The notes under the pieces are model-generated. The model saw nothing but the letters and a program-made list of their open reading frames with translations, was not told the DNA's origin and did not search any database. Source: Rahnella variigena (GTDB lineage Bacteria > Pseudomonadota > Gammaproteobacteria > Enterobacterales > Enterobacteriaceae). Taken from it: a stretch of 64,000 bases of DNA. Each line of letters starts with the position of its first letter. Positions within the stretch are counted from its first letter, which is position 1. The position numbers were made by a program, and so were the translations under genes. The stretch spans positions 1,736,001 to 1,800,000 of the forward strand of contig NZ_NSDJ01000001.1 in the NCBI RefSeq assembly GCF_003610915.1, written 5' to 3'. Positions 1 through 64,000 of this stretch are shown in pieces.

Positions 1-677
1 CGGCTGGCGCCAAAAAAATTCTGTTCGCGCATCCCGGTGGTCATGATCTTGACGCCACGGTGGTTTACGGTGTGAACCACGATTTGCTCGAACGCCAGCA
101 CCGCATTGTGTCCAATGCGTCCTGCACCACCAACTGTATTATCCCTGTGATCAAGCTGCTCGACGATGCATTCGGCATTGAGTCGGGCACGGTAACGACC
201 ATCCATTCTTCGATGAATGACCAGCCGGTCATTGACGCGTACCACGCGGATTTACGCCGTACGCGCGCTGCCAGTCAGTCCATCATTCCGGTCGATACCA
301 AACTGGCCGCAGGGATCACGCGCATCATGCCTAAATTCTGCGATCGCTTTGAGGCGATCTCGGTGCGCGTGCCGACAATCAATGTCACAGCCATTGATCT
401 GAGCGTATTTGTCGAGGGTTCTGTGACGGTAGACGAGGTGAACCAGCTGCTGCAAAAGGCCGCAACAGGTGCTTTTCGTGGTATAGTTGACTATACCGAA
501 CTACCATTAGTCTCGACAGATTTTAACCACGATCCCCACAGCGCCATCGTAGATGGAACGCAGACGCGGGTAAGTGGACAGCACCTGATTAAGACACTTG
601 TCTGGTGCGATAACGAGTGGGGTTTTGCCAACCGAATGTTGGATACAACATTGGCAATGTCCGCTAGCGGTTTCTAG
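1..677 (+). CDS. epd: D-erythrose-4-phosphate dehydrogenase, 3' part
   Basis: The 5' end is cut off by the window; the frame is open from base 3 and stops at 675-677. Epd oxidises erythrose 4-phosphate to 4-phosphoerythronate with NAD, feeding pyridoxal phosphate synthesis in the cytoplasm. The visible part holds the GAPDH-fold catalytic Cys in SNASCTTNC, the block [17 protein letters not shown], and the C-terminal [12 protein letters not shown]. These agree with E. coli Epd rather than GapA, and the epd-pgk-fbaA order supports this. About the first third of the protein is missing from view. There is a 72-bp gap to pgk with no obvious terminator, so co-transcription is likely. Confidence 0.96.
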
Positions 678-749
678 TACGGCTGTTCCGGCCTTCTGGC
701 CGAAATTGCCTTCAAGCAACTTTAAAGAGAATCAACGAGAGGATTCACC

Positions 750-1913
750 ATGTCTGTTATTAAGATGAGCGATCTGGATTTAGCGGGTAAACGCGTACTG
801 ATCCGTGCCGATCTGAACGTGCCAGTTAAAGATGGCAAAGTAACGTCAGATGCACGTATCCGCGCTTCTTTACCAACCATCGAAATTGCCCTGAAACAAG
901 GCGCACGCGTGATGGTTACCTCGCATCTGGGTCGTCCGACTGAAGGCGAATATAACGAAGAGTTTTCTCTGCTGCCGGTTGTTAACTACCTGAAAGACAA
1001 ACTGTCTTCTCCTGTACGTCTGGCTAAAGACTATCTGGATGGCGTTGAAGTTGCCGAAGGCGAGCTGGTTGTTCTGGAAAACGTTCGCTTCAACAAAGGC
1101 GAAAAGAAAGACGACGAAGCACTGTCCAAAAAATATGCTGCCCTGTGTGACATCTATGTGATGGACGCATTCGGTACTGCGCACCGTGCGCAAGCCTCTA
1201 CTCACGGCGTGGGCAAATTTGCGCCTATCGCGTGTGCCGGTCCGCTGCTGTCTGCAGAACTGGAAGCACTGGGTAAAGCGCTGGGTAACCCGGCTCGTCC
1301 GATGGTGGCTATCGTTGGCGGTTCTAAAGTTTCTACCAAACTGACCGTTCTGGATTCCCTGTCCAAAATCGCTGACCAGCTGATCGTTGGCGGTGGTATC
1401 GCGAACACCTTCGTGGCTGCTCAAGGCAACAACGTCGGTAAATCCCTGTACGAAGCAGACTTGGTCGGTACCGCAAGCAAATTGCTGGAAACCTGCGACA
1501 TTCCTGTTCCTACAGATGTTCGCGTGGCGACTGAGTTCTCTGAAACAGCCGTTGCAACTGTGAAGTCTGTTAAAGACATCAAAGATGACGAACAAATTCT
1601 CGACATGGGCGACGAGTCAGCAAACCGCCTGGCTGAGATCATTAAAAACGCTAAAACCATTCTGTGGAATGGTCCTGTAGGCGTGTTCGAGTTCCCTAAC
1701 TTCCGTAAAGGGACCGAGATTGTGGCGCAGGCCATTGCTGACAGCGAAGCATTCTCTATCGCAGGCGGCGGCGACACTCTGGCGGCTATCGACCTGTTCG
1801 GTATCGCTGACAAAATTTCCTATATCTCCACTGGCGGTGGCGCATTCCTGGAATTCGTTGAAGGGAAAGCACTGCCAGCGGTTGTGATGCTGGAAGAGCG
1901 TGCTAAGAAGTAA
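750..1913 (+). CDS. pgk: Phosphoglycerate kinase
   Basis: This glycolytic and gluconeogenic enzyme interconverts 1,3-bisphosphoglycerate plus ADP and 3-phosphoglycerate plus ATP. The 387-aa product has the normal bacterial length. It shows the N-terminal substrate-binding segment [13 protein letters not shown] (residues ~19-31), GGSKVSTKL in the hinge region, and the nucleotide-binding segments WNGPVGVFE and GGGDTLAAI in the C-terminal half. The ATG is preceded by GAGAGGATT as ribosome-binding site. It is the second gene of the conserved epd-pgk-fbaA cluster. Codon use is strongly biased, as expected for a highly expressed gene. Confidence 0.98.
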
Positions 1914-1926
1914 TGAACCCTGAGCG

Positions 1927-1954
1927 GGAAGCTTACGGCTTCCTGTTCTTCTTT
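1927..1954 (+). terminator. Weak hairpin between pgk and fbaA
   Basis: GGAAGC (1927-1932) and GCTTCC (1938-1943) form a six-pair stem with a five-base loop. A pyrimidine-rich but interrupted T stretch follows. It may attenuate or process the pgk-fbaA transcript rather than end it. Confidence 0.35.
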
Positions 1955-2042
1955 GCCGCGCGAGGGGCTGCACAGTGGAACTCGCGCGACATAGCAAACC
2001 GATTCAATCCATCTACGGCCGACGAATACAGGACAAAGAACT

Positions 2043-3122
2043 ATGTCTAAAATTTTTGATTTCGTAAAACCAGGCGTTATCACTGGTGATGATGTACAGA
2101 AAGTTTTCGCTATTGCTAAAGAAAACAAATTTGCTCTGCCAGCGGTTAACTGCGTAGGCACCGACTCTATCAACGCCGTTCTCGAAGCTGCTGCGAAAGT
2201 CCGTTCACCGGTTATCGTTCAGTTCTCTAACGGTGGCGCTGCGTTCATCGCAGGTAAAGGCCTGAAAACTGACGTGCCACAAGGCGCGGCAATCCTGGGT
2301 GCAATCTCTGGCGCACATCACGTACATCAGATGGCAGAACATTACGGCGTGCCAGTCATCCTGCACACCGACCATTGCGCGAAGAAACTGCTGCCATGGA
2401 TCGACGGTCTGCTGGACGCGGGTGAAGCTCACTTCGCTAAAACCGGTAAGCCACTGTTCTCTTCACACATGATCGACCTGTCTGAAGAATCCCTGGAAGA
2501 AAACATCGAAATTTGCAGCAAGTACTTAGCTCGCATGGCAAAAATCGACATGACTCTGGAAATCGAACTGGGTTGCACCGGCGGTGAAGAAGATGGCGTG
2601 GACAACAGCCATATGGACGCATCTGCACTGTACACTCAGCCGCAAGACGTTGATTACGCATACGAAAAACTGAACGCTATCAGCCCGCGTTTCACTATCG
2701 CTGCGTCATTCGGTAACGTACACGGTGTTTACAAACCAGGTAACGTCAAACTGACTCCAACGATCCTGCGTGATTCTCAGGAATACGTGTGCAAGAAACA
2801 CAACCTGCCACACAACAGCCTGAACTTCGTCTTCCACGGCGGTTCCGGTTCTACTGCAGCAGAAATCAAAGAATCTGTAGGCTACGGTGTTATCAAAATG
2901 AACATCGACACCGACACCCAGTGGGCTAACTGGGACGGTATCCTGCAGTTCTACAAGAAAAACGAAGCTTACCTGCAAGGTCAGTTGGGTAACCCGGAAG
3001 GCGCGGACAAACCTAACAAGAAATTCTATGACCCGCGCGTATGGCTGCGTGCTGCACAGTCTTCCATGGTGACTCGCCTGGAACTGGCATTCAAAGAACT
3101 GAACGCAATCGACGTACTGTAA
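2043..3122 (+). CDS. fbaA: Class II fructose-bisphosphate aldolase
   Basis: This zinc-dependent aldolase cleaves fructose 1,6-bisphosphate to glyceraldehyde 3-phosphate and dihydroxyacetone phosphate. The 359 aa match E. coli FbaA in length. The zinc site begins at HTDHCAKK (residues ~108-115). The phosphate loop FHGGSGSTAAEI and the block GVIKMNIDTDTQWA are present near residues 265-300. An unrelated class II aldolase (gatY) occurs at 48.3 kb; this longer form with the SYLARM-like insertion is the glycolytic one. A strong intrinsic terminator follows 48 bp after the stop codon. Confidence 0.98.
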   Translation: MSKIFDFVKPGVITGDDVQKVFAIAKENKFALPAVNCVGTDSINAVLEAAAKVRSPVIVQFSNGGAAFIAGKGLKTDVPQGAAILGAISGAHHVHQMAEHYGVPVILHTDHCAKKLLPWIDGLLDAGEAHFAKTGKPLFSSHMIDLSEESLEENIEICSKYLARMAKIDMTLEIELGCTGGEEDGVDNSHMDASALYTQPQDVDYAYEKLNAISPRFTIAASFGNVHGVYKPGNVKLTPTILRDSQEYVCKKHNLPHNSLNFVFHGGSGSTAAEIKESVGYGVIKMNIDTDTQWANWDGILQFYKKNEAYLQGQLGNPEGADKPNKKFYDPRVWLRAAQSSMVTRLELAFKELNAIDVL

Positions 3123-3170
3123 TTCTTACGCTTCCGGTGCTTGACCACCGGAATGTGAGGATAATCGTCA

Positions 3171-3192
3171 AAGGGGCTTCGGCCCCTTTTTT
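3171..3192 (+). terminator. Rho-independent terminator after fbaA
   Basis: AGGGGC-TTCG-GCCCCT stem with a UUCG tetraloop, followed by six T. It closes the epd-pgk-fbaA operon. Confidence 0.93.
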
Positions 3193-3255
3193 ATTGCCCG
3201 TTTTATCTTCACAATGTCAGTCCTGTTAACGGAAACGCCACTGGCGGAGAAAATT

Positions 3256-3636
3256 ATGCGTATAGCGTTGTTCGCGTTATTTGCCCTGACACCTTTTGTT
3301 CATGCCGCTGAAACCGACTGTAAAAATGCCACGACGCAGATGGATATGAACATTTGTGCCGGACAGGAGTTCAAACGCAGTGATACGTTATTAAATCAGG
3401 CCTATAAACAAAAAATGGCGCAGCTTTCGCCGGAGCAGCAAACCAAATTCAAAGCAGCCCAGCGCAGCTGGATTGCATTTCGTGATAACGACTGCGCGTT
3501 TATGTCTTCCGGCGTTGACGGGGGTTCTGTTCAGCCGATGATCTATTCCGGCTGTCTGCAACAGAAAACCGAGCAGCGCACCAAAGAAATTAATGACATT
3601 CTGCACTGCGAAGAAGGCGATTTAAGCTGTCCTTAA
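3256..3636 (+). CDS. Periplasmic DUF1311 / LprI-like protein
   Basis: A 126-aa secreted protein with a signal peptide (MRIALFALFALTPFVHA, cleaved before AETDC) and a DUF1311 domain. Family hallmarks are CKNATTQMDMNICAG, the helical AYKQKMAQL segment, QRSWIAFRDNDC and a C-terminal pair of cysteines. Some DUF1311 members (LprI-type) inhibit host lysozyme; that role is family knowledge, not shown here. I chose the ATG at 3256 because GGCGGAGA lies just upstream and the signal peptide then begins at residue 1; an in-frame ATG at 3214 would add 14 residues before it. The gene sits between the fbaA terminator and lacI, 24 bp ahead of lacI, outside the usual fbaA-mscS order. Confidence 0.8.
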   Translation: MRIALFALFALTPFVHAAETDCKNATTQMDMNICAGQEFKRSDTLLNQAYKQKMAQLSPEQQTKFKAAQRSWIAFRDNDCAFMSSGVDGGSVQPMIYSGCLQQKTEQRTKEINDILHCEEGDLSCP

Positions 3637-3660
3637 CATGAAGTCTGAAGGTAGAAAGCC

Positions 3661-4743
3661 ATGAAGCCAAAATCTGTCACCCTTGATGATGTCGCGCGCC
3701 ACGCGGGTGTGTCTTATCAGACCGTTTCGCGTGTACTGAATCAGGCAGCGCACGTGTCGGTAAGAACGCGCAACAAAGTCGAACAGGCGATGGCAGCGCT
3801 CAATTACGTTCCGAACCGCGTTGCCCAGCAACTGGCGGGTAAACAAAGCTTCACCCTCGGACTGGCGACCACCGAACTGGCGCTGCATGCCCCATCACAA
3901 ATCGCGTCGGCGATGAAAACCCGCGCAAACCAGTTAGGTTTCAACGTCGTGATTTCGATGATTGATAACCTGAGTCTGGCCGCCTGTCGCACGGCGGTGA
4001 ACGAACTGATGTCGCAGCGGGTGGACGGCGTGCTGATTAACGTGCCGCTGTCGAATGACGATGCGGCTGCAATCGCACAGCTTTGTGGCAATTTACCGGC
4101 GCTGTTTCTGGATGTGGATCCAGAAGCTGACGTCTTCAAAATTCTGTTCGATCCGCACTGCGGGGCGAAGCAGGGCGTAGAGCATTTGCTGGCGCTAGGT
4201 CATCAGCAGATCGCGGTGCTGACCGGCCCGCTTGAATCCATCTCAGCGCGCCTGCGTTATGAAGGCTGGCTGAATACGCTGGCGACGCACGATATTACGC
4301 CCTGTGTGGTTCAGCACGGCGACTGGAGCGCAGCGTCGGGTTATCAGCAGGCGTTATTACTGCTCAATCAGCCGGTGCGCCCGACGGCGATTCTGGTCGC
4401 CAATGACCAGATGGCGCTCGGCGTCTTGCGCGCTGTGCACGAGTTTGGCCTGCGGGTGCCGGAACAAATATCGGTAATTGGCTATGACGATACCGAAGAC
4501 AGCGCCTTTTTCTTCCCGCCGCTGACCACCATCAAACAGGATTTCCGTCTGCTCGGTCACGAGAGCGTCAACCGGCTGGTGGATCATCTGCATAATCACA
4601 GCGATCACCACAGCGACTCACTGTTGCTGCCCACGTCCCTGGTTGAGCGCTACACCACCGCCCGACCTGGCGCAGAAAATGTGTCACAGGAAGCGTTGTC
4701 GCAGGAACTGATCCGCATCGCCCGTCAGCTCAGCGCGCTCTGA
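3661..4743 (+). CDS. lacI: Lactose operon repressor LacI
   Basis: A 360-aa LacI/GalR-family repressor. The N-terminal helix-turn-helix reads VTLDDVARHAGVSYQTVSRV with the recognition helix YQTVSRVLN, essentially that of E. coli LacI. The hinge helix NRVAQQLAGKQS and a periplasmic-binding-protein-like core follow. The C-terminal end (LSQELIRIARQL) resembles the LacI tetramerisation helix. It is transcribed in the same direction as lacZ, whose promoter carries a near-perfect lac operator, so it almost certainly represses lacZY and is relieved by allolactose. Confidence 0.95.
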   Translation: MKPKSVTLDDVARHAGVSYQTVSRVLNQAAHVSVRTRNKVEQAMAALNYVPNRVAQQLAGKQSFTLGLATTELALHAPSQIASAMKTRANQLGFNVVISMIDNLSLAACRTAVNELMSQRVDGVLINVPLSNDDAAAIAQLCGNLPALFLDVDPEADVFKILFDPHCGAKQGVEHLLALGHQQIAVLTGPLESISARLRYEGWLNTLATHDITPCVVQHGDWSAASGYQQALLLLNQPVRPTAILVANDQMALGVLRAVHEFGLRVPEQISVIGYDDTEDSAFFFPPLTTIKQDFRLLGHESVNRLVDHLHNHSDHHSDSLLLPTSLVERYTTARPGAENVSQEALSQELIRIARQLSAL

Positions 4744-4754
4744 TCTTCTCTTAG

Positions 4755-7991
<3,237 letters not shown>

Positions 7992-7997
7992 CAGCCT

Positions 7998-8025
7998 GCG
8001 CCGCCGTGTTAATCCCCGGCGGCGC
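7998..8025 (+). repeat. Palindromic hairpin between lacZ and lacY
   Basis: GCGCCGCCG (7998-8006) and CGGCGGCGC (8017-8025) form a nine-pair GC stem with a ten-base loop and no T tract. It resembles an intergenic REP-type unit and probably affects relative expression or mRNA decay of lacZ and lacY rather than terminating. Confidence 0.7.
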
Positions 8026-8051
8026 GATATTCAGACGTAAGGAAATTGCTT

Positions 8052-9320
8052 ATGTATTACCTGAAAAATACTAACTTTTGGATGTTCGGGCTGTTCTTCT
8101 TCTTTTACTTTTTCATCATGGGCGCCTACTTCCCGTTTTTCCCGATCTGGCTGCATGACATCAATCAGATCAGCAAAAGTGACACCGGCATTATCTTTGC
8201 CAGCATTTCGCTGTTCTCGCTGTTATTCCAGCCGGTGTTCGGTTTACTGGCGGATAAACTGGGGCTGAAAAAGCATCTGCTGTGGATCATCACCGGTATG
8301 CTAATCCTCTTCGCGCCCTTCTTTATCTACGTGTTTGGCCCGTTACTGAAAATTAATATTTATCTCGGTTCGGTCGTTGGCGGGATTTACCTTGGTCTGA
8401 TTTATAACGCCGGTGCGCCTGCCATTGAAGCCTATATTGAGAAAGTCAGCCGCCGCAGCAGCTTTGAATTTGGTCGTGCCCGCATGTTTGGCTGTGTCGG
8501 CTGGGCGCTGTGTGCATCGGTAGTCGGTATCATGTTTACCATCAACAATGAGTTCGTGTTCTGGCTTGGTTCCGGCTGTGCGGTGATCCTCGCGATTTTG
8601 CTGCTTATTGCCAAACCAGAAGTCACCTCCAGCGCCCGCGTGGCCAACGAACTGGGAGCGAATAGCAAACCGTTCAATCTCAAACTGGCGGTGGAACTGC
8701 TGAAAGATAAAAAACTGTGGTTCCTGGCGTTGTACGTCATCGGCGTTTCCTGCACATACGACGTGTTTGACCAGCAGTTTGCCAACTTCTTTACCTCGTT
8801 CTTCACGTCATCTTCTGAAGGGACGCGCGTCTTTGGCTATGTGACCACCATGGGCGAGTTACTTAACGCCTGCATCATGTTCTTCGCGCCGCTGATTGTG
8901 AACCGCATTGGCGGTAAGAATGCGCTGCTGCTGGCCGGGACAATTATGTCTGTACGCATCATCGGCTCGTCTTTCGCGTCATCGCCGCTGGAAGTGGTTG
9001 TGCTGAAAACCCTGCATATGTTCGAGGTGCCGTTCCTGATTGTCGGTTGCTTCAAATACATTACGTCCGTATTTGAAGTACGCTTCTCCGCGACGATTTA
9101 TCTGGTGACGTTCTGCTTCTTCAAACAGGTGGCAATCATCTTTATGTCGGTGTTCGCGGGCAATATGTATGACCGTATCGGTTTCCACGGAACGTATCTG
9201 ATCCTGGGCTTGGTCGCACTGACCTTCACGATAATCTCAGCCTTTACGCTGAGTGGTCGCGGGCCATTGCAGGCCTTCAAAACGCCCGAATCGCTGAAAA
9301 ACAGTCACGCAAATTCTTAA
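8052..9320 (+). CDS. lacY: Lactose permease
   Basis: A 422-aa, 12-helix MFS proton/galactoside symporter of the inner membrane. The N-terminus [17 protein letters not shown] is identical to E. coli LacY over many residues. Functional residues are preserved: the Glu in [11 protein letters not shown] and Arg in FGRARMFG (substrate), the Glu in TMGELLNA, the Arg in MSVRIIGSS, and the His/Glu pair in [10 protein letters not shown] (proton coupling). I start it at the ATG at 8052, preceded by AAGGA; an in-frame TTG lies two codons earlier. No lacA follows, so the operon is lacZY only. Confidence 0.97.
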
Positions 9321-9387
9321 TTTATCTGAAGTCTTTCCCACAGGATTGGCACTTCATCGCATTGTTAGTTAACCTTAAAGCACACTT

Positions 9388-9417
9388 GCTGCCCGCATCG
9401 TCGGGCAGCTTTGATTT
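9388..9417 (+). terminator. Terminator after lacY
   Basis: GCTGCCCG (9388-9395) and CGGGCAGC (9402-9409) form an eight-pair stem with a six-base loop, followed by TTTGATTTCTT. It closes the lac operon before mscS. Confidence 0.85.
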
Positions 9418-9455
9418 CTTGCAGCCCGTCAGGGTGTAATTTTGGGGTACTTTAA

Positions 9456-10343
9456 ATGGATGATTTGAATGTTGTAGGCAGCATTAATAATGCTGGCAAC
9501 TGGTTGGTAAGAAACCAGGCCTTACTGCTTCATTACGCTGTGAATATTGTGGCCGCTATTTTCATTCTGATTGTCGGTATGATTATCGCCCGCATCGTTT
9601 CCGGTGCCGTCAGCCGGGTTTTAAAGGTTCGTGGCATTGATATTACGGTTTCCGACTTCCTTTCCGCCATGGTGCGTTACGCGATTATTGCGTTCACGCT
9701 GATTGCGGTTCTGGGACGGATCGGCGTGCAAACCACGTCCGTGATTGCGGTTATCGGTGCTGCCGGTCTGGCCGTCGGTCTGGCATTGCAGGGTTCACTG
9801 TCTAACTTTGCAGCCGGCGTTTTGCTGGTGATCTTCCGTCCGTTCCGCGCCGGTGAATATGTTGACCTTGGTGGTGTGGCGGGTACTGTCACTCAGGTAC
9901 AAATTTTCTCCACCACACTGCGTACGCCGGACAACAAAATCATTGTGGTGCCAAACGGTAAAATCATCGCTGGTAACATCATCAACAACTCCCGCGAACC
10001 AACCAGCCGTATCGACCTGACCATTGGCGTGGGTTATGACTCTGACATCGATCTGGTTAAGCAACTCCTGACCGAGATCGTTACTGCCGATCCGCGTGTT
10101 TTGAAAGATAAAGACGTTGTGGTTCGTCTGAACGAAATGGCAGCATCAACCCTGAATTTCATCGTGTACGCATGGACCAGCAACGGTGATGCGCAGAACG
10201 TGAAATGGGATCTGCTTGAGTCGTTCAAACGCGCACTGGATAAAAACAACATCAACATTGCTTATCCGCAGATGGATGTTCACCTTTATCAGGTCGCGAA
10301 TGCGGCAGGCAACCAGCAGGAAGAACGTCGCTCGTTCGAATAA
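9456..10343 (+). CDS. mscS: Small-conductance mechanosensitive channel MscS
   Basis: A homoheptameric inner-membrane channel that releases solutes on hypo-osmotic shock. The 295-aa protein has an N-terminal periplasmic stretch, TM1 and TM2 (residues ~27-95), and the Gly/Ala-packed pore helix TM3 ([20 protein letters not shown], ~100-120). The [14 protein letters not shown] beta-domain and the cytoplasmic vestibule follow. Length and sequence match E. coli MscS. It regains the fbaA-mscS-argO backbone after the lac insertion. Confidence 0.96.
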
Positions 10344-10371
10344 CACATTCCTGCCAGATTCCGATTTTCTC

Positions 10372-10393
10372 AGGCGCCTGCGGGCGCCTTTTT
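10372..10393 (+). terminator. Terminator after mscS
   Basis: AGGCGCC-TGCG-GGCGCCT stem followed by TTTT. Confidence 0.9.
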
Positions 10394-10552
10394 CATGCCT
10401 GACGCTTCAGCCCGTCGCTGATAAGCCAGCCTAATGAGCGATTAGAAATATCCATTTCCTCTTATGCCAGCAAAGCCCTTACACTGCGCGCAATCTTTGT
10501 TATTAACCCTTTGTCATCAACCCTCTGTTATCAACTCTCGAAGGAGTTCTCC

Positions 10553-11170
10553 GTGCTGGCTATTTTCCTGCAAGGACTGGCGATGAGCGCCGCAATGATT
10601 TTACCGATTGGCCCGCAGAATGCGTTTGTAATGAATCAGGGCATTCGCCGACAGTATCACCTGATGATTGCCGGATTATGCGCGCTGAGCGATATTGCGC
10701 TGATCTGCGGCGGCATCTTTGGCGGCAGCGCACTGCTGAGTCAATCTCCGACATTACTGTTACTGGTGAGCTGGGGTGGAGTTGCGTTTTTACTGTGGTA
10801 TGGCTGGGGTGCATTTCGCACGGCATTCAGCAAAAATCCTGAACTGGCGCAGGCCGAAGTGGCGAAGCAAAGCCGCTGGAAAATTGTCGTCAGCATGCTG
10901 GCGGTCACCTGGCTGAATCCGCACGTATATCTCGATACTTTCGTGGTACTCGGCAGTCTGGGTGGCAGTCTGAGCCCTGATGAGCGTTCGTGGTTTGCGC
11001 TCGGTGCGGTCAGTGCATCGGTAATATGGTTCTTCGGGCTGGCCATCCTCGCCGCGATGCTGGCGCCGTGGCTGAATACCGGCAAAGTGCAGCGGGTCAT
11101 CAATTTTATCGTTGGCGTGATCATGTGGGGCATTGCCCTACAACTGGCTCGCCAGACCGGTGTGCTTTAA
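10553..11170 (+). CDS. argO: Arginine exporter ArgO
   Basis: A 205-aa LysE-family inner-membrane exporter of arginine (and canavanine). It carries the family signature [20 protein letters not shown] near the N-terminus and [13 protein letters not shown] in the middle, with about six predicted membrane helices. The start is GTG at 10553, eight bases after AAGGAG; this aligns with the E. coli N-terminus. Expression in E. coli depends on ArgP with arginine as co-effector, and argP lies 3 kb downstream here. Confidence 0.94.
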
Positions 11171-11293
11171 GTTTTTAGCCTTAAATCAGCTTTTGTCACT
11201 AATCTTAGTTTCAGTTGTAACGGATTATGCTACGGTTTCGCAGATTGTTTTGACCTATCTATTGCCAGATCTTTGATGATTAATGGAGGCACT

Positions 11294-12040
11294 GTGAAAC
11301 TGAAAGCATTAGCTGTAGCAGCGATGTTGGGATTAGGGACATTACCTTTGGCGTTGCAAGCGGCGGAATTACCTGCCGGACCGCACGTGGTGACGTCAGG
11401 CACGGCGAGTGTTGATGCGACGCCGGATATCGCGACGCTGGCGATTGAAGTCAGCGTGTCGGCGAATGATTCAGCCAGCGCCAAGAAACAGGCTGATGAA
11501 CGCGTAGCGGCCTATTATGCGTTCCTGCAAAAAAACGGCATTGAGAAAAAAGATATCAATGCGGCCAACCTGCGTACTCAGCCGGAATACAATTACCTGA
11601 AAGATGGCACTTCACAGCTGAAAGGCTACCGTGCTGTGCGTCAGGTGCAGGTGACTTTGCGTCAGCTGGATAAACTGAACGAATTGCTGGATGGCGCACT
11701 GAAATCAGGTCTGAATGAAGTGCGTGCGGTTGAACTGGGCGTGGCTAATCCGGATAAATTCCGTGATGAAGCGCGTCAGAAAGCCATCGAAAACGCTACT
11801 CAGCAGGCGAAATCACTGGCTGAAGGCTTCAATACCAAACTGGGGCCGGTTTACAGCATTCGTTATCACGTGGCTAACTACCAGCCAATGCCGGTGGCGC
11901 GTATGTATAAAACCGCCGAAGCCGCAGGGCAGAGCGATGTCGCGCAGACCTATGAGCAGCAGAGTATTCACTTCGACGATCAGGTCGATGTGGTGTTCGA
12001 ATTGCAGCCGCAGGCACCAGCACCAGCACCGGCTCAGTAA
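11294..12040 (+). CDS. yggE: SIMPL-domain periplasmic protein YggE
   Basis: A 248-aa secreted protein with a signal peptide (KLKALAVAAMLGLGTLPLALQA) followed by a SIMPL/DUF541 domain. Conserved pieces are VTSGTASVDATPDIATL, LRTQPEYNY and GYRAVRQVQVTL. The E. coli homologue is linked to lower oxidative stress, but its mechanism is not established. GTG at 11294 is chosen because GGAGG lies just upstream and it puts the signal peptide at the start. The C-terminal Pro/Ala tail (QAPAPAPAQ) is low-complexity. Confidence 0.88.
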   Translation: MKLKALAVAAMLGLGTLPLALQAAELPAGPHVVTSGTASVDATPDIATLAIEVSVSANDSASAKKQADERVAAYYAFLQKNGIEKKDINAANLRTQPEYNYLKDGTSQLKGYRAVRQVQVTLRQLDKLNELLDGALKSGLNEVRAVELGVANPDKFRDEARQKAIENATQQAKSLAEGFNTKLGPVYSIRYHVANYQPMPVARMYKTAEAAGQSDVAQTYEQQSIHFDDQVDVVFELQPQAPAPAPAQ

Positions 12041-12061
12041 ACCTGACGCCGTGAAAATGAA

Positions 12062-12084
12062 AAACCCGCTCCGGCGGGTTTTTT
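12062..12084 (+). terminator. Terminator after yggE
   Basis: AAACCCGC-TCCG-GCGGGTTT stem running into TTTTTT. It also lies at the 3' side of the convergent SDR gene. Confidence 0.88.
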
Positions 12085-12114
12085 GTTTTCTGAATTTAAT
12101 GCCACCGGTTACGG

Positions 12115-12939
12115 CTATTTATCTGCTGAAAACGTTACGTCTTTTTGTGCCTCCAGTACCCGTAATCTTTCTGTCAGTGCCTGACTGACCGACGCGTAAG
12201 CCGTGCTGCCGAGCGCGAGACGCAGCGGCGGATTCACTTCATCGGCAGCGGCGATCATCGCCCTGACGGTGTTCAGCGCGTCGCCTTTAATGGCGAAATC
12301 ACCGGATGCAATCGCACGGCGTACTTCACCGGCAGGTGTGGTTTCATAGCAGTCCATCGGTTCGGCGTGATCCAGACCTGCGCCAAATTCCGTACTGGTC
12401 GGGCCCGGTTCAATAATCAGGAAGTCGATACCAAACGGTTTCACCTCCTGCGCCACCGATTCGACAAATCCTTCAATTCCCCATTTTGTTGCATGATATA
12501 GGCTGAAATTCGGATAAGCGATCTGCCCGCCTTCTGATGAAACCTGCACAATCCGGCCGCCTCCTTGTGTGCGCAGGTGTGGCAAAACGGCGCGGATAAG
12601 CTGGATAGAACCCACCAGATTGGTGGCGATCTGTCTTTCGATTTGCCCGTCACTGACTTCTTCACCTGCGCCAAACAGGCCGTAACCTGCATTACTGACC
12701 ACCACATCTATACGTCCGGCTTTGGCAAATGCAGCGCCGACGGCGGTTCGGATAGCCGATGTATCGGTGATATCGAGCATGAGGATTTGCAGCCGATCTC
12801 CATAACTTGCCAGCAAGTCGTCAAGCGCGCCCGGTTTGCGTAATGTGGCGATCACCCTGTCGCCGCGCAGAAGCAGCTGCCCGGTGAGCAGGCGTCCGAG
12901 GCCGGTGGATGTTCCGGTAATAAACCATGTCTTTGTCAT
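12115..12939 (-). CDS. Short-chain dehydrogenase/reductase
   Basis: A 274-aa classical SDR oxidoreductase of unknown substrate. The Rossmann dinucleotide motif TGTSTGLG comes at residues ~9-16, then NAGYG, the catalytic Ser in VQVSSEGG and the YHATK active-site pair. The 'TGTSTGLG' type and length put it with the NADP-dependent YdfG/DltE-like oxidoreductases. Start at 12939 is supported by GAGGAA seven bases upstream. It is divergent from a LysR gene 106 bp away, a common pairing in which the regulator controls the SDR. Neither is part of the yggE-argP order in E. coli. Confidence 0.85.
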   Translation of the reverse strand: MTKTWFITGTSTGLGRLLTGQLLLRGDRVIATLRKPGALDDLLASYGDRLQILMLDITDTSAIRTAVGAAFAKAGRIDVVVSNAGYGLFGAGEEVSDGQIERQIATNLVGSIQLIRAVLPHLRTQGGGRIVQVSSEGGQIAYPNFSLYHATKWGIEGFVESVAQEVKPFGIDFLIIEPGPTSTEFGAGLDHAEPMDCYETTPAGEVRRAIASGDFAIKGDALNTVRAMIAAADEVNPPLRLALGSTAYASVSQALTERLRVLEAQKDVTFSADK

Positions 12940-13045
12940 TCTCAAATTCCTCAATTACAGACGTTGCCAGACATTCAGGGTAGGGCAATACTATTGGTGC
13001 GTTAATACCCAATAAACTGCATGAACAGGTGAACATTAACCACCA

Positions 13046-13954
13046 ATGAACACGCCATCCATGAACAAACCGACCCTGGCAGAACTCCGGGCCTTTATGG
13101 CTATCGCCGAACACGGGAGTTTCCGCCGCGCCGCCGATCTTCTGGGCATCACGCGATCGTCGCTCAGCCACGTTATGCGCGGGCTGGAAGATCGCCTTGG
13201 CGCACGCCTTTTGCACCGCACTACGCGCAGTGTGTCGCTGACTGAAACGGGCGAACGCTTGCTGAAACGCATCGATCCGCTGATGAGCGGGCTGGATGCC
13301 GCGCTGGAGGATGTCGCGGGTGAGCAGGGGCGACTGACCGGTGAACTGCGCATTAACGGCAGCGAAGGCGCTATCCGCCTGTTGTTGCGGAATATTGTGC
13401 CGGAGTTCATGACGCGTTATCCCGGTGTGACGCTGGATCTGGTGGCGGAAGGAAAGCTGGTGGATATTGTCGGGCAGGGTTTTGATGCGGGGATCCGGCT
13501 GGGAGAAGCGGTTCCACGGGACATGATCGCTGTGCGGCTCAGCCCCGATTTACGATTTCTGGCCGTAGCATCACCGGATTATATTGCTATGTATCCGGCC
13601 CCTGAAACGCCGGATGACCTTGCTCGTCATCAGTGTTTGCGGCAGCGTCTGCCTAGCGGCAAACGTTATCGTTGGGAATTTCAAAAACGCGCAGAGGAAG
13701 TGGCAATTGATGTGCCCGGAAATCTGACGCTGGACAATACACAACTGATGGTTGAGGCCGCAGAGGACGGCCTGGGGATTGCGTATGTTCCGGAAGATTA
13801 CGCGCGGATAGCGCTGAAAGAGGGGCGCTTAATCGCGGTGCTGGAAGACTGGTGTCCGCCTGTCCCTGGTTTGTTTCTCTATTTCTCGGGAAACCGTCAT
13901 GTCCCTGCGGCTTTGCGGGCATTGATCGAAATGGTCCGGGAGAAAAGCGGTTAA
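13046..13954 (+). CDS. LysR-family transcriptional regulator
   Basis: A 302-aa LysR-type regulator. The N-terminal winged helix-turn-helix spans residues ~8-66 (LRAFMAIAEHGSFRRAADLL, then SSLSHVMRGLEDRLGARLLHR). It is followed by an effector-binding domain with the typical DAGIRLGEAVP and NTQLMVEAAEDGLGIAYVP segments. It belongs to the large PtrR/DmlR-like group with RTTRSVSLTETGE. It probably acts on the divergent SDR gene. The effector cannot be told from sequence. Confidence 0.85.
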   Translation: MNTPSMNKPTLAELRAFMAIAEHGSFRRAADLLGITRSSLSHVMRGLEDRLGARLLHRTTRSVSLTETGERLLKRIDPLMSGLDAALEDVAGEQGRLTGELRINGSEGAIRLLLRNIVPEFMTRYPGVTLDLVAEGKLVDIVGQGFDAGIRLGEAVPRDMIAVRLSPDLRFLAVASPDYIAMYPAPETPDDLARHQCLRQRLPSGKRYRWEFQKRAEEVAIDVPGNLTLDNTQLMVEAAEDGLGIAYVPEDYARIALKEGRLIAVLEDWCPPVPGLFLYFSGNRHVPAALRALIEMVREKSG

Positions 13955-13982
13955 GCACCGCTTTCCATACCGGATATTTTCA

Positions 13983-14885
13983 TCAGTCCTGACGCAACAC
14001 CTGATGACCGTGGGCGATCAGCGCGTCAGTGACTTTACGCATCATGCGGCTTTCCGGCGCAAAACGGTGCCAGTAAAGCATACGGCGCTGGAACAGGCCG
14101 GGTGTCAGGTCGATCAGTTCGCCGCTTTCCAGTTCTTTCTCGATTTGCAGATGCGGGATCATACAGCAGGTGGTGCCCTGACGGGCCAGCTGCACAAAGG
14201 CTTCCGACGAGTTAACGATGTGGCACGGCACGCTGCCCGGCGACAAATCGAAGTTCTGTTGCAGGAACGCCTGATGCATATCGTCCAGATGGTCAAACGC
14301 CACTGCAGGCGCTTTCAGCAAAGCGGAGCGGGTGACGCCGTTCGGGAAATAGCGATCCGCAAAGGGCCTGGAACCGACAAACAAATAGTCGAGGGCACCC
14401 AGCTGATCCACAAGACAACTCGGCAGCGGCTGTGGCTGAATACTCACCGCACCGACCACTTCACCGCGACGCAGACGTTCCTGCGTGCGCGTTTCATCTT
14501 CCACCTGCAAATTCAGACGGATAGGCGAATCGACCAGTACCGATTTCAGCGCCGGTAACAGCCAGGTCGCCAGACTGTCGGCGTTCACCGCCAGTGAAAG
14601 CAGCAGCGGCGTATCGTTGCTTTCATTATTGCTGTCACTGCCCAGCCACTCTTCTTCCAGCAATTCCACCTGATGCAGTAATGCCAGTAATTTCTGACCC
14701 TGCTCGGTCGGACGAGGCGGCACGGTACGCACCAGCAAAGGCTGGCCGAACAAATTTTCCAGTTGTTTAATGCGCTGAGAGACCGCCGATTGAGTGATGC
14801 AAAGCTTCTGTGCGGCGCGCTCAAAACCGCGCTCGCGGATCACCGCGTCCAGTGCCTGCAGCGTTCTATAGTCCGGGCGTTTCAT
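13983..14885 (-). CDS. argP: LysR-type regulator ArgP (IciA)
   Basis: A 300-aa lysine/arginine-responsive regulator. From [18 protein letters not shown] to the C-terminal HQVLRQD it is nearly colinear with E. coli ArgP. The HTH spans residues ~4-60 ([19 protein letters not shown]). The ATG at 14885 is used; the frame stays open upstream but has no support there. ArgP activates argO with arginine and is blocked by lysine, so the two genes in this window form a regulator-target pair. It is divergent from rpiA, with a 227-bp intergenic region. Confidence 0.96.
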
Positions 14886-15112
14886 CGGAGTTCTGTCCCT
14901 TAGATTTAATTTTATCCGAACACTATGCCACAGATTGTCAGGATTTGTGGTGAGGAAAATCTTTGTGTTTGCTGCACAATTGCACTTAATAAGTGTGATC
15001 TGGCTGCGGTGATGTTTATCCATATTGGCGGGACATGCTTTATAATCACCGGCACTATTCGTTACATCGAAGCATTCACGCCACTTTCGTGTTATCAGAC
15101 AGAGAAGCCATT

Positions 15113-15775
15113 ATGACGCAGGAAGAATTGAAAAAAGCAGTCGGCTGGGCCGCACTGGATTACGTCACGCCGGGCACCATTGTCGGTGTCGGTACCGGAT
15201 CCACCGCCGCACATTTCATTGACGCACTGGGTTCCATCAAAGGCCAGATTGAAGGCGCGGTTTCCAGCTCCGACGCCTCTACCGCAAAACTGAAAAGCTT
15301 AGGCATCCACGTTTTCGACAGCAATGAAGTGGACTCGCTGGATGTGTATGTTGATGGCGCGGATGAAATCAACGGCGCAATGCAGATGATCAAAGGCGGC
15401 GGTGCAGCGCTGACCCGCGAAAAAATCATTGCGGCGATTGCCAAAAAATTCATCTGTATCGTGGATGCTTCCAAGCAGGTTGATGTGCTGGGTAAATTCC
15501 CGCTGCCGGTAGAAGTGATCCCGATGGCGCGCTCTTATGTTGCGCGTGAACTGGTGAAACTCGGCGGTCTGCCGGAGTACCGTCAGAATGTCCTGACCGA
15601 CAACGGCAACGTGATCCTCGACGTGCATAACCTGAGCATTATAGATGCCATCGCGCTGGAAAATAAGATCAACGGGATCGCCGGTGTCGTGACCGTCGGC
15701 CTGTTTGCTAACCGTGGTGCTGACGTGGCGCTGGTCGGCACTTCTGAAGGCGTTAAAACTGTTAAGCTGAAATAA
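15113..15775 (+). CDS. rpiA: Ribose-5-phosphate isomerase A
   Basis: A 220-aa cytoplasmic enzyme interconverting ribose 5-phosphate and ribulose 5-phosphate in the pentose phosphate pathway. It shows the phosphate-binding [11 protein letters not shown], the active-site VDGADEIN with its two Asp, and [12 protein letters not shown] with the catalytic Lys/Glu neighbourhood. ATG at 15113 gives the E. coli-like N-terminus [15 protein letters not shown]. Its position between argP and serA is conserved. Confidence 0.97.
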
Positions 15776-16113
15776 TCCAGCGATAAGCAGAAGATCTGGC
15801 TGCTCAGATAAAAGCAGCCAGACACACTCCTGTCATAACACAATGTTATGAAGATGATAATTTTCTGGCTGAATCATCTTTTCTTCAAAAGCCTTAATTT
15901 GGTGACTTATGTCACATTCCTGAAATTCTCCTCCTGAACGTCTGGCTCCATAAAATCTAACCAGCATGAAATGCTGAAAACCCTCTGGCGAGGTGAGCCT
16001 TCTGCTGCCTGTCAGGCAATCGTTTGTATTGATGATGGCGGATTTTTTGTTATGTTGACTGTGAGCAGTCACCTAGCAGTTCGATTTCAGCCAGAAAAAT
16101 ATAGGGTCGGGAA
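15776..16113. other. rpiA-serA intergenic region
   Basis: 338 bp without a convincing gene. It holds an inverted repeat TCTGGCTGC/GCAGCCAGA (15795-15803, 15814-15822), a likely rpiA 3' hairpin without a T tract. The AT-rich stretch behind it should contain the serA promoter. In E. coli serA is Lrp-controlled, but I could not mark individual Lrp sites. Confidence 0.5.
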
Positions 16114-17352
16114 ATGGCAAAAGTATCACTTGAGAAAGACAAGATTAAATTTTTGTTAGTGGAAGGCGTCCACCAAAGTGCGGTTGATACACTCCGTGCC
16201 GCGGGCTACACCAATATTGAATTTCACAAAGGTGCTTTAGATACGGAGTCGCTGAAAGAATCGATCCGTGATGCGCACTTTGTTGGACTCCGATCGCGTA
16301 CTCAGCTGACTGAAGAAGTGTTCCAGGCAGCCGAAAAACTGGTGGCTGTTGGGTGTTTCTGTATCGGGACTAATCAGGTGGATCTGAAAGCGGCGACCCG
16401 TCGCGGTATTCCGGTCTTCAACGCACCGTTCTCCAATACCCGTTCGGTTGCCGAAATGGTGCTGGGCGAAATGCTGCTGATGATGCGTGGCATTCCTGAA
16501 GCTAACGCCAAGGCGCACCGCGGTATCTGGAACAAACTGGCTGTCGGCTCGTTTGAAGCGCGCGGTAAACGTCTGGGTATCATCGGTTACGGCCACATTG
16601 GTACGCAGCTGGGGATTCTGGCGGAAAGCCTGGGGATGCGCGTCTTCTATTATGACATTGAAAGCAAGCTGCCTTTGGGCAACGCGCAGCCGATTGCCAC
16701 ACTGGAAGAATTGCTCAATACCAGCGACGTCGTCACGCTGCATGTGCCGGAAACAGCCGGAACCAAAGACATGATTTCTGAAGTGCAGCTGGCGCAGATG
16801 AAGCCGGGCGCACTGCTGATCAACGCCTCACGCGGTACGGTCATCGACATCCCTGCGCTGTGCAATGCGCTGCGTAACAAACATCTTTCCGGTGCGGCTA
16901 TCGACGTCTTCCCGGAAGAACCGGCGACTAACAGCGACCCGTTCAATTCTCCGCTGTGTGAATTCGACAACGTATTGCTGACGCCGCACATCGGCGGTTC
17001 GACGATGGAAGCGCAGGAAGGTATTGGTCTGGAAGTCGCAGGCAAACTGGCGAAGTACTCTGACAATGGTTCAACACTGTCAGCGGTTAACTTCCCTGAA
17101 GCTTCTCTGCCGGCACACACCGAGAAAGCCAGCCGTCTGCTGCATATCCACGAAAATCGTCCGGGTGTGCTGACCAGCATCAACCAGATTTTTGCGGAAC
17201 AGGGTATCAACATTGCTGCGCAGTACCTGCAAACCAGCCCTGAAATCGGTTATGTGGTGATTGATGCAGAAACGGATATCAACACGCTGACCACTGCGCT
17301 GCAACTGATGAAGGCCATTCCGGGCACTATCCGCGCACGTTTGCTGTACTGA
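16114..17352 (+). CDS. serA: D-3-phosphoglycerate dehydrogenase
   Basis: The first committed step of serine synthesis, oxidising 3-phosphoglycerate to 3-phosphohydroxypyruvate. The 412 aa match the E. coli short-type enzyme. Visible are the NAD-binding GIIGYGHIGTQLG (~residues 155-167), the catalytic Arg in NASRGTVID, the catalytic His in LTPHIGGSTMEAQEGIG, and a C-terminal ACT domain (HENRPGVLTSINQIF). The ACT domain provides serine feedback inhibition. An intrinsic terminator follows. Confidence 0.98.
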   Translation: MAKVSLEKDKIKFLLVEGVHQSAVDTLRAAGYTNIEFHKGALDTESLKESIRDAHFVGLRSRTQLTEEVFQAAEKLVAVGCFCIGTNQVDLKAATRRGIPVFNAPFSNTRSVAEMVLGEMLLMMRGIPEANAKAHRGIWNKLAVGSFEARGKRLGIIGYGHIGTQLGILAESLGMRVFYYDIESKLPLGNAQPIATLEELLNTSDVVTLHVPETAGTKDMISEVQLAQMKPGALLINASRGTVIDIPALCNALRNKHLSGAAIDVFPEEPATNSDPFNSPLCEFDNVLLTPHIGGSTMEAQEGIGLEVAGKLAKYSDNGSTLSAVNFPEASLPAHTEKASRLLHIHENRPGVLTSINQIFAEQGINIAAQYLQTSPEIGYVVIDAETDINTLTTALQLMKAIPGTIRARLLY

Positions 17353-17374
17353 TTACATCAGTCGTAAATATCAA

Positions 17375-17397
17375 AGCCGCCGCAAGGCGGTTTTTTG
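17375..17397 (+). terminator. Terminator after serA
   Basis: AGCCGCC-GCAA-GGCGG stem followed by TTTTTT. Confidence 0.92.
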
Positions 17398-17473
17398 CTT
17401 TCTGGTTTCAAAGAAAGAAGAAGGGATATCGGGAAAGTGAAGAATGTCGGGAGGGGATCTTACCGGGATGACT

Positions 17474-17526
17474 AAGCATTCAGGAGTAAAAGCGTTCAGA
17501 ATTAAAAAGCATTCAGAAGTAAAAGG
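17474..17526. repeat. Three short imperfect tandem repeats
   Basis: The unit AGCATTCAGRAGTAAAA occurs three times with small changes, starting near 17474, 17490 and 17507. The last copies overlap the ydgU 3' end. No function is evident. Confidence 0.6.
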
Positions 17527-17596
17527 AGAGGGCGACCAGACCACAAAGGATCAATGATGACAGGGTGATTTCAAACTGGTAGCGGCGCAGTGTCAT
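17513..17596 (-). CDS. ydgU: Small membrane protein YdgU
   Basis: A 27-codon gene downstream of asr on the same strand. The ATG is at 17596-17594, preceded by GAGGT at eight bases; TGA is at 17515-17513. The product starts MTLRRYQFE, then has one hydrophobic helix (ITLSSLILCGLVALSFYF) running to the end. E. coli has a 27-aa single-helix protein, YdgU, directly downstream of asr with a very similar RYRFE...LILCALI pattern; the match and position make this its homologue. Function is unknown. It lies beyond the asr terminator, so expression would need read-through or its own promoter. Three imperfect repeats of about 17 bp (17474-17526) overlap its 3' end. Confidence 0.78.
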   Translation of the reverse strand: MTLRRYQFEITLSSLILCGLVALSFYF

Positions 17597-17623
17597 CTGT
17601 CAGTACCTCAGAATAAAAACCGG

Positions 17624-17652
17624 AGAAAAAAACACCCGGCGAACCGGGTGTT
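17624..17652 (-). terminator. Terminator after asr
   Basis: On the minus strand AACACCCGG-TTCG-CCGGGTGTT is followed by a run of T (17624-17630). It separates asr from ydgU. Confidence 0.88.
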
Positions 17653-17711
17653 AAATTAACAGTCTTGATAAGAGTGAGCAGAAATACTCACGAAGACTTC
17701 TTCGTTACTTC

Positions 17712-18185
17712 TTATGCTGCTGGCGTTGCTTTTGCAGCCGGAGCAGCTTTCTTAGCATGTTTCACGTGTTTTTTAGCAGCCTGGGCTTTCTGAGCTACCG
17801 GAGCAGCTTTCTTGGCATGTTTTACGTGTTTTTTAGCAGCCTGGGCTTTCTGAGCTACCGGAGCAGCTTTCTTGGCATGTTTTACTTGTTTTTTAGCAGC
17901 CTGGGCTTTCTGAGCTACCGGGGCAGCTTTCTTAGCATGTTTCACGTGTTTTTTGGCAGCCTGAGCTTTTTGAGCTACTGGCGCTTTCTTAGCTGCTTTT
18001 TTGTGTTTCTTGGCAGCCTGAGCTTTCTGCACAGGTTTTTTATGTGCTTTATGCTTAGTCGCATGAGCCGGAGCAGCGGTAGTTGCTGTTGCAGCGGGTG
18101 CTGGAGTTGCAGTGGTTTCAGCAGCGAAAGCAACTGAAGACAGGCCCATTGCAGCGGCTACAACCAGAGCTAATACTTTTTTCAT
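17712..18185 (-). CDS. asr: Acid-shock protein Asr, repeat-expanded
   Basis: A 157-aa secreted, very basic protein. The signal peptide [20 protein letters not shown] is that of E. coli Asr, followed by a Thr/Pro/Ala stretch ([15 protein letters not shown]) and Lys/Ala/His-rich repeats. Four tandem ~20-residue units ([20 protein letters not shown] type) make it longer than the ~100-aa E. coli protein. Asr is induced by low pH and is thought to buffer or protect the periplasm; it is also intrinsically disordered. ATG at 18185 follows TAAGGAAT. A strong terminator and ydgU follow; a candidate RstA box lies upstream. Confidence 0.92.
17741..17980. repeat. Four 60-bp tandem repeats inside asr
   Basis: The period is exactly 60 bp (20 codons). 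Copies at 17741, 17801, 17861 and 17921 are almost identical in the core TTTTTTAGCAGCCTGGGCTT and differ at a few positions. The near identity points to recent duplication or recombination and keeps the reading frame. Confidence 0.93.
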
Positions 18186-18293
18186 GTGTAATTCCTTAAG
18201 AATTTTTGGTTTATGTGTCCACCCCACTGCGGGGCCGGTGAGAGAATAATAGGCGTGACGAACAGCGCTGTCCGTGAGTGATTGGTATCGGCG

Positions 18294-18307
18294 TGTAACG
18301 GTATGTA
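18294..18307 (-). promoter_or_regulatory. Candidate RstA box upstream of asr
   Basis: Minus-strand TACATACCGTTACA fits the RstA consensus TACATNTNGTTACA with one mismatch. It lies 109 bp upstream of the asr ATG. A TATTAT -10-like element is visible between them on the minus strand (near 18246-18251). In E. coli asr is activated by RstBA. Confidence 0.6.
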
Positions 18308-18458
18308 TAAATAAAGAGATGTGTTTTATTTCAGAGGGTTAGAGTTAGTCCGATGTGTGGTCTGGCGTAAAGATACTCTGGTTAGTTACAACATACTTAA
18401 AGGTTGCTCACAGCTTATGGCGTATCTGCACTTTACAGCGATGTTTTATTGTCTGGCA

Positions 18459-19055
18459 TTACCATGTCCATATTTTACCTGGCGTAATCACTTCAGGTAA
18501 CGGCACATCCCAGTGTTCTGTCGGCAACGCATCGACATGCTGGCAATCGTGCGCCAGACCTATCGGATACGGCCCGCCTTCCTGCCAGTTTTCCAGAGTA
18601 CGGTCATAAAAGCCGCCGCCCATCCCTAAACGTTGCCCGGTGCTGTCGAAGGCGACCAGTGGCGTCAGGATGATATTCAGCTGTAATAAAGGAATGACCT
18701 GGGTGACGTCCAGCTGCGGCTCAAGGATTTTGAGGCGATTGCGGACCAGCGGTGTTTCGGGCGTATAACGCAGAAAAAGCAGATTACCCGCAGAGAAAGG
18801 GTGAAGGACCGGCAGGCAAAGTTGCTTACCTTCGCGCCATAAGCGGTCGATCAGGGGGGCTGTATCCAGCTCGCCATCAAAAGACAGAAAGACGGAAATG
18901 GTTTTTGCGGATTGAATCTCAGGATGCGTGGCGACACGCTCTGCGGCCTGATGGGCAAAATGCGTTTGCTGCTCAGCGGTCAGAGAGTTTCTGCGTTGGC
19001 GAATTTCAGTACGGATAATTTGTCGGGCTGAAGAGAACTGAGGAGTGTAGGACAT
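18459..19055 (-). CDS. ygfA: 5-formyltetrahydrofolate cyclo-ligase
   Basis: A 198-aa ATP-dependent enzyme converting 5-formyl-THF to 5,10-methenyl-THF. The family end signature GMGGGFYDRTL lies at residues ~140-150; the Arg/Lys-rich N-terminus (RQIIRTEIRQRRNSL) contacts ATP. Start at 19055 gives MSYTPQF; the frame stays open upstream into the 6S RNA gene and is not protein there. It is co-transcribed with ssrS in E. coli, and the same zapA-ssrS-ygfA layout is seen here. The 273 bp towards asr holds only the asr promoter region. Confidence 0.93.
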   Translation of the reverse strand: MSYTPQFSSARQIIRTEIRQRRNSLTAEQQTHFAHQAAERVATHPEIQSAKTISVFLSFDGELDTAPLIDRLWREGKQLCLPVLHPFSAGNLLFLRYTPETPLVRNRLKILEPQLDVTQVIPLLQLNIILTPLVAFDSTGQRLGMGGGFYDRTLENWQEGGPYPIGLAHDCQHVDALPTEHWDVPLPEVITPGKIWTW

Positions 19056-19094
19056 AGATACAAACACCAGAAAGGGATGTACCGAAAAGAAAGG

Positions 19095-19278
19095 GGAATC
19101 TCCGAGATGCCGTCGCAGGCTGTAACCCTTGAACCCATGGTTCAAGGTGAACGTGCTGTCGCAGTCTTTAGGCTTCTCGGACGGACCGAGCATGCGCACC
19201 GATTACGGATCATCACATTCTGTTGGTACTAATTATCGGCTCAGGGGACGGGCCCGCTGGCGAACATCTCAGAGAAAT
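19095..19278 (-). ncRNA. ssrS: 6S RNA
   Basis: About 184 nt on the minus strand. The 5' end ATTTCTCTGAGATGTTCGC (from 19278), the central CATGCTCGGTCCGTCCGAG and the 3' end GGCATCTCGGAGATTCC (to 19095) match the E. coli 6S RNA closely, including the closing stem formed by the two ends. 6S RNA folds like an open promoter bubble and binds sigma-70 RNA polymerase in stationary phase. It lies between zapA and ygfA, as in other enterics. Confidence 0.97.
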
Positions 19279-19325
19279 TTTTTACCGTTTCTGACGACCT
19301 GTGACCAGTCAGTCAGCAACGCGTG

Positions 19326-19655
19326 TTATTCGAAAGGCGCCCCTTCACGTTCAGAGATCCGGCCTTGTTCGAGCAAAGCTTGCTCGATGGTTTGTTGCAG
19401 CATCCGAATGCGTTGTTCCATATTGGATGCATAGTCGCGCGTTTTCAACCTTTCCTGAGCAAGTTCGTGACATACGTTTAATGCCGCGATGAAAACCAGT
19501 TGCTCTGTATTGGTGACTCTAGTGCGAACTTTCAGATCTTGCAACCGCTGATTAAGATCATCAGCTGCCAGATTCAGTGCTTCCTGTTGTTCTGGCGGAC
19601 AATTCACTCGTAAAGAGCGACCAAAAATTTGAATATCTACCGGTTGTGCAGACAT
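19326..19655 (-). CDS. zapA: Cell division protein ZapA
   Basis: A 109-aa cytoplasmic Z-ring protein that cross-links FtsZ filaments. The globular N-terminal domain ([20 protein letters not shown]) is followed by a long C-terminal coiled coil (residues ~45-100). Length and sequence match E. coli ZapA. It is divergent from ygfB; the 253-bp space between them holds both promoters. Confidence 0.96.
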
Positions 19656-19908
19656 GCCACCTTCCTGCTGATTTATTCGTCCGCCCCAACGTGACCACTA
19701 CGACCTGGCGCAGGATGTTGGAAGCGGGCGCCACTATAACTATCTCAATACCAGGTTACAACCCCATGACCGGCTGACTGCTGCCCGATTGTTCAGGGCG
19801 TGCCATTCATGCCTTATACCACGCCATAGCGGGCTGCTAATCTGGTACTACGACAGACCTTGGTGGTAGCATAACACGAACTTAACCGACCAACGATGGC
19901 GAATGCGC

Positions 19909-20481
19909 ATGTCTATTGAGAATACTTACCCTACTTACGATTCGTTGGATCAAAACCTGAAACAACAATCGGTTGCTTTAACCGCAGCAGAAATGCACGG
20001 TTTGATCAGTGGCTTGCTGTGCGGTGGCAATCGCGACGGCAGCTGGCTGACGATGGTGCATGACCTGACAAACGAAGGCATGGCCTTCCCGCACACGCTG
20101 GCAGATTTGCTGCAACAACTGCGCAAAGTGACGTCAGATACCCTCGAAGATGACAGCTTTGAATTTAAAATGCTGATGCCTGACGATGACAAACACGTCT
20201 TTGAGCGTGCCGATGCGCTGGCCGGATGGGTGAACCATTTCCTGCTCGGTCTGGGCATGATGCAGCCTAAACTTGCTAAAGTGAAAGGCGAAGTCGGTGA
20301 AGCTATCGATGATTTGCGTAGCATCGCGCAACTCGGTTACGACGAAGATGAAGATCAGGAACAACTGGCGCAATCTTTAGAGGAAGTTGTCGAATACGTT
20401 CGCGTCGCGGCGATTCTTTGCTTTGGTGAATTTGGTCACAGCCGCCCGACGGCTGCGGAAAACCACCGTACATTGCATTAG
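19909..20481 (+). CDS. ygfB: UPF0149 family protein YgfB
   Basis: A 190-aa all-helical cytoplasmic protein of the YecA/YgfB family. The block [14 protein letters not shown] and the acidic [12 protein letters not shown] are characteristic. In Pseudomonas aeruginosa a homologue affects ampDh3 expression and beta-lactam resistance; no function is settled in enterics. ATG at 19909 is chosen to match homologues; another ATG lies two codons upstream. It heads the ygfB-pepP-ubiH-ubiI order. Confidence 0.9.
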
Positions 20482-20537
20482 TGGTTGATGGCATTAACCG
20501 AACATTGCACACATTAAAACGATTTCAGGAGAAGGTG

Positions 20538-21854
20538 ATGACTCAGCAAGAGTTTGAGAATCGTCGTCAGGCGCTGTTAGCGAAGATGGCACCGGGAAGC
20601 GCTGCGATAATTTTTTCTGCGCCGGAAGCAACACGCAGTGCCGACAGTGAATACCCGTATCGTCAGAGCAGTGATTTCTGGTACTTCACCGGTTTCAATG
20701 AACCGGAAGCGGTGCTTATCCTGGTGAAAAGTGATGAAAATCATAACCACAGCGTACTGTTTAACCGTGTGCGTGATCTCACCGCTGAAATCTGGTTTGG
20801 CCGTCGTTTAGGTCAGGATGCCGCGCCCGCCAAACTTGGCGTGACCAAAGCGCTGCCTTTTGACGACATCAACGACCAGTTGCATCTGCTGCTCAACGGC
20901 CTTGATGTGGTGTATCACGCGCAAGGCGATTACGCCTATGCCGATGAAATCGTAAACCGTGCCATGGAAAAACTGCGCAAAGGCTTCCGCCAGAATTTCT
21001 CTGCTCCTGCGACTGTCATTGACTGGCGTCCGTGGGTGCACGACATGCGCCTGTTCAAATCACCGGAAGAAATCGCCATCATGCGCCGCGCCGGACACAT
21101 TACCGCGCTGGCGCATACCCGTGCGATGGAAAAATGCCGTCCGGGCATGTTTGAATATCAGCTTGAAGGCGAAATTCATCACGAATTTAACCGTCACGGC
21201 GCGCGTTATCCGTCCTACAACACCATCGTGGGTGGCGGCGAAAACGGCTGCATTCTGCATTACACCGAAAATGAATGCGAACTGCGTGACGGCGATTTAG
21301 TGCTGATCGACGCCGGTTGTGAATATCAGGGCTATGCCGGTGATATTACCCGTACGTTCCCGGTGAACGGCAAATTCAGCAAAGCGCAGCGCGAAATCTA
21401 CGACATCGTGCTGGCGTCAGAATACAAAGCGCTGGAAGTCTTCGGCCCGGGCAGCAGCATTCAGGCCGCAACCGAAGCCGCAGTGCGCGTGATGATTGAA
21501 GGCCTGATCAAACTCGGCGTGATGAAGGGCGACGTTGAAACCCTTTACGCTGAGCAGGCGCACAAACAGTTCTTCATGCACGGTTTATCGCACTGGCTTG
21601 GGCTGGACGTTCATGACGTGGGTCATTACGGCTCGGCAGATCGCAGCCGTACGCTGGAACCTGGCATGGTACTGACCGTTGAACCGGGCCTGTATATCGC
21701 GCCGGACGCGGACGTACCCGAAGCTTACCGTGGCATCGGTATCCGTATCGAAGACGACATTCTGATCACCGCCACCGGCATTGAAATTCTGACCGGCGAT
21801 GTGGTGAAAGAAGCCGATGAAATTGAAGCATTAATGGCGGCGGCACAGAAATAA
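20538..21854 (+). CDS. pepP: Xaa-Pro aminopeptidase P
   Basis: A 438-aa Mn-dependent aminopeptidase that removes N-terminal residues preceding proline. The pita-bread fold's five metal ligands are visible in LIDAGCEYQGYAGDITRTF (two Asp), GLSHWLGLDVHD (His), VEPGLYI (Glu) and GIRIEDD (Glu). ATG at 20538 has GGAGAAGGTG just upstream. Its stop codon is one base away from the ubiH start, so translation is probably coupled. Confidence 0.96.
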   Translation: MTQQEFENRRQALLAKMAPGSAAIIFSAPEATRSADSEYPYRQSSDFWYFTGFNEPEAVLILVKSDENHNHSVLFNRVRDLTAEIWFGRRLGQDAAPAKLGVTKALPFDDINDQLHLLLNGLDVVYHAQGDYAYADEIVNRAMEKLRKGFRQNFSAPATVIDWRPWVHDMRLFKSPEEIAIMRRAGHITALAHTRAMEKCRPGMFEYQLEGEIHHEFNRHGARYPSYNTIVGGGENGCILHYTENECELRDGDLVLIDAGCEYQGYAGDITRTFPVNGKFSKAQREIYDIVLASEYKALEVFGPGSSIQAATEAAVRVMIEGLIKLGVMKGDVETLYAEQAHKQFFMHGLSHWLGLDVHDVGHYGSADRSRTLEPGMVLTVEPGLYIAPDADVPEAYRGIGIRIEDDILITATGIEILTGDVVKEADEIEALMAAAQK

Positions 21855-21855
21855 T

Positions 21856-23034
21856 ATGAGCATAGTCATTGTTGGCGGCGGAATGACCGGTGCCTCGCTG
21901 GCGCTGGCGATTTCCTCGCTGACGCAGGGCAGTTTGCCGGTGCACCTGGTGGAAGCCACTGCGCCGGAACATCATGGACATCCTGGTTTTGATGCCCGCT
22001 CGATTGCGCTGGCGCAGGGCACCTGCCAGCAGTTAGCCCGTGCTGGCATCTGGCCGGCCCTGAAAGCTATTGCCACGCCAATTCGTGATATCCACGTCAG
22101 TGATCGCGGTCATGCGGCTTTTGTGAATCTCAATGCCGCGCATTACGGCGTGGAAGCGCTCGGGCAGGTGGTCGAGTTGCATGAAGTCGGCAAACGGCTG
22201 TTTGCCATGCTGAAAAATGCCCCCGGCGTCACGCTGCATTGCCCGGCAAAAGTCACCGATGTCGCGCGTTCTCAGGATTCTGCCAGTGTCACGCTTGATA
22301 CCGGTGAAACGCTGACCGCGCAGCTGCTTGTCGCCGCGGACGGTTCGCATTCTTCGCTGGCAAAAGCCTGCAATATTGGCTGGCAGCGTGAGGATTATGG
22401 TCAGATCGCTGTCATTGCCAACGTGGCAACCAGCGAGCCGCACCACAATCGTGCTTTTGAGCGCTTCACAAAACACGGGCCGCTGGCACTGCTGCCGATG
22501 TCCGATGGACGCAGCTCGCTGGTCTGGTGTCATCCGCGCGAAGCGAAAGAAGAGATTGATCACTGGAGCGAAGCGCAGTTCCTCAGCGAGCTGCAAAAAG
22601 CATTTGGCTGGCGTCTGGGCACCATAAAACAGGCCGGTAAACGTTTCAGCTATCCGCTGCAATTACAGCAAGCCAACAGTCATATCAGCCATCGTCTGGC
22701 ACTGGTCGGCAATGCAGCACAAACGCTGCATCCGATTGCCGGACAGGGCTTTAACCTCGGGCTGCGTGACGTCATGACGCTGGCGGAAACGCTGGCTAAC
22801 GCGACGGCGAATGGCAGCGATGTCGGCAGTTACCGCGTACTGAGTGACTATCAGCAGCGTCGTCAGCCCGATCAGCAGGCAACCGTCGGCGTGACCGATG
22901 GCCTGATCCACCTATTTGCCAACCGCTGGCTGCCGTTAATGGTCGGACGTAATCTCGGTTTACTGGCGATGGAAGGCATTACGCCCTTGCGCGATGCGTT
23001 TACCCGCAGAACTTTAGGTTGGGTTGACCGTTAA
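21856..23034 (+). CDS. ubiH: 2-octaprenyl-6-methoxyphenol hydroxylase
   Basis: A 392-aa FAD monooxygenase acting in ubiquinone synthesis (C4 hydroxylation). It has the N-terminal FAD motif IVGGGMTGASLALAI, the middle VAADGSHS, and the second FAD motif GNAAQTLHPIAGQGFNLG (residues ~283-300). It directly follows pepP and precedes ubiI, as in E. coli. Confidence 0.95.
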   Translation: MSIVIVGGGMTGASLALAISSLTQGSLPVHLVEATAPEHHGHPGFDARSIALAQGTCQQLARAGIWPALKAIATPIRDIHVSDRGHAAFVNLNAAHYGVEALGQVVELHEVGKRLFAMLKNAPGVTLHCPAKVTDVARSQDSASVTLDTGETLTAQLLVAADGSHSSLAKACNIGWQREDYGQIAVIANVATSEPHHNRAFERFTKHGPLALLPMSDGRSSLVWCHPREAKEEIDHWSEAQFLSELQKAFGWRLGTIKQAGKRFSYPLQLQQANSHISHRLALVGNAAQTLHPIAGQGFNLGLRDVMTLAETLANATANGSDVGSYRVLSDYQQRRQPDQQATVGVTDGLIHLFANRWLPLMVGRNLGLLAMEGITPLRDAFTRRTLGWVDR

Positions 23035-23051
23035 GCCTTACAGGAAAAATT

Positions 23052-24278
23052 ATGCAATCTTTTGATGTGGTTATCGCCGGTGGCGGAATGGTTGGTCTGG
23101 CGCTGGCGTGTGGTTTACAGGGCAGCGGTCTGCGCGTGGCGGTGCTGGAAAACAAGCTGCCGGATCTCGATTCACCGCTACCGGACCAGCCGGGTTTGCG
23201 GGTTTCAGCTATTAATGCTGCCAGTGAACGTCTGCTGAAATATATCGGCGTCTGGGACAACATTATTGCTCAGCGTGCAAATGCCTATCAGGGGATGGAA
23301 GTCTGGGATCGCGACAGCTTCGGTAAAATCGCGTTCCGTGGCGAAGAGTACGGTTTCAGCCATCTCGGCCACATCATTGAAAACCAGGTGATACATCGCG
23401 CATTGTGGCAGCGTGCGGAAAAATCTTCCGACATCACTTTGCTCGCGCCGGCTACATTGAAAAATGTGGCGTGGGGCGAAAACGAGGCGTTTATCACCCT
23501 CAGCGATGATCGTCAGCTCACCGCACGGTTAGTGGTCGGCGCGGACGGCGCGCAGTCGTGGCTGCGTCAGCACGCGGATATCCCGCTGACATTCTGGGAT
23601 TATCGCCATCATGCACTGGTTGCGACCATCCGCACTGAAGAACCGCACCAGTCTGTTGCACGCCAGGTCTTCCATGGCGAAGGCATTCTGGCATTTCTGC
23701 CGCTGGCCGATACCCATTTGTCTTCTATTGTCTGGTCAGTTTCGCCGGATGAAGCACAGCGCCTGAGCGCGCTGGAGCCTGAAGAGTTCAACAAAATCCT
23801 CGCCAGTACCTTTGACCTGCGTCTGGGTATTTGTACCTTAGAAAGCGAGCGCCTGACCTTCCCGCTGACCGGTCGTTATGCCCGCAGCTTTGCCGGACCA
23901 CGTCTGGCGCTGGTGGGCGATGCGGCGCATACCGTGCATCCGCTGGCCGGTCAGGGCGTCAACTTAGGTTTCATGGATGCCGCAGAACTGGCATCTGAAA
24001 TCAGACGACTGCAAAAAGAAGGCAAAGATTTCGGCCAGCACATGTATTTACGCCGTTACGAGCGACGCCGCAAACACAGCGCCGCGCTGATGCTGGCAGG
24101 GATGCAGGGCTTCCGCGAACTGTTTGCCGGTGACAATCCTGCCAAAAAACTGTTGCGGGATATCGGCCTGACGCTGGCGGATTCTCTGCCGGGCGTGAAA
24201 CCGAAACTGGTGCGTCAGGCGATGGGGCTGAATGATTTACCTGAGTGGTTACAGGACGATTCACTTCGATTGAAATAA
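23052..24278 (+). CDS. ubiI: FAD-dependent 2-octaprenylphenol hydroxylase
   Basis: A 408-aa paralogue of UbiH (formerly VisC) catalysing C5 hydroxylation in aerobic ubiquinone synthesis. It shows the FAD motif IAGGGMVGLALACGL, the GADGAQS loop, and GDAAHTVHPLAGQGVNLG. The 17-bp gap to ubiH suggests an operon that ends at the hairpin after this gene. Confidence 0.95.
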   Translation: MQSFDVVIAGGGMVGLALACGLQGSGLRVAVLENKLPDLDSPLPDQPGLRVSAINAASERLLKYIGVWDNIIAQRANAYQGMEVWDRDSFGKIAFRGEEYGFSHLGHIIENQVIHRALWQRAEKSSDITLLAPATLKNVAWGENEAFITLSDDRQLTARLVVGADGAQSWLRQHADIPLTFWDYRHHALVATIRTEEPHQSVARQVFHGEGILAFLPLADTHLSSIVWSVSPDEAQRLSALEPEEFNKILASTFDLRLGICTLESERLTFPLTGRYARSFAGPRLALVGDAAHTVHPLAGQGVNLGFMDAAELASEIRRLQKEGKDFGQHMYLRRYERRRKHSAALMLAGMQGFRELFAGDNPAKKLLRDIGLTLADSLPGVKPKLVRQAMGLNDLPEWLQDDSLRLK

Positions 24279-24587
24279 TCTAATTTCAGCTCAGTTTTTC
24301 CATTACATTTTCTAATCCGGGGCCGGATTTCTCATTCTGCAAATGGTGAGAAATCCGGCCTTGTCGTTATATAACATCGACACTTTTGATGTTTATTTGT
24401 AGATTTTGCGTCACAAACCCCAGTTTGCCAGTCAAAAACTCTGCACAATGCCCTTGTGAAATCACTGACATTTATCCCGCTCTGCATATTTTAACTTATG
24501 GTTAGCAGGGAGATTCAGTGGTAAGTTCGAGCGAGGGTATCGTTTGCGCGGTGTGCTGTTTATGCACTTAATTAAATGAGGAATAAG
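24279..24587 (+). other. ubiI-gcvT intergenic region with gcv promoter
   Basis: 309 bp. It contains the long ubiI 3' hairpin (24321-24360), then an AT-rich stretch leading to gcvT that should hold the gcv promoter and, as in E. coli, GcvA and Lrp sites. I could not mark individual sites with confidence. Confidence 0.5.
24321..24360 (+). terminator. Terminator hairpin after ubiI
   Basis: GGCCGGATTTCTCA and TGAGAAATCCGGCC form a perfect 14-pair stem with a 12-base loop, followed by TTGTCGTT. The T tract is weak but the stem is very stable. Confidence 0.75.
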
Positions 24588-25685
24588 ATGGTTAAGCAGA
24601 CTCAGCTTTATGAACAACATGTTGCGTGCGGCGCGCGTATGGTCGATTTCCACGGCTGGATGATGCCTTTGCATTATGGCTCCCAGCTGGATGAACACCA
24701 CATCGTGCGTCAGGATGCCGGTATGTTTGACGTCTCGCACATGACCATTGTCGATCTCCACGGTGCCCGTACCCGTGAATTCCTCCGTTATCTTTTGGCG
24801 AACGATGTCGCCAAACTCACCGTTCCCGGCAAAGCGCTGTACACCGGCATGCTCAATGCGTCCGGCGGCGTGATCGACGACCTGATCGTTTACTTCCTCA
24901 ACGAAAATTATTTCCGTCTGGTGGTTAACTCCGCTACACGCGAGAAAGATCTGGCATGGATTTCGCAGCATGCAGAACCGTACGCTGTTGAACTGACGGT
25001 GCGTGATGATCTGGCGCTGGTCGCTGTGCAGGGGCCGCAGGCGAAAGAAAAAGCGGAAACCTTGTTCACCGCTGAACAAAAACAAGCGGTCGCGGGCATG
25101 AAGCCGTTCTTTGGCGTTCAGGCGGGCGATCTGTTTATCGCCACCACCGGTTATACCGGCGAAGCGGGTTATGAAATCGCGCTGCCGCAAGAGCAGGTGG
25201 CGGATTTCTGGCAGAAACTGCTGGCCGCAGGCGTGAAACCCGCCGGTCTGGGCGCGCGCGACACGCTGCGTCTGGAAGCTGGCATGAATCTCTACGGTCA
25301 GGAAATGGACGAAGGCGTGTCACCGCTGGCGGCCAACATGGGCTGGACCATCGCCTGGCTCCCGGAAGACCGTAACTTTATTGGCCGTGACGCACTGGAA
25401 AGACAGCGTGAGCAGGGCACTGAACAGCTGGTTGGCCTGGTGATGACCGAAAAAGGCGTATTGCGTAACGAACTGCCGGTGCGATTCACCGACAGCGCGG
25501 GCAACACGCTGGAAGGCGTGATCACCAGCGGCTCATTCTCTCCGACGCTCGGCTACAGCATTGCACTGGCGCGCGTTCCGGCGGGCATTGGCGAAAACGC
25601 TATTGTGCAAATCCGTAACCGCGAAATGCCGGTAAAAGTCACTAAGCCAGGTTTTGTCCGTAACGGCAAACCGCTGGTGCAGTAA
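24588..25685 (+). CDS. gcvT: Glycine cleavage T protein (aminomethyltransferase)
   Basis: A 365-aa protein that transfers the methylene group from aminomethyl-lipoyl-GcvH to tetrahydrofolate and releases ammonia. It starts [20 protein letters not shown] as E. coli GcvT does. The folate-binding [18 protein letters not shown] and the C-terminal [20 protein letters not shown] blocks are all present. ATG at 24588 follows TGAGGAAT. It is the first gene of gcvTHP. Confidence 0.97.
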
Positions 25686-25747
25686 AGAATTCGTAATAAA
25701 AATTATCCAGTTAACGCTGAATTAAGCACTTTTTTGGAGAAAATAAC

Positions 25748-26134
25748 ATGAGCAATGTTCCAGCAGATTTGAAATACGCCTCTTCCCACGAGTGGGTACG
25801 TTCAGAAGGCAACGGCGTTTACACCGTAGGCATCACCGAACACGCGCAGGAATTACTGGGCGACATGGTTTTCGTTGATCTGCCAGAAGTCGGTCGCGAA
25901 GTGGCTGCCGGTGAAGACTGTGCCGTAGCTGAATCCGTCAAAGCGGCGTCAGATATTTATTCTCCAATCAGCGGCGAAATCGTTGCAGTTAACGGCGAAC
26001 TGGAAGGTTCTCCGGAGCTGGTCAACAGCGAGCCATACGGCACCGGTTTCCTGTTCCAGATTAAAGCGTCAGACGAAAGCGAACTGGCTAAGCTGCTTGA
26101 TGCAGATGCCTATTCAGCATCCATTGAAGACTAA
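25748..26134 (+). CDS. gcvH: Glycine cleavage H protein
   Basis: A 128-aa lipoyl carrier protein that shuttles the aminomethyl intermediate between GcvP, GcvT and Lpd. The lipoylated Lys is in [13 protein letters not shown] (Lys65 counting the initiator Met). The flanking beta-hairpin fold and length are standard. It lies 62 bp after gcvT. Confidence 0.97.
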
Positions 26135-26151
26135 TTAAACACTGTTTACCC

Positions 26152-26174
26152 GCCCCGCAAGCCGCTTGCGGGGC
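26152..26174 (+). terminator. Hairpin between gcvH and gcvP
   Basis: GCCCCGCAAG-CCG-CTTGCGGGGC is a perfect ten-pair stem without a T tract. It may stabilise the gcvTH message or lower gcvP expression rather than end transcription. Confidence 0.6.
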
Positions 26175-26242
26175 AGATCCCGACCCGTAGCTTTTGTCAG
26201 TATCCCAAGACACCTCCAGCAGATTTCAGGAATGCGTAGCAA

Positions 26243-29116
26243 ATGACTCAGACTCTCAGCCAACTCGAACACAGCGAAGCCTTTATCGGCCGCCATATCG
26301 GTCCGTCTTCTCAGCAGCAACAGCAAATGCTGGAAACGGTCGGTGCGGATTCCTTAAACGCGCTGATCCAGCAGATCGTTCCGGTCGATATCCAGTTGCC
26401 GGGGCCACCGGCCGTCGGCGATGCCGTGACGGAACATCAGGCGCTGGCTGAGCTGAAAGCCATTGCCAGCCAGAACCAGCGTTATAAATCCTACATCGGT
26501 ATGGGTTACAGCGCGGTGCTGACGCCGCCGGTTATCCTGCGCAATATGCTGGAAAATCCGGGCTGGTATACCGCGTACACGCCGTATCAGCCGGAAGTGT
26601 CGCAGGGCCGTCTTGAAGCATTGCTGAACTTCCAGCAACTGACGTTAGATCTGACCGGTCTGGATCTGGCTTCTGCTTCTTTGCTCGATGAAGCGACTGC
26701 CGCCGCCGAAGCGATGGCGCTGGCAAAACGTGCCAGCAAACTGAAAGACGCTAACCGTTTCTTCGTGGCGGACGACGTGCACCCGCAAACGCTGGATGTG
26801 GTACGCACCCGTGCGGAAACCTTTGGTTTTGACATCATCGTTGATAAAGCGGAAAAAGTGCTCGAGCTGGAAGGCGTGTTCGGCGTGCTGTTGCAGCAGG
26901 TTGGCACCACCGGCGAAGTTCATGATTACACCGCGCTGCTGGGCGAACTGAAATCCCGCAAAATTATTACCAGCGTTGCCGCTGATATTATGGCGCTGGT
27001 TCTGCTGGCCGCACCGGGCAAGCAGGGCGCAGACGTGGTCTTCGGTTCCGCGCAACGCTTTGGTGTGCCGATGGGCTACGGCGGTCCGCACGCGGCCTTC
27101 TTCGCGTGCGTAGACGAATTCAAACGTTCCATGCCGGGCCGTATCATCGGGGTTTCCCGTGATGCCGCGGGCAAAACTGCACTGCGTATGGCGATGCAGA
27201 CACGCGAGCAACATATCCGCCGCGAAAAAGCCAACTCCAACATTTGTACCTCGCAGGTTTTACTGGCGAACATTGCCAGCCTGTATGCGGTATTCCACGG
27301 CCCTGAAGGCCTGAAACGCATTGCGTCACGCATTCATCGTCTGACCGACATTCTGGCCGCTGGCCTGAAACAGGGCGGCCTGACGCTGCGTCATAACAGC
27401 TGGTTCGATACGCTGACCGTTGAAGTTAAAGACAAAGCCGCCGTGCTGGAACGCGCGCTGAGTTTCGGTCTGAACCTGCGTACTGACATTCACGGCGCAG
27501 TCGGTATCACTCTGGACGAAGCGACGTCCCGCGAAGACGTTCAGATTCTGTTTGCTGCCCTGCTGGGTGACGACAACGGTCTGGATATCGACAAACTGGA
27601 TAAAGCTGCATCGACCGACAGCAACTCTATTCCTGCGGCGATGCAGCGTGTGGATCCGATTCTGACCCATCCGGTATTTAACCAGTACCACAGCGAAACC
27701 GAGATGATGCGTTATATGCACCGTCTGGAGAAAAAGGATCTGGCGCTGAATCAGGCGATGATCCCGCTGGGTTCCTGCACCATGAAACTGAACGCTGCGG
27801 CAGAAATGATCCCTATTACCTGGCCGGAATTTGCCGAGCTGCACCCGTTCTGTCCGACAGAACAGGCTGGCGGTTATCAGCAAATGATTGGTCAGCTGTC
27901 ACAATGGCTGGTTCAGCTCACCGGTTACGACGCTGTGTGTATGCAGCCAAACTCCGGCGCACAGGGCGAATACGCCGGTCTGCTGGCGATTCGTCGTTAC
28001 CACGAAAGCCGTAACGAAAGCGGTCGTCACATCTGCCTGATCCCAAGTTCAGCGCACGGTACCAACCCGGCTTCCGCGCAAATGGCGAGCATGACCGTGG
28101 TGGTAGTCGCGTGTGACAAACAGGGCAACATCGACCTGAGTGACCTGCGTGAGAAAGCCGCGAAAGCGGGCGACGAACTGTCATGCATCATGGTGACGTA
28201 TCCGTCAACGCACGGCGTTTACGAAGAAACCATCCGTGAAGTTTGCCAGATTGTGCATCAGTACGGCGGTCAGGTTTATCTCGACGGCGCGAACATGAAC
28301 GCGCAGGTCGGCATTACGACTCCGGGTTACATCGGCGCGGACGTCTCGCACCTTAACCTGCATAAAACCTTCTGTATCCCTCACGGCGGCGGCGGTCCGG
28401 GCATGGGCCCGATTGGTGTGAAATCACATCTGGCTCCGTTCGTTCCGGGTCACAGCGTGGTGCAGATTGACGGCGTGCTGACCCAAAACGGCGCGGTTTC
28501 TGCGGCTCCGTTCGGCAGCGCTTCCATCCTGCCAATCAGCTGGATGTACATCCGCATGATGGGCGCGGAAGGTCTGAAACAAGCCAGCCAGGTGGCAATT
28601 CTGAATGCCAACTACATCGCGACCCGTCTGAAAGACGCCTATCCGGTGCTGTATACCGGCCGTGATGGCCGTGTGGCGCACGAATGCATTCTGGATATTC
28701 GTCCGCTGAAAGAGACGACCGGTATCAGTGAAATGGATATCGCCAAGCGTCTGATCGACTACGGATTCCACGCGCCGACCATGTCCTTCCCGGTTGCCGG
28801 TACGCTGATGGTTGAGCCGACCGAATCCGAAAGCAAAGTGGAACTGGATCGCTTCATTGATGCGCTGCTGGCAATTCGCAGTGAAATCGACCGTGTAGCG
28901 AAAGGCGAATGGCCGCTGGAAGACAACCCGCTGGTGAACGCGCCGCACGTGCAGAATGAACTGGTCAGTGACTGGAACCATCCGTACACCCGCGAAGTGG
29001 CGGTATTCCCGGCCGGTTACGACAATAAATACTGGCCGACCGTGAAACGTCTGGATGACGTGTACGGGGACAGGAATTTGTTCTGTTCGTGTGTACCGAT
29101 GTCAGATTACGAGTAA
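26243..29116 (+). CDS. gcvP: Glycine dehydrogenase (decarboxylating) P protein
   Basis: A 957-aa PLP enzyme that decarboxylates glycine and loads the aminomethyl group on GcvH. It contains the two homologous halves typical of the fused bacterial form. The PLP Lys lies in [18 protein letters not shown] of the second half (residues ~700-720). [12 protein letters not shown] in the first half and [11 protein letters not shown] are also conserved. Length equals E. coli GcvP. It ends the gcvTHP operon. Confidence 0.98.
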
Positions 29117-29170
29117 GACTCCGTTCTGCTCCTCTCTGAGAAGGGTGGGGAATTAAAAACTCGGTCTGCT

Positions 29171-29294
29171 CCCTCCCCTGCCAAGGGGAGGGCTGGGGTG
29201 GGGTATTAAGGTAAGAATCCAAAAATTAAAGTTTGCTTTGTCAAAGTGTTAGTCCTTAAAACCCCCTCCCAACCTCCTCCTTCGCAGGGGGAGG
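29171..29294. repeat. Palindromic dispersed repeat, copy 1
   Basis: About 124 bp with two hairpin-forming ends: CCCTCCCC...GGGGAGGG (29171-29192) followed by CTGGGGTGGGGTATTAAGG, and CCTTAAAACCCCCTCCC followed by CCTCC...GGGGGAGG. The AT-rich middle includes GTTTGCTTTGTCAAAG. Its reverse complement aligns end to end with the copy at 38538-38661. A worn half-copy (CTCCTCTCTGAGAAGGGTGG) sits just before it at 29130-29149. Confidence 0.85.
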
Positions 29295-29332
29295 TGTAAG
29301 CACTTTGCTCACTTCCCCCACTGGAGTATTCA

Positions 29333-30076
29333 ATGAAAATCGCTCTCGTCACCGGCGCCAGCCGCGGCATTGGCCGTGCAACGGCTCTTCTTCTTGCGCA
29401 GCAGGGTTACGCCGTCGGTGTAAATTACCTGAATAACGAAACCGCAGCACAATCTGTTATCGATGAAATCCATCAGGCTGGTGGCAAAGCAATTGCGCTG
29501 AAGGCTGATATTGCCGATGAAGCGCAGGTTGTCGCGATGTTCAAACAGCTCAGCGCCGAACTCGGCCCGATCACCGCGCTGGTGAATAATGCCGGGATTT
29601 TGTTCCAGCAGACCACCATTGAAAATCTCTCCGCCGAACGTATCAATAAAGTCCTGTCTACTAACGTGACCGGGTATTTCCTGTGCTGCCGAGAGGCGGT
29701 GAAAATCATGTCGCATAGGCATGGCGGAAAGGGCGGGGCAATTGTGAATGTGTCCTCAGCGGCTTCCCGTCTGGGCGCACCGGGCGAATATGTCGATTAC
29801 GCGGCATCGAAAGGCGCGGTGGATACCCTGACCACCGGTCTGGCGCTGGAAGTGGCGGCTTACGGTATTCGCGTAAACTGCGTGCGTCCCGGCCTGATTT
29901 ATACCGAAATGCATGCCAGCGGCGGAGAGCCGGGGCGTGTCGATCGCGTGAAAGCCAATCTGCCGATGCAGCGCGGCGGTCAGCCGGAAGAAGTCGCACA
30001 GGCAATTTCCTGGCTGCTGTCGGATTCCGCCTCTTACGCCACCGGCAGCTTTCTCGAGCTGGCAGGCGGCAGGTAA
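29333..30076 (+). CDS. ygfF: SDR oxidoreductase YgfF
   Basis: A 247-aa short-chain dehydrogenase of unknown physiological substrate. It has TGASRGIG at the N-terminus, the NNAGIL structural motif, the catalytic Ser in NVSSAASRLG and the YAASK pair. The block VRPGLIYTEMHASGGEPGR and the surrounding sequence are almost those of E. coli YgfF, which also neighbours gcvP. The repeat copy 1 lies in the gap between gcvP and this gene. Confidence 0.92.
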   Translation: MKIALVTGASRGIGRATALLLAQQGYAVGVNYLNNETAAQSVIDEIHQAGGKAIALKADIADEAQVVAMFKQLSAELGPITALVNNAGILFQQTTIENLSAERINKVLSTNVTGYFLCCREAVKIMSHRHGGKGGAIVNVSSAASRLGAPGEYVDYAASKGAVDTLTTGLALEVAAYGIRVNCVRPGLIYTEMHASGGEPGRVDRVKANLPMQRGGQPEEVAQAISWLLSDSASYATGSFLELAGGR

Positions 30077-30407
30077 TCAGAATCAGTCACCGATAACGGG
30101 GATCACTCCCCGTTCACTCCCCTTAAACGGTCAACTCCACACAATCGGTCATTAACGGTCATCAGATTGCGCGAGGAATTGTGACCGTTTGCAAATCTGT
30201 TGCTGTCTTGTTGCAACGCAAATGACGATTTAATGCCGTTCCCGCCACAGATCCAAACTTTAACATTTCATCTTTTCTCACCTTTTCGTGACAACTATCA
30301 CAGGACGATTGTGGCAAAAAATGCGCACATTCGCCTTTGAGGCACTGCGCATTCCGTAAATACCCGGCTGCGTATCCTATTTGACATCGGGAAAGAGGAA
30401 TCACCAC
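30077..30407 (+). other. Upstream region of the sugar cassette
   Basis: 331 bp without a gene. It starts with a weak ygfF 3' hairpin (CGGGGATCACTCCCCG, near 30097-30112) and then contains direct repeats of the form CGGTCA (30128-30186), including AATCGGTCATTAACGGTCAT. These could be operator sites for the DeoR-type regulator that begins at 30408. Confidence 0.4.
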
Positions 30408-31265
30408 ATGCTGCCAGTAGAGCGACATCGTTATATCACCGAAATTCTCAGCCAGCGCGGACGCATCCTGGTACAGGAAGTGGCGCAGTTATGTCGCATC
30501 TCGCTGGAAACCGCGCGGCGGGATCTGGCGCTGCTGGAAAAGCGTGGCGTGCTGTTACGCAGCCACGGCGGCGCGGTGTTTATGGAGCATTCGGCGGGCG
30601 AAAAAACCTATGTGCCTTCGCAGATTGAACAGGGTGAATCCTTCCGTGACCGCAGTAATCAGTCGCCGGACAGTAAAACGCGCATCGCCAAACGGGCGTT
30701 ACAGCTAATCAATCCCGGCGATTGCCTGCTGCTCGACAGCAGTTCCAGCAGCTGGTTTCTGGCGCGTCAGTTGCCCGATATTCAGCTGGTGGTGCTGACC
30801 AACTCGGTTCACATCATCCAGACGCTGGCGGTGAAAGCTAACGTGCGGGTGATCGGACTGGGCGGTGAATACTCGGCGAAATACGAAGATTTCGTCGGCG
30901 TACTGGCCGAGCAAATGCTGAAAGAGTTCGTCATCAACAAACTGTTTTTCTCCTGTCACGGCATCAGTCACGAAGGCGGCATCCGTGAAAGTAACGAGCA
31001 TCATGCGCGGCTGAAACAGCAAATGCTGCTTTCCTCCGAGCACAAAATTTTGCTGGCTGACTCCAGCAAATTCGGCCGCCGCTCCTTTGCGCGGATCTGC
31101 CACTACCGGGAAATCGACACACTGATAACAGACCATCTGGAGGATGAAGAATTCCGCCAGGAACTGGCCTGGAGCAACGTTAACGTGATTGAAGTTTCTC
31201 CGTCACCCCTACAGAAAAAAACTAAAAACAGCCGCAACGGCCCGTTAGCTGCGGCACATAACTGA
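30408..31265 (+). CDS. DeoR-family sugar regulator
   Basis: A 285-aa regulator with an N-terminal DeoR winged helix (RYITEILSQRGRILVQEVAQ, SLETARRDLALLEKRG, LLRSHGGAV) and a sugar-phosphate-sensing C-terminal domain (LLDSSSSSWFLAR, DSSKFGRRS). ATG at 30408 is preceded by GAAAGAGGA; a longer frame exists but lacks support. It stands first in a string of tightly spaced same-strand genes and probably represses them until a phosphorylated sugar appears. E. coli D-allose genes use an RpiR-type regulator instead, so this is a different control scheme. Confidence 0.88.
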   Translation: MLPVERHRYITEILSQRGRILVQEVAQLCRISLETARRDLALLEKRGVLLRSHGGAVFMEHSAGEKTYVPSQIEQGESFRDRSNQSPDSKTRIAKRALQLINPGDCLLLDSSSSSWFLARQLPDIQLVVLTNSVHIIQTLAVKANVRVIGLGGEYSAKYEDFVGVLAEQMLKEFVINKLFFSCHGISHEGGIRESNEHHARLKQQMLLSSEHKILLADSSKFGRRSFARICHYREIDTLITDHLEDEEFRQELAWSNVNVIEVSPSPLQKKTKNSRNGPLAAAHN

Positions 31266-31283
31266 CCTACCAGGAGAGTAAAC

Positions 31284-32270
31284 ATGATCAAGAAATCCGT
31301 TCTTGCCTGCCTGTTCGCCACAGCCATGTTGTCCCTGTCTGCGCACGCCGCCGACAAAATCCGCATGGGTGTGGTGGTGAAAGTCGGCGGTAACGCCTGG
31401 TTCAACGCGATGGAAGCCGGGATCAAAAGCGAAGCGGCCAAACGCGGGATCGACGCGTGGCAGGTCGGGCCGACCAGCGCGGATCCGGCGTTGCAGGTGC
31501 GTGCGATTGAAGATCTGATCGCCCAGAAAGTGGATGTGATCGGCGTAGTGCCGAACGATGCCCGCGTGCTGGAGCCGGTACTGAAACGCGCCCACGACGC
31601 CGGGATCAAAGTCATCGTGCATGAATCACCGGATCAGAAATATGCCGACTGGGATTTCGAAATGGTCGACGCCACGCAGCACGGCATTAACCACATGGTC
31701 GCGCTGGCGCAGTGTATGAAAGAGAAAGGTGATTACGCGGTATACGTCGGAAGTCTTACCGTGCCACTGCATCAGAAATGGGCCGATGCCGCCATCAATT
31801 ACCAGAAAGAACACTATCCGAATATGCATCTGGTCGGCGACAAATTTGGCGTGGGTGAATCGCTGGATGACAGCATCCGTACCACCAACGACCTGATGTC
31901 CAAAGACGCCAACCTGAGAGGCATTCTGGCTATCGGTTCACAAGGCCCGATTGGCGCAGGTCGCGCGGTGCTTAACCGTGGCAAAACTGACGACATCTGC
32001 GTGTTCGGGCCATTCAGTCCGGGTCAGGGCGCCAGTCTGGTGAAAGCCGGCGCCATCAAAGGCGGCTTTATCTGGAACCCGATGGTCGCCGGTGAAGTCT
32101 TTGTGCGCATCGCCGAGAAGCTGGAGAAAGGCGAAAAAATCACTGACGGCATGACTATTGAAGGCATGGGCAAAGTGAAAGTCGACGAGGCAACGCGCAC
32201 CATTCTGGGCAACGAAACCGAAAGCCTGGACAAAGCGAACTTGCCGAAACTGGTCAAAATGGGGCTGTAA
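31284..32270 (+). CDS. Sugar ABC transporter, periplasmic binding protein
   Basis: A 328-aa secreted protein with signal peptide MIKKSVLACLFATAMLSLSA, cleaved near AHAADK. The type I periplasmic-binding fold (Peripla_BP_4) follows: MGVVVKVGGNAWFNAMEAG, then DVIGVVPNDARVLEPVLKRA. The fold and cassette place it in the ribose/AI-2/rhamnose-type group, close in layout to LsrB and RhaS. The ligand cannot be read from sequence; the epimerase downstream suggests a ketose or its aldose. It is 18 bp after the regulator and 2 bp before the ATPase. Confidence 0.88.
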   Translation: MIKKSVLACLFATAMLSLSAHAADKIRMGVVVKVGGNAWFNAMEAGIKSEAAKRGIDAWQVGPTSADPALQVRAIEDLIAQKVDVIGVVPNDARVLEPVLKRAHDAGIKVIVHESPDQKYADWDFEMVDATQHGINHMVALAQCMKEKGDYAVYVGSLTVPLHQKWADAAINYQKEHYPNMHLVGDKFGVGESLDDSIRTTNDLMSKDANLRGILAIGSQGPIGAGRAVLNRGKTDDICVFGPFSPGQGASLVKAGAIKGGFIWNPMVAGEVFVRIAEKLEKGEKITDGMTIEGMGKVKVDEATRTILGNETESLDKANLPKLVKMGL

Positions 32271-32272
32271 TC

Positions 32273-33805
32273 ATGGCAATCTCCGAGATCATTCAAACAG
32301 ACAGCGCGCCGCTGATTGATGTGCAAAACCTGTCGGTGACCTTTGGCGGGCAGCGTGCGCTCAACGACATTTCCCTGCGGCTGATGCAGGGCGAAGTTCA
32401 CTGCCTGGCGGGCACCAACGGCTGCGGGAAAAGTACGTTGATCAAAGTGATCTCGGGGGTTTATCAGCCGGATAACGGCTGCCAGATCACGCTCAGTTCG
32501 CCCTCGCAGGGCAGCCAGAGTTTCAGCAAGCTGAGTCCGGATCAGGCGCGGCAGTTTGGCGTGCAGGTGATTTATCAGGACTTGTCGTTGTTCCCGAACC
32601 TCAGCGTGTTCGAGAACATCGCCTTCGACCACAACTTACAGGGGCTGATGGGCTGGTATCGCCCGTCACGTCTGCGGGAAACCGCACAGCGCATTCTGAC
32701 TGAACTGAATTACACACTGGATCTCGACAGCAAAGTCTCGACGTTGCCGATTGCCCAGCGCCAGCAGGTGGCGATTTGCCGGGCGCTGGTCGCCGATGCG
32801 CGATTAGTGATTATGGATGAGCCGACCGCCTCGCTGACCCGAACTGAAGTGAATCAGCTGTTGCGCACTGTGCATTACCTGAAAAGCAAAGGCATCAGCG
32901 TGGTGTTCGTCAGCCATCGTCTCGATGAAGTGCTGGAAATTTCCGACAGCGTGACGGTTATCCGCGACGGTAAAAAAGTCGGGACATTCCCGGCCTCAGA
33001 AGTCAGCAGCGAACGCCTGACCGAGCTGATGACTGGCCTGAAACTCGATTACCGGCTGAAAGCCGCCAACATGAATGACGAACGCATCATGATGGAAACC
33101 GACAAACTCAGCCGCGCAGGGCAGTATCACGACGTCAGTTTCAAACTGCACGCCGGAGAAGTGCTTGGTTTATGCGGCCTGCTTGGTTCCGGCCGCACCG
33201 AACTGGCACTCAGCCTGTTTGGCATGACCAAACCGGACAGCGGCAAAATCTACCTCGACAGTAAACCGGTGCGTTTTCGCAGCCACGAAGACGCGATCAA
33301 ATCCGGCGTCGGTTACGTCTCGGAAGATCGCCTGACGCTTGGCCTGATCCAGCAGCAATCCGTCGGCGACAACACTGTGCTGGCGATCATGGATCAGCTG
33401 CGCAGCCGTTTTCACCTGATCGACGAATACCGCAAAAATAAGATCATCCAGCAGTGGATCGAAAAACTCGGCGTCAAAGTCGCCAGTCCTGAACAGGCGA
33501 TCTCCACGCTTTCTGGCGGCAATCAGCAAAAGATCGTGCTCGCGAAATGGGTGCTGACACAGCCGAAAATCCTGATCCTTGATTCCCCAACGGTCGGCGT
33601 CGATGTCGGCGCGAAAGCCAGCATTTATCAGCTGATCCACCAGCTGGCGGAAGAGGGGATTTCAATCCTGCTGATTTCCGATGAAGTGCCGGAAGTCTAT
33701 TTCAACTGCGACCGCGTGCTGCATTTCAGTGAGGGCACGGTGGTTGGCGAATATCTGCCGGGTGCGATCACCCAGCAACAACTTGCGGAGGCGGTCAATG
33801 CTTAA
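32273..33805 (+). CDS. Sugar ABC transporter ATPase (two-domain, RbsA type)
   Basis: A 510-aa cytoplasmic ATPase with tandem nucleotide-binding domains. Domain 1 has a full Walker A (GTNGCGKST) and Walker B (VIMDEPTASL). Domain 2 has the degenerate P-loop GLLGSGRTE, the signature LSGGNQQK and Walker B LILDSPTVGVD, in which Asp replaces the usual catalytic Glu region, a normal trait of this family. It overlaps the next permease gene by 8 bp, showing translational coupling. Confidence 0.93.
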   Translation: MAISEIIQTDSAPLIDVQNLSVTFGGQRALNDISLRLMQGEVHCLAGTNGCGKSTLIKVISGVYQPDNGCQITLSSPSQGSQSFSKLSPDQARQFGVQVIYQDLSLFPNLSVFENIAFDHNLQGLMGWYRPSRLRETAQRILTELNYTLDLDSKVSTLPIAQRQQVAICRALVADARLVIMDEPTASLTRTEVNQLLRTVHYLKSKGISVVFVSHRLDEVLEISDSVTVIRDGKKVGTFPASEVSSERLTELMTGLKLDYRLKAANMNDERIMMETDKLSRAGQYHDVSFKLHAGEVLGLCGLLGSGRTELALSLFGMTKPDSGKIYLDSKPVRFRSHEDAIKSGVGYVSEDRLTLGLIQQQSVGDNTVLAIMDQLRSRFHLIDEYRKNKIIQQWIEKLGVKVASPEQAISTLSGGNQQKIVLAKWVLTQPKILILDSPTVGVDVGAKASIYQLIHQLAEEGISILLISDEVPEVYFNCDRVLHFSEGTVVGEYLPGAITQQQLAEAVNA

Positions 33806-34787
33806 GCTCAGCCGGTTACGCCCGTCCAGCAACGAAGGTTATTTAGCCTGGGTATTGCTGGTGGTGATTGTCACCTTTTCCTTACTCAGCAATCAGTTTC
33901 TGACCTTACAGAACCTGCTGGATCTGACCGAAAGCTACGCCGTCAGCGGCATCTTCGCCCTCGGCCTGTTCGTTGTGCTGGTCACCGGCGGTATCGATAT
34001 TTCGTTCGCTGCCGTGGCTTCTGTCGTGCAGTACATCATCGCCACGCTGGCGATCCACTACGGCCTGAGCAGCCCGACCGGCAGCATTTTACTGGCGGTC
34101 ACCATCGGCACGGTGCTGGGGATGATCAACGCCATTCTGATCTACTGCCTGCGCATTGTGTCGATCATCGTCACCATCAGTATGCAGTCGCTGCTGTTTG
34201 GCATGCTGATGTGGCTGACCAACGGCACCAGTCTGTATGACCTGCCGGAGTGGCTGACGACGCCAATCCGCGTGCTGCCGTTCAGCGTCGGCGAACAGCA
34301 TTATCAGATTGGTTTGCCGGTGGTGGTGGTGCTGGCGGTCGCCGGACTGAGCTGGATCCTGCTCAACAAAACCCATCTCGGACGCCAGTTGTTTGCCGTC
34401 GGCGGCGATCAGGAATCTGCGCGCCGTATCGGTATCCGTGTCGGGTTATTGCATCTGTTTGCTTACGGATATCTCGGCGCGATGGCGGCGATTGGCGGGC
34501 TGGTGCAGGTGTATCGCGTCGGTGAGGTGGTGCCGAATGCGCTGGTCGGCGGCGAGCTGGATGTGCTTGCAGCGGCAGTACTTGGCGGTGCCAGCCTTAA
34601 TGGCGGCAAAGGCAGCGTGGTCGGCACTCTGATGGGCGTGTTCCTGATTGGCGTGCTGAAAAACGGCCTCAACCTGATCGGCGTTTCCAGCTACTTCATG
34701 AACATCGTCATCGGCGTGGTGATCGTCGCGGCCATCACCGTCACCCATTACAAAAAACGCAAAGAAACCGAAGTCGGCTTCGCCTGA
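33798..34787 (+). CDS. Sugar ABC transporter permease 1
   Basis: A 329-aa BPD_transp_2 (RbsC-like) inner-membrane permease with about eight to ten hydrophobic helices starting near residue 15. The conserved LAAAVLGGASLNGGKGSVVG loop contacts the ATPase. ATG at 33798 lies inside the 3' end of the ATPase gene; upstream in-frame ATGs would overlap it further. It is half of a heteromeric channel with the next gene. Confidence 0.92.
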   Translation: MLKLSRLRPSSNEGYLAWVLLVVIVTFSLLSNQFLTLQNLLDLTESYAVSGIFALGLFVVLVTGGIDISFAAVASVVQYIIATLAIHYGLSSPTGSILLAVTIGTVLGMINAILIYCLRIVSIIVTISMQSLLFGMLMWLTNGTSLYDLPEWLTTPIRVLPFSVGEQHYQIGLPVVVVLAVAGLSWILLNKTHLGRQLFAVGGDQESARRIGIRVGLLHLFAYGYLGAMAAIGGLVQVYRVGEVVPNALVGGELDVLAAAVLGGASLNGGKGSVVGTLMGVFLIGVLKNGLNLIGVSSYFMNIVIGVVIVAAITVTHYKKRKETEVGFA

Positions 34788-34798
34788 GGAAAACCGCT

Positions 34799-35884
34799 AT
34801 GTACGCAAAAAGCAGAAATGTGAGTCTTAACGCGAAGCCCGATGCGCGGCCTCGCCTGAAAATCGCTTCCCTGAAAATTGATAGCACGACATTGGGATTA
34901 TCGCTGTTATTGCTGGTGGTGATCATCGGCTTCAGCCTGGCGATGCCGGGGCGCTTCTTCAGTGACGCCACCTTTATGAGCGTCGCCTTCCAGCTGCCGG
35001 AACTCGGTTTACTGACGCTGGCGATGTTTATCCCGATCCTAAGCGGTGGCCTGAACCTGTGCATTATCGCCACCGCCAACCTGACCAGTTTACTGATGGC
35101 GTGGGTGTTTCTCACCTGGCTGCCACCGGATGCCAGCATGGCGATGCAGGCGGTCTGGCTGACGCTGGCATTGGTCGGCGCAATGATTCTGGCGCTGGTG
35201 ATTGGCATGCTGACCGGCGCGCTGGTGGCGTATGTCGGCGCGCATCCGATTCTGGTGACGCTGGCGACCATGACCATGGTGAACGGCGTCGGCATCTACC
35301 TTTCACGCGGTGCGGCGATCAGCGGTATGCCGGATATCGTGCGCTTTATCGGCGCGGAAACCCTGCTCGGCGTGCCGGTTCCGTTAATCATCTTTCTGCT
35401 GACCGCAGCCTTAATCGCGGTGTTTTTAGAACGCACCCGCCTCGGTAAATACATCTACATGAGCGGCAGCAACATCAACGCCACCCATTTCAGCGGCGTG
35501 AATACCCACCGCGTGCTGATCGCCATCTACGTGATTTCCAGCATGTTATGTGTGATTGCCGGACTCATCATGATGGCGCGTTTCAACTCGGCGCGCATGG
35601 GCTACGGCGACTCGTATCTGCTGCTGACGGTGCTGGCCATCATTCTCGGCGGCACCGACCCCAACGGTGGCTTCGGCAAAGTCGCAGGTGTGGTGCTCTC
35701 GCTGATTGTCCTGCAGGTAATTTCCACCGGCCTGAATCTGATGAACGTCAGCCCGCATTTCAGCCTGGCGATGTGGGGCGCGGTACTGATCGTGGTGCTG
35801 GCGCTGAAATTCTTCCGCAGCCGTTATCTGCAAAAAAGGGCGGGGCGAATGAGCGCTGCCAAAGCGCGGGCGGCTCAACCTTAA
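34799..35884 (+). CDS. Sugar ABC transporter permease 2
   Basis: A 361-aa paralogue of the preceding permease with the same family signature (AIILGGTDPNGGFGKVAG) and about nine hydrophobic helices. The first ~30 residues are hydrophilic and basic. ATG at 34799 follows GAGGAAAACC. Having two different permease genes is typical of the Lsr and Rha type importers rather than of ribose. Confidence 0.92.
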   Translation: MYAKSRNVSLNAKPDARPRLKIASLKIDSTTLGLSLLLLVVIIGFSLAMPGRFFSDATFMSVAFQLPELGLLTLAMFIPILSGGLNLCIIATANLTSLLMAWVFLTWLPPDASMAMQAVWLTLALVGAMILALVIGMLTGALVAYVGAHPILVTLATMTMVNGVGIYLSRGAAISGMPDIVRFIGAETLLGVPVPLIIFLLTAALIAVFLERTRLGKYIYMSGSNINATHFSGVNTHRVLIAIYVISSMLCVIAGLIMMARFNSARMGYGDSYLLLTVLAIILGGTDPNGGFGKVAGVVLSLIVLQVISTGLNLMNVSPHFSLAMWGAVLIVVLALKFFRSRYLQKRAGRMSAAKARAAQP

Positions 35885-35922
35885 ACACTTTTTTAAAATT
35901 GCCTCTGACTTAGGAAAACATC

Positions 35923-36603
35923 ATGGAATACAAAATTTCTCCGTCGCTGATGTGCATGAGCCTGATCGACATTAAACAGCAACTCGAGGTACTGAACCGC
36001 CGCGCCGACATGCTGCACATTGACATTATGGACGGGCATTACGTCAAAAATATCACGCTGTCGCCGTTCTTTATCGAGCAGATCCGCCCGCATACGCCGC
36101 TGGTTCTGGACGTGCATATGATGGTGGAAAACCCGGCTGACTTTATCGAGCCAATAGCCCTTGCCGGTGCCGATTTTATCTGTCCGCATGCAGAAACCAT
36201 TAACCGCGACGCGTTCCGCATCATCAATCAGATCCGCTCGCTGGGTAAAAAAGTCGGCGTGGTGCTCAACCCCGCGACACCGGTGGAATACATCCAGCAC
36301 TACATTCATCTGCTGGATAAAATCACCGTGATGACCGTCGATCCGGGCTATGCCGGTCAGCCTTTCATCCCTGAAATGCTGGGGAAAATCGCACAACTGC
36401 GTGATCTCAAACAGCAAAAAGGCTACCGCTATCTGATCGAAATCGACGGCTCCTGCAACCTGCGGACTTATCAGGATCTGATGGGCGCGGGGGCGGAAGT
36501 GCTGATCGTCGGCAGCTCCGGCCTGTTCACGCTGGACAACGATCTGGATGTTGCCTGGGACAAAATGCTCGATCAGATGCGTCAGGCGCGTCACGCAGCC
36601 TGA
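35923..36603 (+). CDS. AlsE-like ketose-6-phosphate 3-epimerase
   Basis: A 226-aa TIM-barrel enzyme of the ribulose-phosphate 3-epimerase family. It is closer to D-allulose-6-phosphate 3-epimerase AlsE than to Rpe: it has ISPSLMCM at the N-terminus, LHIDIMDGHYV, DKITVMTVDPGYAGQPFIP and EIDGSCN, as in AlsE. The metal-binding His and Asp residues are in place. In the allose pathway this step turns D-allulose 6-phosphate into fructose 6-phosphate. The likely job here is the same conversion, or one on a related ketose phosphate. Confidence 0.85.
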   Translation: MEYKISPSLMCMSLIDIKQQLEVLNRRADMLHIDIMDGHYVKNITLSPFFIEQIRPHTPLVLDVHMMVENPADFIEPIALAGADFICPHAETINRDAFRIINQIRSLGKKVGVVLNPATPVEYIQHYIHLLDKITVMTVDPGYAGQPFIPEMLGKIAQLRDLKQQKGYRYLIEIDGSCNLRTYQDLMGAGAEVLIVGSSGLFTLDNDLDVAWDKMLDQMRQARHAA

Positions 36604-36618
36604 GGGCAGGAGAGCCGT

Positions 36619-37563
36619 ATGCCGCACTTTCTTGGAGTGGATGTCGGGGGCACCAATACCCGTTTAATGCTGATGGACAGCCAGCAAAATTTTCGCGGCT
36701 ACCACAAAACCCCGACCCAAAGCTGGGCGGGGCAGACTGACCCGTTACAGGGGCTGGAAAACCTGATCACGGCGTATTTGCAGGAACAGGATCCGCATCA
36801 TCAGGTGGCGCAGGTGATGCTCGGGCTGCCGGGCGTATTGTCCCGCGATCGCCAGACCGTGCTTTCACTGCCGTTCATTTCCGCGCTGGATAATCAGCCG
36901 GTGGCGGCGCTGCTCTCGCAACGTTTACACCTGCCGGTGGCGATGGATAAAGATGTTAACCATCTGATGTGGTGGGATTTAACACAGCACAGCGCGCTGC
37001 CGGATGTTGCTGTCGGGCTGTATCTCGGCACCGGGCTGGGCAACAGTTTGTGGATCAATGGTGATTTTTACCACGGCGCGAACGGCGGTGCGGGCGAACT
37101 GGGGCACATTCCGCTGGCGGAGAATCCGCTGCTCTGTCCGTGCGGCAAAACCGGCTGCGTCGAGACGCTGACGTCCGGCAACTGGCTGACCGGCTGGGCG
37201 CGACAACATGCGCCACAAACGCCGTTCGCTGACCTGTTTGTACGTCATGCCGGGCATGTGGATTTAACTGAATTTGTGGCACGACTGGCGCGTACTGTCG
37301 CCAGTGAGATGAACATTCTGGATCCCGAATATCTGGTGCTGGGCGGTGGCGTGCTGGCGATGGAGAACTTCCCGCTGGCCGAACTGGAACAGCAGTTACG
37401 CAGCCATTTACGCAGCCCATATCCGGCGAACGGCCTGACCATTCATTTCAGCGCCGTCACCGACGAGACCGGTTGCCGTGGCGCATGTTTAGCCGCACAG
37501 CGCATTTTTCCGTCGCAGCCAGGTCTGGCCGCCGGAGCATTTTCCTTCAGGAGAGAGGCATGA
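36619..37563 (+). CDS. ROK-family sugar kinase, AlsK-like
   Basis: A 314-aa hexokinase-fold kinase. The N-terminal phosphate motif is GVDVGGTNTR. The ROK signature region contains GAGELGHIPL and the zinc-binding cysteines in CPCGKTGCVE. The stretch YLGTGLGNSLWINGDFYHGA parallels E. coli allose kinase AlsK. It should phosphorylate the imported aldose at C6. Its stop codon overlaps the next start (ATGA). Confidence 0.86.
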   Translation: MPHFLGVDVGGTNTRLMLMDSQQNFRGYHKTPTQSWAGQTDPLQGLENLITAYLQEQDPHHQVAQVMLGLPGVLSRDRQTVLSLPFISALDNQPVAALLSQRLHLPVAMDKDVNHLMWWDLTQHSALPDVAVGLYLGTGLGNSLWINGDFYHGANGGAGELGHIPLAENPLLCPCGKTGCVETLTSGNWLTGWARQHAPQTPFADLFVRHAGHVDLTEFVARLARTVASEMNILDPEYLVLGGGVLAMENFPLAELEQQLRSHLRSPYPANGLTIHFSAVTDETGCRGACLAAQRIFPSQPGLAAGAFSFRREA

Positions 37564-38492
37564 ACAAAGGCAAGGTATGCGTATTTGGGTCTTTCAACCT
37601 CGATATCGTGGCAGGCATGGCGCGTTTCCCCAAACCGGGAGAATCACTGATTGCGCGTAACAGTATGATGGGCGCAGGCGGTAAGGGCGCAAACCAGGCA
37701 GTCGCCGCACTGCGCGCCGGTGCGCGGGTGCATTACATCGGTAAAGTCGGCCGCGATGATTTCGGTATGTTTGCCCGCCGCCACCTCGATAGCGCCGGTT
37801 TCGATGCGGTCACGTTATTTTCCACCAGCGAATGCCCGACAGGCAACGCGTTGATTTATGTCGCCGGAGCCGATGCTGAAAACATGATTGCCGTTGATCC
37901 GGGCGCAAACCTGACGGTCACCGACGAAGAAGTTGAACAATGCCGTCCGGCCGTCGCCGCCGCTGATATCCTGCTGACACAGCTCGAAAATAACCTGCCT
38001 GCGATTGAAAAACTGATCGGCATCGCGAAGGACAACGGCACTTACATTATCCTCAACCCCGCGCCGTTCCAGCCGGTTTCTGACCATTTACTGGCTCAGG
38101 TGGATTTACTCACGCCCAACGCCACAGAATGCACGCTGCTGACCGGCATTGAAGTCTGCGATATTCCCTCCGCCGAACGCGCTGCTCACGCGCTGCATAC
38201 CAAAGGGATCCAGGCGCTGATCATCACGTTGGGCACGCAGGGCGCATTGCTTTCGGTGAACGGCGAAACGCAGATTATTCAGGCCTGTCCGGCGACCCCG
38301 GTCGATACCACCGGCGCAGGCGACGCCTTTAACGGCGCACTGGCCTCCCAGCTTGCCGCCGGTGCCACACTCCCCGAAGCTGCACAATTCGCATCTGCTT
38401 ATGCTTCTGTATGTGTGGAACGCGCAGGCGCAGCCGCATCAATGCCGACGTACGAAGAAGCACGGGAAAGAATGGCGGTTGTGGTGGTTTGA
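37560..38492 (+). CDS. PfkB-family sugar kinase (ribokinase-like)
   Basis: A 310-aa ribokinase-fold kinase. The N-terminal PfkB signature is GGKGANQAVAALRAGA (residues ~40-56) and the C-terminal DTTGAGDAFNGAL holds the catalytic Asp. NPAP and LTPNATE are ribokinase-like. The ATG at 37560 overlaps the ROK stop codon by 4 bp. With a ROK kinase present too, the cassette may handle two sugars or two phosphorylation steps. It is the last gene before repeat copy 2. Confidence 0.88.
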   Translation: MNKGKVCVFGSFNLDIVAGMARFPKPGESLIARNSMMGAGGKGANQAVAALRAGARVHYIGKVGRDDFGMFARRHLDSAGFDAVTLFSTSECPTGNALIYVAGADAENMIAVDPGANLTVTDEEVEQCRPAVAAADILLTQLENNLPAIEKLIGIAKDNGTYIILNPAPFQPVSDHLLAQVDLLTPNATECTLLTGIEVCDIPSAERAAHALHTKGIQALIITLGTQGALLSVNGETQIIQACPATPVDTTGAGDAFNGALASQLAAGATLPEAAQFASAYASVCVERAGAAASMPTYEEARERMAVVVV

Positions 38493-38537
38493 AGCGGGTT
38501 TTCTTTGCTCCTGCGAAAGCTGCGGATTTTCTTTACT

Positions 38538-38661
38538 CCTCCCCCTGCGAAGGGGGAGGTTGGGAGGGGGTTTTAAGGGCTTATACCTGCTGTCAAAGCA
38601 CACTTCAACTTTTTGATTTTGCTTTAATACCCCACCCAACCCTCCCCTTCGCAGGTGAGGG
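38538..38661. repeat. Palindromic dispersed repeat, copy 2 (inverted to copy 1)
   Basis: About 124 bp. It opens with CCTCCCCCTGCGAAGG and GGGGGAGGTTGGGAGGGGG, has the AT-rich middle TGTCAAAGCACACTT, and ends with TAATACCCCACCCAACCC and a second hairpin. The whole unit aligns with the reverse complement of 29171-29294. The gene just upstream probably uses the first hairpin as a transcript end. Confidence 0.85.
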
Positions 38662-38993
38662 AGTCGACCGGCGTTATTCCTGCGAGACATCTTCCAGATT
38701 TCAAAGCAACTTCCTGTAAATCTATCCAGCCCATTTCATTCGAAAAATGGCAGGAATATAGTCGCTTCGCTGCGGCAAAATCCGTAGCCGGACTTGGAAC
38801 TCCGAACATCTGGAACTGAAAAAACTTGTGTTTTTTCAGGGGCTACGTGCACACTCAATTCGTGGCTTAGGCAGGGCAATCTTAATGGTTGGCCGGTCGC
38901 TAGATCCGGAGTTCCAAACCTGCCTGAGTCACACCTTTAGTTTGGAACCTGAAGGCGTGATGAAATTCAAAATCTAGTAATGGAATAATCATC
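38662..38993 (+). other. Palindrome-rich leader before a small ORF
   Basis: 332 bp without a gene. It contains the perfect inverted repeat CTGAAAAAAC-TTGT-GTTTTTTCAG (38816-38839). A second pair of arms, TTGGAACTCCG (near 38794) and CGGAGTTCCAA (near 38920), encloses it, and another GTTTGGAACC lies near 38940. The nested arrangement looks like a structured RNA leader or a repeat-derived regulatory region for the gene at 38994. Confidence 0.5.
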
Positions 38994-39314
38994 ATGACTG
39001 ACATGAATACCGAAACCACCTATCCCGAAAATTCCCTCACTGTTTTCCGAGGCCTGATTGCCAATCTGGAACTGAGCCATTTCACCGATCCCCTGCTTTA
39101 CTATCTGGGCGGTGTCGCATCTGAATCCGCCGAAGGGCTTTGCCAGGGTTTGCTGTGCCTGAGTGAAGGGCTGGAGAATAGCGAACTGTTGCCGCCGGAA
39201 GGCGTTTCGCAGGTTAGCGCCTATCTGAAAGCCTCCGCGCATCTGCTTCCGGCACTGTTTGAATTGTCAGAGAAGGCGGGGGTTGCGCTCGGGATAACAC
39301 AAATACGGGCTTAA
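38994..39314 (+). CDS. Hypothetical protein
   Basis: A 106-aa acidic, mostly helical protein that I do not recognise. It reads MTDMNTETTYPENSLTVF, then LELSHFTDPLLYYLGG, with a Leu-rich middle (EGLCQGLLCLSEGLENSELL). No signal peptide or membrane segment is present. A second ATG lies three codons in; the ribosome-binding site AATGGAATA is ordinary. It resembles in style the small soluble proteins found behind phage-derived leaders, but I could not assign a family. Confidence 0.6.
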   Translation: MTDMNTETTYPENSLTVFRGLIANLELSHFTDPLLYYLGGVASESAEGLCQGLLCLSEGLENSELLPPEGVSQVSAYLKASAHLLPALFELSEKAGVALGITQIRA

Positions 39315-39320
39315 TCTTTT

Positions 39321-39361
39321 GCTCCTTCCCCTCTCACGAGGGGAAGGCTGGGATGGGGTGT
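39321..39361. repeat. Partial copy of the palindromic dispersed repeat
   Basis: GCTCCTTCCCCTCTCACGAG and GGGAAGGCTGGGATGGGG form one hairpin end of the same repeat family, without the middle or the second end. It lies directly after the gene at 38994-39314 and may serve as its transcript end. Confidence 0.65.
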
Positions 39362-39484
39362 TGGTTTCGTGTAAACCTTAAGATAAATATAAAATATACC
39401 CCACGTGTTTTTATATGTTTTTTGTATGATTTAAGTTGATTTATTTATATTTAAAAGGTTTGTTTCTAATATCAAAGTGATTAA

Positions 39485-39598
39485 TATCTGCGTGGTTTAA
39501 AATGTAGTTATGAGGGGCCAAACTCCCATTGGGATGATCCTAAAGACCAGACATGGATAAGAGCAGGGATTGATTATGCAAAAAGAACGGGTTTTTAG
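39485..39598 (+). pseudogene. C-terminal coding remnant, possibly of a polymorphic toxin
   Basis: An open frame of 37 codons with no start codon context and a stop at 39596-39598. The translation runs YLRGLKCSYEGPNSHWDDPK and continues DQTWIRAGIDYAKRTGF. This is a well-formed Trp/Asp-rich tail, much more protein-like than the random AT-rich DNA around it. Its end overlaps the start of the next gene by 23 bp, as toxin and immunity genes often do. I read it as the last piece of a deleted secreted toxin; the family is unknown. Confidence 0.4.
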
Positions 39599-39977
39599 GA
39601 AAAGGTATATTTTCATCGTGTTGGTTATAGCTTTTCTGGGGTATTTAATTAAGATGGTATTAGATTTTTCACCTTATGAACAAACGATTATACGAAAGGA
39701 AAGTATTGGCGAATTTAATACCCTTTATGTGACTGAAGGTAGTGCGGGTGCAACGACGGAAAATACGTATAAATATTATCTTTATCCATCTGCAAAAACA
39801 GAGAAAGAGTTTCTGGAAAATATCAGAGATTATCCTTCTGTTCTGTTTACTTCAGATTCCGATGTTAAAATGCAATTGAAGGGAAAAAATCTTTACTTTA
39901 CAGTTAAAGGAACTATTTATAGTTTTACCAATCAATCTGATTCTGTTTTTATATATCTCAATTCAACCCCATTTTAA
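39576..39977 (+). CDS. Hypothetical membrane-anchored protein, possible immunity protein
   Basis: A 133-aa protein with a basic N-terminus (MQKERVFRKRY), one membrane helix (IFIVLVIAFLGYLIKMVL, residues ~12-30) and a Tyr/Ser/Thr-rich outer domain. ATG at 39576 is preferred over a TTG two codons earlier. The gene is clearly AT-richer than the backbone, which suggests acquisition. Position right behind, and overlapping, a toxin-like tail suggests an orphan immunity protein; this is inference. I do not recognise the fold. Confidence 0.55.
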   Translation: MQKERVFRKRYIFIVLVIAFLGYLIKMVLDFSPYEQTIIRKESIGEFNTLYVTEGSAGATTENTYKYYLYPSAKTEKEFLENIRDYPSVLFTSDSDVKMQLKGKNLYFTVKGTIYSFTNQSDSVFIYLNSTPF

Positions 39978-40170
39978 TGGGGTTATATCCGCATGTTACC
40001 GTTTAATCTGACACCCGACCTCTATTTTGTTCAGTAACAATGCTTTTTTTTGATTCAAAAATCATCATATTCCCGCCATGTAAATGACACAAACGCAGGA
40101 CAGGATAGGCGCCTTATTTCAGTCAGCTACAGACAGCCTGTCTGACAGACGTCTGTCGTCGGACGCGCCG

Positions 40171-40362
40171 CCGTTTGTCGGTCCGCAAAACTATCTACGG
40201 CTGATCCAGGTTTCAGTCTTCTGGCGCACTGCTCAATAATGTGGCTAACATCCTGATGCGTCAGGCATTTCTCAGTATTGCCCGTGAAATCGAAGAAGCC
40301 GCGCTGATGGAAGGCTGCCGCTGGTGGCTGGTGGTATTTCAGGTGCTGATCCCGATGTCGCA
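40171..40362 (+). pseudogene. Decayed sugar ABC permease (MalF/UgpA plus MalG/UgpE fragments)
   Basis: Two short homologous pieces in different frames. FVGPQNYLRLIQ...FWRT (from 40174) is the typical early periplasmic loop of a MalF/UgpA-type permease. About 40 bp later, in another frame, FLSIAREIEEAALMEGCRW...VLIPMSQ (40268-40362) is the EAA loop of this permease superfamily. The segment between them is missing and a stop codon interrupts the first piece. It is a remnant of one or two permease genes after an internal deletion. Confidence 0.7.
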
Positions 40363-40371
40363 GTTGATCTT

Positions 40372-40438
40372 GCTCCTTTCCCTTTCACTAGGGGAAGGAG
40401 CTAAAACCAGCCGGTTTTCTTCCTTGTCACAGGAAGGA
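40372..40438. repeat. Two short hairpins related to the dispersed repeat
   Basis: GCTCCTTTCCC/GGGGAAGGAGC (40372-40401) and CTTCCT-TGTC-ACAGGAAG (40419-40438). The first resembles the hairpin end of the palindromic repeat family. They lie at the 3' end of the convergent HD-domain gene and may end its transcript. Confidence 0.5.
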
Positions 40439-40446
40439 GCAAAAAA

Positions 40447-41055
40447 TCACTTCAGCCAGCCCTGCTGATGGGCGTTATCCAGATGACTGCGGATGTGCAG
40501 CCACAGTTCAGGATGAATATCGGCGATAAAGGCATTGCGTGCCAGAACCTGCTCGAGACGGATATTGTTCTCTACCCAGCTCTGACCCTGATTATTCAGG
40601 TTCATGACCATCGGCATCACGCGGTCGATCACCAGCGCAAAGCGCGCTTCAGGGGTTTCGCCCGCTTCGTATTCATTCCACAAATCCAGGAACTGCGTGC
40701 TCAGGGGCACTGGCAGCAGGCCGAACAGGCGTTTCGCTGCAATGATTTCCTGATCGTGAACCGCCGCGCGGGCAGCGAGATCGTAAACCAGCACATCACC
40801 GGCATCGATTTCGACGATGTCGTGGATCAGCGCCATGCGGATGACTTTATTGATATCAACGCCTTCCGGTGCGAAAGGGGCCAGGGACATTGCTGCCACG
40901 GCGAAATGCCAGCTGTGTTCTGCGGAGTTTTCCTGACGCTCAGTGCCTAACACTTTGGTGCGACGTTGCACGCTTTTCAGCTTGTCGATTTCCATCAGGA
41001 ACTGAAAAACTTCGGTCATTGCCCCAAAATTCAGCGGGGTAGTTGCTGCAGACAT
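40447..41055 (-). CDS. HD-domain 5'-nucleotidase-like hydrolase
   Basis: A 202-aa metal-dependent phosphohydrolase of the HDDC2/YfbR-like group. The HD motif is spread over NSAEHSWHFA (first His), ALIHDIVEIDAGD (HD pair) and the later Asp in LVIDRVMP. Family members dephosphorylate deoxynucleoside 5'-monophosphates. The N-terminus differs from E. coli YfbR, so I leave the symbol blank. The gene stands alone, divergent from yqfA. Confidence 0.82.
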   Translation of the reverse strand: MSAATTPLNFGAMTEVFQFLMEIDKLKSVQRRTKVLGTERQENSAEHSWHFAVAAMSLAPFAPEGVDINKVIRMALIHDIVEIDAGDVLVYDLAARAAVHDQEIIAAKRLFGLLPVPLSTQFLDLWNEYEAGETPEARFALVIDRVMPMVMNLNNQGQSWVENNIRLEQVLARNAFIADIHPELWLHIRSHLDNAHQQGWLK

Positions 41056-41394
41056 ACTAAAACCTTAGTCATATTGACGGCATGGTAAACGGCGTTATTT
41101 TCATTTTTCCGCTACACCTTAGTCGCTTGATATAAAAAAATCATGTTTTTGGGTGCGGAAAATTCCGCTGTAGTCTGAATGTCACTTTGGTAAATTATAA
41201 ACAAAACGAATGAATTGAAGGGCTTCACGATCGAGGATGAGTGAAATGATGATCCGGCTAAGAGACTGTTACATCAGATAATACTCATTTTAAGCTTACA
41301 GATGTACACTGGAATTGTTCTCAGTTAAGCTAATTCCGTCGGAACGTTTTATAAACAATGATTTTTACTTTTTTGTCTTGAGGATCCTCAACGT
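41056..41394. other. Divergent promoter region before yqfA
   Basis: 339 bp between the HD-domain gene and yqfA. Visible are a small palindrome GCGGAAAATTCCGC (41155-41168) and AT-rich DNA with several possible -10 boxes. At the end is the palindrome over the yqfA translation start listed separately. No gene is seen. Confidence 0.45.
41378..41391 (+). promoter_or_regulatory. Palindrome covering the yqfA ribosome-binding site
   Basis: TTGAGGATCCTCAA is a perfect 14-bp palindrome that contains the GAGG of the ribosome-binding site and ends 3 bp before the ATG. It could be a protein-binding site or sequester the Shine-Dalgarno sequence. Confidence 0.5.
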
Positions 41395-42045
41395 ATGGGT
41401 AAGTTGTCTCCATCACCACAGGGATATCCGTGGGCTGAAGAAATTGCCAACAGCCTGAGTCACGGCGTTGGTCTGGTTTTTGGGATTGTCGGGCTGGTGT
41501 TGTTGCTGGTTCAGGCAGTTGGCGATAACGCCAGCGCCATGGCAATCACCAGCTACAGTTTGTACGGCGGCAGCATGATTTTGCTGTATCTGGCCTCCAC
41601 GCTGTATCACGCGATACCGCATCAGAAAGCCAAATACTGGCTGAAAAAATTTGACCACTGCGCGATTTATTTGCTGATCGCCGGAACCTACACGCCGTTC
41701 CTGCTGGTCGGGCTTAATTCCCCGCTGGCGAAAGGGCTGATGGCGGTGATCTGGGGGCTGGCGCTGTTCGGCGTGATTTTTAAACTGGCGTTTGCGCACC
41801 GCTTTGAAGTGCTTTCGCTGGTCACTTATCTGACGATGGGCTGGCTGTCGCTGATAGTGATTTATCAGCTGGCGACTACACTTTCGCTGGGTGGCGTAGC
41901 CTTACTGGCGCTGGGCGGTGTGGTATACACGCTGGGCGTTATTTTCTACGCCTCTAAACGCTTTCGTTTCGGTCACGCCATCTGGCACGGGTTCGTGCTC
42001 GGCGGCAGTGCCTGCCACTTTTTGGCCATCTATTTTTACGTCTGA
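41395..42045 (+). CDS. yqfA: TrhA/hemolysin III family membrane protein YqfA
   Basis: A 216-aa inner-membrane protein of the PAQR superfamily with seven hydrophobic helices. Conserved metal-site residues are visible in NSLSHGVGL (His), the Ser/His pair in STLYHAIPH with [19 protein letters not shown] (Asp, His), and [19 protein letters not shown] (two His). Work on the homologue links it to membrane energetics and fatty-acid homeostasis. It belongs to the ygfF-yqfA neighbourhood of E. coli. Confidence 0.93.
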
Positions 42046-42071
42046 TTTGTTTAATGAAAGTCAGTAAAAGG

Positions 42072-42099
42072 AAAGCGGAGCCTGATGCTCCGCTTTTTT
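42072..42099 (+). terminator. Terminator after yqfA
   Basis: AAAGCGGAGC-CTGAT-GCTCCGCTTT stem running into a T tract. It lies between two convergent genes. Confidence 0.92.
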
Positions 42100-42106
42100 G
42101 TGCCTG

Positions 42107-43411
42107 CTATTTACCGCGCTTGCCCGCATCCGGCGTGTCCGACCACCATTGCACCAGTGAAGGCACTGGCCGCAAATCGTAGTGCGCTTCGCCCAGCAAA
42201 TGATTGAGGATTTTCGCCGAGCGCCACGCGGTCAGCGTCAGTTGCCCTTCGGCGCTGCCGTGACTGTGAATCCCGGCATTCACCGCGTAAATGCGGTTCT
42301 GCTCAGGGCCGTCCCAGCGCAGGTTGAAATTCGGCTGAAGCGGCAAATGTTGTTCGTGGTCATAGGGGATGCGGTCCAGCAACGGCTCGAGATAATCCGG
42401 TAAACCGGGACGATAGCCGGTCGCCAGAATCACGATATCGGCACTGAAATGCTCTTCGCATTTTTCCAGCCCGTGTTTTGCCTGCAAACTGAAATCACCG
42501 CCCGCATGACGTACGATATGATCGAGCGCGCGGTGGGGCAATAAACGAACGTTACGCGGCTGATGCAGCACATCGAAACGGTGATACAGCTGCTTATAAA
42601 TATCTTCCAGCGTGTGATAACTGATGCCATCGGAAGGCAGTTTTTGGGTGGCGATTTCCTGCTCACGTACTTCCTCCGGCAACGTATAAAAGTAATTCAC
42701 ATACTCCGGCGTGAAATATTCATTGGTGAAAATCGATTCATCCAGCGGCTGAAAATTCGGGCGTCGTGATATCCAGCTCAGTTCGGCAAATTCGCCCCAG
42801 TGGCCGCTCAGCGCGTTGAGAATAATGTCCGCGCCGCTTTGTCCGCCACCGACGACGGCCACGCGTTTGCCGGTGAAATCCGGTTCGCGCAGTTCAATCT
42901 CAGCCGCATGAAAACAGTTTTCGCCCAGCGCCGCCCGCGCCGGTTTTGGGATCCACGGTGCATGGCCGGTGCCGAGGCAAATATTGCGCGCACGGTGCTC
43001 GCCTGTTTTACTCTGCACGATAAATTCCTGCCGCTTGTCATCGAAATCAATGCGCTCAACCGGTTCGGAAAAATGCAGATCAGGGATGCGGTCGCACGCC
43101 CAGCGCAGATAATCGGAAAACTCATCACGGCTGATGATCAGTTGTTCCGTCGCCAGAAAGCGGTAAATTTTCTTCTGTTCCACCAGATAATTGATGAAAG
43201 AAAACTCGCTGCGCGGGGCGACGGTGGTCACCAGATCCTGCAACACATAGGTTTGCATGGTGGCTGTCGGCAGTAACATGCCGGGGTGCCAGCTGAATTC
43301 CGGATTAGCGTCAAAGAAGGCGGCGTCGAGTTTTCCGGTATCTTTTGCCATGGCGGCGAGGCTTAAATTAAAGGGACCAATACCAATACCTATCAAATCC
43401 TTCACGGGCAT
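42107..43411 (-). CDS. Lysine/ornithine N-monooxygenase (IucD-like), orphan
   Basis: A 434-aa class B flavin monooxygenase that would N-hydroxylate lysine or ornithine as the first step to a hydroxamate siderophore. It has the FAD motif GIGIGPFNLSLAA near the N-terminus, the NADPH motif VAVVGGGQSGADI in the middle and the C-terminal ATGYRPGLPDYL. No siderophore synthetase or receptor lies nearby. It may serve an unlinked pathway or be a leftover. A Fur box is not obvious upstream. Confidence 0.86.
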   Translation of the reverse strand: MPVKDLIGIGIGPFNLSLAAMAKDTGKLDAAFFDANPEFSWHPGMLLPTATMQTYVLQDLVTTVAPRSEFSFINYLVEQKKIYRFLATEQLIISRDEFSDYLRWACDRIPDLHFSEPVERIDFDDKRQEFIVQSKTGEHRARNICLGTGHAPWIPKPARAALGENCFHAAEIELREPDFTGKRVAVVGGGQSGADIILNALSGHWGEFAELSWISRRPNFQPLDESIFTNEYFTPEYVNYFYTLPEEVREQEIATQKLPSDGISYHTLEDIYKQLYHRFDVLHQPRNVRLLPHRALDHIVRHAGGDFSLQAKHGLEKCEEHFSADIVILATGYRPGLPDYLEPLLDRIPYDHEQHLPLQPNFNLRWDGPEQNRIYAVNAGIHSHGSAEGQLTLTAWRSAKILNHLLGEAHYDLRPVPSLVQWWSDTPDAGKRGK

Positions 43412-43489
43412 CTTTCTGTTCCTTGTGTTTTTAGGATATTTTGGAAGCTCTGTTAAGCATAGGTCAGCCGCCCGCGACTGACATGGTTC

Positions 43490-43504
43490 TCGATAACTTA
43501 TCGA
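43490..43504. promoter_or_regulatory. Perfect palindrome in the iucD-like/phzF intergenic region
   Basis: TCGATAA-C-TTATCGA in the 152-bp gap between divergent genes. Symmetry and position suggest an operator. It only partly resembles a Fur box (GATAAT repeats). Confidence 0.55.
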
Positions 43505-43563
43505 AATATTCCTAAACTCAGTGACTTCGCCGTTCCTTACTCAATGATTAAAAAGGATTTGCT

Positions 43564-44445
43564 ATGACCCGCCTGCGCCGTTTTAAACAAGTTGATGTGT
43601 TCACCGCCCAGCCGCTGAAAGGCAACGCCCTGGCCGTGATACTCGACGCCGAAGGACTGACAGACGCCGAGATGTTTGCAATGGCCCGCTGGACGAATCT
43701 TGCGGAAACGGCGTTTGTGCTCAAACCCGCTTCACCACAAGCCGATTATCGCGTACGGATTTTCACTACCGACAAAGAACTGCCGTTCGCCGGACACCCG
43801 ACGCTTGGAACAGCTTACGCGCTGTTGCAAAGCGGGTTGCAGCCGAAAAATCCGGGATATCTTGTCCAGGAATGTGGCGTCGGGCTGGTGCAGGTGAAAC
43901 AGCTGGCAGAAGGCGGGCAAGCATTTTCCGCGCCGCCAGCGAAACAGAGTCCGCTTGATGCTCAGCATCTGGAGTTGCTGGCGAAGGCATTACGCGGGGG
44001 AAAGATTCAGGCAGAAGTTACGCCGGTCAACGTCGATATGGGGATCATCTGGCTGGTGGTGCGGATGGAAAGCGCGCAAGAATGTCTGAATATCACCGCT
44101 GACGCTGCAGCTGTCAGCCAGTTGCAAACGCAACTGGGCATTAACGGTATCGCGGTTTACGGTTTGCACGATAAAAACGGTTCTGCGGATTACGAAGTGC
44201 GCGCGATTATTGATGAGGACGGCGTGCTGAAAGAAGATCCGGTTACCGGCAGCGCCAATGCCTGTCTGGCGCGGGTGCTGAAAGCCGCGAATTTCCCCGA
44301 CGGAGAACATATGGCACAAACTTATCGCGTGCGGCAGGGGACTAAACTCCAGCGCGATGGCCGCGTAACCGTGACGTTTGTCGATGGCGAACCCTGGATC
44401 GGCGGCGATACATGTACGCTGATCGACGGCACGTTAGATCTCTGA
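43564..44445 (+). CDS. PhzF-family isomerase-like protein
   Basis: A 293-aa protein with the two-lobed diaminopimelate-epimerase-like fold. Hallmarks are QVDVFTAQPLKGNALAV at the N-terminus, the active-site Glu in TNLAETAFV, the ELPFAGHPTLGTAYAL block, and DPVTGSANACLA in the second lobe. PhzF in phenazine producers isomerises DHHA, but most enteric relatives (YddE-like) have no known substrate. No phenazine genes are visible, so a general role is unknown. Confidence 0.88.
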   Translation: MTRLRRFKQVDVFTAQPLKGNALAVILDAEGLTDAEMFAMARWTNLAETAFVLKPASPQADYRVRIFTTDKELPFAGHPTLGTAYALLQSGLQPKNPGYLVQECGVGLVQVKQLAEGGQAFSAPPAKQSPLDAQHLELLAKALRGGKIQAEVTPVNVDMGIIWLVVRMESAQECLNITADAAAVSQLQTQLGINGIAVYGLHDKNGSADYEVRAIIDEDGVLKEDPVTGSANACLARVLKAANFPDGEHMAQTYRVRQGTKLQRDGRVTVTFVDGEPWIGGDTCTLIDGTLDL

Positions 44446-44485
44446 TTAGCCTGACCGCGCACTGGCGCAGCTGAAAGCGTGGAAA

Positions 44486-45040
44486 CTATTTGTCGCTCAT
44501 GACCAGCAAATACCGGCACGGCTCAGTGCCGGGATTACTGAAGGTGATCGGCAAATCCACACCAAACGTCAGCGCATCCCCTGCGAATAACGCATACTTT
44601 TCCGCGCCATAATCGACAGTCAGCGACCCTTCCACCAGCCACAGACGCTGTTTATACGCCTGATGACTCCAGCCCGGATAACTGACGCGCGCGCCGGCTG
44701 GCAGCGTGATTTCTACCAGTTCCGGTCCGCCGTTTTCCTCATGCGCCGTCACCTGACGCCGCAGATAACCGATATCCGGATCCTGCCACACTTCCTGCTG
44801 TGCAAGCGGACGTAATGGCGCGGGTTGTTCGTTATCTTCTGACAGCAACTGCGCCAGCGAAACACCCAGACTGGCGGCCAGGCGGCCTAAAAGGCTGGCG
44901 CTTGGACTGCTGTCCTGCCGCTCAATTTTGGAGATCATCGCTTTACTGACACCTGAACTGCTGGCCAGTTGTTCCAGGCTCAAACCCTGTGTTTTACGCA
45001 AAGACTGCAAACGTGTGGCGATCAGTTGGTCGATTGACAT
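44486..45040 (-). CDS. XRE-cupin transcriptional regulator
   Basis: A 184-aa regulator. An N-terminal helix-turn-helix (LRKTQGLSLEQLASSSGVSK, then MISKIERQDSSPSASLLGRL) is followed by a C-terminal cupin barrel (residues ~95-180, LPAGARVSYPGWSHQ, VEGSLTVDY). ATG at 45040 sits at the start of the HTH; the open frame continues upstream across the operator and is not used. It is divergent from a PAT-like acetyltransferase with a perfect palindrome between them, so it most likely represses both. Confidence 0.88.
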   Translation of the reverse strand: MSIDQLIATRLQSLRKTQGLSLEQLASSSGVSKAMISKIERQDSSPSASLLGRLAASLGVSLAQLLSEDNEQPAPLRPLAQQEVWQDPDIGYLRRQVTAHEENGGPELVEITLPAGARVSYPGWSHQAYKQRLWLVEGSLTVDYGAEKYALFAGDALTFGVDLPITFSNPGTEPCRYLLVMSDK

Positions 45041-45065
45041 GGGATCCGTTCCGTTGTTTACTTTT

Positions 45066-45081
45066 GTAGAATTAATTCTAC
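45066..45081. promoter_or_regulatory. Operator candidate for the XRE-cupin regulator
   Basis: GTAGAATTAATTCTAC is a perfect 16-bp palindrome, with a further half-like TAGTGGAATT just downstream. It lies between the divergent regulator and acetyltransferase genes. Confidence 0.7.
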
Positions 45082-45123
45082 TATAGTGGAATTGAACGTC
45101 CAACGGAAGTCACCGGGGAAGAA

Positions 45124-45648
45124 ATGATGAAAATGATCACCTGCACCGAACGCCAGCACGCTGTCGCTATTCTGGATATTTTTAATGATGCGATCCTGAC
45201 GTCCACCGCGTTGTATGACTATAAACCACGTCATATCGACAGCATGACATCCTGGTTTGCCACTAAACTGACCCATAACTTTCCGGTGATCGGGCTGGAA
45301 GACGCGCAGGGCGCACTGCTGGGTTTTGCCAGTTACGGCACGTTCCGCGCCTGGCCTGCGTATAAATATTCGGTCGAACATTCTATTTATATTCATAAAG
45401 ATCACCGTGGCAAAGGGCTGGGTAAAATCCTGCTTAATGCATTGGTGGATGCCGCACGTGAACGTGGCGTACATACGCTGATTGGCGCGATTGACGCGGC
45501 CAACAGCGGCAGTATTGCCCTGCACGAAAAAAACGGATTCAGTCATACCGGGACCATTAAACAGGCGGCATTTAAATTTGACCGCTGGCTGGATCTGGCC
45601 TTTTATCAGATGATCCTCGACACGCCGTTAAAGCCGGTGGCAGGCTAA
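45124..45648 (+). CDS. GNAT acetyltransferase, phosphinothricin-acetyltransferase-like
   Basis: A 174-aa GNAT enzyme. The acetyl-CoA motif A is IYIHKDHRGKGLGK, and the region LIGAIDAANSGSIALHEKNG with FSHTGTIKQAAFKFDRW is the PAT/YncA signature. Such proteins acetylate amino acid analogues such as phosphinothricin or methionine sulfoximine. GGGGAAGAA precedes the two adjacent in-frame ATGs. Divergence from an XRE-cupin gene suggests induction by its substrate. Confidence 0.86.
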   Translation: MMKMITCTERQHAVAILDIFNDAILTSTALYDYKPRHIDSMTSWFATKLTHNFPVIGLEDAQGALLGFASYGTFRAWPAYKYSVEHSIYIHKDHRGKGLGKILLNALVDAARERGVHTLIGAIDAANSGSIALHEKNGFSHTGTIKQAAFKFDRWLDLAFYQMILDTPLKPVAG

Positions 45649-45661
45649 AAGTCCGGCATTG

Positions 45662-45674
45662 AATAAGAAAGCAA
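45662..45674 (+). promoter_or_regulatory. Ada box upstream of ada
   Basis: AAT-AAGAAA-GCAA matches the methylated-Ada recognition pattern AAT-N6-GCAA known from E. coli ada and alkA. A GATAAT -10 candidate follows at 45693-45698, placing the box where Ada activates. Confidence 0.72.
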
Positions 45675-45745
45675 GCGCCGGAGGGTAAAAGGGATAATGG
45701 CGGCTTATGCTGGCGGTCATCCAGTCGGGAAACGTGAGGCAGAAA

Positions 45746-46843
45746 ATGTCAGGTAAAACACAAGTCATCAACAATACGGTAGCGGAAAACCTCCCCTCTG
45801 CGCAGGTGAAGGATCCGCGCTGGCAGGCGGTCGTCAGCTGTGATGTGAACGCGGATGGCAAATTTGTATACGCGGTAAAAACCACCGGTATTTACTGCGC
45901 GCCTTCATGCCCGTCACGGCAACCGAATCCGGAAAATATTCTCTATTTTGATGATGCCGAAGCCGCAGAACAGGCAGGTTTTCGCCCGTGCAAACGCTGC
46001 CGTCAGGGACTGATTTCACTGGCGCAGTTTCACGCTCAGCGGGTAGCTCAGGCCTGCCGCTTGCTGGAGGGAGTTGCCGGGACGCTTACGCTTAATCAGC
46101 TGGCCGCCGAAGTAGGTATCAGTGCTTATCACTTTCATCGCCTGTTTAAGGCGCAAACCGGCGTGACGCCAAAAGAGTATCAGCAGGCGCAGCGCGCCCG
46201 GCGCGTACGTGAAAAGCTGGCTGATTCTGCAACGATAACCGAAGCGATCCACGCGGCCGGATATCCTTCCGATGGCCGGTTTTACGAAACGTCCGCAGCC
46301 ACGCTGGGCATGACGCCGCAAAATTTCCGCTCCGGTGGCCGCGATGTGCGCGTCTGGTTTGCCATCGGCAAATCTTCACTGGGCGATATTCTGGTTGCCG
46401 AAAGTCAGCGGGGGATCTGCGCCATTTTACTGGGCGACGATCCTGAAAAGTTGATCAATGAGCTGCAAAACAGTTTTCCACAAGCGGAATTGCTGGGCGG
46501 CGATGCGGATTTCGAACAGCGAATTGCTATGGTTGTTGGCTTTGTCGAAGCGCCTCAGATTGGGCTGGATTTGCCGCTGGATATTCGCGGAACAGCTTTC
46601 CAGCAGCGCGTCTGGCAGGCATTACGTGATATCCCACCGGGAAATACCGCCAGTTATGCCGAAATTGCCGCTAAAATCGGTTCGCCTAAATCAGTCCGCG
46701 CTGTGGCCGGGGCCTGCGCCGCAAACCTGCTGGCAGTCGCCATTCCCTGTCATCGGGTGGTTAAAACGGGCGGTAATATTTCCGGTTACCGCTGGGGCGT
46801 GGAACGAAAACGCAGTTTGCTGGCGCGGGAAGAGAAAGGCTGA
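45746..46843 (+). CDS. ada: Bifunctional DNA repair/regulator protein Ada
   Basis: A 365-aa protein with three parts. The N-terminal zinc domain demethylates phosphotriesters (TTGIYCAPSCPSR and CKRCRQG carry the four Cys). An AraC-type DNA-binding domain follows (SAYHFHRLFKAQTG, residues ~120-195), and then a C-terminal O6-methylguanine methyltransferase with the acceptor Cys in AVAIPCHRVV. ATG at 45746 follows GAGGC; a longer frame from 45707 lacks a good site. With the Ada box upstream it should activate its own gene when methylated. Confidence 0.95.
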   Translation: MSGKTQVINNTVAENLPSAQVKDPRWQAVVSCDVNADGKFVYAVKTTGIYCAPSCPSRQPNPENILYFDDAEAAEQAGFRPCKRCRQGLISLAQFHAQRVAQACRLLEGVAGTLTLNQLAAEVGISAYHFHRLFKAQTGVTPKEYQQAQRARRVREKLADSATITEAIHAAGYPSDGRFYETSAATLGMTPQNFRSGGRDVRVWFAIGKSSLGDILVAESQRGICAILLGDDPEKLINELQNSFPQAELLGGDADFEQRIAMVVGFVEAPQIGLDLPLDIRGTAFQQRVWQALRDIPPGNTASYAEIAAKIGSPKSVRAVAGACAANLLAVAIPCHRVVKTGGNISGYRWGVERKRSLLAREEKG

Positions 46844-46896
46844 CTATACTCAGCTGACGTTATGATTTTCCAAACATTTTGACGAAGAGGGATGCC

Positions 46897-47436
46897 GTGC
46901 CAGCCTGCACTATACGGATTGCTGAACCGAAAGATATTGATTCACTGGCTGAATTACACGTTGCCATCTGGCGTGATACTTATCGCGAACTGGCACCGCC
47001 GGAAGCCTTTAACGCGCTTGATGTTCCGCGTCGTAAATCCTTCTGGCAGGATAAATTTGCGCATCCTGCTACCGGTCAGGGCATTTTTATCGCGGAAGTT
47101 GAAGGCAAATTAGCCGGATTCAGTCTGGCTTCGGCTTCTTCAAACCCTGAATTTGGCGAGATGGCCGAAATCAAATTCCTGTATGTTTCACCTGCATTTA
47201 AGCGTCAGGGGATTGGCAAATTACTGATTGCCAAAGCCGCAACACATCTGGCGGGTGAGGGTTTTAAAAGTGCAGGGCTGGGAGTTGTAGAAGGCAACGA
47301 TCCTGCAATTGGGTTCTACCGTGCGCTGGGGGGGCTGGAATCCGGGCGCTATACCGATGCCGGTCCGCTGTGGCGTTCGCCTAATATTATCTACGCGTGG
47401 CCTGATGTTACGGTATTGTCTGCGCTGAACTCCTGA
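46897..47436 (+). CDS. GNAT-family N-acetyltransferase
   Basis: A 179-aa GNAT enzyme of unknown substrate, with motif A in LYVSPAFKRQGIGKLL and motif B in GVVEGNDPAIGFYRALGG. The GTG at 46897 is chosen because GAAGAGGG lies five bases upstream; an in-frame TTG occurs six codons earlier. It lies 53 bp after ada and may be read from the same transcript. Confidence 0.83.
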   Translation: MPACTIRIAEPKDIDSLAELHVAIWRDTYRELAPPEAFNALDVPRRKSFWQDKFAHPATGQGIFIAEVEGKLAGFSLASASSNPEFGEMAEIKFLYVSPAFKRQGIGKLLIAKAATHLAGEGFKSAGLGVVEGNDPAIGFYRALGGLESGRYTDAGPLWRSPNIIYAWPDVTVLSALNS

Positions 47437-47448
47437 GGGGTTTTTTTT
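47427..47448 (+). terminator. Weak terminator after the GNAT gene
   Basis: AACTCC-TGA-GGGGTT short stem followed by a long T run. It overlaps the stop codon. A second inverted repeat TGCCTGCGT/ACGCAGGCA (47462-47488) lies just beyond and serves the convergent gene. Confidence 0.55.
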
Positions 47449-47495
47449 GAAGGAACCGTTCTGCCTGCGTCAGTAAACAACGCAGGCAATGCCTG

Positions 47496-48197
47496 TCAGC
47501 GCAGCTCTTCCAGACGTTGCTTCTGCTGACCTTCCGCATTGAAATTATCTGCACTTAACCAGCGATCAAACGCTGCCTTTGAGGCCGGCCATTCGTGGTC
47601 AAGAACCGAATACCAGCAGGTATCACGGTTGTGGCCTTTATTGATGATGGCTTGACGGAACATACCTTCATACTCAAACCCGAAGCGTTTTGCGGCCAGT
47701 TTTGACGGCTCATTCAGGCTGTGGCATTTCCATTCGCAGCGGCGATATTTCAGGGTATCGAACAGATAACGTTGCAGCAGGTAAATGGCTTCAGTGCCAA
47801 AACGTGTGCGTTTCATAAGCGGTGACCAGTTCACCCAGCCAATTTCGGCAACGCCATTCACGGCATCGATACGCATCAGAGAAACGCTGCCCACGGCGCG
47901 CTGTGTTTCGTTATCCACCACCGCGAAAAACAGCGGATCTTCGCTTTTTTCCTGCCGGGAAATAAACACGTCGCAATCTGCCTGCGTTGCAGGGCGGTCG
48001 ACGGCGAGATAGGTCCAGTCCCGATTGTCATCAATGCTGTGCCAGGCGTTAAATAAATCCTCACTATGGCGTTCGCAGGACAGAGGCTCAAGATGACACC
48101 AGAGGCCATCAAGCTGAACATGCGCGGGGCGCTCGCGAGGCTGCCAGTCGGGCAGGGCGTCACCGATGGGTTGGCCAAAATGGTTCAGGGTGGTCAT
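47496..48197 (-). CDS. RimJ/RimL-type GNAT acetyltransferase
   Basis: A 233-aa GNAT protein with the Acetyltransf_3 layout. It has ERHSEDLFNAWHSID, GSVSLMRIDAVNGVAEIGWV, then KRTRFGTEAIYLLQRYLF and CHSLNEPSKLAAKRFGFEYEG. Relatives acetylate ribosomal protein termini or small molecules; the target here is unknown. The start could be 48197 or 48209; I prefer 48197 because homologues of this type begin near MTTLNHFGQP. Confidence 0.82.
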   Translation of the reverse strand: MTTLNHFGQPIGDALPDWQPRERPAHVQLDGLWCHLEPLSCERHSEDLFNAWHSIDDNRDWTYLAVDRPATQADCDVFISRQEKSEDPLFFAVVDNETQRAVGSVSLMRIDAVNGVAEIGWVNWSPLMKRTRFGTEAIYLLQRYLFDTLKYRRCEWKCHSLNEPSKLAAKRFGFEYEGMFRQAIINKGHNRDTCWYSVLDHEWPASKAAFDRWLSADNFNAEGQQKQRLEELR

Positions 48198-48281
48198 AGC
48201 AGTTTCCATTTTACTATTAATGAACTTCCATAAAATCAGAATGGAATGACAGCTGCAACCTGCACTTTACAAAAATCCGGA

Positions 48282-48301
48282 AAGCGGGCGCGGGCCCGCT
48301 T
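48282..48301 (-). terminator. Hairpin after gatY
   Basis: AGCGGGC...GCCCGCT inverted repeat 17 bp beyond the gatY stop. On the minus strand it is followed at a short distance by TTTTTG. Confidence 0.55.
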
Positions 48302-48317
48302 CGTTAATACAGGCGTG

Positions 48318-50226
<1,909 letters not shown>

Positions 50227-50240
50227 AGTCGGTTTCCTTG

Positions 50241-50261
50241 AGCGGGGGGATCCCCCCCGCT
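50241..50261 (-). repeat. GC hairpin between gatC and gatD
   Basis: AGCGGGGG and CCCCCGCT arms with a five-base GATCC loop in the 44-bp gap. It has no T tract and probably shapes mRNA stability or processing inside the operon. Confidence 0.6.
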
Positions 50262-50270
50262 GAGATGAAG

Positions 50271-51638
50271 TTAAGAATTAGCCTGTGCAATCACTGCTTG
50301 TTTTTCTGCCTGCGTAAACTGGCGGGCACGACGCCATGTCAGGAAGACCCCGATGGCATAGACGACGCCGATCACGCTCAGTCCTGCGATATTCTTCAGT
50401 GTGCAGAGCTGAATGAGCAGATAGGTGACAGGTGAGCCGCCCTGATCCATAGACGCCACCCTTCCGCCTGCGGTAAGTGCGCCAGCATTGGCAGCCAGTT
50501 GTGTATGCAAATCAATAGTCTGAGTGGCAATCCACAACGTGATGCCCATGATTATGCAACCGGAGATAAGCGTGCGGAACAAGTTGCCCTGATGCACGGC
50601 TACGGCGATGGCAACGAAGAAACCGATAGTGGCGAGATCCCCGAACGGCAGGACCTGATTGCCAGGTACCAGTACGGCAATCAGTATGGTCAGCGGAATA
50701 AAGATCAGGCTGGCAGATACCACTGCGGTGTGGCCGAGCAGCAGCGCGGGATCCAGACCAATCAGGAATTCCTGTCCACCAAAGCGGGCTTGCAAACGGG
50801 TACGGGCATGGCGGGCAATGGGGGTTAAGCCGTCCATGATCGGTTTGATCACTCGTGGCATCAGGAGCATCACTGCCGCTGTTTTCACCGCCAGTTGCAG
50901 CACGCCCTTAGCGTCATAACCGGCGAGGAAACCAATAATCAGCCCCATCACAAAACCGACAGTCACCGGTTCACCAAACGGGCCGAAACGCTTTTGCACA
51001 TCGTCAGCGCTGAAGTGAATTTTGTTCAGCCCCGGGATTTTCTCGATAACTGTATCAACCAGCACAGCGATCGGGCCGAGATAGGCCGAAGAACCATGCG
51101 GGATCGCAATGCCTTCAAGATTGAAGAAATCCCGGGTATCTTTCGCAAACCAGTCACCCAGTTTGTAGATAAACGCCGCATGGACAACGACACCCATAAT
51201 CCCCAGCCAGTAAGAGCCGGTGGCGAGATGCAGCATGGCGCCAGTGAATGTCATGTGCCAGATGTTCCAGATATCCACATTGACGACACGCGTCATACGG
51301 GTCAGCAACATCACAATATTCACACCGATGGCAATCGGAATGGCAACCAGTGCAATTTGTGAAGCCCAGGTCATTGGGGCTGAACCTGGCCAGCCAATAT
51401 CAACCACCTGCAGGTTGATTTCGAAGTGCTCTGCCATGGCTTTTGCCGCGGGCCCGATGGAATCGAGCATCAGGCCGATGACTAATCCGATCCCGACAAA
51501 ACCTATGCCAATATGAATTGCTGATTTAAACGAATCCCCCAGTTTCATCCCCAGTATCAGAGAGAAAACGATGATGACGCCGGGCAACATGACTGTTGGC
51601 CCGAGGTCCAGGATGTAGCGCATTATTTCAGTAAACAT
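50271..51638 (-). CDS. gatC: Galactitol PTS permease IIC
   Basis: A 455-aa inner-membrane PTS transporter of the galactitol family with about ten to twelve hydrophobic helices. Conserved features are LGPTVMLPGVI at the N-terminus, AIPHGSSAYLGP, and the late AMDQGGSPVTY-type loop (here ASMDQGGSPVTY). It forms the channel through which galactitol enters and is phosphorylated by GatB/GatA. Confidence 0.93.
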   Translation of the reverse strand: MFTEIMRYILDLGPTVMLPGVIIVFSLILGMKLGDSFKSAIHIGIGFVGIGLVIGLMLDSIGPAAKAMAEHFEINLQVVDIGWPGSAPMTWASQIALVAIPIAIGVNIVMLLTRMTRVVNVDIWNIWHMTFTGAMLHLATGSYWLGIMGVVVHAAFIYKLGDWFAKDTRDFFNLEGIAIPHGSSAYLGPIAVLVDTVIEKIPGLNKIHFSADDVQKRFGPFGEPVTVGFVMGLIIGFLAGYDAKGVLQLAVKTAAVMLLMPRVIKPIMDGLTPIARHARTRLQARFGGQEFLIGLDPALLLGHTAVVSASLIFIPLTILIAVLVPGNQVLPFGDLATIGFFVAIAVAVHQGNLFRTLISGCIIMGITLWIATQTIDLHTQLAANAGALTAGGRVASMDQGGSPVTYLLIQLCTLKNIAGLSVIGVVYAIGVFLTWRRARQFTQAEKQAVIAQANS

Positions 51639-51641
51639 GGC

Positions 51642-51926
51642 TTACTCCTGTAACAGGGTCAGTATTTGCTGGCGCAACGTATCCATGCCTACGCCTGAGA
51701 TAAACGGCATCCCGTGAACGACCGGAATGCTGCCGAATGTGCGGTCGACTTTGGCGGTGGTACAAATCAGATGAGCACCGTCCATGTAGGTTTCGATCTC
51801 CGTTACGCGACACTGCACGAGATCCAGTTGTATGCCATGTGCTTCACACAGTTCTTTGATTTCTTCTGCTGCCAGCGTAGAGGTGGCAACAGCTCCGCCA
51901 CAGGCGACTATAATTTTTCGCTTCAC
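51642..51926 (-). CDS. gatB: Galactitol PTS component IIB
   Basis: A 94-aa cytoplasmic phosphocarrier. The phosphorylated Cys is in [13 protein letters not shown] (residue ~9) at the start of a P-loop. I use the GTG at 51926, which has GAGGAG seven bases upstream and gives exactly the E. coli GatB length; an ATG five codons earlier would remove the ribosome-binding site from use. It lies 3 bp before gatC. Confidence 0.93.
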
Positions 51927-52006
51927 GGTAAAACTCCTCAATAGGTTGTTTTTAATATTATTTTTTTAGGTAAGACGTCGGGTCAGTGCTGAGAATGCGC
52001 TCAGGA

Positions 52007-52483
52007 TCACGCTGCGGATCGCTTCTCCGGTGATGAGATAAAAATGCGACTTTTAAACAGCGCGGAAAGCTGCTCTTCAGGTACCGTCAGCAAGCTTTCG
52101 CAAAAAACGGGATCTTGTAACTGGCTGAATAACTGGCGTAGTAACTTCAGCTGTTCTGCCGGATGAGTGACTATCAGGGCAATAATCAGTGAGGCCGGAA
52201 TAGTTCCGTCGTCATCTGCCTGAAAAAATTCCACTGCGGTATCCGGTCTGATGAGATAAATCGCCGGACTGCGGGCATGTGTCGCTTCACAGTGGGGAAT
52301 GGCGACTGCATGGTGTTCCAGTTGGATCCCTGTTGGAAATTCAGCTTCGCGGTTTACCAGGGCTTGCGGATACGTCGTTTCCACTATGCCTTCCTGCACC
52401 ATACGTTCACCGATGTGGGTTAGCGCCTCGTGATGATCCGCAAAACTGATGCCGGTTTTGACGAAAACCTCGCAATTATGCAT
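52007..52483 (-). CDS. gatA: Galactitol PTS component IIA
   Basis: A 158-aa EIIA of the fructose/mannitol fold. The phospho-accepting His lies in [12 protein letters not shown] (PTS_EIIA_2 signature), with a preceding [11 protein letters not shown] at 52483 is placed after AAGGAG and overlaps the gatZ 3' end by 8 bp. GatA receives phosphate from HPr. Confidence 0.93.
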
Positions 52484-53771
52484 GGCAGGCTCCTTCCTGA
52501 AGGGGGTGCGCAGGTGTGCAGCCGAAATGGTAAGCGCGTAAAACATCCTGGATTTTATCGATGATAAGTTCGTGCGGATTGCTGGCGAGTTCGCCTTTCA
52601 TCACCCTTTCAAACTGAGCGGGGAGGTACTGACTCAGTAAGCCCAGAGGGATTGCCACTGATTGCAGGTTGGCGAATAAGACTTCCATCGCCCGGTTAAT
52701 ACGGGTGTGAGGCCAGTAATAGCGAATGCGATCGGACAGGCTGAAATGCAGGTCGATGAGCGAAAGGCTGAATGTCGAATGGTAATATTTTTTCCAGTAA
52801 CCGGGCTCATCCAGCATAACGCTATCAATAACCGTCAGGATCTGGCTGCGGGACTCGGGCGCAATCAGTACCTGTTCAATGTTTGCCAGCGCGAAAACGG
52901 CTTCCCGTAAGGCAAAAGTCAAAGCAGGCCCCACTTTCAGGATGGCGAAGTGATCGTTCACCAGGTTGCGATAGGAATCACGGGTCTGGTAATCGGTAGA
53001 ATGTGCCTCGTAAATCAGTGGGGTAGTCGCAATATACGCGGACAGATCCCGGGCGAGGTCGGGCTGGTAGTGGATTACACGGCTATGATCGAATTCCACG
53101 CCGGGCTGGACCACGACGGCGATAATCCTGTTTATTGCATCATTCAGCCCAAGTTCACCAAATGCCTGATGGTGCATATCAAGTGTGGCCCTGGCATCTG
53201 CGGCTTTAGTGACATGAACTTGCTCGATGGAGGAAGACTCACCGCCGGGCACAGGAACTTCTGTACCAATGACATAGGTCAGCAGCTTTTTCTGCTGTGG
53301 AGTGGCTACGCTCTCTGCGACCTGACATAAACGCGCAGCGCGTTGAGCCACAACGAGGGGAGCCAGAGGGACAGGATCATCTGCGCATGACATAGACGCA
53401 TCCAGATGAATTTTGCTGAACCCTGCTTCGACATAGCGGGCAATCAGCACCTCGGCTTTTGCCATCGCACTTTCAGCGCTTTCGTTCTGCCAGCAGTTTG
53501 GTCCCAGATGATCCCCACCTAAAATCAAACGATGCATCGGGAATCCTATATTTTCGGCGATCGCGAGAACGAAATCTCGAAAATCCATCGGCAGCATCCC
53601 GGTGTATCCGCCAAATTGATTGACCTGGTTTGAGGTCGCTTCGATTAGCACTTTGCGGTCTGTATGCAGGTCTTCGCGTAACGCCGCTTCAATCACCAGA
53701 GGATGTGCAGAGCACACTGAGCAAATCCCAATTCTTTCGCTTGTCTTGTGTTTAGCAATAATGTCTTTCAT
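52476..53771 (-). CDS. gatZ: Tagatose-bisphosphate aldolase, chaperone-like subunit
   Basis: A 431-aa GatZ/KbaZ family protein needed for full activity and stability of GatY. It has [44 protein letters not shown] and [10 protein letters not shown], as in E. coli GatZ. ATG at 53771 follows GGAGG; the frame extends upstream through the operator region but is not used. It heads the gatZABCDY operon. Confidence 0.94.
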
Positions 53772-53842
53772 TTTATGCCTCCGTTTGTTTCCGAAGAGGA
53801 TCGTACCTTTGCGAAAGGCAAACAATAGCGTTTTCCGCATTA

Positions 53843-53866
53843 TGTGATGGTGATCGAAATGTTTCG
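53843..53866 (-). promoter_or_regulatory. gat regulatory region (CRP and repressor site candidates)
   Basis: TGTGA-TGGTGA-TCGAA (53843-53858) matches a CRP site at eight of ten core positions. It overlaps the palindrome CGAAATGTTTCG (53855-53866). Further along, TTCGTTTTCT/TTCGTTTTAG are direct repeats (53879-53898) of the kind bound by DeoR-type repressors. All lie in the 279-bp space between gatZ and the divergent gatR. Confidence 0.5.
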
Positions 53867-54050
53867 TAAGTTTATTGCATTCGTTTTCTTTCGTTTTAGG
53901 GCGTGTATCGGGAAAAGAGAAGGTAAAGTCTGAGAATGCAGCACAGGCACATCCGGAGTTGCTGTGATTCACAGCGCAGGGAATTTTTACTCCTCATTGA
54001 GGTGCCTTTTGTTTACACTGTGAGGAATATGACCTTTCGGATTACCCATA

Positions 54051-54833
54051 ATGAATACTTATGAACGTCGCCATAAAATCATTGAGTTAGTGAATGAAAA
54101 TGGCAGTGTTTTAGTGGCCGATCTTTCGAGTGCTTTCGAAGTTTCAGAAGTGACCATTCGTTCGGATTTGAGTTTGCTGGAACAAAAAGGCGCACTGAGC
54201 CGTTTTCATGGTGGTGCGGCAAGATGGACTGCGAAGGACGCTTCCGGTCACGAAAAACAGCCGGGAGAATTGGTACTGGAAGAACGCTACCTTCAGGCCA
54301 GTGACCCCAAAAAACGTATCGCACAGGCGGCGGCTGGCATGGTTAAGCCTGGCGATACCGTAATCCTCGACAGTGGTAGCACAACGATGTTACTGGCCGA
54401 GGAGTTAGTAAAATCAGGGGACATCACGGTTATCACCAATAATCTTCCTGCTGCCTTTGTTTTGTCTGAAAATCCAGACATTACACTGGTGGTTTGCGGC
54501 GGAACGTTGCGGCATAAAACCCGCTCCTTACATGGCAATATCACGGAATATGCGTTGCAGGGCATCGTCGCTAACCTGATGTTTGTCGGGGCTGACGGCC
54601 TTGATGCGGCGACCGGGATTACCACCTTTAATGAAGGCTACAGCATCAGCGGAATTATGGCCGAGGCCGCTCAGCATGTGGTCGTCGTCACTGATTCCAC
54701 CAAATTTGGACGACGCGGATATAACCTGGTGCTGCCTATGGAAAAAATTGACACTATCATCACTGACGCGGGTATCAGCAATAATGTGTTGCAGGCGCTT
54801 CAGCAGACGTCGACAGAGATTATTGTTGTTTAA
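54051..54833 (+). CDS. gatR: Galactitol operon repressor
   Basis: A 260-aa DeoR-family repressor. The HTH is RRHKIIELVNENGSVLVADL with EVSEVTIRSDLSLLEQKG, then LSRFHGGAA. The C-terminal sensor has ILDSGSTTMLLAEEL and VTDSTKFGRRGYN. It is divergent from gatZ and closest in style to GatR/AgaR. In E. coli K-12 gatR is interrupted by an insertion sequence; here it is intact. Confidence 0.9.
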   Translation: MNTYERRHKIIELVNENGSVLVADLSSAFEVSEVTIRSDLSLLEQKGALSRFHGGAARWTAKDASGHEKQPGELVLEERYLQASDPKKRIAQAAAGMVKPGDTVILDSGSTTMLLAEELVKSGDITVITNNLPAAFVLSENPDITLVVCGGTLRHKTRSLHGNITEYALQGIVANLMFVGADGLDAATGITTFNEGYSISGIMAEAAQHVVVVTDSTKFGRRGYNLVLPMEKIDTIITDAGISNNVLQALQQTSTEIIVV

Positions 54834-54979
54834 TCTTTATTCGCTTTCTGACTTCAACCTGTGCTGACTTTATGGTTGCTGATGACTAAAAGATACTGGC
54901 ACAACTGAGGTTTGCGCAGACGCGTGGGAAAATTTTTAGATGTTTCAGTAACGGCTATTGATAAGTGGAAGCGGTATTC

Positions 54980-55013
54980 AAAAAAGAAGGCCGCAGAGCA
55001 AGGTCCCTGCGGC
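54980..55013 (-). terminator. Terminator after the amino-acid-binding protein gene
   Basis: On the minus strand GCCGCAG-(ten bases)-CTGCGGC is followed by CTTCTTTTTT. Confidence 0.82.
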
Positions 55014-55026
55014 GACGGGAAAGCAA

Positions 55027-55806
55027 TCAGGATTTTTTGTTATAAACTTCAAAGGTGAAGTATTTCTTTTCCAGCGTCTGATATGTGCCTTTTTTGTGGA
55101 TTTCTGCCAGTGCATTATTGATCAGTGTGAGATGCGCCTGGTCATCCTTGCGCAGGCCGATTGCCGTGCCTTCACCTAAGTAGCGGGTATCCGTCAATGG
55201 CTCACCGGCAAAAGCATAACCCGCGCCTTCAGGCGTTTTTAGAAAGCCCGTTTCTGCTGCTGCGGCATTAGTCAGGGTGACATCAATGCGTCCTGATGCC
55301 AGATCCTGATTAACAAAATCCTGATTCTGATAGGAAATCACATCGACACCTTTCTTCTGCCATTCACCCTGCGCGTAGGCTTCCTGCGTGGTGCCCTGAG
55401 CCACACCGACCGTTTTTCCTTTCAGTGAATCCGCTGTGGGTTGCAAACCGCTGCCTTTCTTCGCGATCAGCACACTGGGTACGTGGTAAAGCATGTCTGA
55501 GAAATTGACCTGCGTTTTACGTTTTGGTGTCATGGACATTGCAGAAAGCACGGCATCAAACTTTTTAGCATTCAGCGCCGGAATAATGCCGTCATAGGCG
55601 GTTTCGACCCATTCACACTTTACTTGTGCCTGCGCGCAAATGGCGTTGCCTAAGTCAATATCAAAACCGACCAGCTGGCCATCGGGTGCTTTAGATTCAA
55701 AAGGTGGGAAAGAGGGATCGACGCCAAAGCGCAACGTAGTTTCTGCCTGTGCCAGGCCACTGGTTGCCGATAAAGTCGCGATGATCAGCAAGTTGATTTT
55801 ATTCAC
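55027..55806 (-). CDS. Periplasmic amino-acid-binding protein (HisJ/ArgT-like)
   Basis: A 259-aa secreted binding protein of the SBP_bac_3 family with a signal peptide (NKINLLIIATLSATSGLAQA). Ligand-site motifs are FGVDPSFPPFESK and GQLVGFDIDLGNAI, with the Cys pair in CAQAQVKC typical of lysine/arginine/ornithine/histidine binders. The start is GTG at 55806, with GGAG upstream. No permease or ATPase genes are adjacent, so it is an orphan that probably docks on a transporter encoded elsewhere. Confidence 0.88.
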   Translation of the reverse strand: MNKINLLIIATLSATSGLAQAETTLRFGVDPSFPPFESKAPDGQLVGFDIDLGNAICAQAQVKCEWVETAYDGIIPALNAKKFDAVLSAMSMTPKRKTQVNFSDMLYHVPSVLIAKKGSGLQPTADSLKGKTVGVAQGTTQEAYAQGEWQKKGVDVISYQNQDFVNQDLASGRIDVTLTNAAAAETGFLKTPEGAGYAFAGEPLTDTRYLGEGTAIGLRKDDQAHLTLINNALAEIHKKGTYQTLEKKYFTFEVYNKKS

Positions 55807-56158
55807 AAGTGTTCTCCGGTGATACTCAACAACAAACCCCCGCCTGGCTTTGGCGAGGGTAAAACAGGGTTCTCTGTTTTGAATATGACGACCGTGCCCG
55901 TTGTGGTCAAGCGGCAAACTTATGTTCAAAACGGGCAGTGGCGGGATATAGGGATGATTGGCTTTTGGGTAGAACAAGTAAGGTTTTTTTGAGGTATATA
56001 GCAGGGTAAGTTCTATTTTTTATATTAAAAACAACAGGATGAATTTTCCGGAGTCTGAAGCTAACCGGCAAAAAAATCGCCTTTTCCCACAGGGATAAAG
56101 GCGATTTAAGCTTTACCTTTGACTTAATATGACATTGTCAAAGGCTGTTCATTGAAGA
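55807..56158. other. Intergenic region between the binding protein and chitinase genes
   Basis: 352 bp without a gene. It contains the promoter region of the binding-protein gene and the terminator of the chitinase gene (56069-56107). An AT-rich tract lies around 55990-56040. Confidence 0.5.
56069..56107 (-). terminator. Terminator after the chitinase gene
   Basis: AAATCGCCTTT and AAAGGCGATTT pair around a 12-base loop; on the minus strand a run of seven T follows. Confidence 0.9.
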
Positions 56159-59056
56159 TTACTTAGTTTTATCGATGGAGAATTTTATTGAAAGGGCTTT
56201 GTTATCAAATGACAATTTTTTAAGATCGGGGATCTGTTCGCCTGACTTCACATCAATATAAGACCCACGATAGTCACGTTCAGAATATATGCGGGCGTTA
56301 TAACCCTCAGCAACCTTTATTGAGGACATCTTACTACCGAAATTAGGCATATATTCCCAATATTCATAACCCCCATCGAGCAATGGAGTATCACCCATAA
56401 TGTTTATCGATTGGCCATTATAATAACCGTCATAAGCAATCGCTTTAACGACCTGAACAGATGATGCTGCTTTGTTCATGTCGATGCCTGACTGGGTCAT
56501 ATCATAGAGAGGTTTAGATTTAAAATATATATATGAGTAACTACTTCCTTTGAAATGACAGTCTGTGAATAAATATATCCCCAACGAACTTTTTGGCACC
56601 GTTAAGGACGATACTGCATCATTGGCGTCAGTACCATTTTTCATCTTCACAGTGTCTAAGCAATCGATGTCCCCGGTAATATCCAGGCTATCACCAGTAG
56701 CATTACCGTTCTGGAACAGTGTGGCTTTAAGACCGTGCACCTGTTCTGGCTCTGGCTCTGGTTCTGGTTCTGGCTGCGGTTGTGGATCAAAACTGGTGAC
56801 GACGATTTTAGCGACAGTCGCCGGGTTAGGTGAAATACGCTCAATGACAACGGTTTCACCGAGAGAGATATCTCTCTCATCCGACTTAACGTGGGAAACA
56901 GAGCTATCTTCAGTCACAGTGCTGTATGCACATTTGCCGTTATCGCAGTTGAAAATGGAGTTCCCTTTTTTCTTATCATCATTAATGACTTTAGCGACAT
57001 AAGAGGAACCGTCCGCACTGTGAAGTATCGCTTTATCAAAATCAACGAACACATACGGCACGTTATTGACTTTTGACACGCTAATAGAGCTCACGGTGCC
57101 ATCAGACATGACCGGGTTATTACCGTCAAGCATATCCTGTGTGACCGTTAATTCACCGAGAACCGCTTTATTCGGATAATCACGTGTCACAGTGATAACT
57201 GAACCCACTTTCAGACGACTTGTGGCATCAAAGGAGGAACTTAATGAAACCTCTTTGCCAAAGCGGCCCACAGTGTTGTTAACAGATTTGGAACCGTCGC
57301 TGTTGAAGAGATAATTCCCGTCGACAGACGCAGTAAATCCGTAGCCACTCTTCAGCTTGTTTGCATCAAGGTTAACAATAACTTTTGTTTGACCATTGAG
57401 CAGGCTAACCAGAATACCCTTCAGATCGTCCTTATCAATAATCGGATCGACGTCTGGTTGTACCGGCACGTCGGAATCATCCGGCAGAGCCGTGTTTTTC
57501 ACTTCTTTAACGATATTACCCAGTTCGTGTTCCGGGGTATCACCGCTGATATCCCAAAGAATTGCGCCACCAAAGCCTTGAGCGTTGATATAGTCAACTT
57601 TTTCCTTAATAGACTGAGGATCGTCATAGGTCAGGAATTCTTGCTTGGTTTTGCTGTAGAGATACGGTACGTGTGACTCTGAGTCCCAGTAGCGGGTGTA
57701 TTCGCCAGTGTTCAGTTTTTGTTTCAACACATACCAAGGGTTGGTACCTGTTAACTGATCTGCATCATCCCATGCGCCTTTGACCGATGCTGCACCGGTG
57801 TTGAACATGCCCGGTAAACCAGCAATGATTTCCGTACCCGGGACATGACCCCAGCCACGACCGTAGTAAGGGATCCCCATCATCAGCTTAGCTTTTGGTA
57901 CCTGCCAGGTGTCGGCGTAAGCAGTCATGGTGTCGGCCACGTTCAGGTCTTTATCTTCATCATGGCTGTTTTCAAACAGTGGCGCGTTATGACCGGTTAA
58001 TGGATCAAAAGCACCGTGGATGTCATACGCCATCACGTTTACGCTATCCAGCAACGGCGCGGTCACAGCTGGGTTGATGTACTGAATGTTGTTGTGGTTG
58101 GTAGTGACTGCTGCAGAAAGCTGATAGTACTTATCGTCTTTCAGGCCCTGTGCATCCAGCTTGCTACGCAGAGACTGGATAAGTTTGGTGAACTGGGCTT
58201 TTTCAGCTTCGGTATCCGGGTATTCCCAGTCAATGTCGAGGCCGTCGAAATTCCACTGCGCCATATAGCTGACCATGCTGTTGGCCAGTTTCTCAAGACC
58301 TGCATCCGTGGCGGTTGCGTTTTCGAAGACACCTTCCTGAGAGTTATTCCAGCCACCGACAGAAATCATATGCGCCACGTTGGCCGCTTCTGTGCGTTTA
58401 TCCAGATCTTTGATCAGGCCCGGAGCTTTGTCGGTGTCATGCATGGTCACTACACCGTCTTTGACCACCGCAAAACCGTAGTTCAGGTGGGTCAGGCCAG
58501 AGTAGTCAACTTTATCCGGGGTAAAGAAGTTATGTGCTTCATACACACCCCATTCCGGGAAGTAGCCAATCACTTTACGTTGCGCGGCCACGTTGGCCTT
58601 TTCACGGTTCTGTAGATCGATTGCGTTCTGGCCGGTATACGGCGTGAACTGGAAGGTGGCGTAAGGTTTGATATTGATTGCATCGCCGGATTTCCAAACC
58701 GGATCGGTGCCCGGGCTGATACCCTGATCAACCCACCATTGTGCAGTCCAGTAGTATCCCAGGAAGCGAACAGTATCACCGCCTTTATAGGTGCGGTTCG
58801 GATCGTAGTCTTCAGAAATAATAGCCAGTTCTTGTTTCGGCGCGACTTCTGCTAAAACAGTACCTGGGAAGTTGTTTTGCGATGCGTCGGTATACGCAGT
58901 CCAGGTGTGACCACCATCTTTGGTGATCATCATCGAGTAATCGAGGCCTGAGAAGGTGTTCGTCTCATCGTTTCCCGCCACAGTGGCAGCTGACGAAATT
59001 ATTGGGAATCCAATAGCAGAAAACAGAATTGCTGCAGTTAATTTATTTAAGCGCAT
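56159..59056 (-). CDS. Secreted GH18 chitinase with C-terminal beta/gamma-crystallin-like domain
   Basis: A 965-aa exported enzyme. In order it has a signal peptide (1-23), an N-terminal module, a CBM5/12-type chitin-binding patch (YDPNRTYKGGDTVRF to YYWTAQWW, ~85-125) and a GH18 barrel (~160-550). The barrel carries the catalytic DGLDIDWE, Glu278. A Thr/Ser/Val-rich middle region with repeated TVTRD/VVIER-like units follows. After a PEPEPEPEPE linker come about 190 residues with repeated Gly/Tyr-rich Greek-key-like strands (YLFTDCHFKGSSY, IYSERDYRGSYIDV). It hydrolyses chitin outside the cell or in the periplasm. ATG at 59056 follows GGAAG. It stands alone with its own terminator. Confidence 0.9.
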   Translation of the reverse strand: MRLNKLTAAILFSAIGFPIISSAATVAGNDETNTFSGLDYSMMITKDGGHTWTAYTDASQNNFPGTVLAEVAPKQELAIISEDYDPNRTYKGGDTVRFLGYYWTAQWWVDQGISPGTDPVWKSGDAINIKPYATFQFTPYTGQNAIDLQNREKANVAAQRKVIGYFPEWGVYEAHNFFTPDKVDYSGLTHLNYGFAVVKDGVVTMHDTDKAPGLIKDLDKRTEAANVAHMISVGGWNNSQEGVFENATATDAGLEKLANSMVSYMAQWNFDGLDIDWEYPDTEAEKAQFTKLIQSLRSKLDAQGLKDDKYYQLSAAVTTNHNNIQYINPAVTAPLLDSVNVMAYDIHGAFDPLTGHNAPLFENSHDEDKDLNVADTMTAYADTWQVPKAKLMMGIPYYGRGWGHVPGTEIIAGLPGMFNTGAASVKGAWDDADQLTGTNPWYVLKQKLNTGEYTRYWDSESHVPYLYSKTKQEFLTYDDPQSIKEKVDYINAQGFGGAILWDISGDTPEHELGNIVKEVKNTALPDDSDVPVQPDVDPIIDKDDLKGILVSLLNGQTKVIVNLDANKLKSGYGFTASVDGNYLFNSDGSKSVNNTVGRFGKEVSLSSSFDATSRLKVGSVITVTRDYPNKAVLGELTVTQDMLDGNNPVMSDGTVSSISVSKVNNVPYVFVDFDKAILHSADGSSYVAKVINDDKKKGNSIFNCDNGKCAYSTVTEDSSVSHVKSDERDISLGETVVIERISPNPATVAKIVVTSFDPQPQPEPEPEPEPEQVHGLKATLFQNGNATGDSLDITGDIDCLDTVKMKNGTDANDAVSSLTVPKSSLGIYLFTDCHFKGSSYSYIYFKSKPLYDMTQSGIDMNKAASSVQVVKAIAYDGYYNGQSINIMGDTPLLDGGYEYWEYMPNFGSKMSSIKVAEGYNARIYSERDYRGSYIDVKSGEQIPDLKKLSFDNKALSIKFSIDKTK

Positions 59057-59806
59057 AAATAGCTTCCAAATTTGTCCATAAACTCGTTTATTAACGAGGG
59101 ATGCAAAAATCACAAGGCTTTATATCATTTACATTGTCTGCATAGTATTTAATTATATATTAAGAACAAATAAATCAAACTTACCCATATGTATTTAAAC
59201 AATAAAGATATTTCCATCATTTAAATAAATGTTTTTGATGTCAATTATAATTAAATGTAATTATTGGTGATTGGGACAGGAACTAAGCTCACTATGAGCC
59301 TCTACCAATGCCAACCACTGACTCCCAAAAGGCCTTGGTCTTGGAAACGTTGGGTCAACACGGGGAAATTATTGGGTTCATCCGGTCATAAATTGTGGAC
59401 CTGGAATGACTGTTTACGCTCGAGACAGCGGGTAGGGGTAAAAACTTTGCATTAGATGATGTCATAGCTTGTTCTCCTGAATCATATTGGTTTGGATGCA
59501 GGAGGATTAGAGATGTGGTCGTTTTAGTGAGTATTTTTGTCTTCTCGGTTTTATATTGAAAGCCAAAGTACTTAACATGATTGTTTTAATTTAAATCAGC
59601 CTTAAAGATGCTTACGTTTTTTTATTTAAAGCTTCGACGGTGTACGTGGAGCCTTACCCTATTACGTACAAATTACGCTGTGGAAATCAGCGTGATCCAT
59701 GTTGGACTAAGAAAATCCTGACATTCCGCTATTTCTTGAACAGCTCAATAATGAATTCACATCGGCAGCCCCTTTTTTCAGAGTTACCAGGACAAATTGG
59801 AGGCAC
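59057..59806. other. Non-coding region between the chitinase gene and the ssrA-type att site
   Basis: 750 bp, AT-rich, without a gene I can support. The first ~200 bp hold the chitinase promoter. Segments near 59260-59460 have a different, GC-richer texture with TTGGGTCAACACGGGGAAAT-like text and could be mobile-element debris, but no family was recognised. Confidence 0.45.
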
Positions 59807-59840
59807 AAAAAAGCCCGCAGGGCTTACGCCTTGCGGGCTT
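59807..59840 (-). terminator. ssrA (flank): ssrA-type terminator
   Basis: On the minus strand AAGCCCGCAAGG...CCCTGCGGGCTT is followed by TTTTTTGTGCC. It matches the terminator that follows E. coli ssrA in sequence and spacing. Confidence 0.88.
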
Positions 59841-59884
59841 CCAGGACTTCGTTGGATGGCTCTGGTAACCATCAACCAAGAATT

Positions 59885-59907
59885 TGGTGGGCTGGGGGAA
59901 GTTGAGG
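59885..59907 (-). other. Attachment site remnant: 3' end of tmRNA (ssrA)
   Basis: Read on the minus strand, 59907-59885 gives CTCAACTTCCCCCAGCCCACCA, close to the tmRNA end TTCAACTCCCGCCAGCTCCACCA. The next ~75 bp (AAATTCTTGG...GGTTACCAGAGCCATCCAACGAAGTC) and the terminator at 59807-59840 also match the natural downstream flank of ssrA. The rest of ssrA is absent here. This is what remains at the far end when an element integrates into the 3' end of ssrA. Confidence 0.75.
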
Positions 59908-60357
59908 AAATTAGCTAAATTAATTTTTTAAATAGTTAATTACGAATTCAGATTTGTGGTGTATACCTAAACATATACCAATGCAGATTTTGACTGGGAT
60001 TCATTACTACCAACCACGTTAATTCTGCACTACTAAACCCATCGAGAGTGGATGGGTTCTCAAGTGTTTATTGGACGATTGCAGGCACCCATATTGGGAA
60101 CTTCACAAATCACTATTTACCGGTATTTTTAGCTTTGTAACCATCAATGGTGTGGCGAACTCATTGTGCTTTATACGGCTGACTATCTCGCCAGCGTTAC
60201 AGCGGAGATCAGAATTCAGTTCAAATGGGCGCTGTGGCTTCATTTCATAAGTGATAGCTGACCGTCTGCTGAGAGCGAGGAGTAGACATAAGGCCGCCAG
60301 CACGCACTATCAAAGCCACAATAAAAAGTTGATCTCTTGTTAGACGCATACATTCGT
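59908..60357. other. Region between the att site and the reverse transcriptase gene
   Basis: 450 bp with no assigned gene. The minus strand has an open frame of 66 codons (60103-60303) containing PQRPFELNSDLRCNAGEI, which looks protein-like but is unrecognised and lacks a good start. An inverted repeat CCCATCGAGAGTGGATGGG lies near 60038-60056. It belongs to the integrated element. Confidence 0.45.
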
Positions 60358-61857
60358 TTATGCATAGTCATAATTAAGTGATTCAGGGTTCATAACTCTC
60401 TCAATACCTGATTCTTCCAAACCTTTCTTCAATGCCTTATGTATTAGTAGAAAACTCGGAATCTCAAGTAGGTTTTTCCCTGATATAGTATATTTTGCAC
60501 ATCGTGTCAAAAGTACTTTTCTCGATGCATTAAAAGGAAAACTATGTGAGCGGCTAAAACCGTGGGTAGCAAGTAATTTGCAACGTAACCTTAATGCTCT
60601 ATGTACTACCGATAACACCCAGCCATCTAGTTGAGTTAATTGTTCAACATCATCTACGAGCGGATAAAAACTCATGACACCCTTGAAATAAATTCTCTTC
60701 GTTCTACCTGATAGGTAATCTTTTATTTGTTTATTGCTCAACCCCCCATACATATAGCGACGAATCTCACATATAGCGGAAAGGAAATTTTTATCTTTGT
60801 CATTTGCCGGTATTACTTGCCCAGCTAATGAATTCTGTTTAAGAGGCTGAATTAGGTTTCGGTAAAGAATATATGATATTTGTTTTTTTATTTTCTTAAA
60901 AGATTTTTCTTTTATCGATACATTATCAACTGAAAGTGTATATCCTAAAAAATCAAGACTGGTTTTTGCCACTATTTCCGCAGGGTGTCCATCTTTAGTC
61001 AATAAAGATATGCCGTCTGATTTTTTTGGATTTATTTCCACCCCTGCACTTTTGGAAAAGTCATTGATTTTTCGAAAAGTGTTACATATTTTTGTGTATT
61101 CAGGTGACCAAGCAATTGTATCGTCAGCATAGCGTGAAAATTTCACGCCTTCCATTTCAAAGCTTTGGTCAAGCTTCCAGCATGTCAAGTTGGCTAGAAA
61201 TAGGCTTATTGATGTCCCCTGAGGAATTCCAACCTTATTACCTTTTAAAAAAGATTTAATAACAAATCTCTCTTCAGGACTTATATAAAATCCATTCTCT
61301 GAAAATTGTTTATTTAAAAAATCATGTGAAATTGATCCAAAAAAATCTGAAAAATCAAATTCGGCCAAAAATGTTCTTTCATTCCTCTTTAGATCCACAG
61401 ATATGTCTTGAATAGCAAAGTGAACGTTTCTATCATTCCTGTATGCGTAAGAAAATGAACTAAATCGATGTCTATTCTTAGCTAACAGTCTATTGAAAAA
61501 TAGCTTTGATATTGCAGCATCAGGTATTTGATATATGGATACTCTTCTGATGCCACCATCAGGCTTATCAACTTCTTTCATAAATGGTTTGTTAGGAATG
61601 TAAGTTCTCCGCTCTATTTTATTAGCTATAGAACGAGCAATGCTTTTATAGTTGGATTTGACGTAGAATGGATTAAATTTCCTATCAATCCTCCAATAGT
61701 CAGGAGTATGTATTTTTTTTGATGGTGCAGAATCACCTAAGCGATTTTTATTTCTTTTGGAATTTATATGAACTCTATTGTGATATTCATGATAGCGTTC
61801 AATGAGCTTTTCTGCCTCTTCACGAATTACCTTTTCAATCTGAATCTCTAATTTCAT
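60358..61857 (-). CDS. Defence-type reverse transcriptase (DRT family) with dedicated ncRNA
   Basis: A 499-aa single-domain reverse transcriptase. It has an Arg/Lys-rich N-terminal helix (1-60), then PDGGIRRVSIYQIPD (~99-113), motif A AEFDFSDFFGSI (165-176, with Asp168 and Asp171), GIPQGTSIS (210-218), YADD (243-246) and LDFLGYTLS (301-309). A helical C-terminal half (~320-499) ends in NYDYA. It has no maturase/X or endonuclease domain, so it is not a group II intron protein. ATG at 61857 is preferred: it follows AAGGGA, and the upstream frame runs through a terminator. Base composition is far more AT-rich than the backbone. A structured RNA and promoter precede it. Single-gene RTs of this layout are DRT2 and DRT9; length and short RNA favour DRT9, but this is inference. 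Confidence 0.85.
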   Translation of the reverse strand: MKLEIQIEKVIREEAEKLIERYHEYHNRVHINSKRNKNRLGDSAPSKKIHTPDYWRIDRKFNPFYVKSNYKSIARSIANKIERRTYIPNKPFMKEVDKPDGGIRRVSIYQIPDAAISKLFFNRLLAKNRHRFSSFSYAYRNDRNVHFAIQDISVDLKRNERTFLAEFDFSDFFGSISHDFLNKQFSENGFYISPEERFVIKSFLKGNKVGIPQGTSISLFLANLTCWKLDQSFEMEGVKFSRYADDTIAWSPEYTKICNTFRKINDFSKSAGVEINPKKSDGISLLTKDGHPAEIVAKTSLDFLGYTLSVDNVSIKEKSFKKIKKQISYILYRNLIQPLKQNSLAGQVIPANDKDKNFLSAICEIRRYMYGGLSNKQIKDYLSGRTKRIYFKGVMSFYPLVDDVEQLTQLDGWVLSVVHRALRLRCKLLATHGFSRSHSFPFNASRKVLLTRCAKYTISGKNLLEIPSFLLIHKALKKGLEESGIERVMNPESLNYDYA

Positions 61858-61870
61858 AAGTCCCTTAAAC

Positions 61871-61898
61871 AAAAAAGCCTGAGTTGAACTCAGGCTTT
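61871..61898 (-). terminator. Intrinsic terminator between the ncRNA and RT genes
   Basis: AAGCCTGAGT-TCA-ACTCAGGCTT, a perfect ten-pair stem with a three-base loop, followed by TTTTTT. It ends the ncRNA 14 bp before the RT start codon, so RT mRNA must arise by read-through. Confidence 0.92.
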
Positions 61899-62043
61899 CC
61901 CACGGTATCAACCCAAGTAAAAGTAAGTTATCACATGGTTGGATAGGTTTTGATACCTTTCCCCCGTCAGTGTGATTCATCACAGCTGAAGACCAATTAT
62001 TTCTAACTGGTAGAAGGCAATACCGTTATCCCCACAGGGGAGT
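61871..62043 (-). ncRNA. Structured non-coding RNA upstream of the reverse transcriptase
   Basis: About 173 nt from an inferred start at 62043 to the terminator. In order: CCCC-TGT-GGGG; stem ACCAGTT/AATTGGT with loop AGAAAT (62011-61992); TGTGA-TGAA-TCACA (~61985-61972); and a long-loop stem GGTATCAA (61957-61950) with TTGATACC (61911-61904). The 38-nt loop of the last stem contains ACTTACTTTTACTTGGG, a T-rich stretch suited as a template. Then comes the terminator hairpin. No open reading frame of note is in it apart from the out-of-use N-terminal extension of the RT frame. The position, right in front of a lone RT, matches known DRT template RNAs. Confidence 0.7.
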
Positions 62044-62050
62044 AAAATGT

Positions 62051-62078
62051 ATGATAACTAGTTTCAAAAAAAATGCAA
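62051..62078 (-). promoter_or_regulatory. Promoter of the ncRNA-RT unit
   Basis: On the minus strand TTGCAT (62078-62073), a 16-bp AT-rich spacer and TATCAT (62056-62051). The expected start lies at about 62043, just before the first hairpin of the ncRNA. Confidence 0.6.
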
Positions 62079-62100
62079 GAATTGTAACCCATAAGCCTTA

Positions 62101-62482
62101 GACCTTATTCCACAGGAATCAAAACCAATGGATAAATTCAGTTTCGCTGATTAACTAAATTATTTCAGGTATCGGCTTGTTCCAGTATCACCTTCTGGTA
62201 CATGCCCTACTCTCAAATTGGATTTCATTCAGAACATCGCAAATATTCCCTCTCGAAGGCTAATGCCCTGCCTTCTGACCGTGGGTCAAAAATAACTTAG
62301 TCAAGCAAATGCCCGAAAGTCATAAAATTTAGCGTAATAAAAGATTTATAGTTAAAACTAGTCACACTGTTCACTTTTGCATTTTTTGCATTTAATTTCA
62401 TATTGTTAGGTGGTGCTTGGTTTATTCCTAACTATCCATAACTCATCACTTGAAAGTGACCAGTCGCCATTTCAGGGATAAA
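62101..62482. other. Spacer between the RT unit and the primase gene
   Basis: About 380 bp with no gene. It is AT-rich around 62330-62430 with several short TGCATTT/AAATGCA-like arms, and GC-average elsewhere. In P4-type satellites the cis replication region follows the primase gene, so this stretch could contain it; I cannot prove that from sequence. Confidence 0.4.
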
Positions 62483-62504
62483 AAAACCGGCCTGAGCCGG
62501 TTTT
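62483..62504 (-). terminator. Terminator after the primase gene
   Basis: AAAACCGGC-TCAG-GCCGGTTTT on the minus strand, running into a total of seven T. Confidence 0.92.
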
Positions 62505-62514
62505 AATGTGAACG

Positions 62515-64000
62515 CTAAGGTATGCCGCACTTCGGTAGCCAATCCGCCTCGGAGTCTTCACTTAATATCAGGTTGGTTTGCATCCCCTGATTGGTCTTAC
62601 GCTTCAAAAGCTCAATCTCATATTCTCTCAGCGTTTGCGGCACGCCCCGACCAAAGGCCGTCAGGCTCATAGGGCGCTGATGCCCTCGCGCCTCCATAAA
62701 AGACAGGTATGCGTGATAGAGATACTTGCGCGGGTTAGCCGGAATAATGTTGGCGTTGCCAATATAAAGGCCGTTTGGTGTGCTGACAGCGAGCAGGTAA
62801 CCGCAGAAATCTACCAACGGATCGGCACTGCGTTTTATTTCCAGTGCTTCATCGGAATTCTGCTGTTGCTGTAACAGCTCGCGTGCTTCATTAGGAACGG
62901 CAAAGCGTTGCATCAGGTGGCGAACGATGACGGCCAATTCCTGACCTATTTTCTCTATCAGTTGTGGATCTCGTTCATTCGTGGGTATCACCTCGGGGAA
63001 CGTGATGATCACGCGCCTACGCGAGACACCGCCGCTGCGGTCACTGAACTGCATTGGATTATTGTTCACTGCCAGAATAACCGCCGGAATATGTGTTGAA
63101 TAAGCATCACGATATTTCGGGTCAATCGCGACTGCATCGCCGCCGGTGATTGCCTTAATCCCTGCACCGTCACCGCTCCACTTCTCCTGGTCGGGTAACA
63201 CAATCAATGAATATCCCACCACAGAAGCACGCTCACGTGCGGATTCCAAAGTCTCAATGCTTGCGGAAGTGGTGTTGTCTTCTCCCGCTAGCATGCGCGC
63301 TATGGCTGCCATGACGCTTTTACCGCTGCCGCCGGGTCCTGTCACTTCAAGGAACAATTGCCAGTCATACCGGTTCGCCAGAACCATGAAAAGCGCCGCG
63401 AGAATGCGCTCTTGCTTATCGCTTTGTTGGTTTGCCGCCCGCGTCAGCCATTGCCAGAAGTTAGGGGCATGCTCTGCAAGGTTTTCACCGGCTTTAGGTT
63501 GTGTGTAATCAACACTGTTTACGGTTCGCAGCCAGTTGTTTGGGCTGTGGGGACTAAAATGTCCTGTGGTGGTATCAAATACCCCATTGCGGAACCCTAT
63601 CAATCTTCTCGCTGGTTTCCCTGTTTGAGGCACCATCAGCTTCAAGGTATCAATAATCCCGCTAATACCAGGTGCAGAGAAGGGCGCGCGGATTTTTTGA
63701 AATAAAGCGGCGATCTCTCGGCTAAGAATGCCGTGGGGCAATACTTGCCACGCGCCATTCTCATAGCGGCAGAGGTCTTCACCCATCAGCGGTACCGCTA
63801 ACCGTTGTTCATAATGGGTTATTAATAGTTCCGCTTTCTCGCTTGCGCTCATGGATTTAAGGTCTGCGTCACTGACCGTATCGAAAGGACTCTGTGGGGA
63901 TTGCTGAGTAAAGGCGCGAAGCTGTTTCAGCGTATTGTCACGACCTTCCTGCATGAATACATCGTTCCAGTCACCGGCGACCAAGGGGAGCGTAACCTTT
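62515..64000 (-). CDS. P4-type primase/helicase, C-terminal part
   Basis: The 5' end is beyond the window; the frame is open to the edge (KVTLPLVAGDWNDVF). The visible ~495 residues contain the end of a toprim-type module (AGDWNDVF), a D5_N region (RNGVFDTTTGHFSPHSPNNW) and an SF3 helicase core. The core has Walker A GPGGSGKS, Walker B LIVLPDQE, and the Arg-rich DRSGGVSRRRVIITFPE. This architecture is that of phage P4 alpha protein, which primes and unwinds satellite DNA. GC content is near that of the backbone, unlike the RT gene. It marks the flanking DNA as an integrative P4-like element. Confidence 0.9.
   Translation of the reverse strand, partial: KVTLPLVAGDWNDVFMQEGRDNTLKQLRAFTQQSPQSPFDTVSDADLKSMSASEKAELLITHYEQRLAVPLMGEDLCRYENGAWQVLPHGILSREIAALFQKIRAPFSAPGISGIIDTLKLMVPQTGKPARRLIGFRNGVFDTTTGHFSPHSPNNWLRTVNSVDYTQPKAGENLAEHAPNFWQWLTRAANQQSDKQERILAALFMVLANRYDWQLFLEVTGPGGSGKSVMAAIARMLAGEDNTTSASIETLESARERASVVGYSLIVLPDQEKWSGDGAGIKAITGGDAVAIDPKYRDAYSTHIPAVILAVNNNPMQFSDRSGGVSRRRVIITFPEVIPTNERDPQLIEKIGQELAVIVRHLMQRFAVPNEARELLQQQQNSDEALEIKRSADPLVDFCGYLLAVSTPNGLYIGNANIIPANPRKYLYHAYLSFMEARGHQRPMSLTAFGRGVPQTLREYEIELLKRKTNQGMQTNLILSEDSEADWLPKCGIP

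Follow-up and report, generated by a model that had tools for sequence, protein, structure and literature searches.

The window analysed here, a 64-kb stretch of the Rahnella variigena genome, carries near its end a reverse transcriptase (RT) gene whose frame is open over 499 codons. The gene is preceded on the same strand by a structured RNA, an intrinsic terminator and a promoter-like hexamer pair, and it neighbors genes of a P4-like element (Table 1). An RT of this length with an intact YADD motif had been foreseen by the original prediction and is found as described. Furthermore, the RT is AT-richer than its surroundings, as had been stated, with a GC content of 33.7% in the RT region vs. 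52.1% in the whole window.

Table 1. Features of the putative DRT9 locus and its surroundings, in window coordinates.
Feature	Position	Strand	Details
DRT9 (UG28) reverse transcriptase (very probable class)	60358–61857	minus	499 aa; YADD at residues 243–246; Y496/Y498 near the C-terminus
DRT9 non-coding RNA, ~173 nt	61871–62043	minus	5′ hairpin, central long stem, template loop, 3′ terminator hairpin
UUUU template	61919–61922	minus	RNA nt 122–125 (nt 123–126 in published SenDRT9 numbering); function from PMC12483538
Intrinsic terminator hairpin (published SL6), T6 tract	61871–61900	minus	Sequence, fold and helix 6 of the A2 structure
Weak sigma-70-like promoter, TTGCAT-16-TATCAT	62051–62078	minus	8/12 consensus matches; reached by 26.6% of shuffles
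P4-type alpha primase/helicase, 776 aa	62515–64000	minus	Extends beyond the window end
Degenerate copy of ssrA 3′ end and downstream sequence, probable att end	59801–59905		Pairs with L006 15028–15134
Approximate DRT9 cargo module	60191–62335	minus	Replaced by a different gene in the same-genus genome G007 (L035 7631–8879)

Profile searches place the RT within the UG/DRT groups, as anticipated. The PADLOC Drt9 profile matches residues 4–496 with 719.8 bits (E = 4e-217), and the best profiles other than Drt9 are a generic RT model (99.5 bits) and UG17 (DRT10), the next-best DRT profile with only 92 bits. The original prediction of a DRT-type system, which is confirmed by this score together with the solved-chain and RNA matches described below, had named both DRT2 and DRT9 as models, and the DRT9 part stands. 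A DRT2-type system, where repeat cDNA would encode a toxic protein, shares the two-part layout of an RT and an upstream RNA, and there are weak matches to the Drt2 profiles (66.9 and 50.5 bits in PADLOC) and to NF041746 (71.1 bits). However, these stand against the Drt9 score, the NF041746 match lies far under its cut-off of 390 bits, and the RNA here measures ~173 nt with a U4 loop, as opposed to 280 nt for a DRT2 RNA (PMC12489045), which makes a DRT2-type system extremely improbable. An origin from a retron or a group II intron, the structured leader being unrelated, would account for the generic RT similarity seen with TIGR04416 (125.3 bits), but its cut-off is 300 bits, RVT_1 is the only Pfam domain in the RT with no maturase domain, and the leader matches a covariance model made from DRT9 relatives; the probability of this origin is negligible. 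In NCBIfam, the RT has seven matches, every one under its cut-off and none to a Drt9 model, and Rfam gives no match at the position of the RNA. These absences may only mean that the libraries hold no DRT9 model, as none of the matching models is a DRT9 one.

Residues 1–498 of the RT match one distinct chain sequence in the PDB (E = 8.5e-273; next match 1.9e-18), which occurs in six entries (9ioa, 9iob, 9nlv, 9nlx, 9vku, and 9vma) under the label RNA-dependent DNA polymerase, with nothing more specific. These six entries we take to be DRT9 structures. Together with this assumption, the C-terminal peptide of the chain, which is the same as the peptide of the Salmonella system SenDRT9, identifies the chain as DRT9 (PMC12483538). 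The published peptide, IMNPQSLNYDYE, corresponds to RVMNPESLNYDYA in the window RT (PMC12483538). Among the protein-database matches listed, the Salmonella enterica RT P0023 is 79% identical to the window RT and relatives P0002–P0012 are 83–90% identical over 100% of the query, while the RTs of E. coli XJ5.2 and Photobacterium sanctipauli reach 79% and 77%, respectively. No source is given for the entry P0001 (98% identity), possibly the window’s own protein or a near copy of it. An alignment of 21 RTs, comprising the window RT, those of three loci and another 17 from the 120 listed database matches, contains YADD and Tyr496 in all sequences, Tyr25 in 20 and Tyr498 in 19, and all four are present in the window RT. 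Judged from its sequence, the locus is very probably a complete DRT9 (UG28) anti-phage system. It does not represent a new class and is a further DRT9 copy, complete and ordinary-looking, of an already known immune system.

The RNA had been described as hairpin-rich, and its fold agrees with this (−64.7 kcal/mol, z = −5.5; none of 200 shuffles is equally stable). A covariance model built from seven relatives (alignment A2), with the window excluded, finds the window RNA at 62044–61871 over its full length (178.3 bits, E = 1.1e-42). The sole other match in the 64 kb up to E = 10 has 18.2 bits and corresponds to the same terminator palindrome on the opposite strand. Because the consensus structure was derived from the seven A2 sequences themselves, the pairing and covariation test is tilted in its favor when it gives standard pairs for 95.8% of the cells in 54 pairs (34–52% with partners slid) and changes on both sides for 23 of the 54 pairs (shuffle mean 14.0; 23 is reached by none of 500 shuffles). 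The further pair types are unexceptional, their value being reached by 68 of the 500 shuffles.

Conservation beyond these relatives was assessed across 16 distinct RT loci, window included, with repeat copies of one region counted as one locus (L005 and L013 merged into L004, L022 into L008, and L001, L006 and L012 into the window). Four loci were left out of the RNA alignment, namely L016, whose contig offers just 110 bases of upstream sequence, L020, where the contig ends within the RT, and L015 and L019, for which the model gives no match up to E = 10. UUUU is present in all 12 aligned RNAs, and the bases around it vary. The RT of L023 has an internal TAG and only its RNA was used. Outside the training set, model matches are clear for L014 (51 bits), L023 (39 bits) and L017 (38.5 bits), whereas the 22 bits of L025 are no better than wrong-strand matches to the palindromic terminator (16.9–23.8 bits), so that this RNA rests on its position and UUUU loop. 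With RNAalifold, the consensus for the full set of 12 RNAs retains only three helices, probably due to the poor alignment of distant RNAs, and the covariation count was therefore limited to the seven closer relatives. A model-based alignment (A4) was left out; it held two opposite-strand terminator matches (L011 and L004).

Both here and in Escherichia coli, the RT reading frame continues without a stop from the ATG upstream into the RNA, which raises the question of a longer RT whose start lies within the RNA gene (a 541-aa protein from a GTG in the window) and of an RNA that also serves as coding sequence. This is quite improbable, since the upstream stretch is interrupted by an in-frame stop in L011, an in-frame stop lies two codons before the ATG in L024, and the solved chain has 499 aa with the same starting Met. 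In some relatives, the annotated RT is indeed a 532-aa protein starting inside the RNA gene (L004:12078–13676; P0005 and P0023; window counterpart 60358–61983). These starts are probably annotation errors made possible by a frame that is open by chance. Based on profile scores, domains, the RNA model and the upstream stops, a DRT2, a retron, a group II intron RT and an RT with an N-terminal extension were all rejected as interpretations.

The perfect intrinsic terminator expected just before the start codon can be read directly as AAAGCCTGAGTT-C-AACTCAGGCTTTTTT and ends 13 bases before the RT ATG. Its helix of 14 pairs is paired in 100% of cells in the seven A2 relatives. A pattern scan for terminators and promoters listed neither this hairpin nor the promoter pair; in the case of the terminator, the likely reason is that the tool lets the stem run on into the T tract. 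The promoter is the least secure part of the locus. A sigma-70-like hexamer pair is in place as predicted, but its score is at chance level when taken alone, 8 of 12 matches being reached by the stated share of 1000 shuffles. When the register is forced so that 4–10 bases separate the end of the second hexamer from the RNA, the best pairs of the 12 loci score 7–10 of 12; in three of these loci, the score is attained by under 5% of shuffles (71.5% in Escherichia coli). The combined Fisher P is 8e-5 over these 12 loci, which are related and for which the RNA starts were chosen by the analyst. Given the chance-level single match and a P-value of this origin, the promoter is considered plausible, no more.

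Judged from its gene content and repeats, the DRT9 module is cargo of a P4-like element of ~11.3 kb at ssrA, in line with the ssrA-linked element originally proposed. No tRNA or tmRNA was found inside the 64-kb window, and the tmRNA gene lies 7.1 kb past its end (L006:15113–15476 = C1:1807113–1807476). Between the tmRNA gene and the RT there are genes for an integrase, a 446-aa orphan, a Psu-like protein, AlpA, Ash, a DUF5375 protein and the alpha primase; integrase, AlpA, Psu-like protein and alpha primase thus occur together in one element, as in P4-like elements. The length of the element follows from ssrA at one end and the att-like repeat at the other, and homology to the flank of a same-genus genome (G003) stops at 59784. 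The chromosomal flank is formed by a gene for a 984-aa family-18 glycosyl hydrolase (chitinase-like; window 56159–59113). Elsewhere in the window, a 6S RNA (19095–19278, minus strand) is the sole Rfam match at the gathering threshold.

The flank was found in six of 14 same-genus genomes, including the window’s own, and was compared in three others. In G003, where the tmRNA gene is present, the flanks (L006 25–3784 and 15014–20000) are 2.4 kb apart and enclose just integrase and primase-end fragments of the element plus unrelated ORFs. G007 shares the element backbone (88.8% identity over 5.1 kb), but in place of the DRT9 stretch it has a 323-aa gene (L035:7761–8732, minus strand) with a marginal PADLOC match (E = 0.0035); no tmRNA gene was found within the 14 kb examined. 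In G004, other parts of such an element adjoin the flank where the contig ends. Such remnants at ssrA in a same-genus genome, together with the degenerate att copy and the weak promoter match, would fit an intact-looking but silent or inactive DRT9 copy that is a passenger of a decaying element. On the other hand, the RT frame, the catalytic and priming residues and the template are all intact, the RNA fits the covariance model over its full length, and close relatives (P0002–P0012, among those listed) retain high identity over the entire query, so that a silent passenger is rather unlikely, and a complete DRT9 system is the preferred interpretation.

The published defense hotspot of P4 elements lies between psu and int (PMC9122126). 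Here, DRT9 travels at the opposite, primase end of the P4-like element and thus outside this hotspot (PMC9122126). The known hotspot position, between the integrase and Psu-like genes, is occupied by the 446-aa orphan gene (L006:12324–13664, minus strand; C1:1804324–1805664), for which no Pfam, PHROG or PADLOC match was found. As the same backbone carries DRT9 here and an unrelated 323-aa gene in G007, Rahnella-type P4-like elements might possess a second defense slot from the alpha primase to the att end, in addition to psu-int, and DRT9 could serve as a satellite weapon against the rivals of its helper. This suggestion is tentative; if true, the slot could be mined for new defense genes.

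DRT9 is widespread but sparse in the sequence collections searched, as expected for horizontally moved defense genes. Counting RT matches at E ≤ 1e-60, the RT is found in one of 98 genomes of relatives (the window’s own only), 2/369 of the class, 3/394 of the order and 5/398 of the phylum, each including the window’s genome; a search of 13 further same-genus genomes found none. Within the families of three known DRT9-bearing genomes, the counts are 2/245, 1/146 and 3/150. Three of 5426 E. coli genomes match, one with a fragment ending at an IS1-like element, and a near-mode search of E. coli genomes found no relative of the RT or the RNA. In E. coli VE-T9 (L005:8078–9190), the DRT9 RT breaks off after ~101 codons, and an IS1-like element follows. 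The protein database contributes 1182 relatives at E ≤ 1e-50 among 8000 candidates scored, and at least two plasmid records cover ≥80% of the query (L014 and L015). In phage records, 15 hold distant RTs only, none of which covers 80% of the query, and viral contigs gave no relative with either the single-protein query or the Thioclava RT query. By sequence, the host looks Rahnella-like: for one 10-kb piece of the second replicon, the eight best among the records listed are from Rahnella (82–83% coverage, 88–89% identity), although Pantoea records with some match (46) outnumber those of Rahnella (12). A paper search found none in which Rahnella occurs alongside the term “defense-associated reverse transcriptase.”

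In published DRT9 systems, the RNA serves as both scaffold and template, with a UUUU loop that is repeatedly copied into poly-dA, and the active complex is a hexamer (PMC12483538; PMC12489045). Two C-terminal tyrosines, Y496 and Y498, are the likely primers (PMC12483538), and a role has been assigned to the N-terminal extension with Tyr25 (PMC12489045). The product is kept low by ExoI until, in the case of phage T5, gp58 protects the poly-dA and abortive infection is triggered (PMC12483538; PMC12489045). Counterparts of these parts are present here in the form of UUUU, YADD, Tyr25, Y496, Y498 and an ExoI-type gene in the window’s genome. By analogy, the most likely activity is the synthesis of protein-primed poly-dA, with abortive infection as the mode of defense. 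The small RNA would be made from its own promoter and end at the intrinsic terminator, while part of the transcription presumably reads through the terminator into the RT. RT and RNA would then assemble into an oligomer, in which a tyrosine near the RT C-terminus acts as primer and long poly-dA is produced by round after round of copying of the UUUU loop, as in SenDRT9. Following the SenDRT9 and phage T5 example, ExoI would destroy this poly-dA in uninfected cells, and phage proteins protecting DNA ends would let it accumulate, so that the infected cell dies before the phage spreads. A literature search found no experiment on this DRT9 copy. As to its range, 10 DRT9 systems have been screened and those of Salmonella and Photobacterium are named as defending (PMC12483538). 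With two named defenders among 10, protection of E. coli against a particular phage should not be expected of every intact system.

The closest characterized system is SenDRT9 of S. enterica (Tang et al., 2025; PMC12483538). Its RT has the same length and a matching C-terminal peptide with two tyrosines, and its RNA has a U4 template offset by one nucleotide in numbering and a 3′ terminator-like hairpin; the S. enterica RT P0023 was the one compared above. The window copy, whose activity is predicted, has a different host and mobile element. For PsaDRT9 of P. sanctipauli (PMC12483538), a locus of the same species (L008, spanning just 6.2 kb) was available, and its RNA is 77.3% identical to that of the window. 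Escherichia coli DRT9 (L004 and L013; RT 79%, RNA 82.1% identical) likewise lies downstream of ssrA and an integrase, but it directly follows the integrase and the remaining element genes differ, with a MobQ relaxase in L013. As a full system 77–79% identical to tested ones, the Rahnella copy is usable as an independent homologue.

DRT10 (UG17) likewise makes RNA-templated, protein-primed repetitive cDNA, and its RNA fold is reported to resemble that of SenDRT9 (PMC12632851). It differs in requiring a SLATT partner and using an A-B-A′ template (PMC12632851), in contrast to the U4 template of the window. No SLATT match was found among 10 neighboring ORFs with Pfam or nine with PADLOC, a scan covering ORFs of at least 80 aa outside 59.1–60.3 kb. 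An RT lies beside a SLATT gene on the Thioclava plasmid p3 (NZ_CP149928.1; L015:2893–3000 and 3001–5131). Drt9 is the best profile for this RT (484.3 bits), and a 93-nt stretch upstream, with ends chosen by eye, folds well (z = −4.4). Its loop reads AAACUUAGAUUAUCUACCG, which is devoid of UUUU and contains UUA-GA-UUA, resembling the DRT10 A-B-A′ template. This single locus thus appears to be a distant SLATT-linked DRT9 relative without the U4 template; if true, it would point to a DRT9 branch making repeats instead of poly-dA. A class UG28b has been split off previously (PMC8934634), and the SLATT-linked relatives may belong to it.
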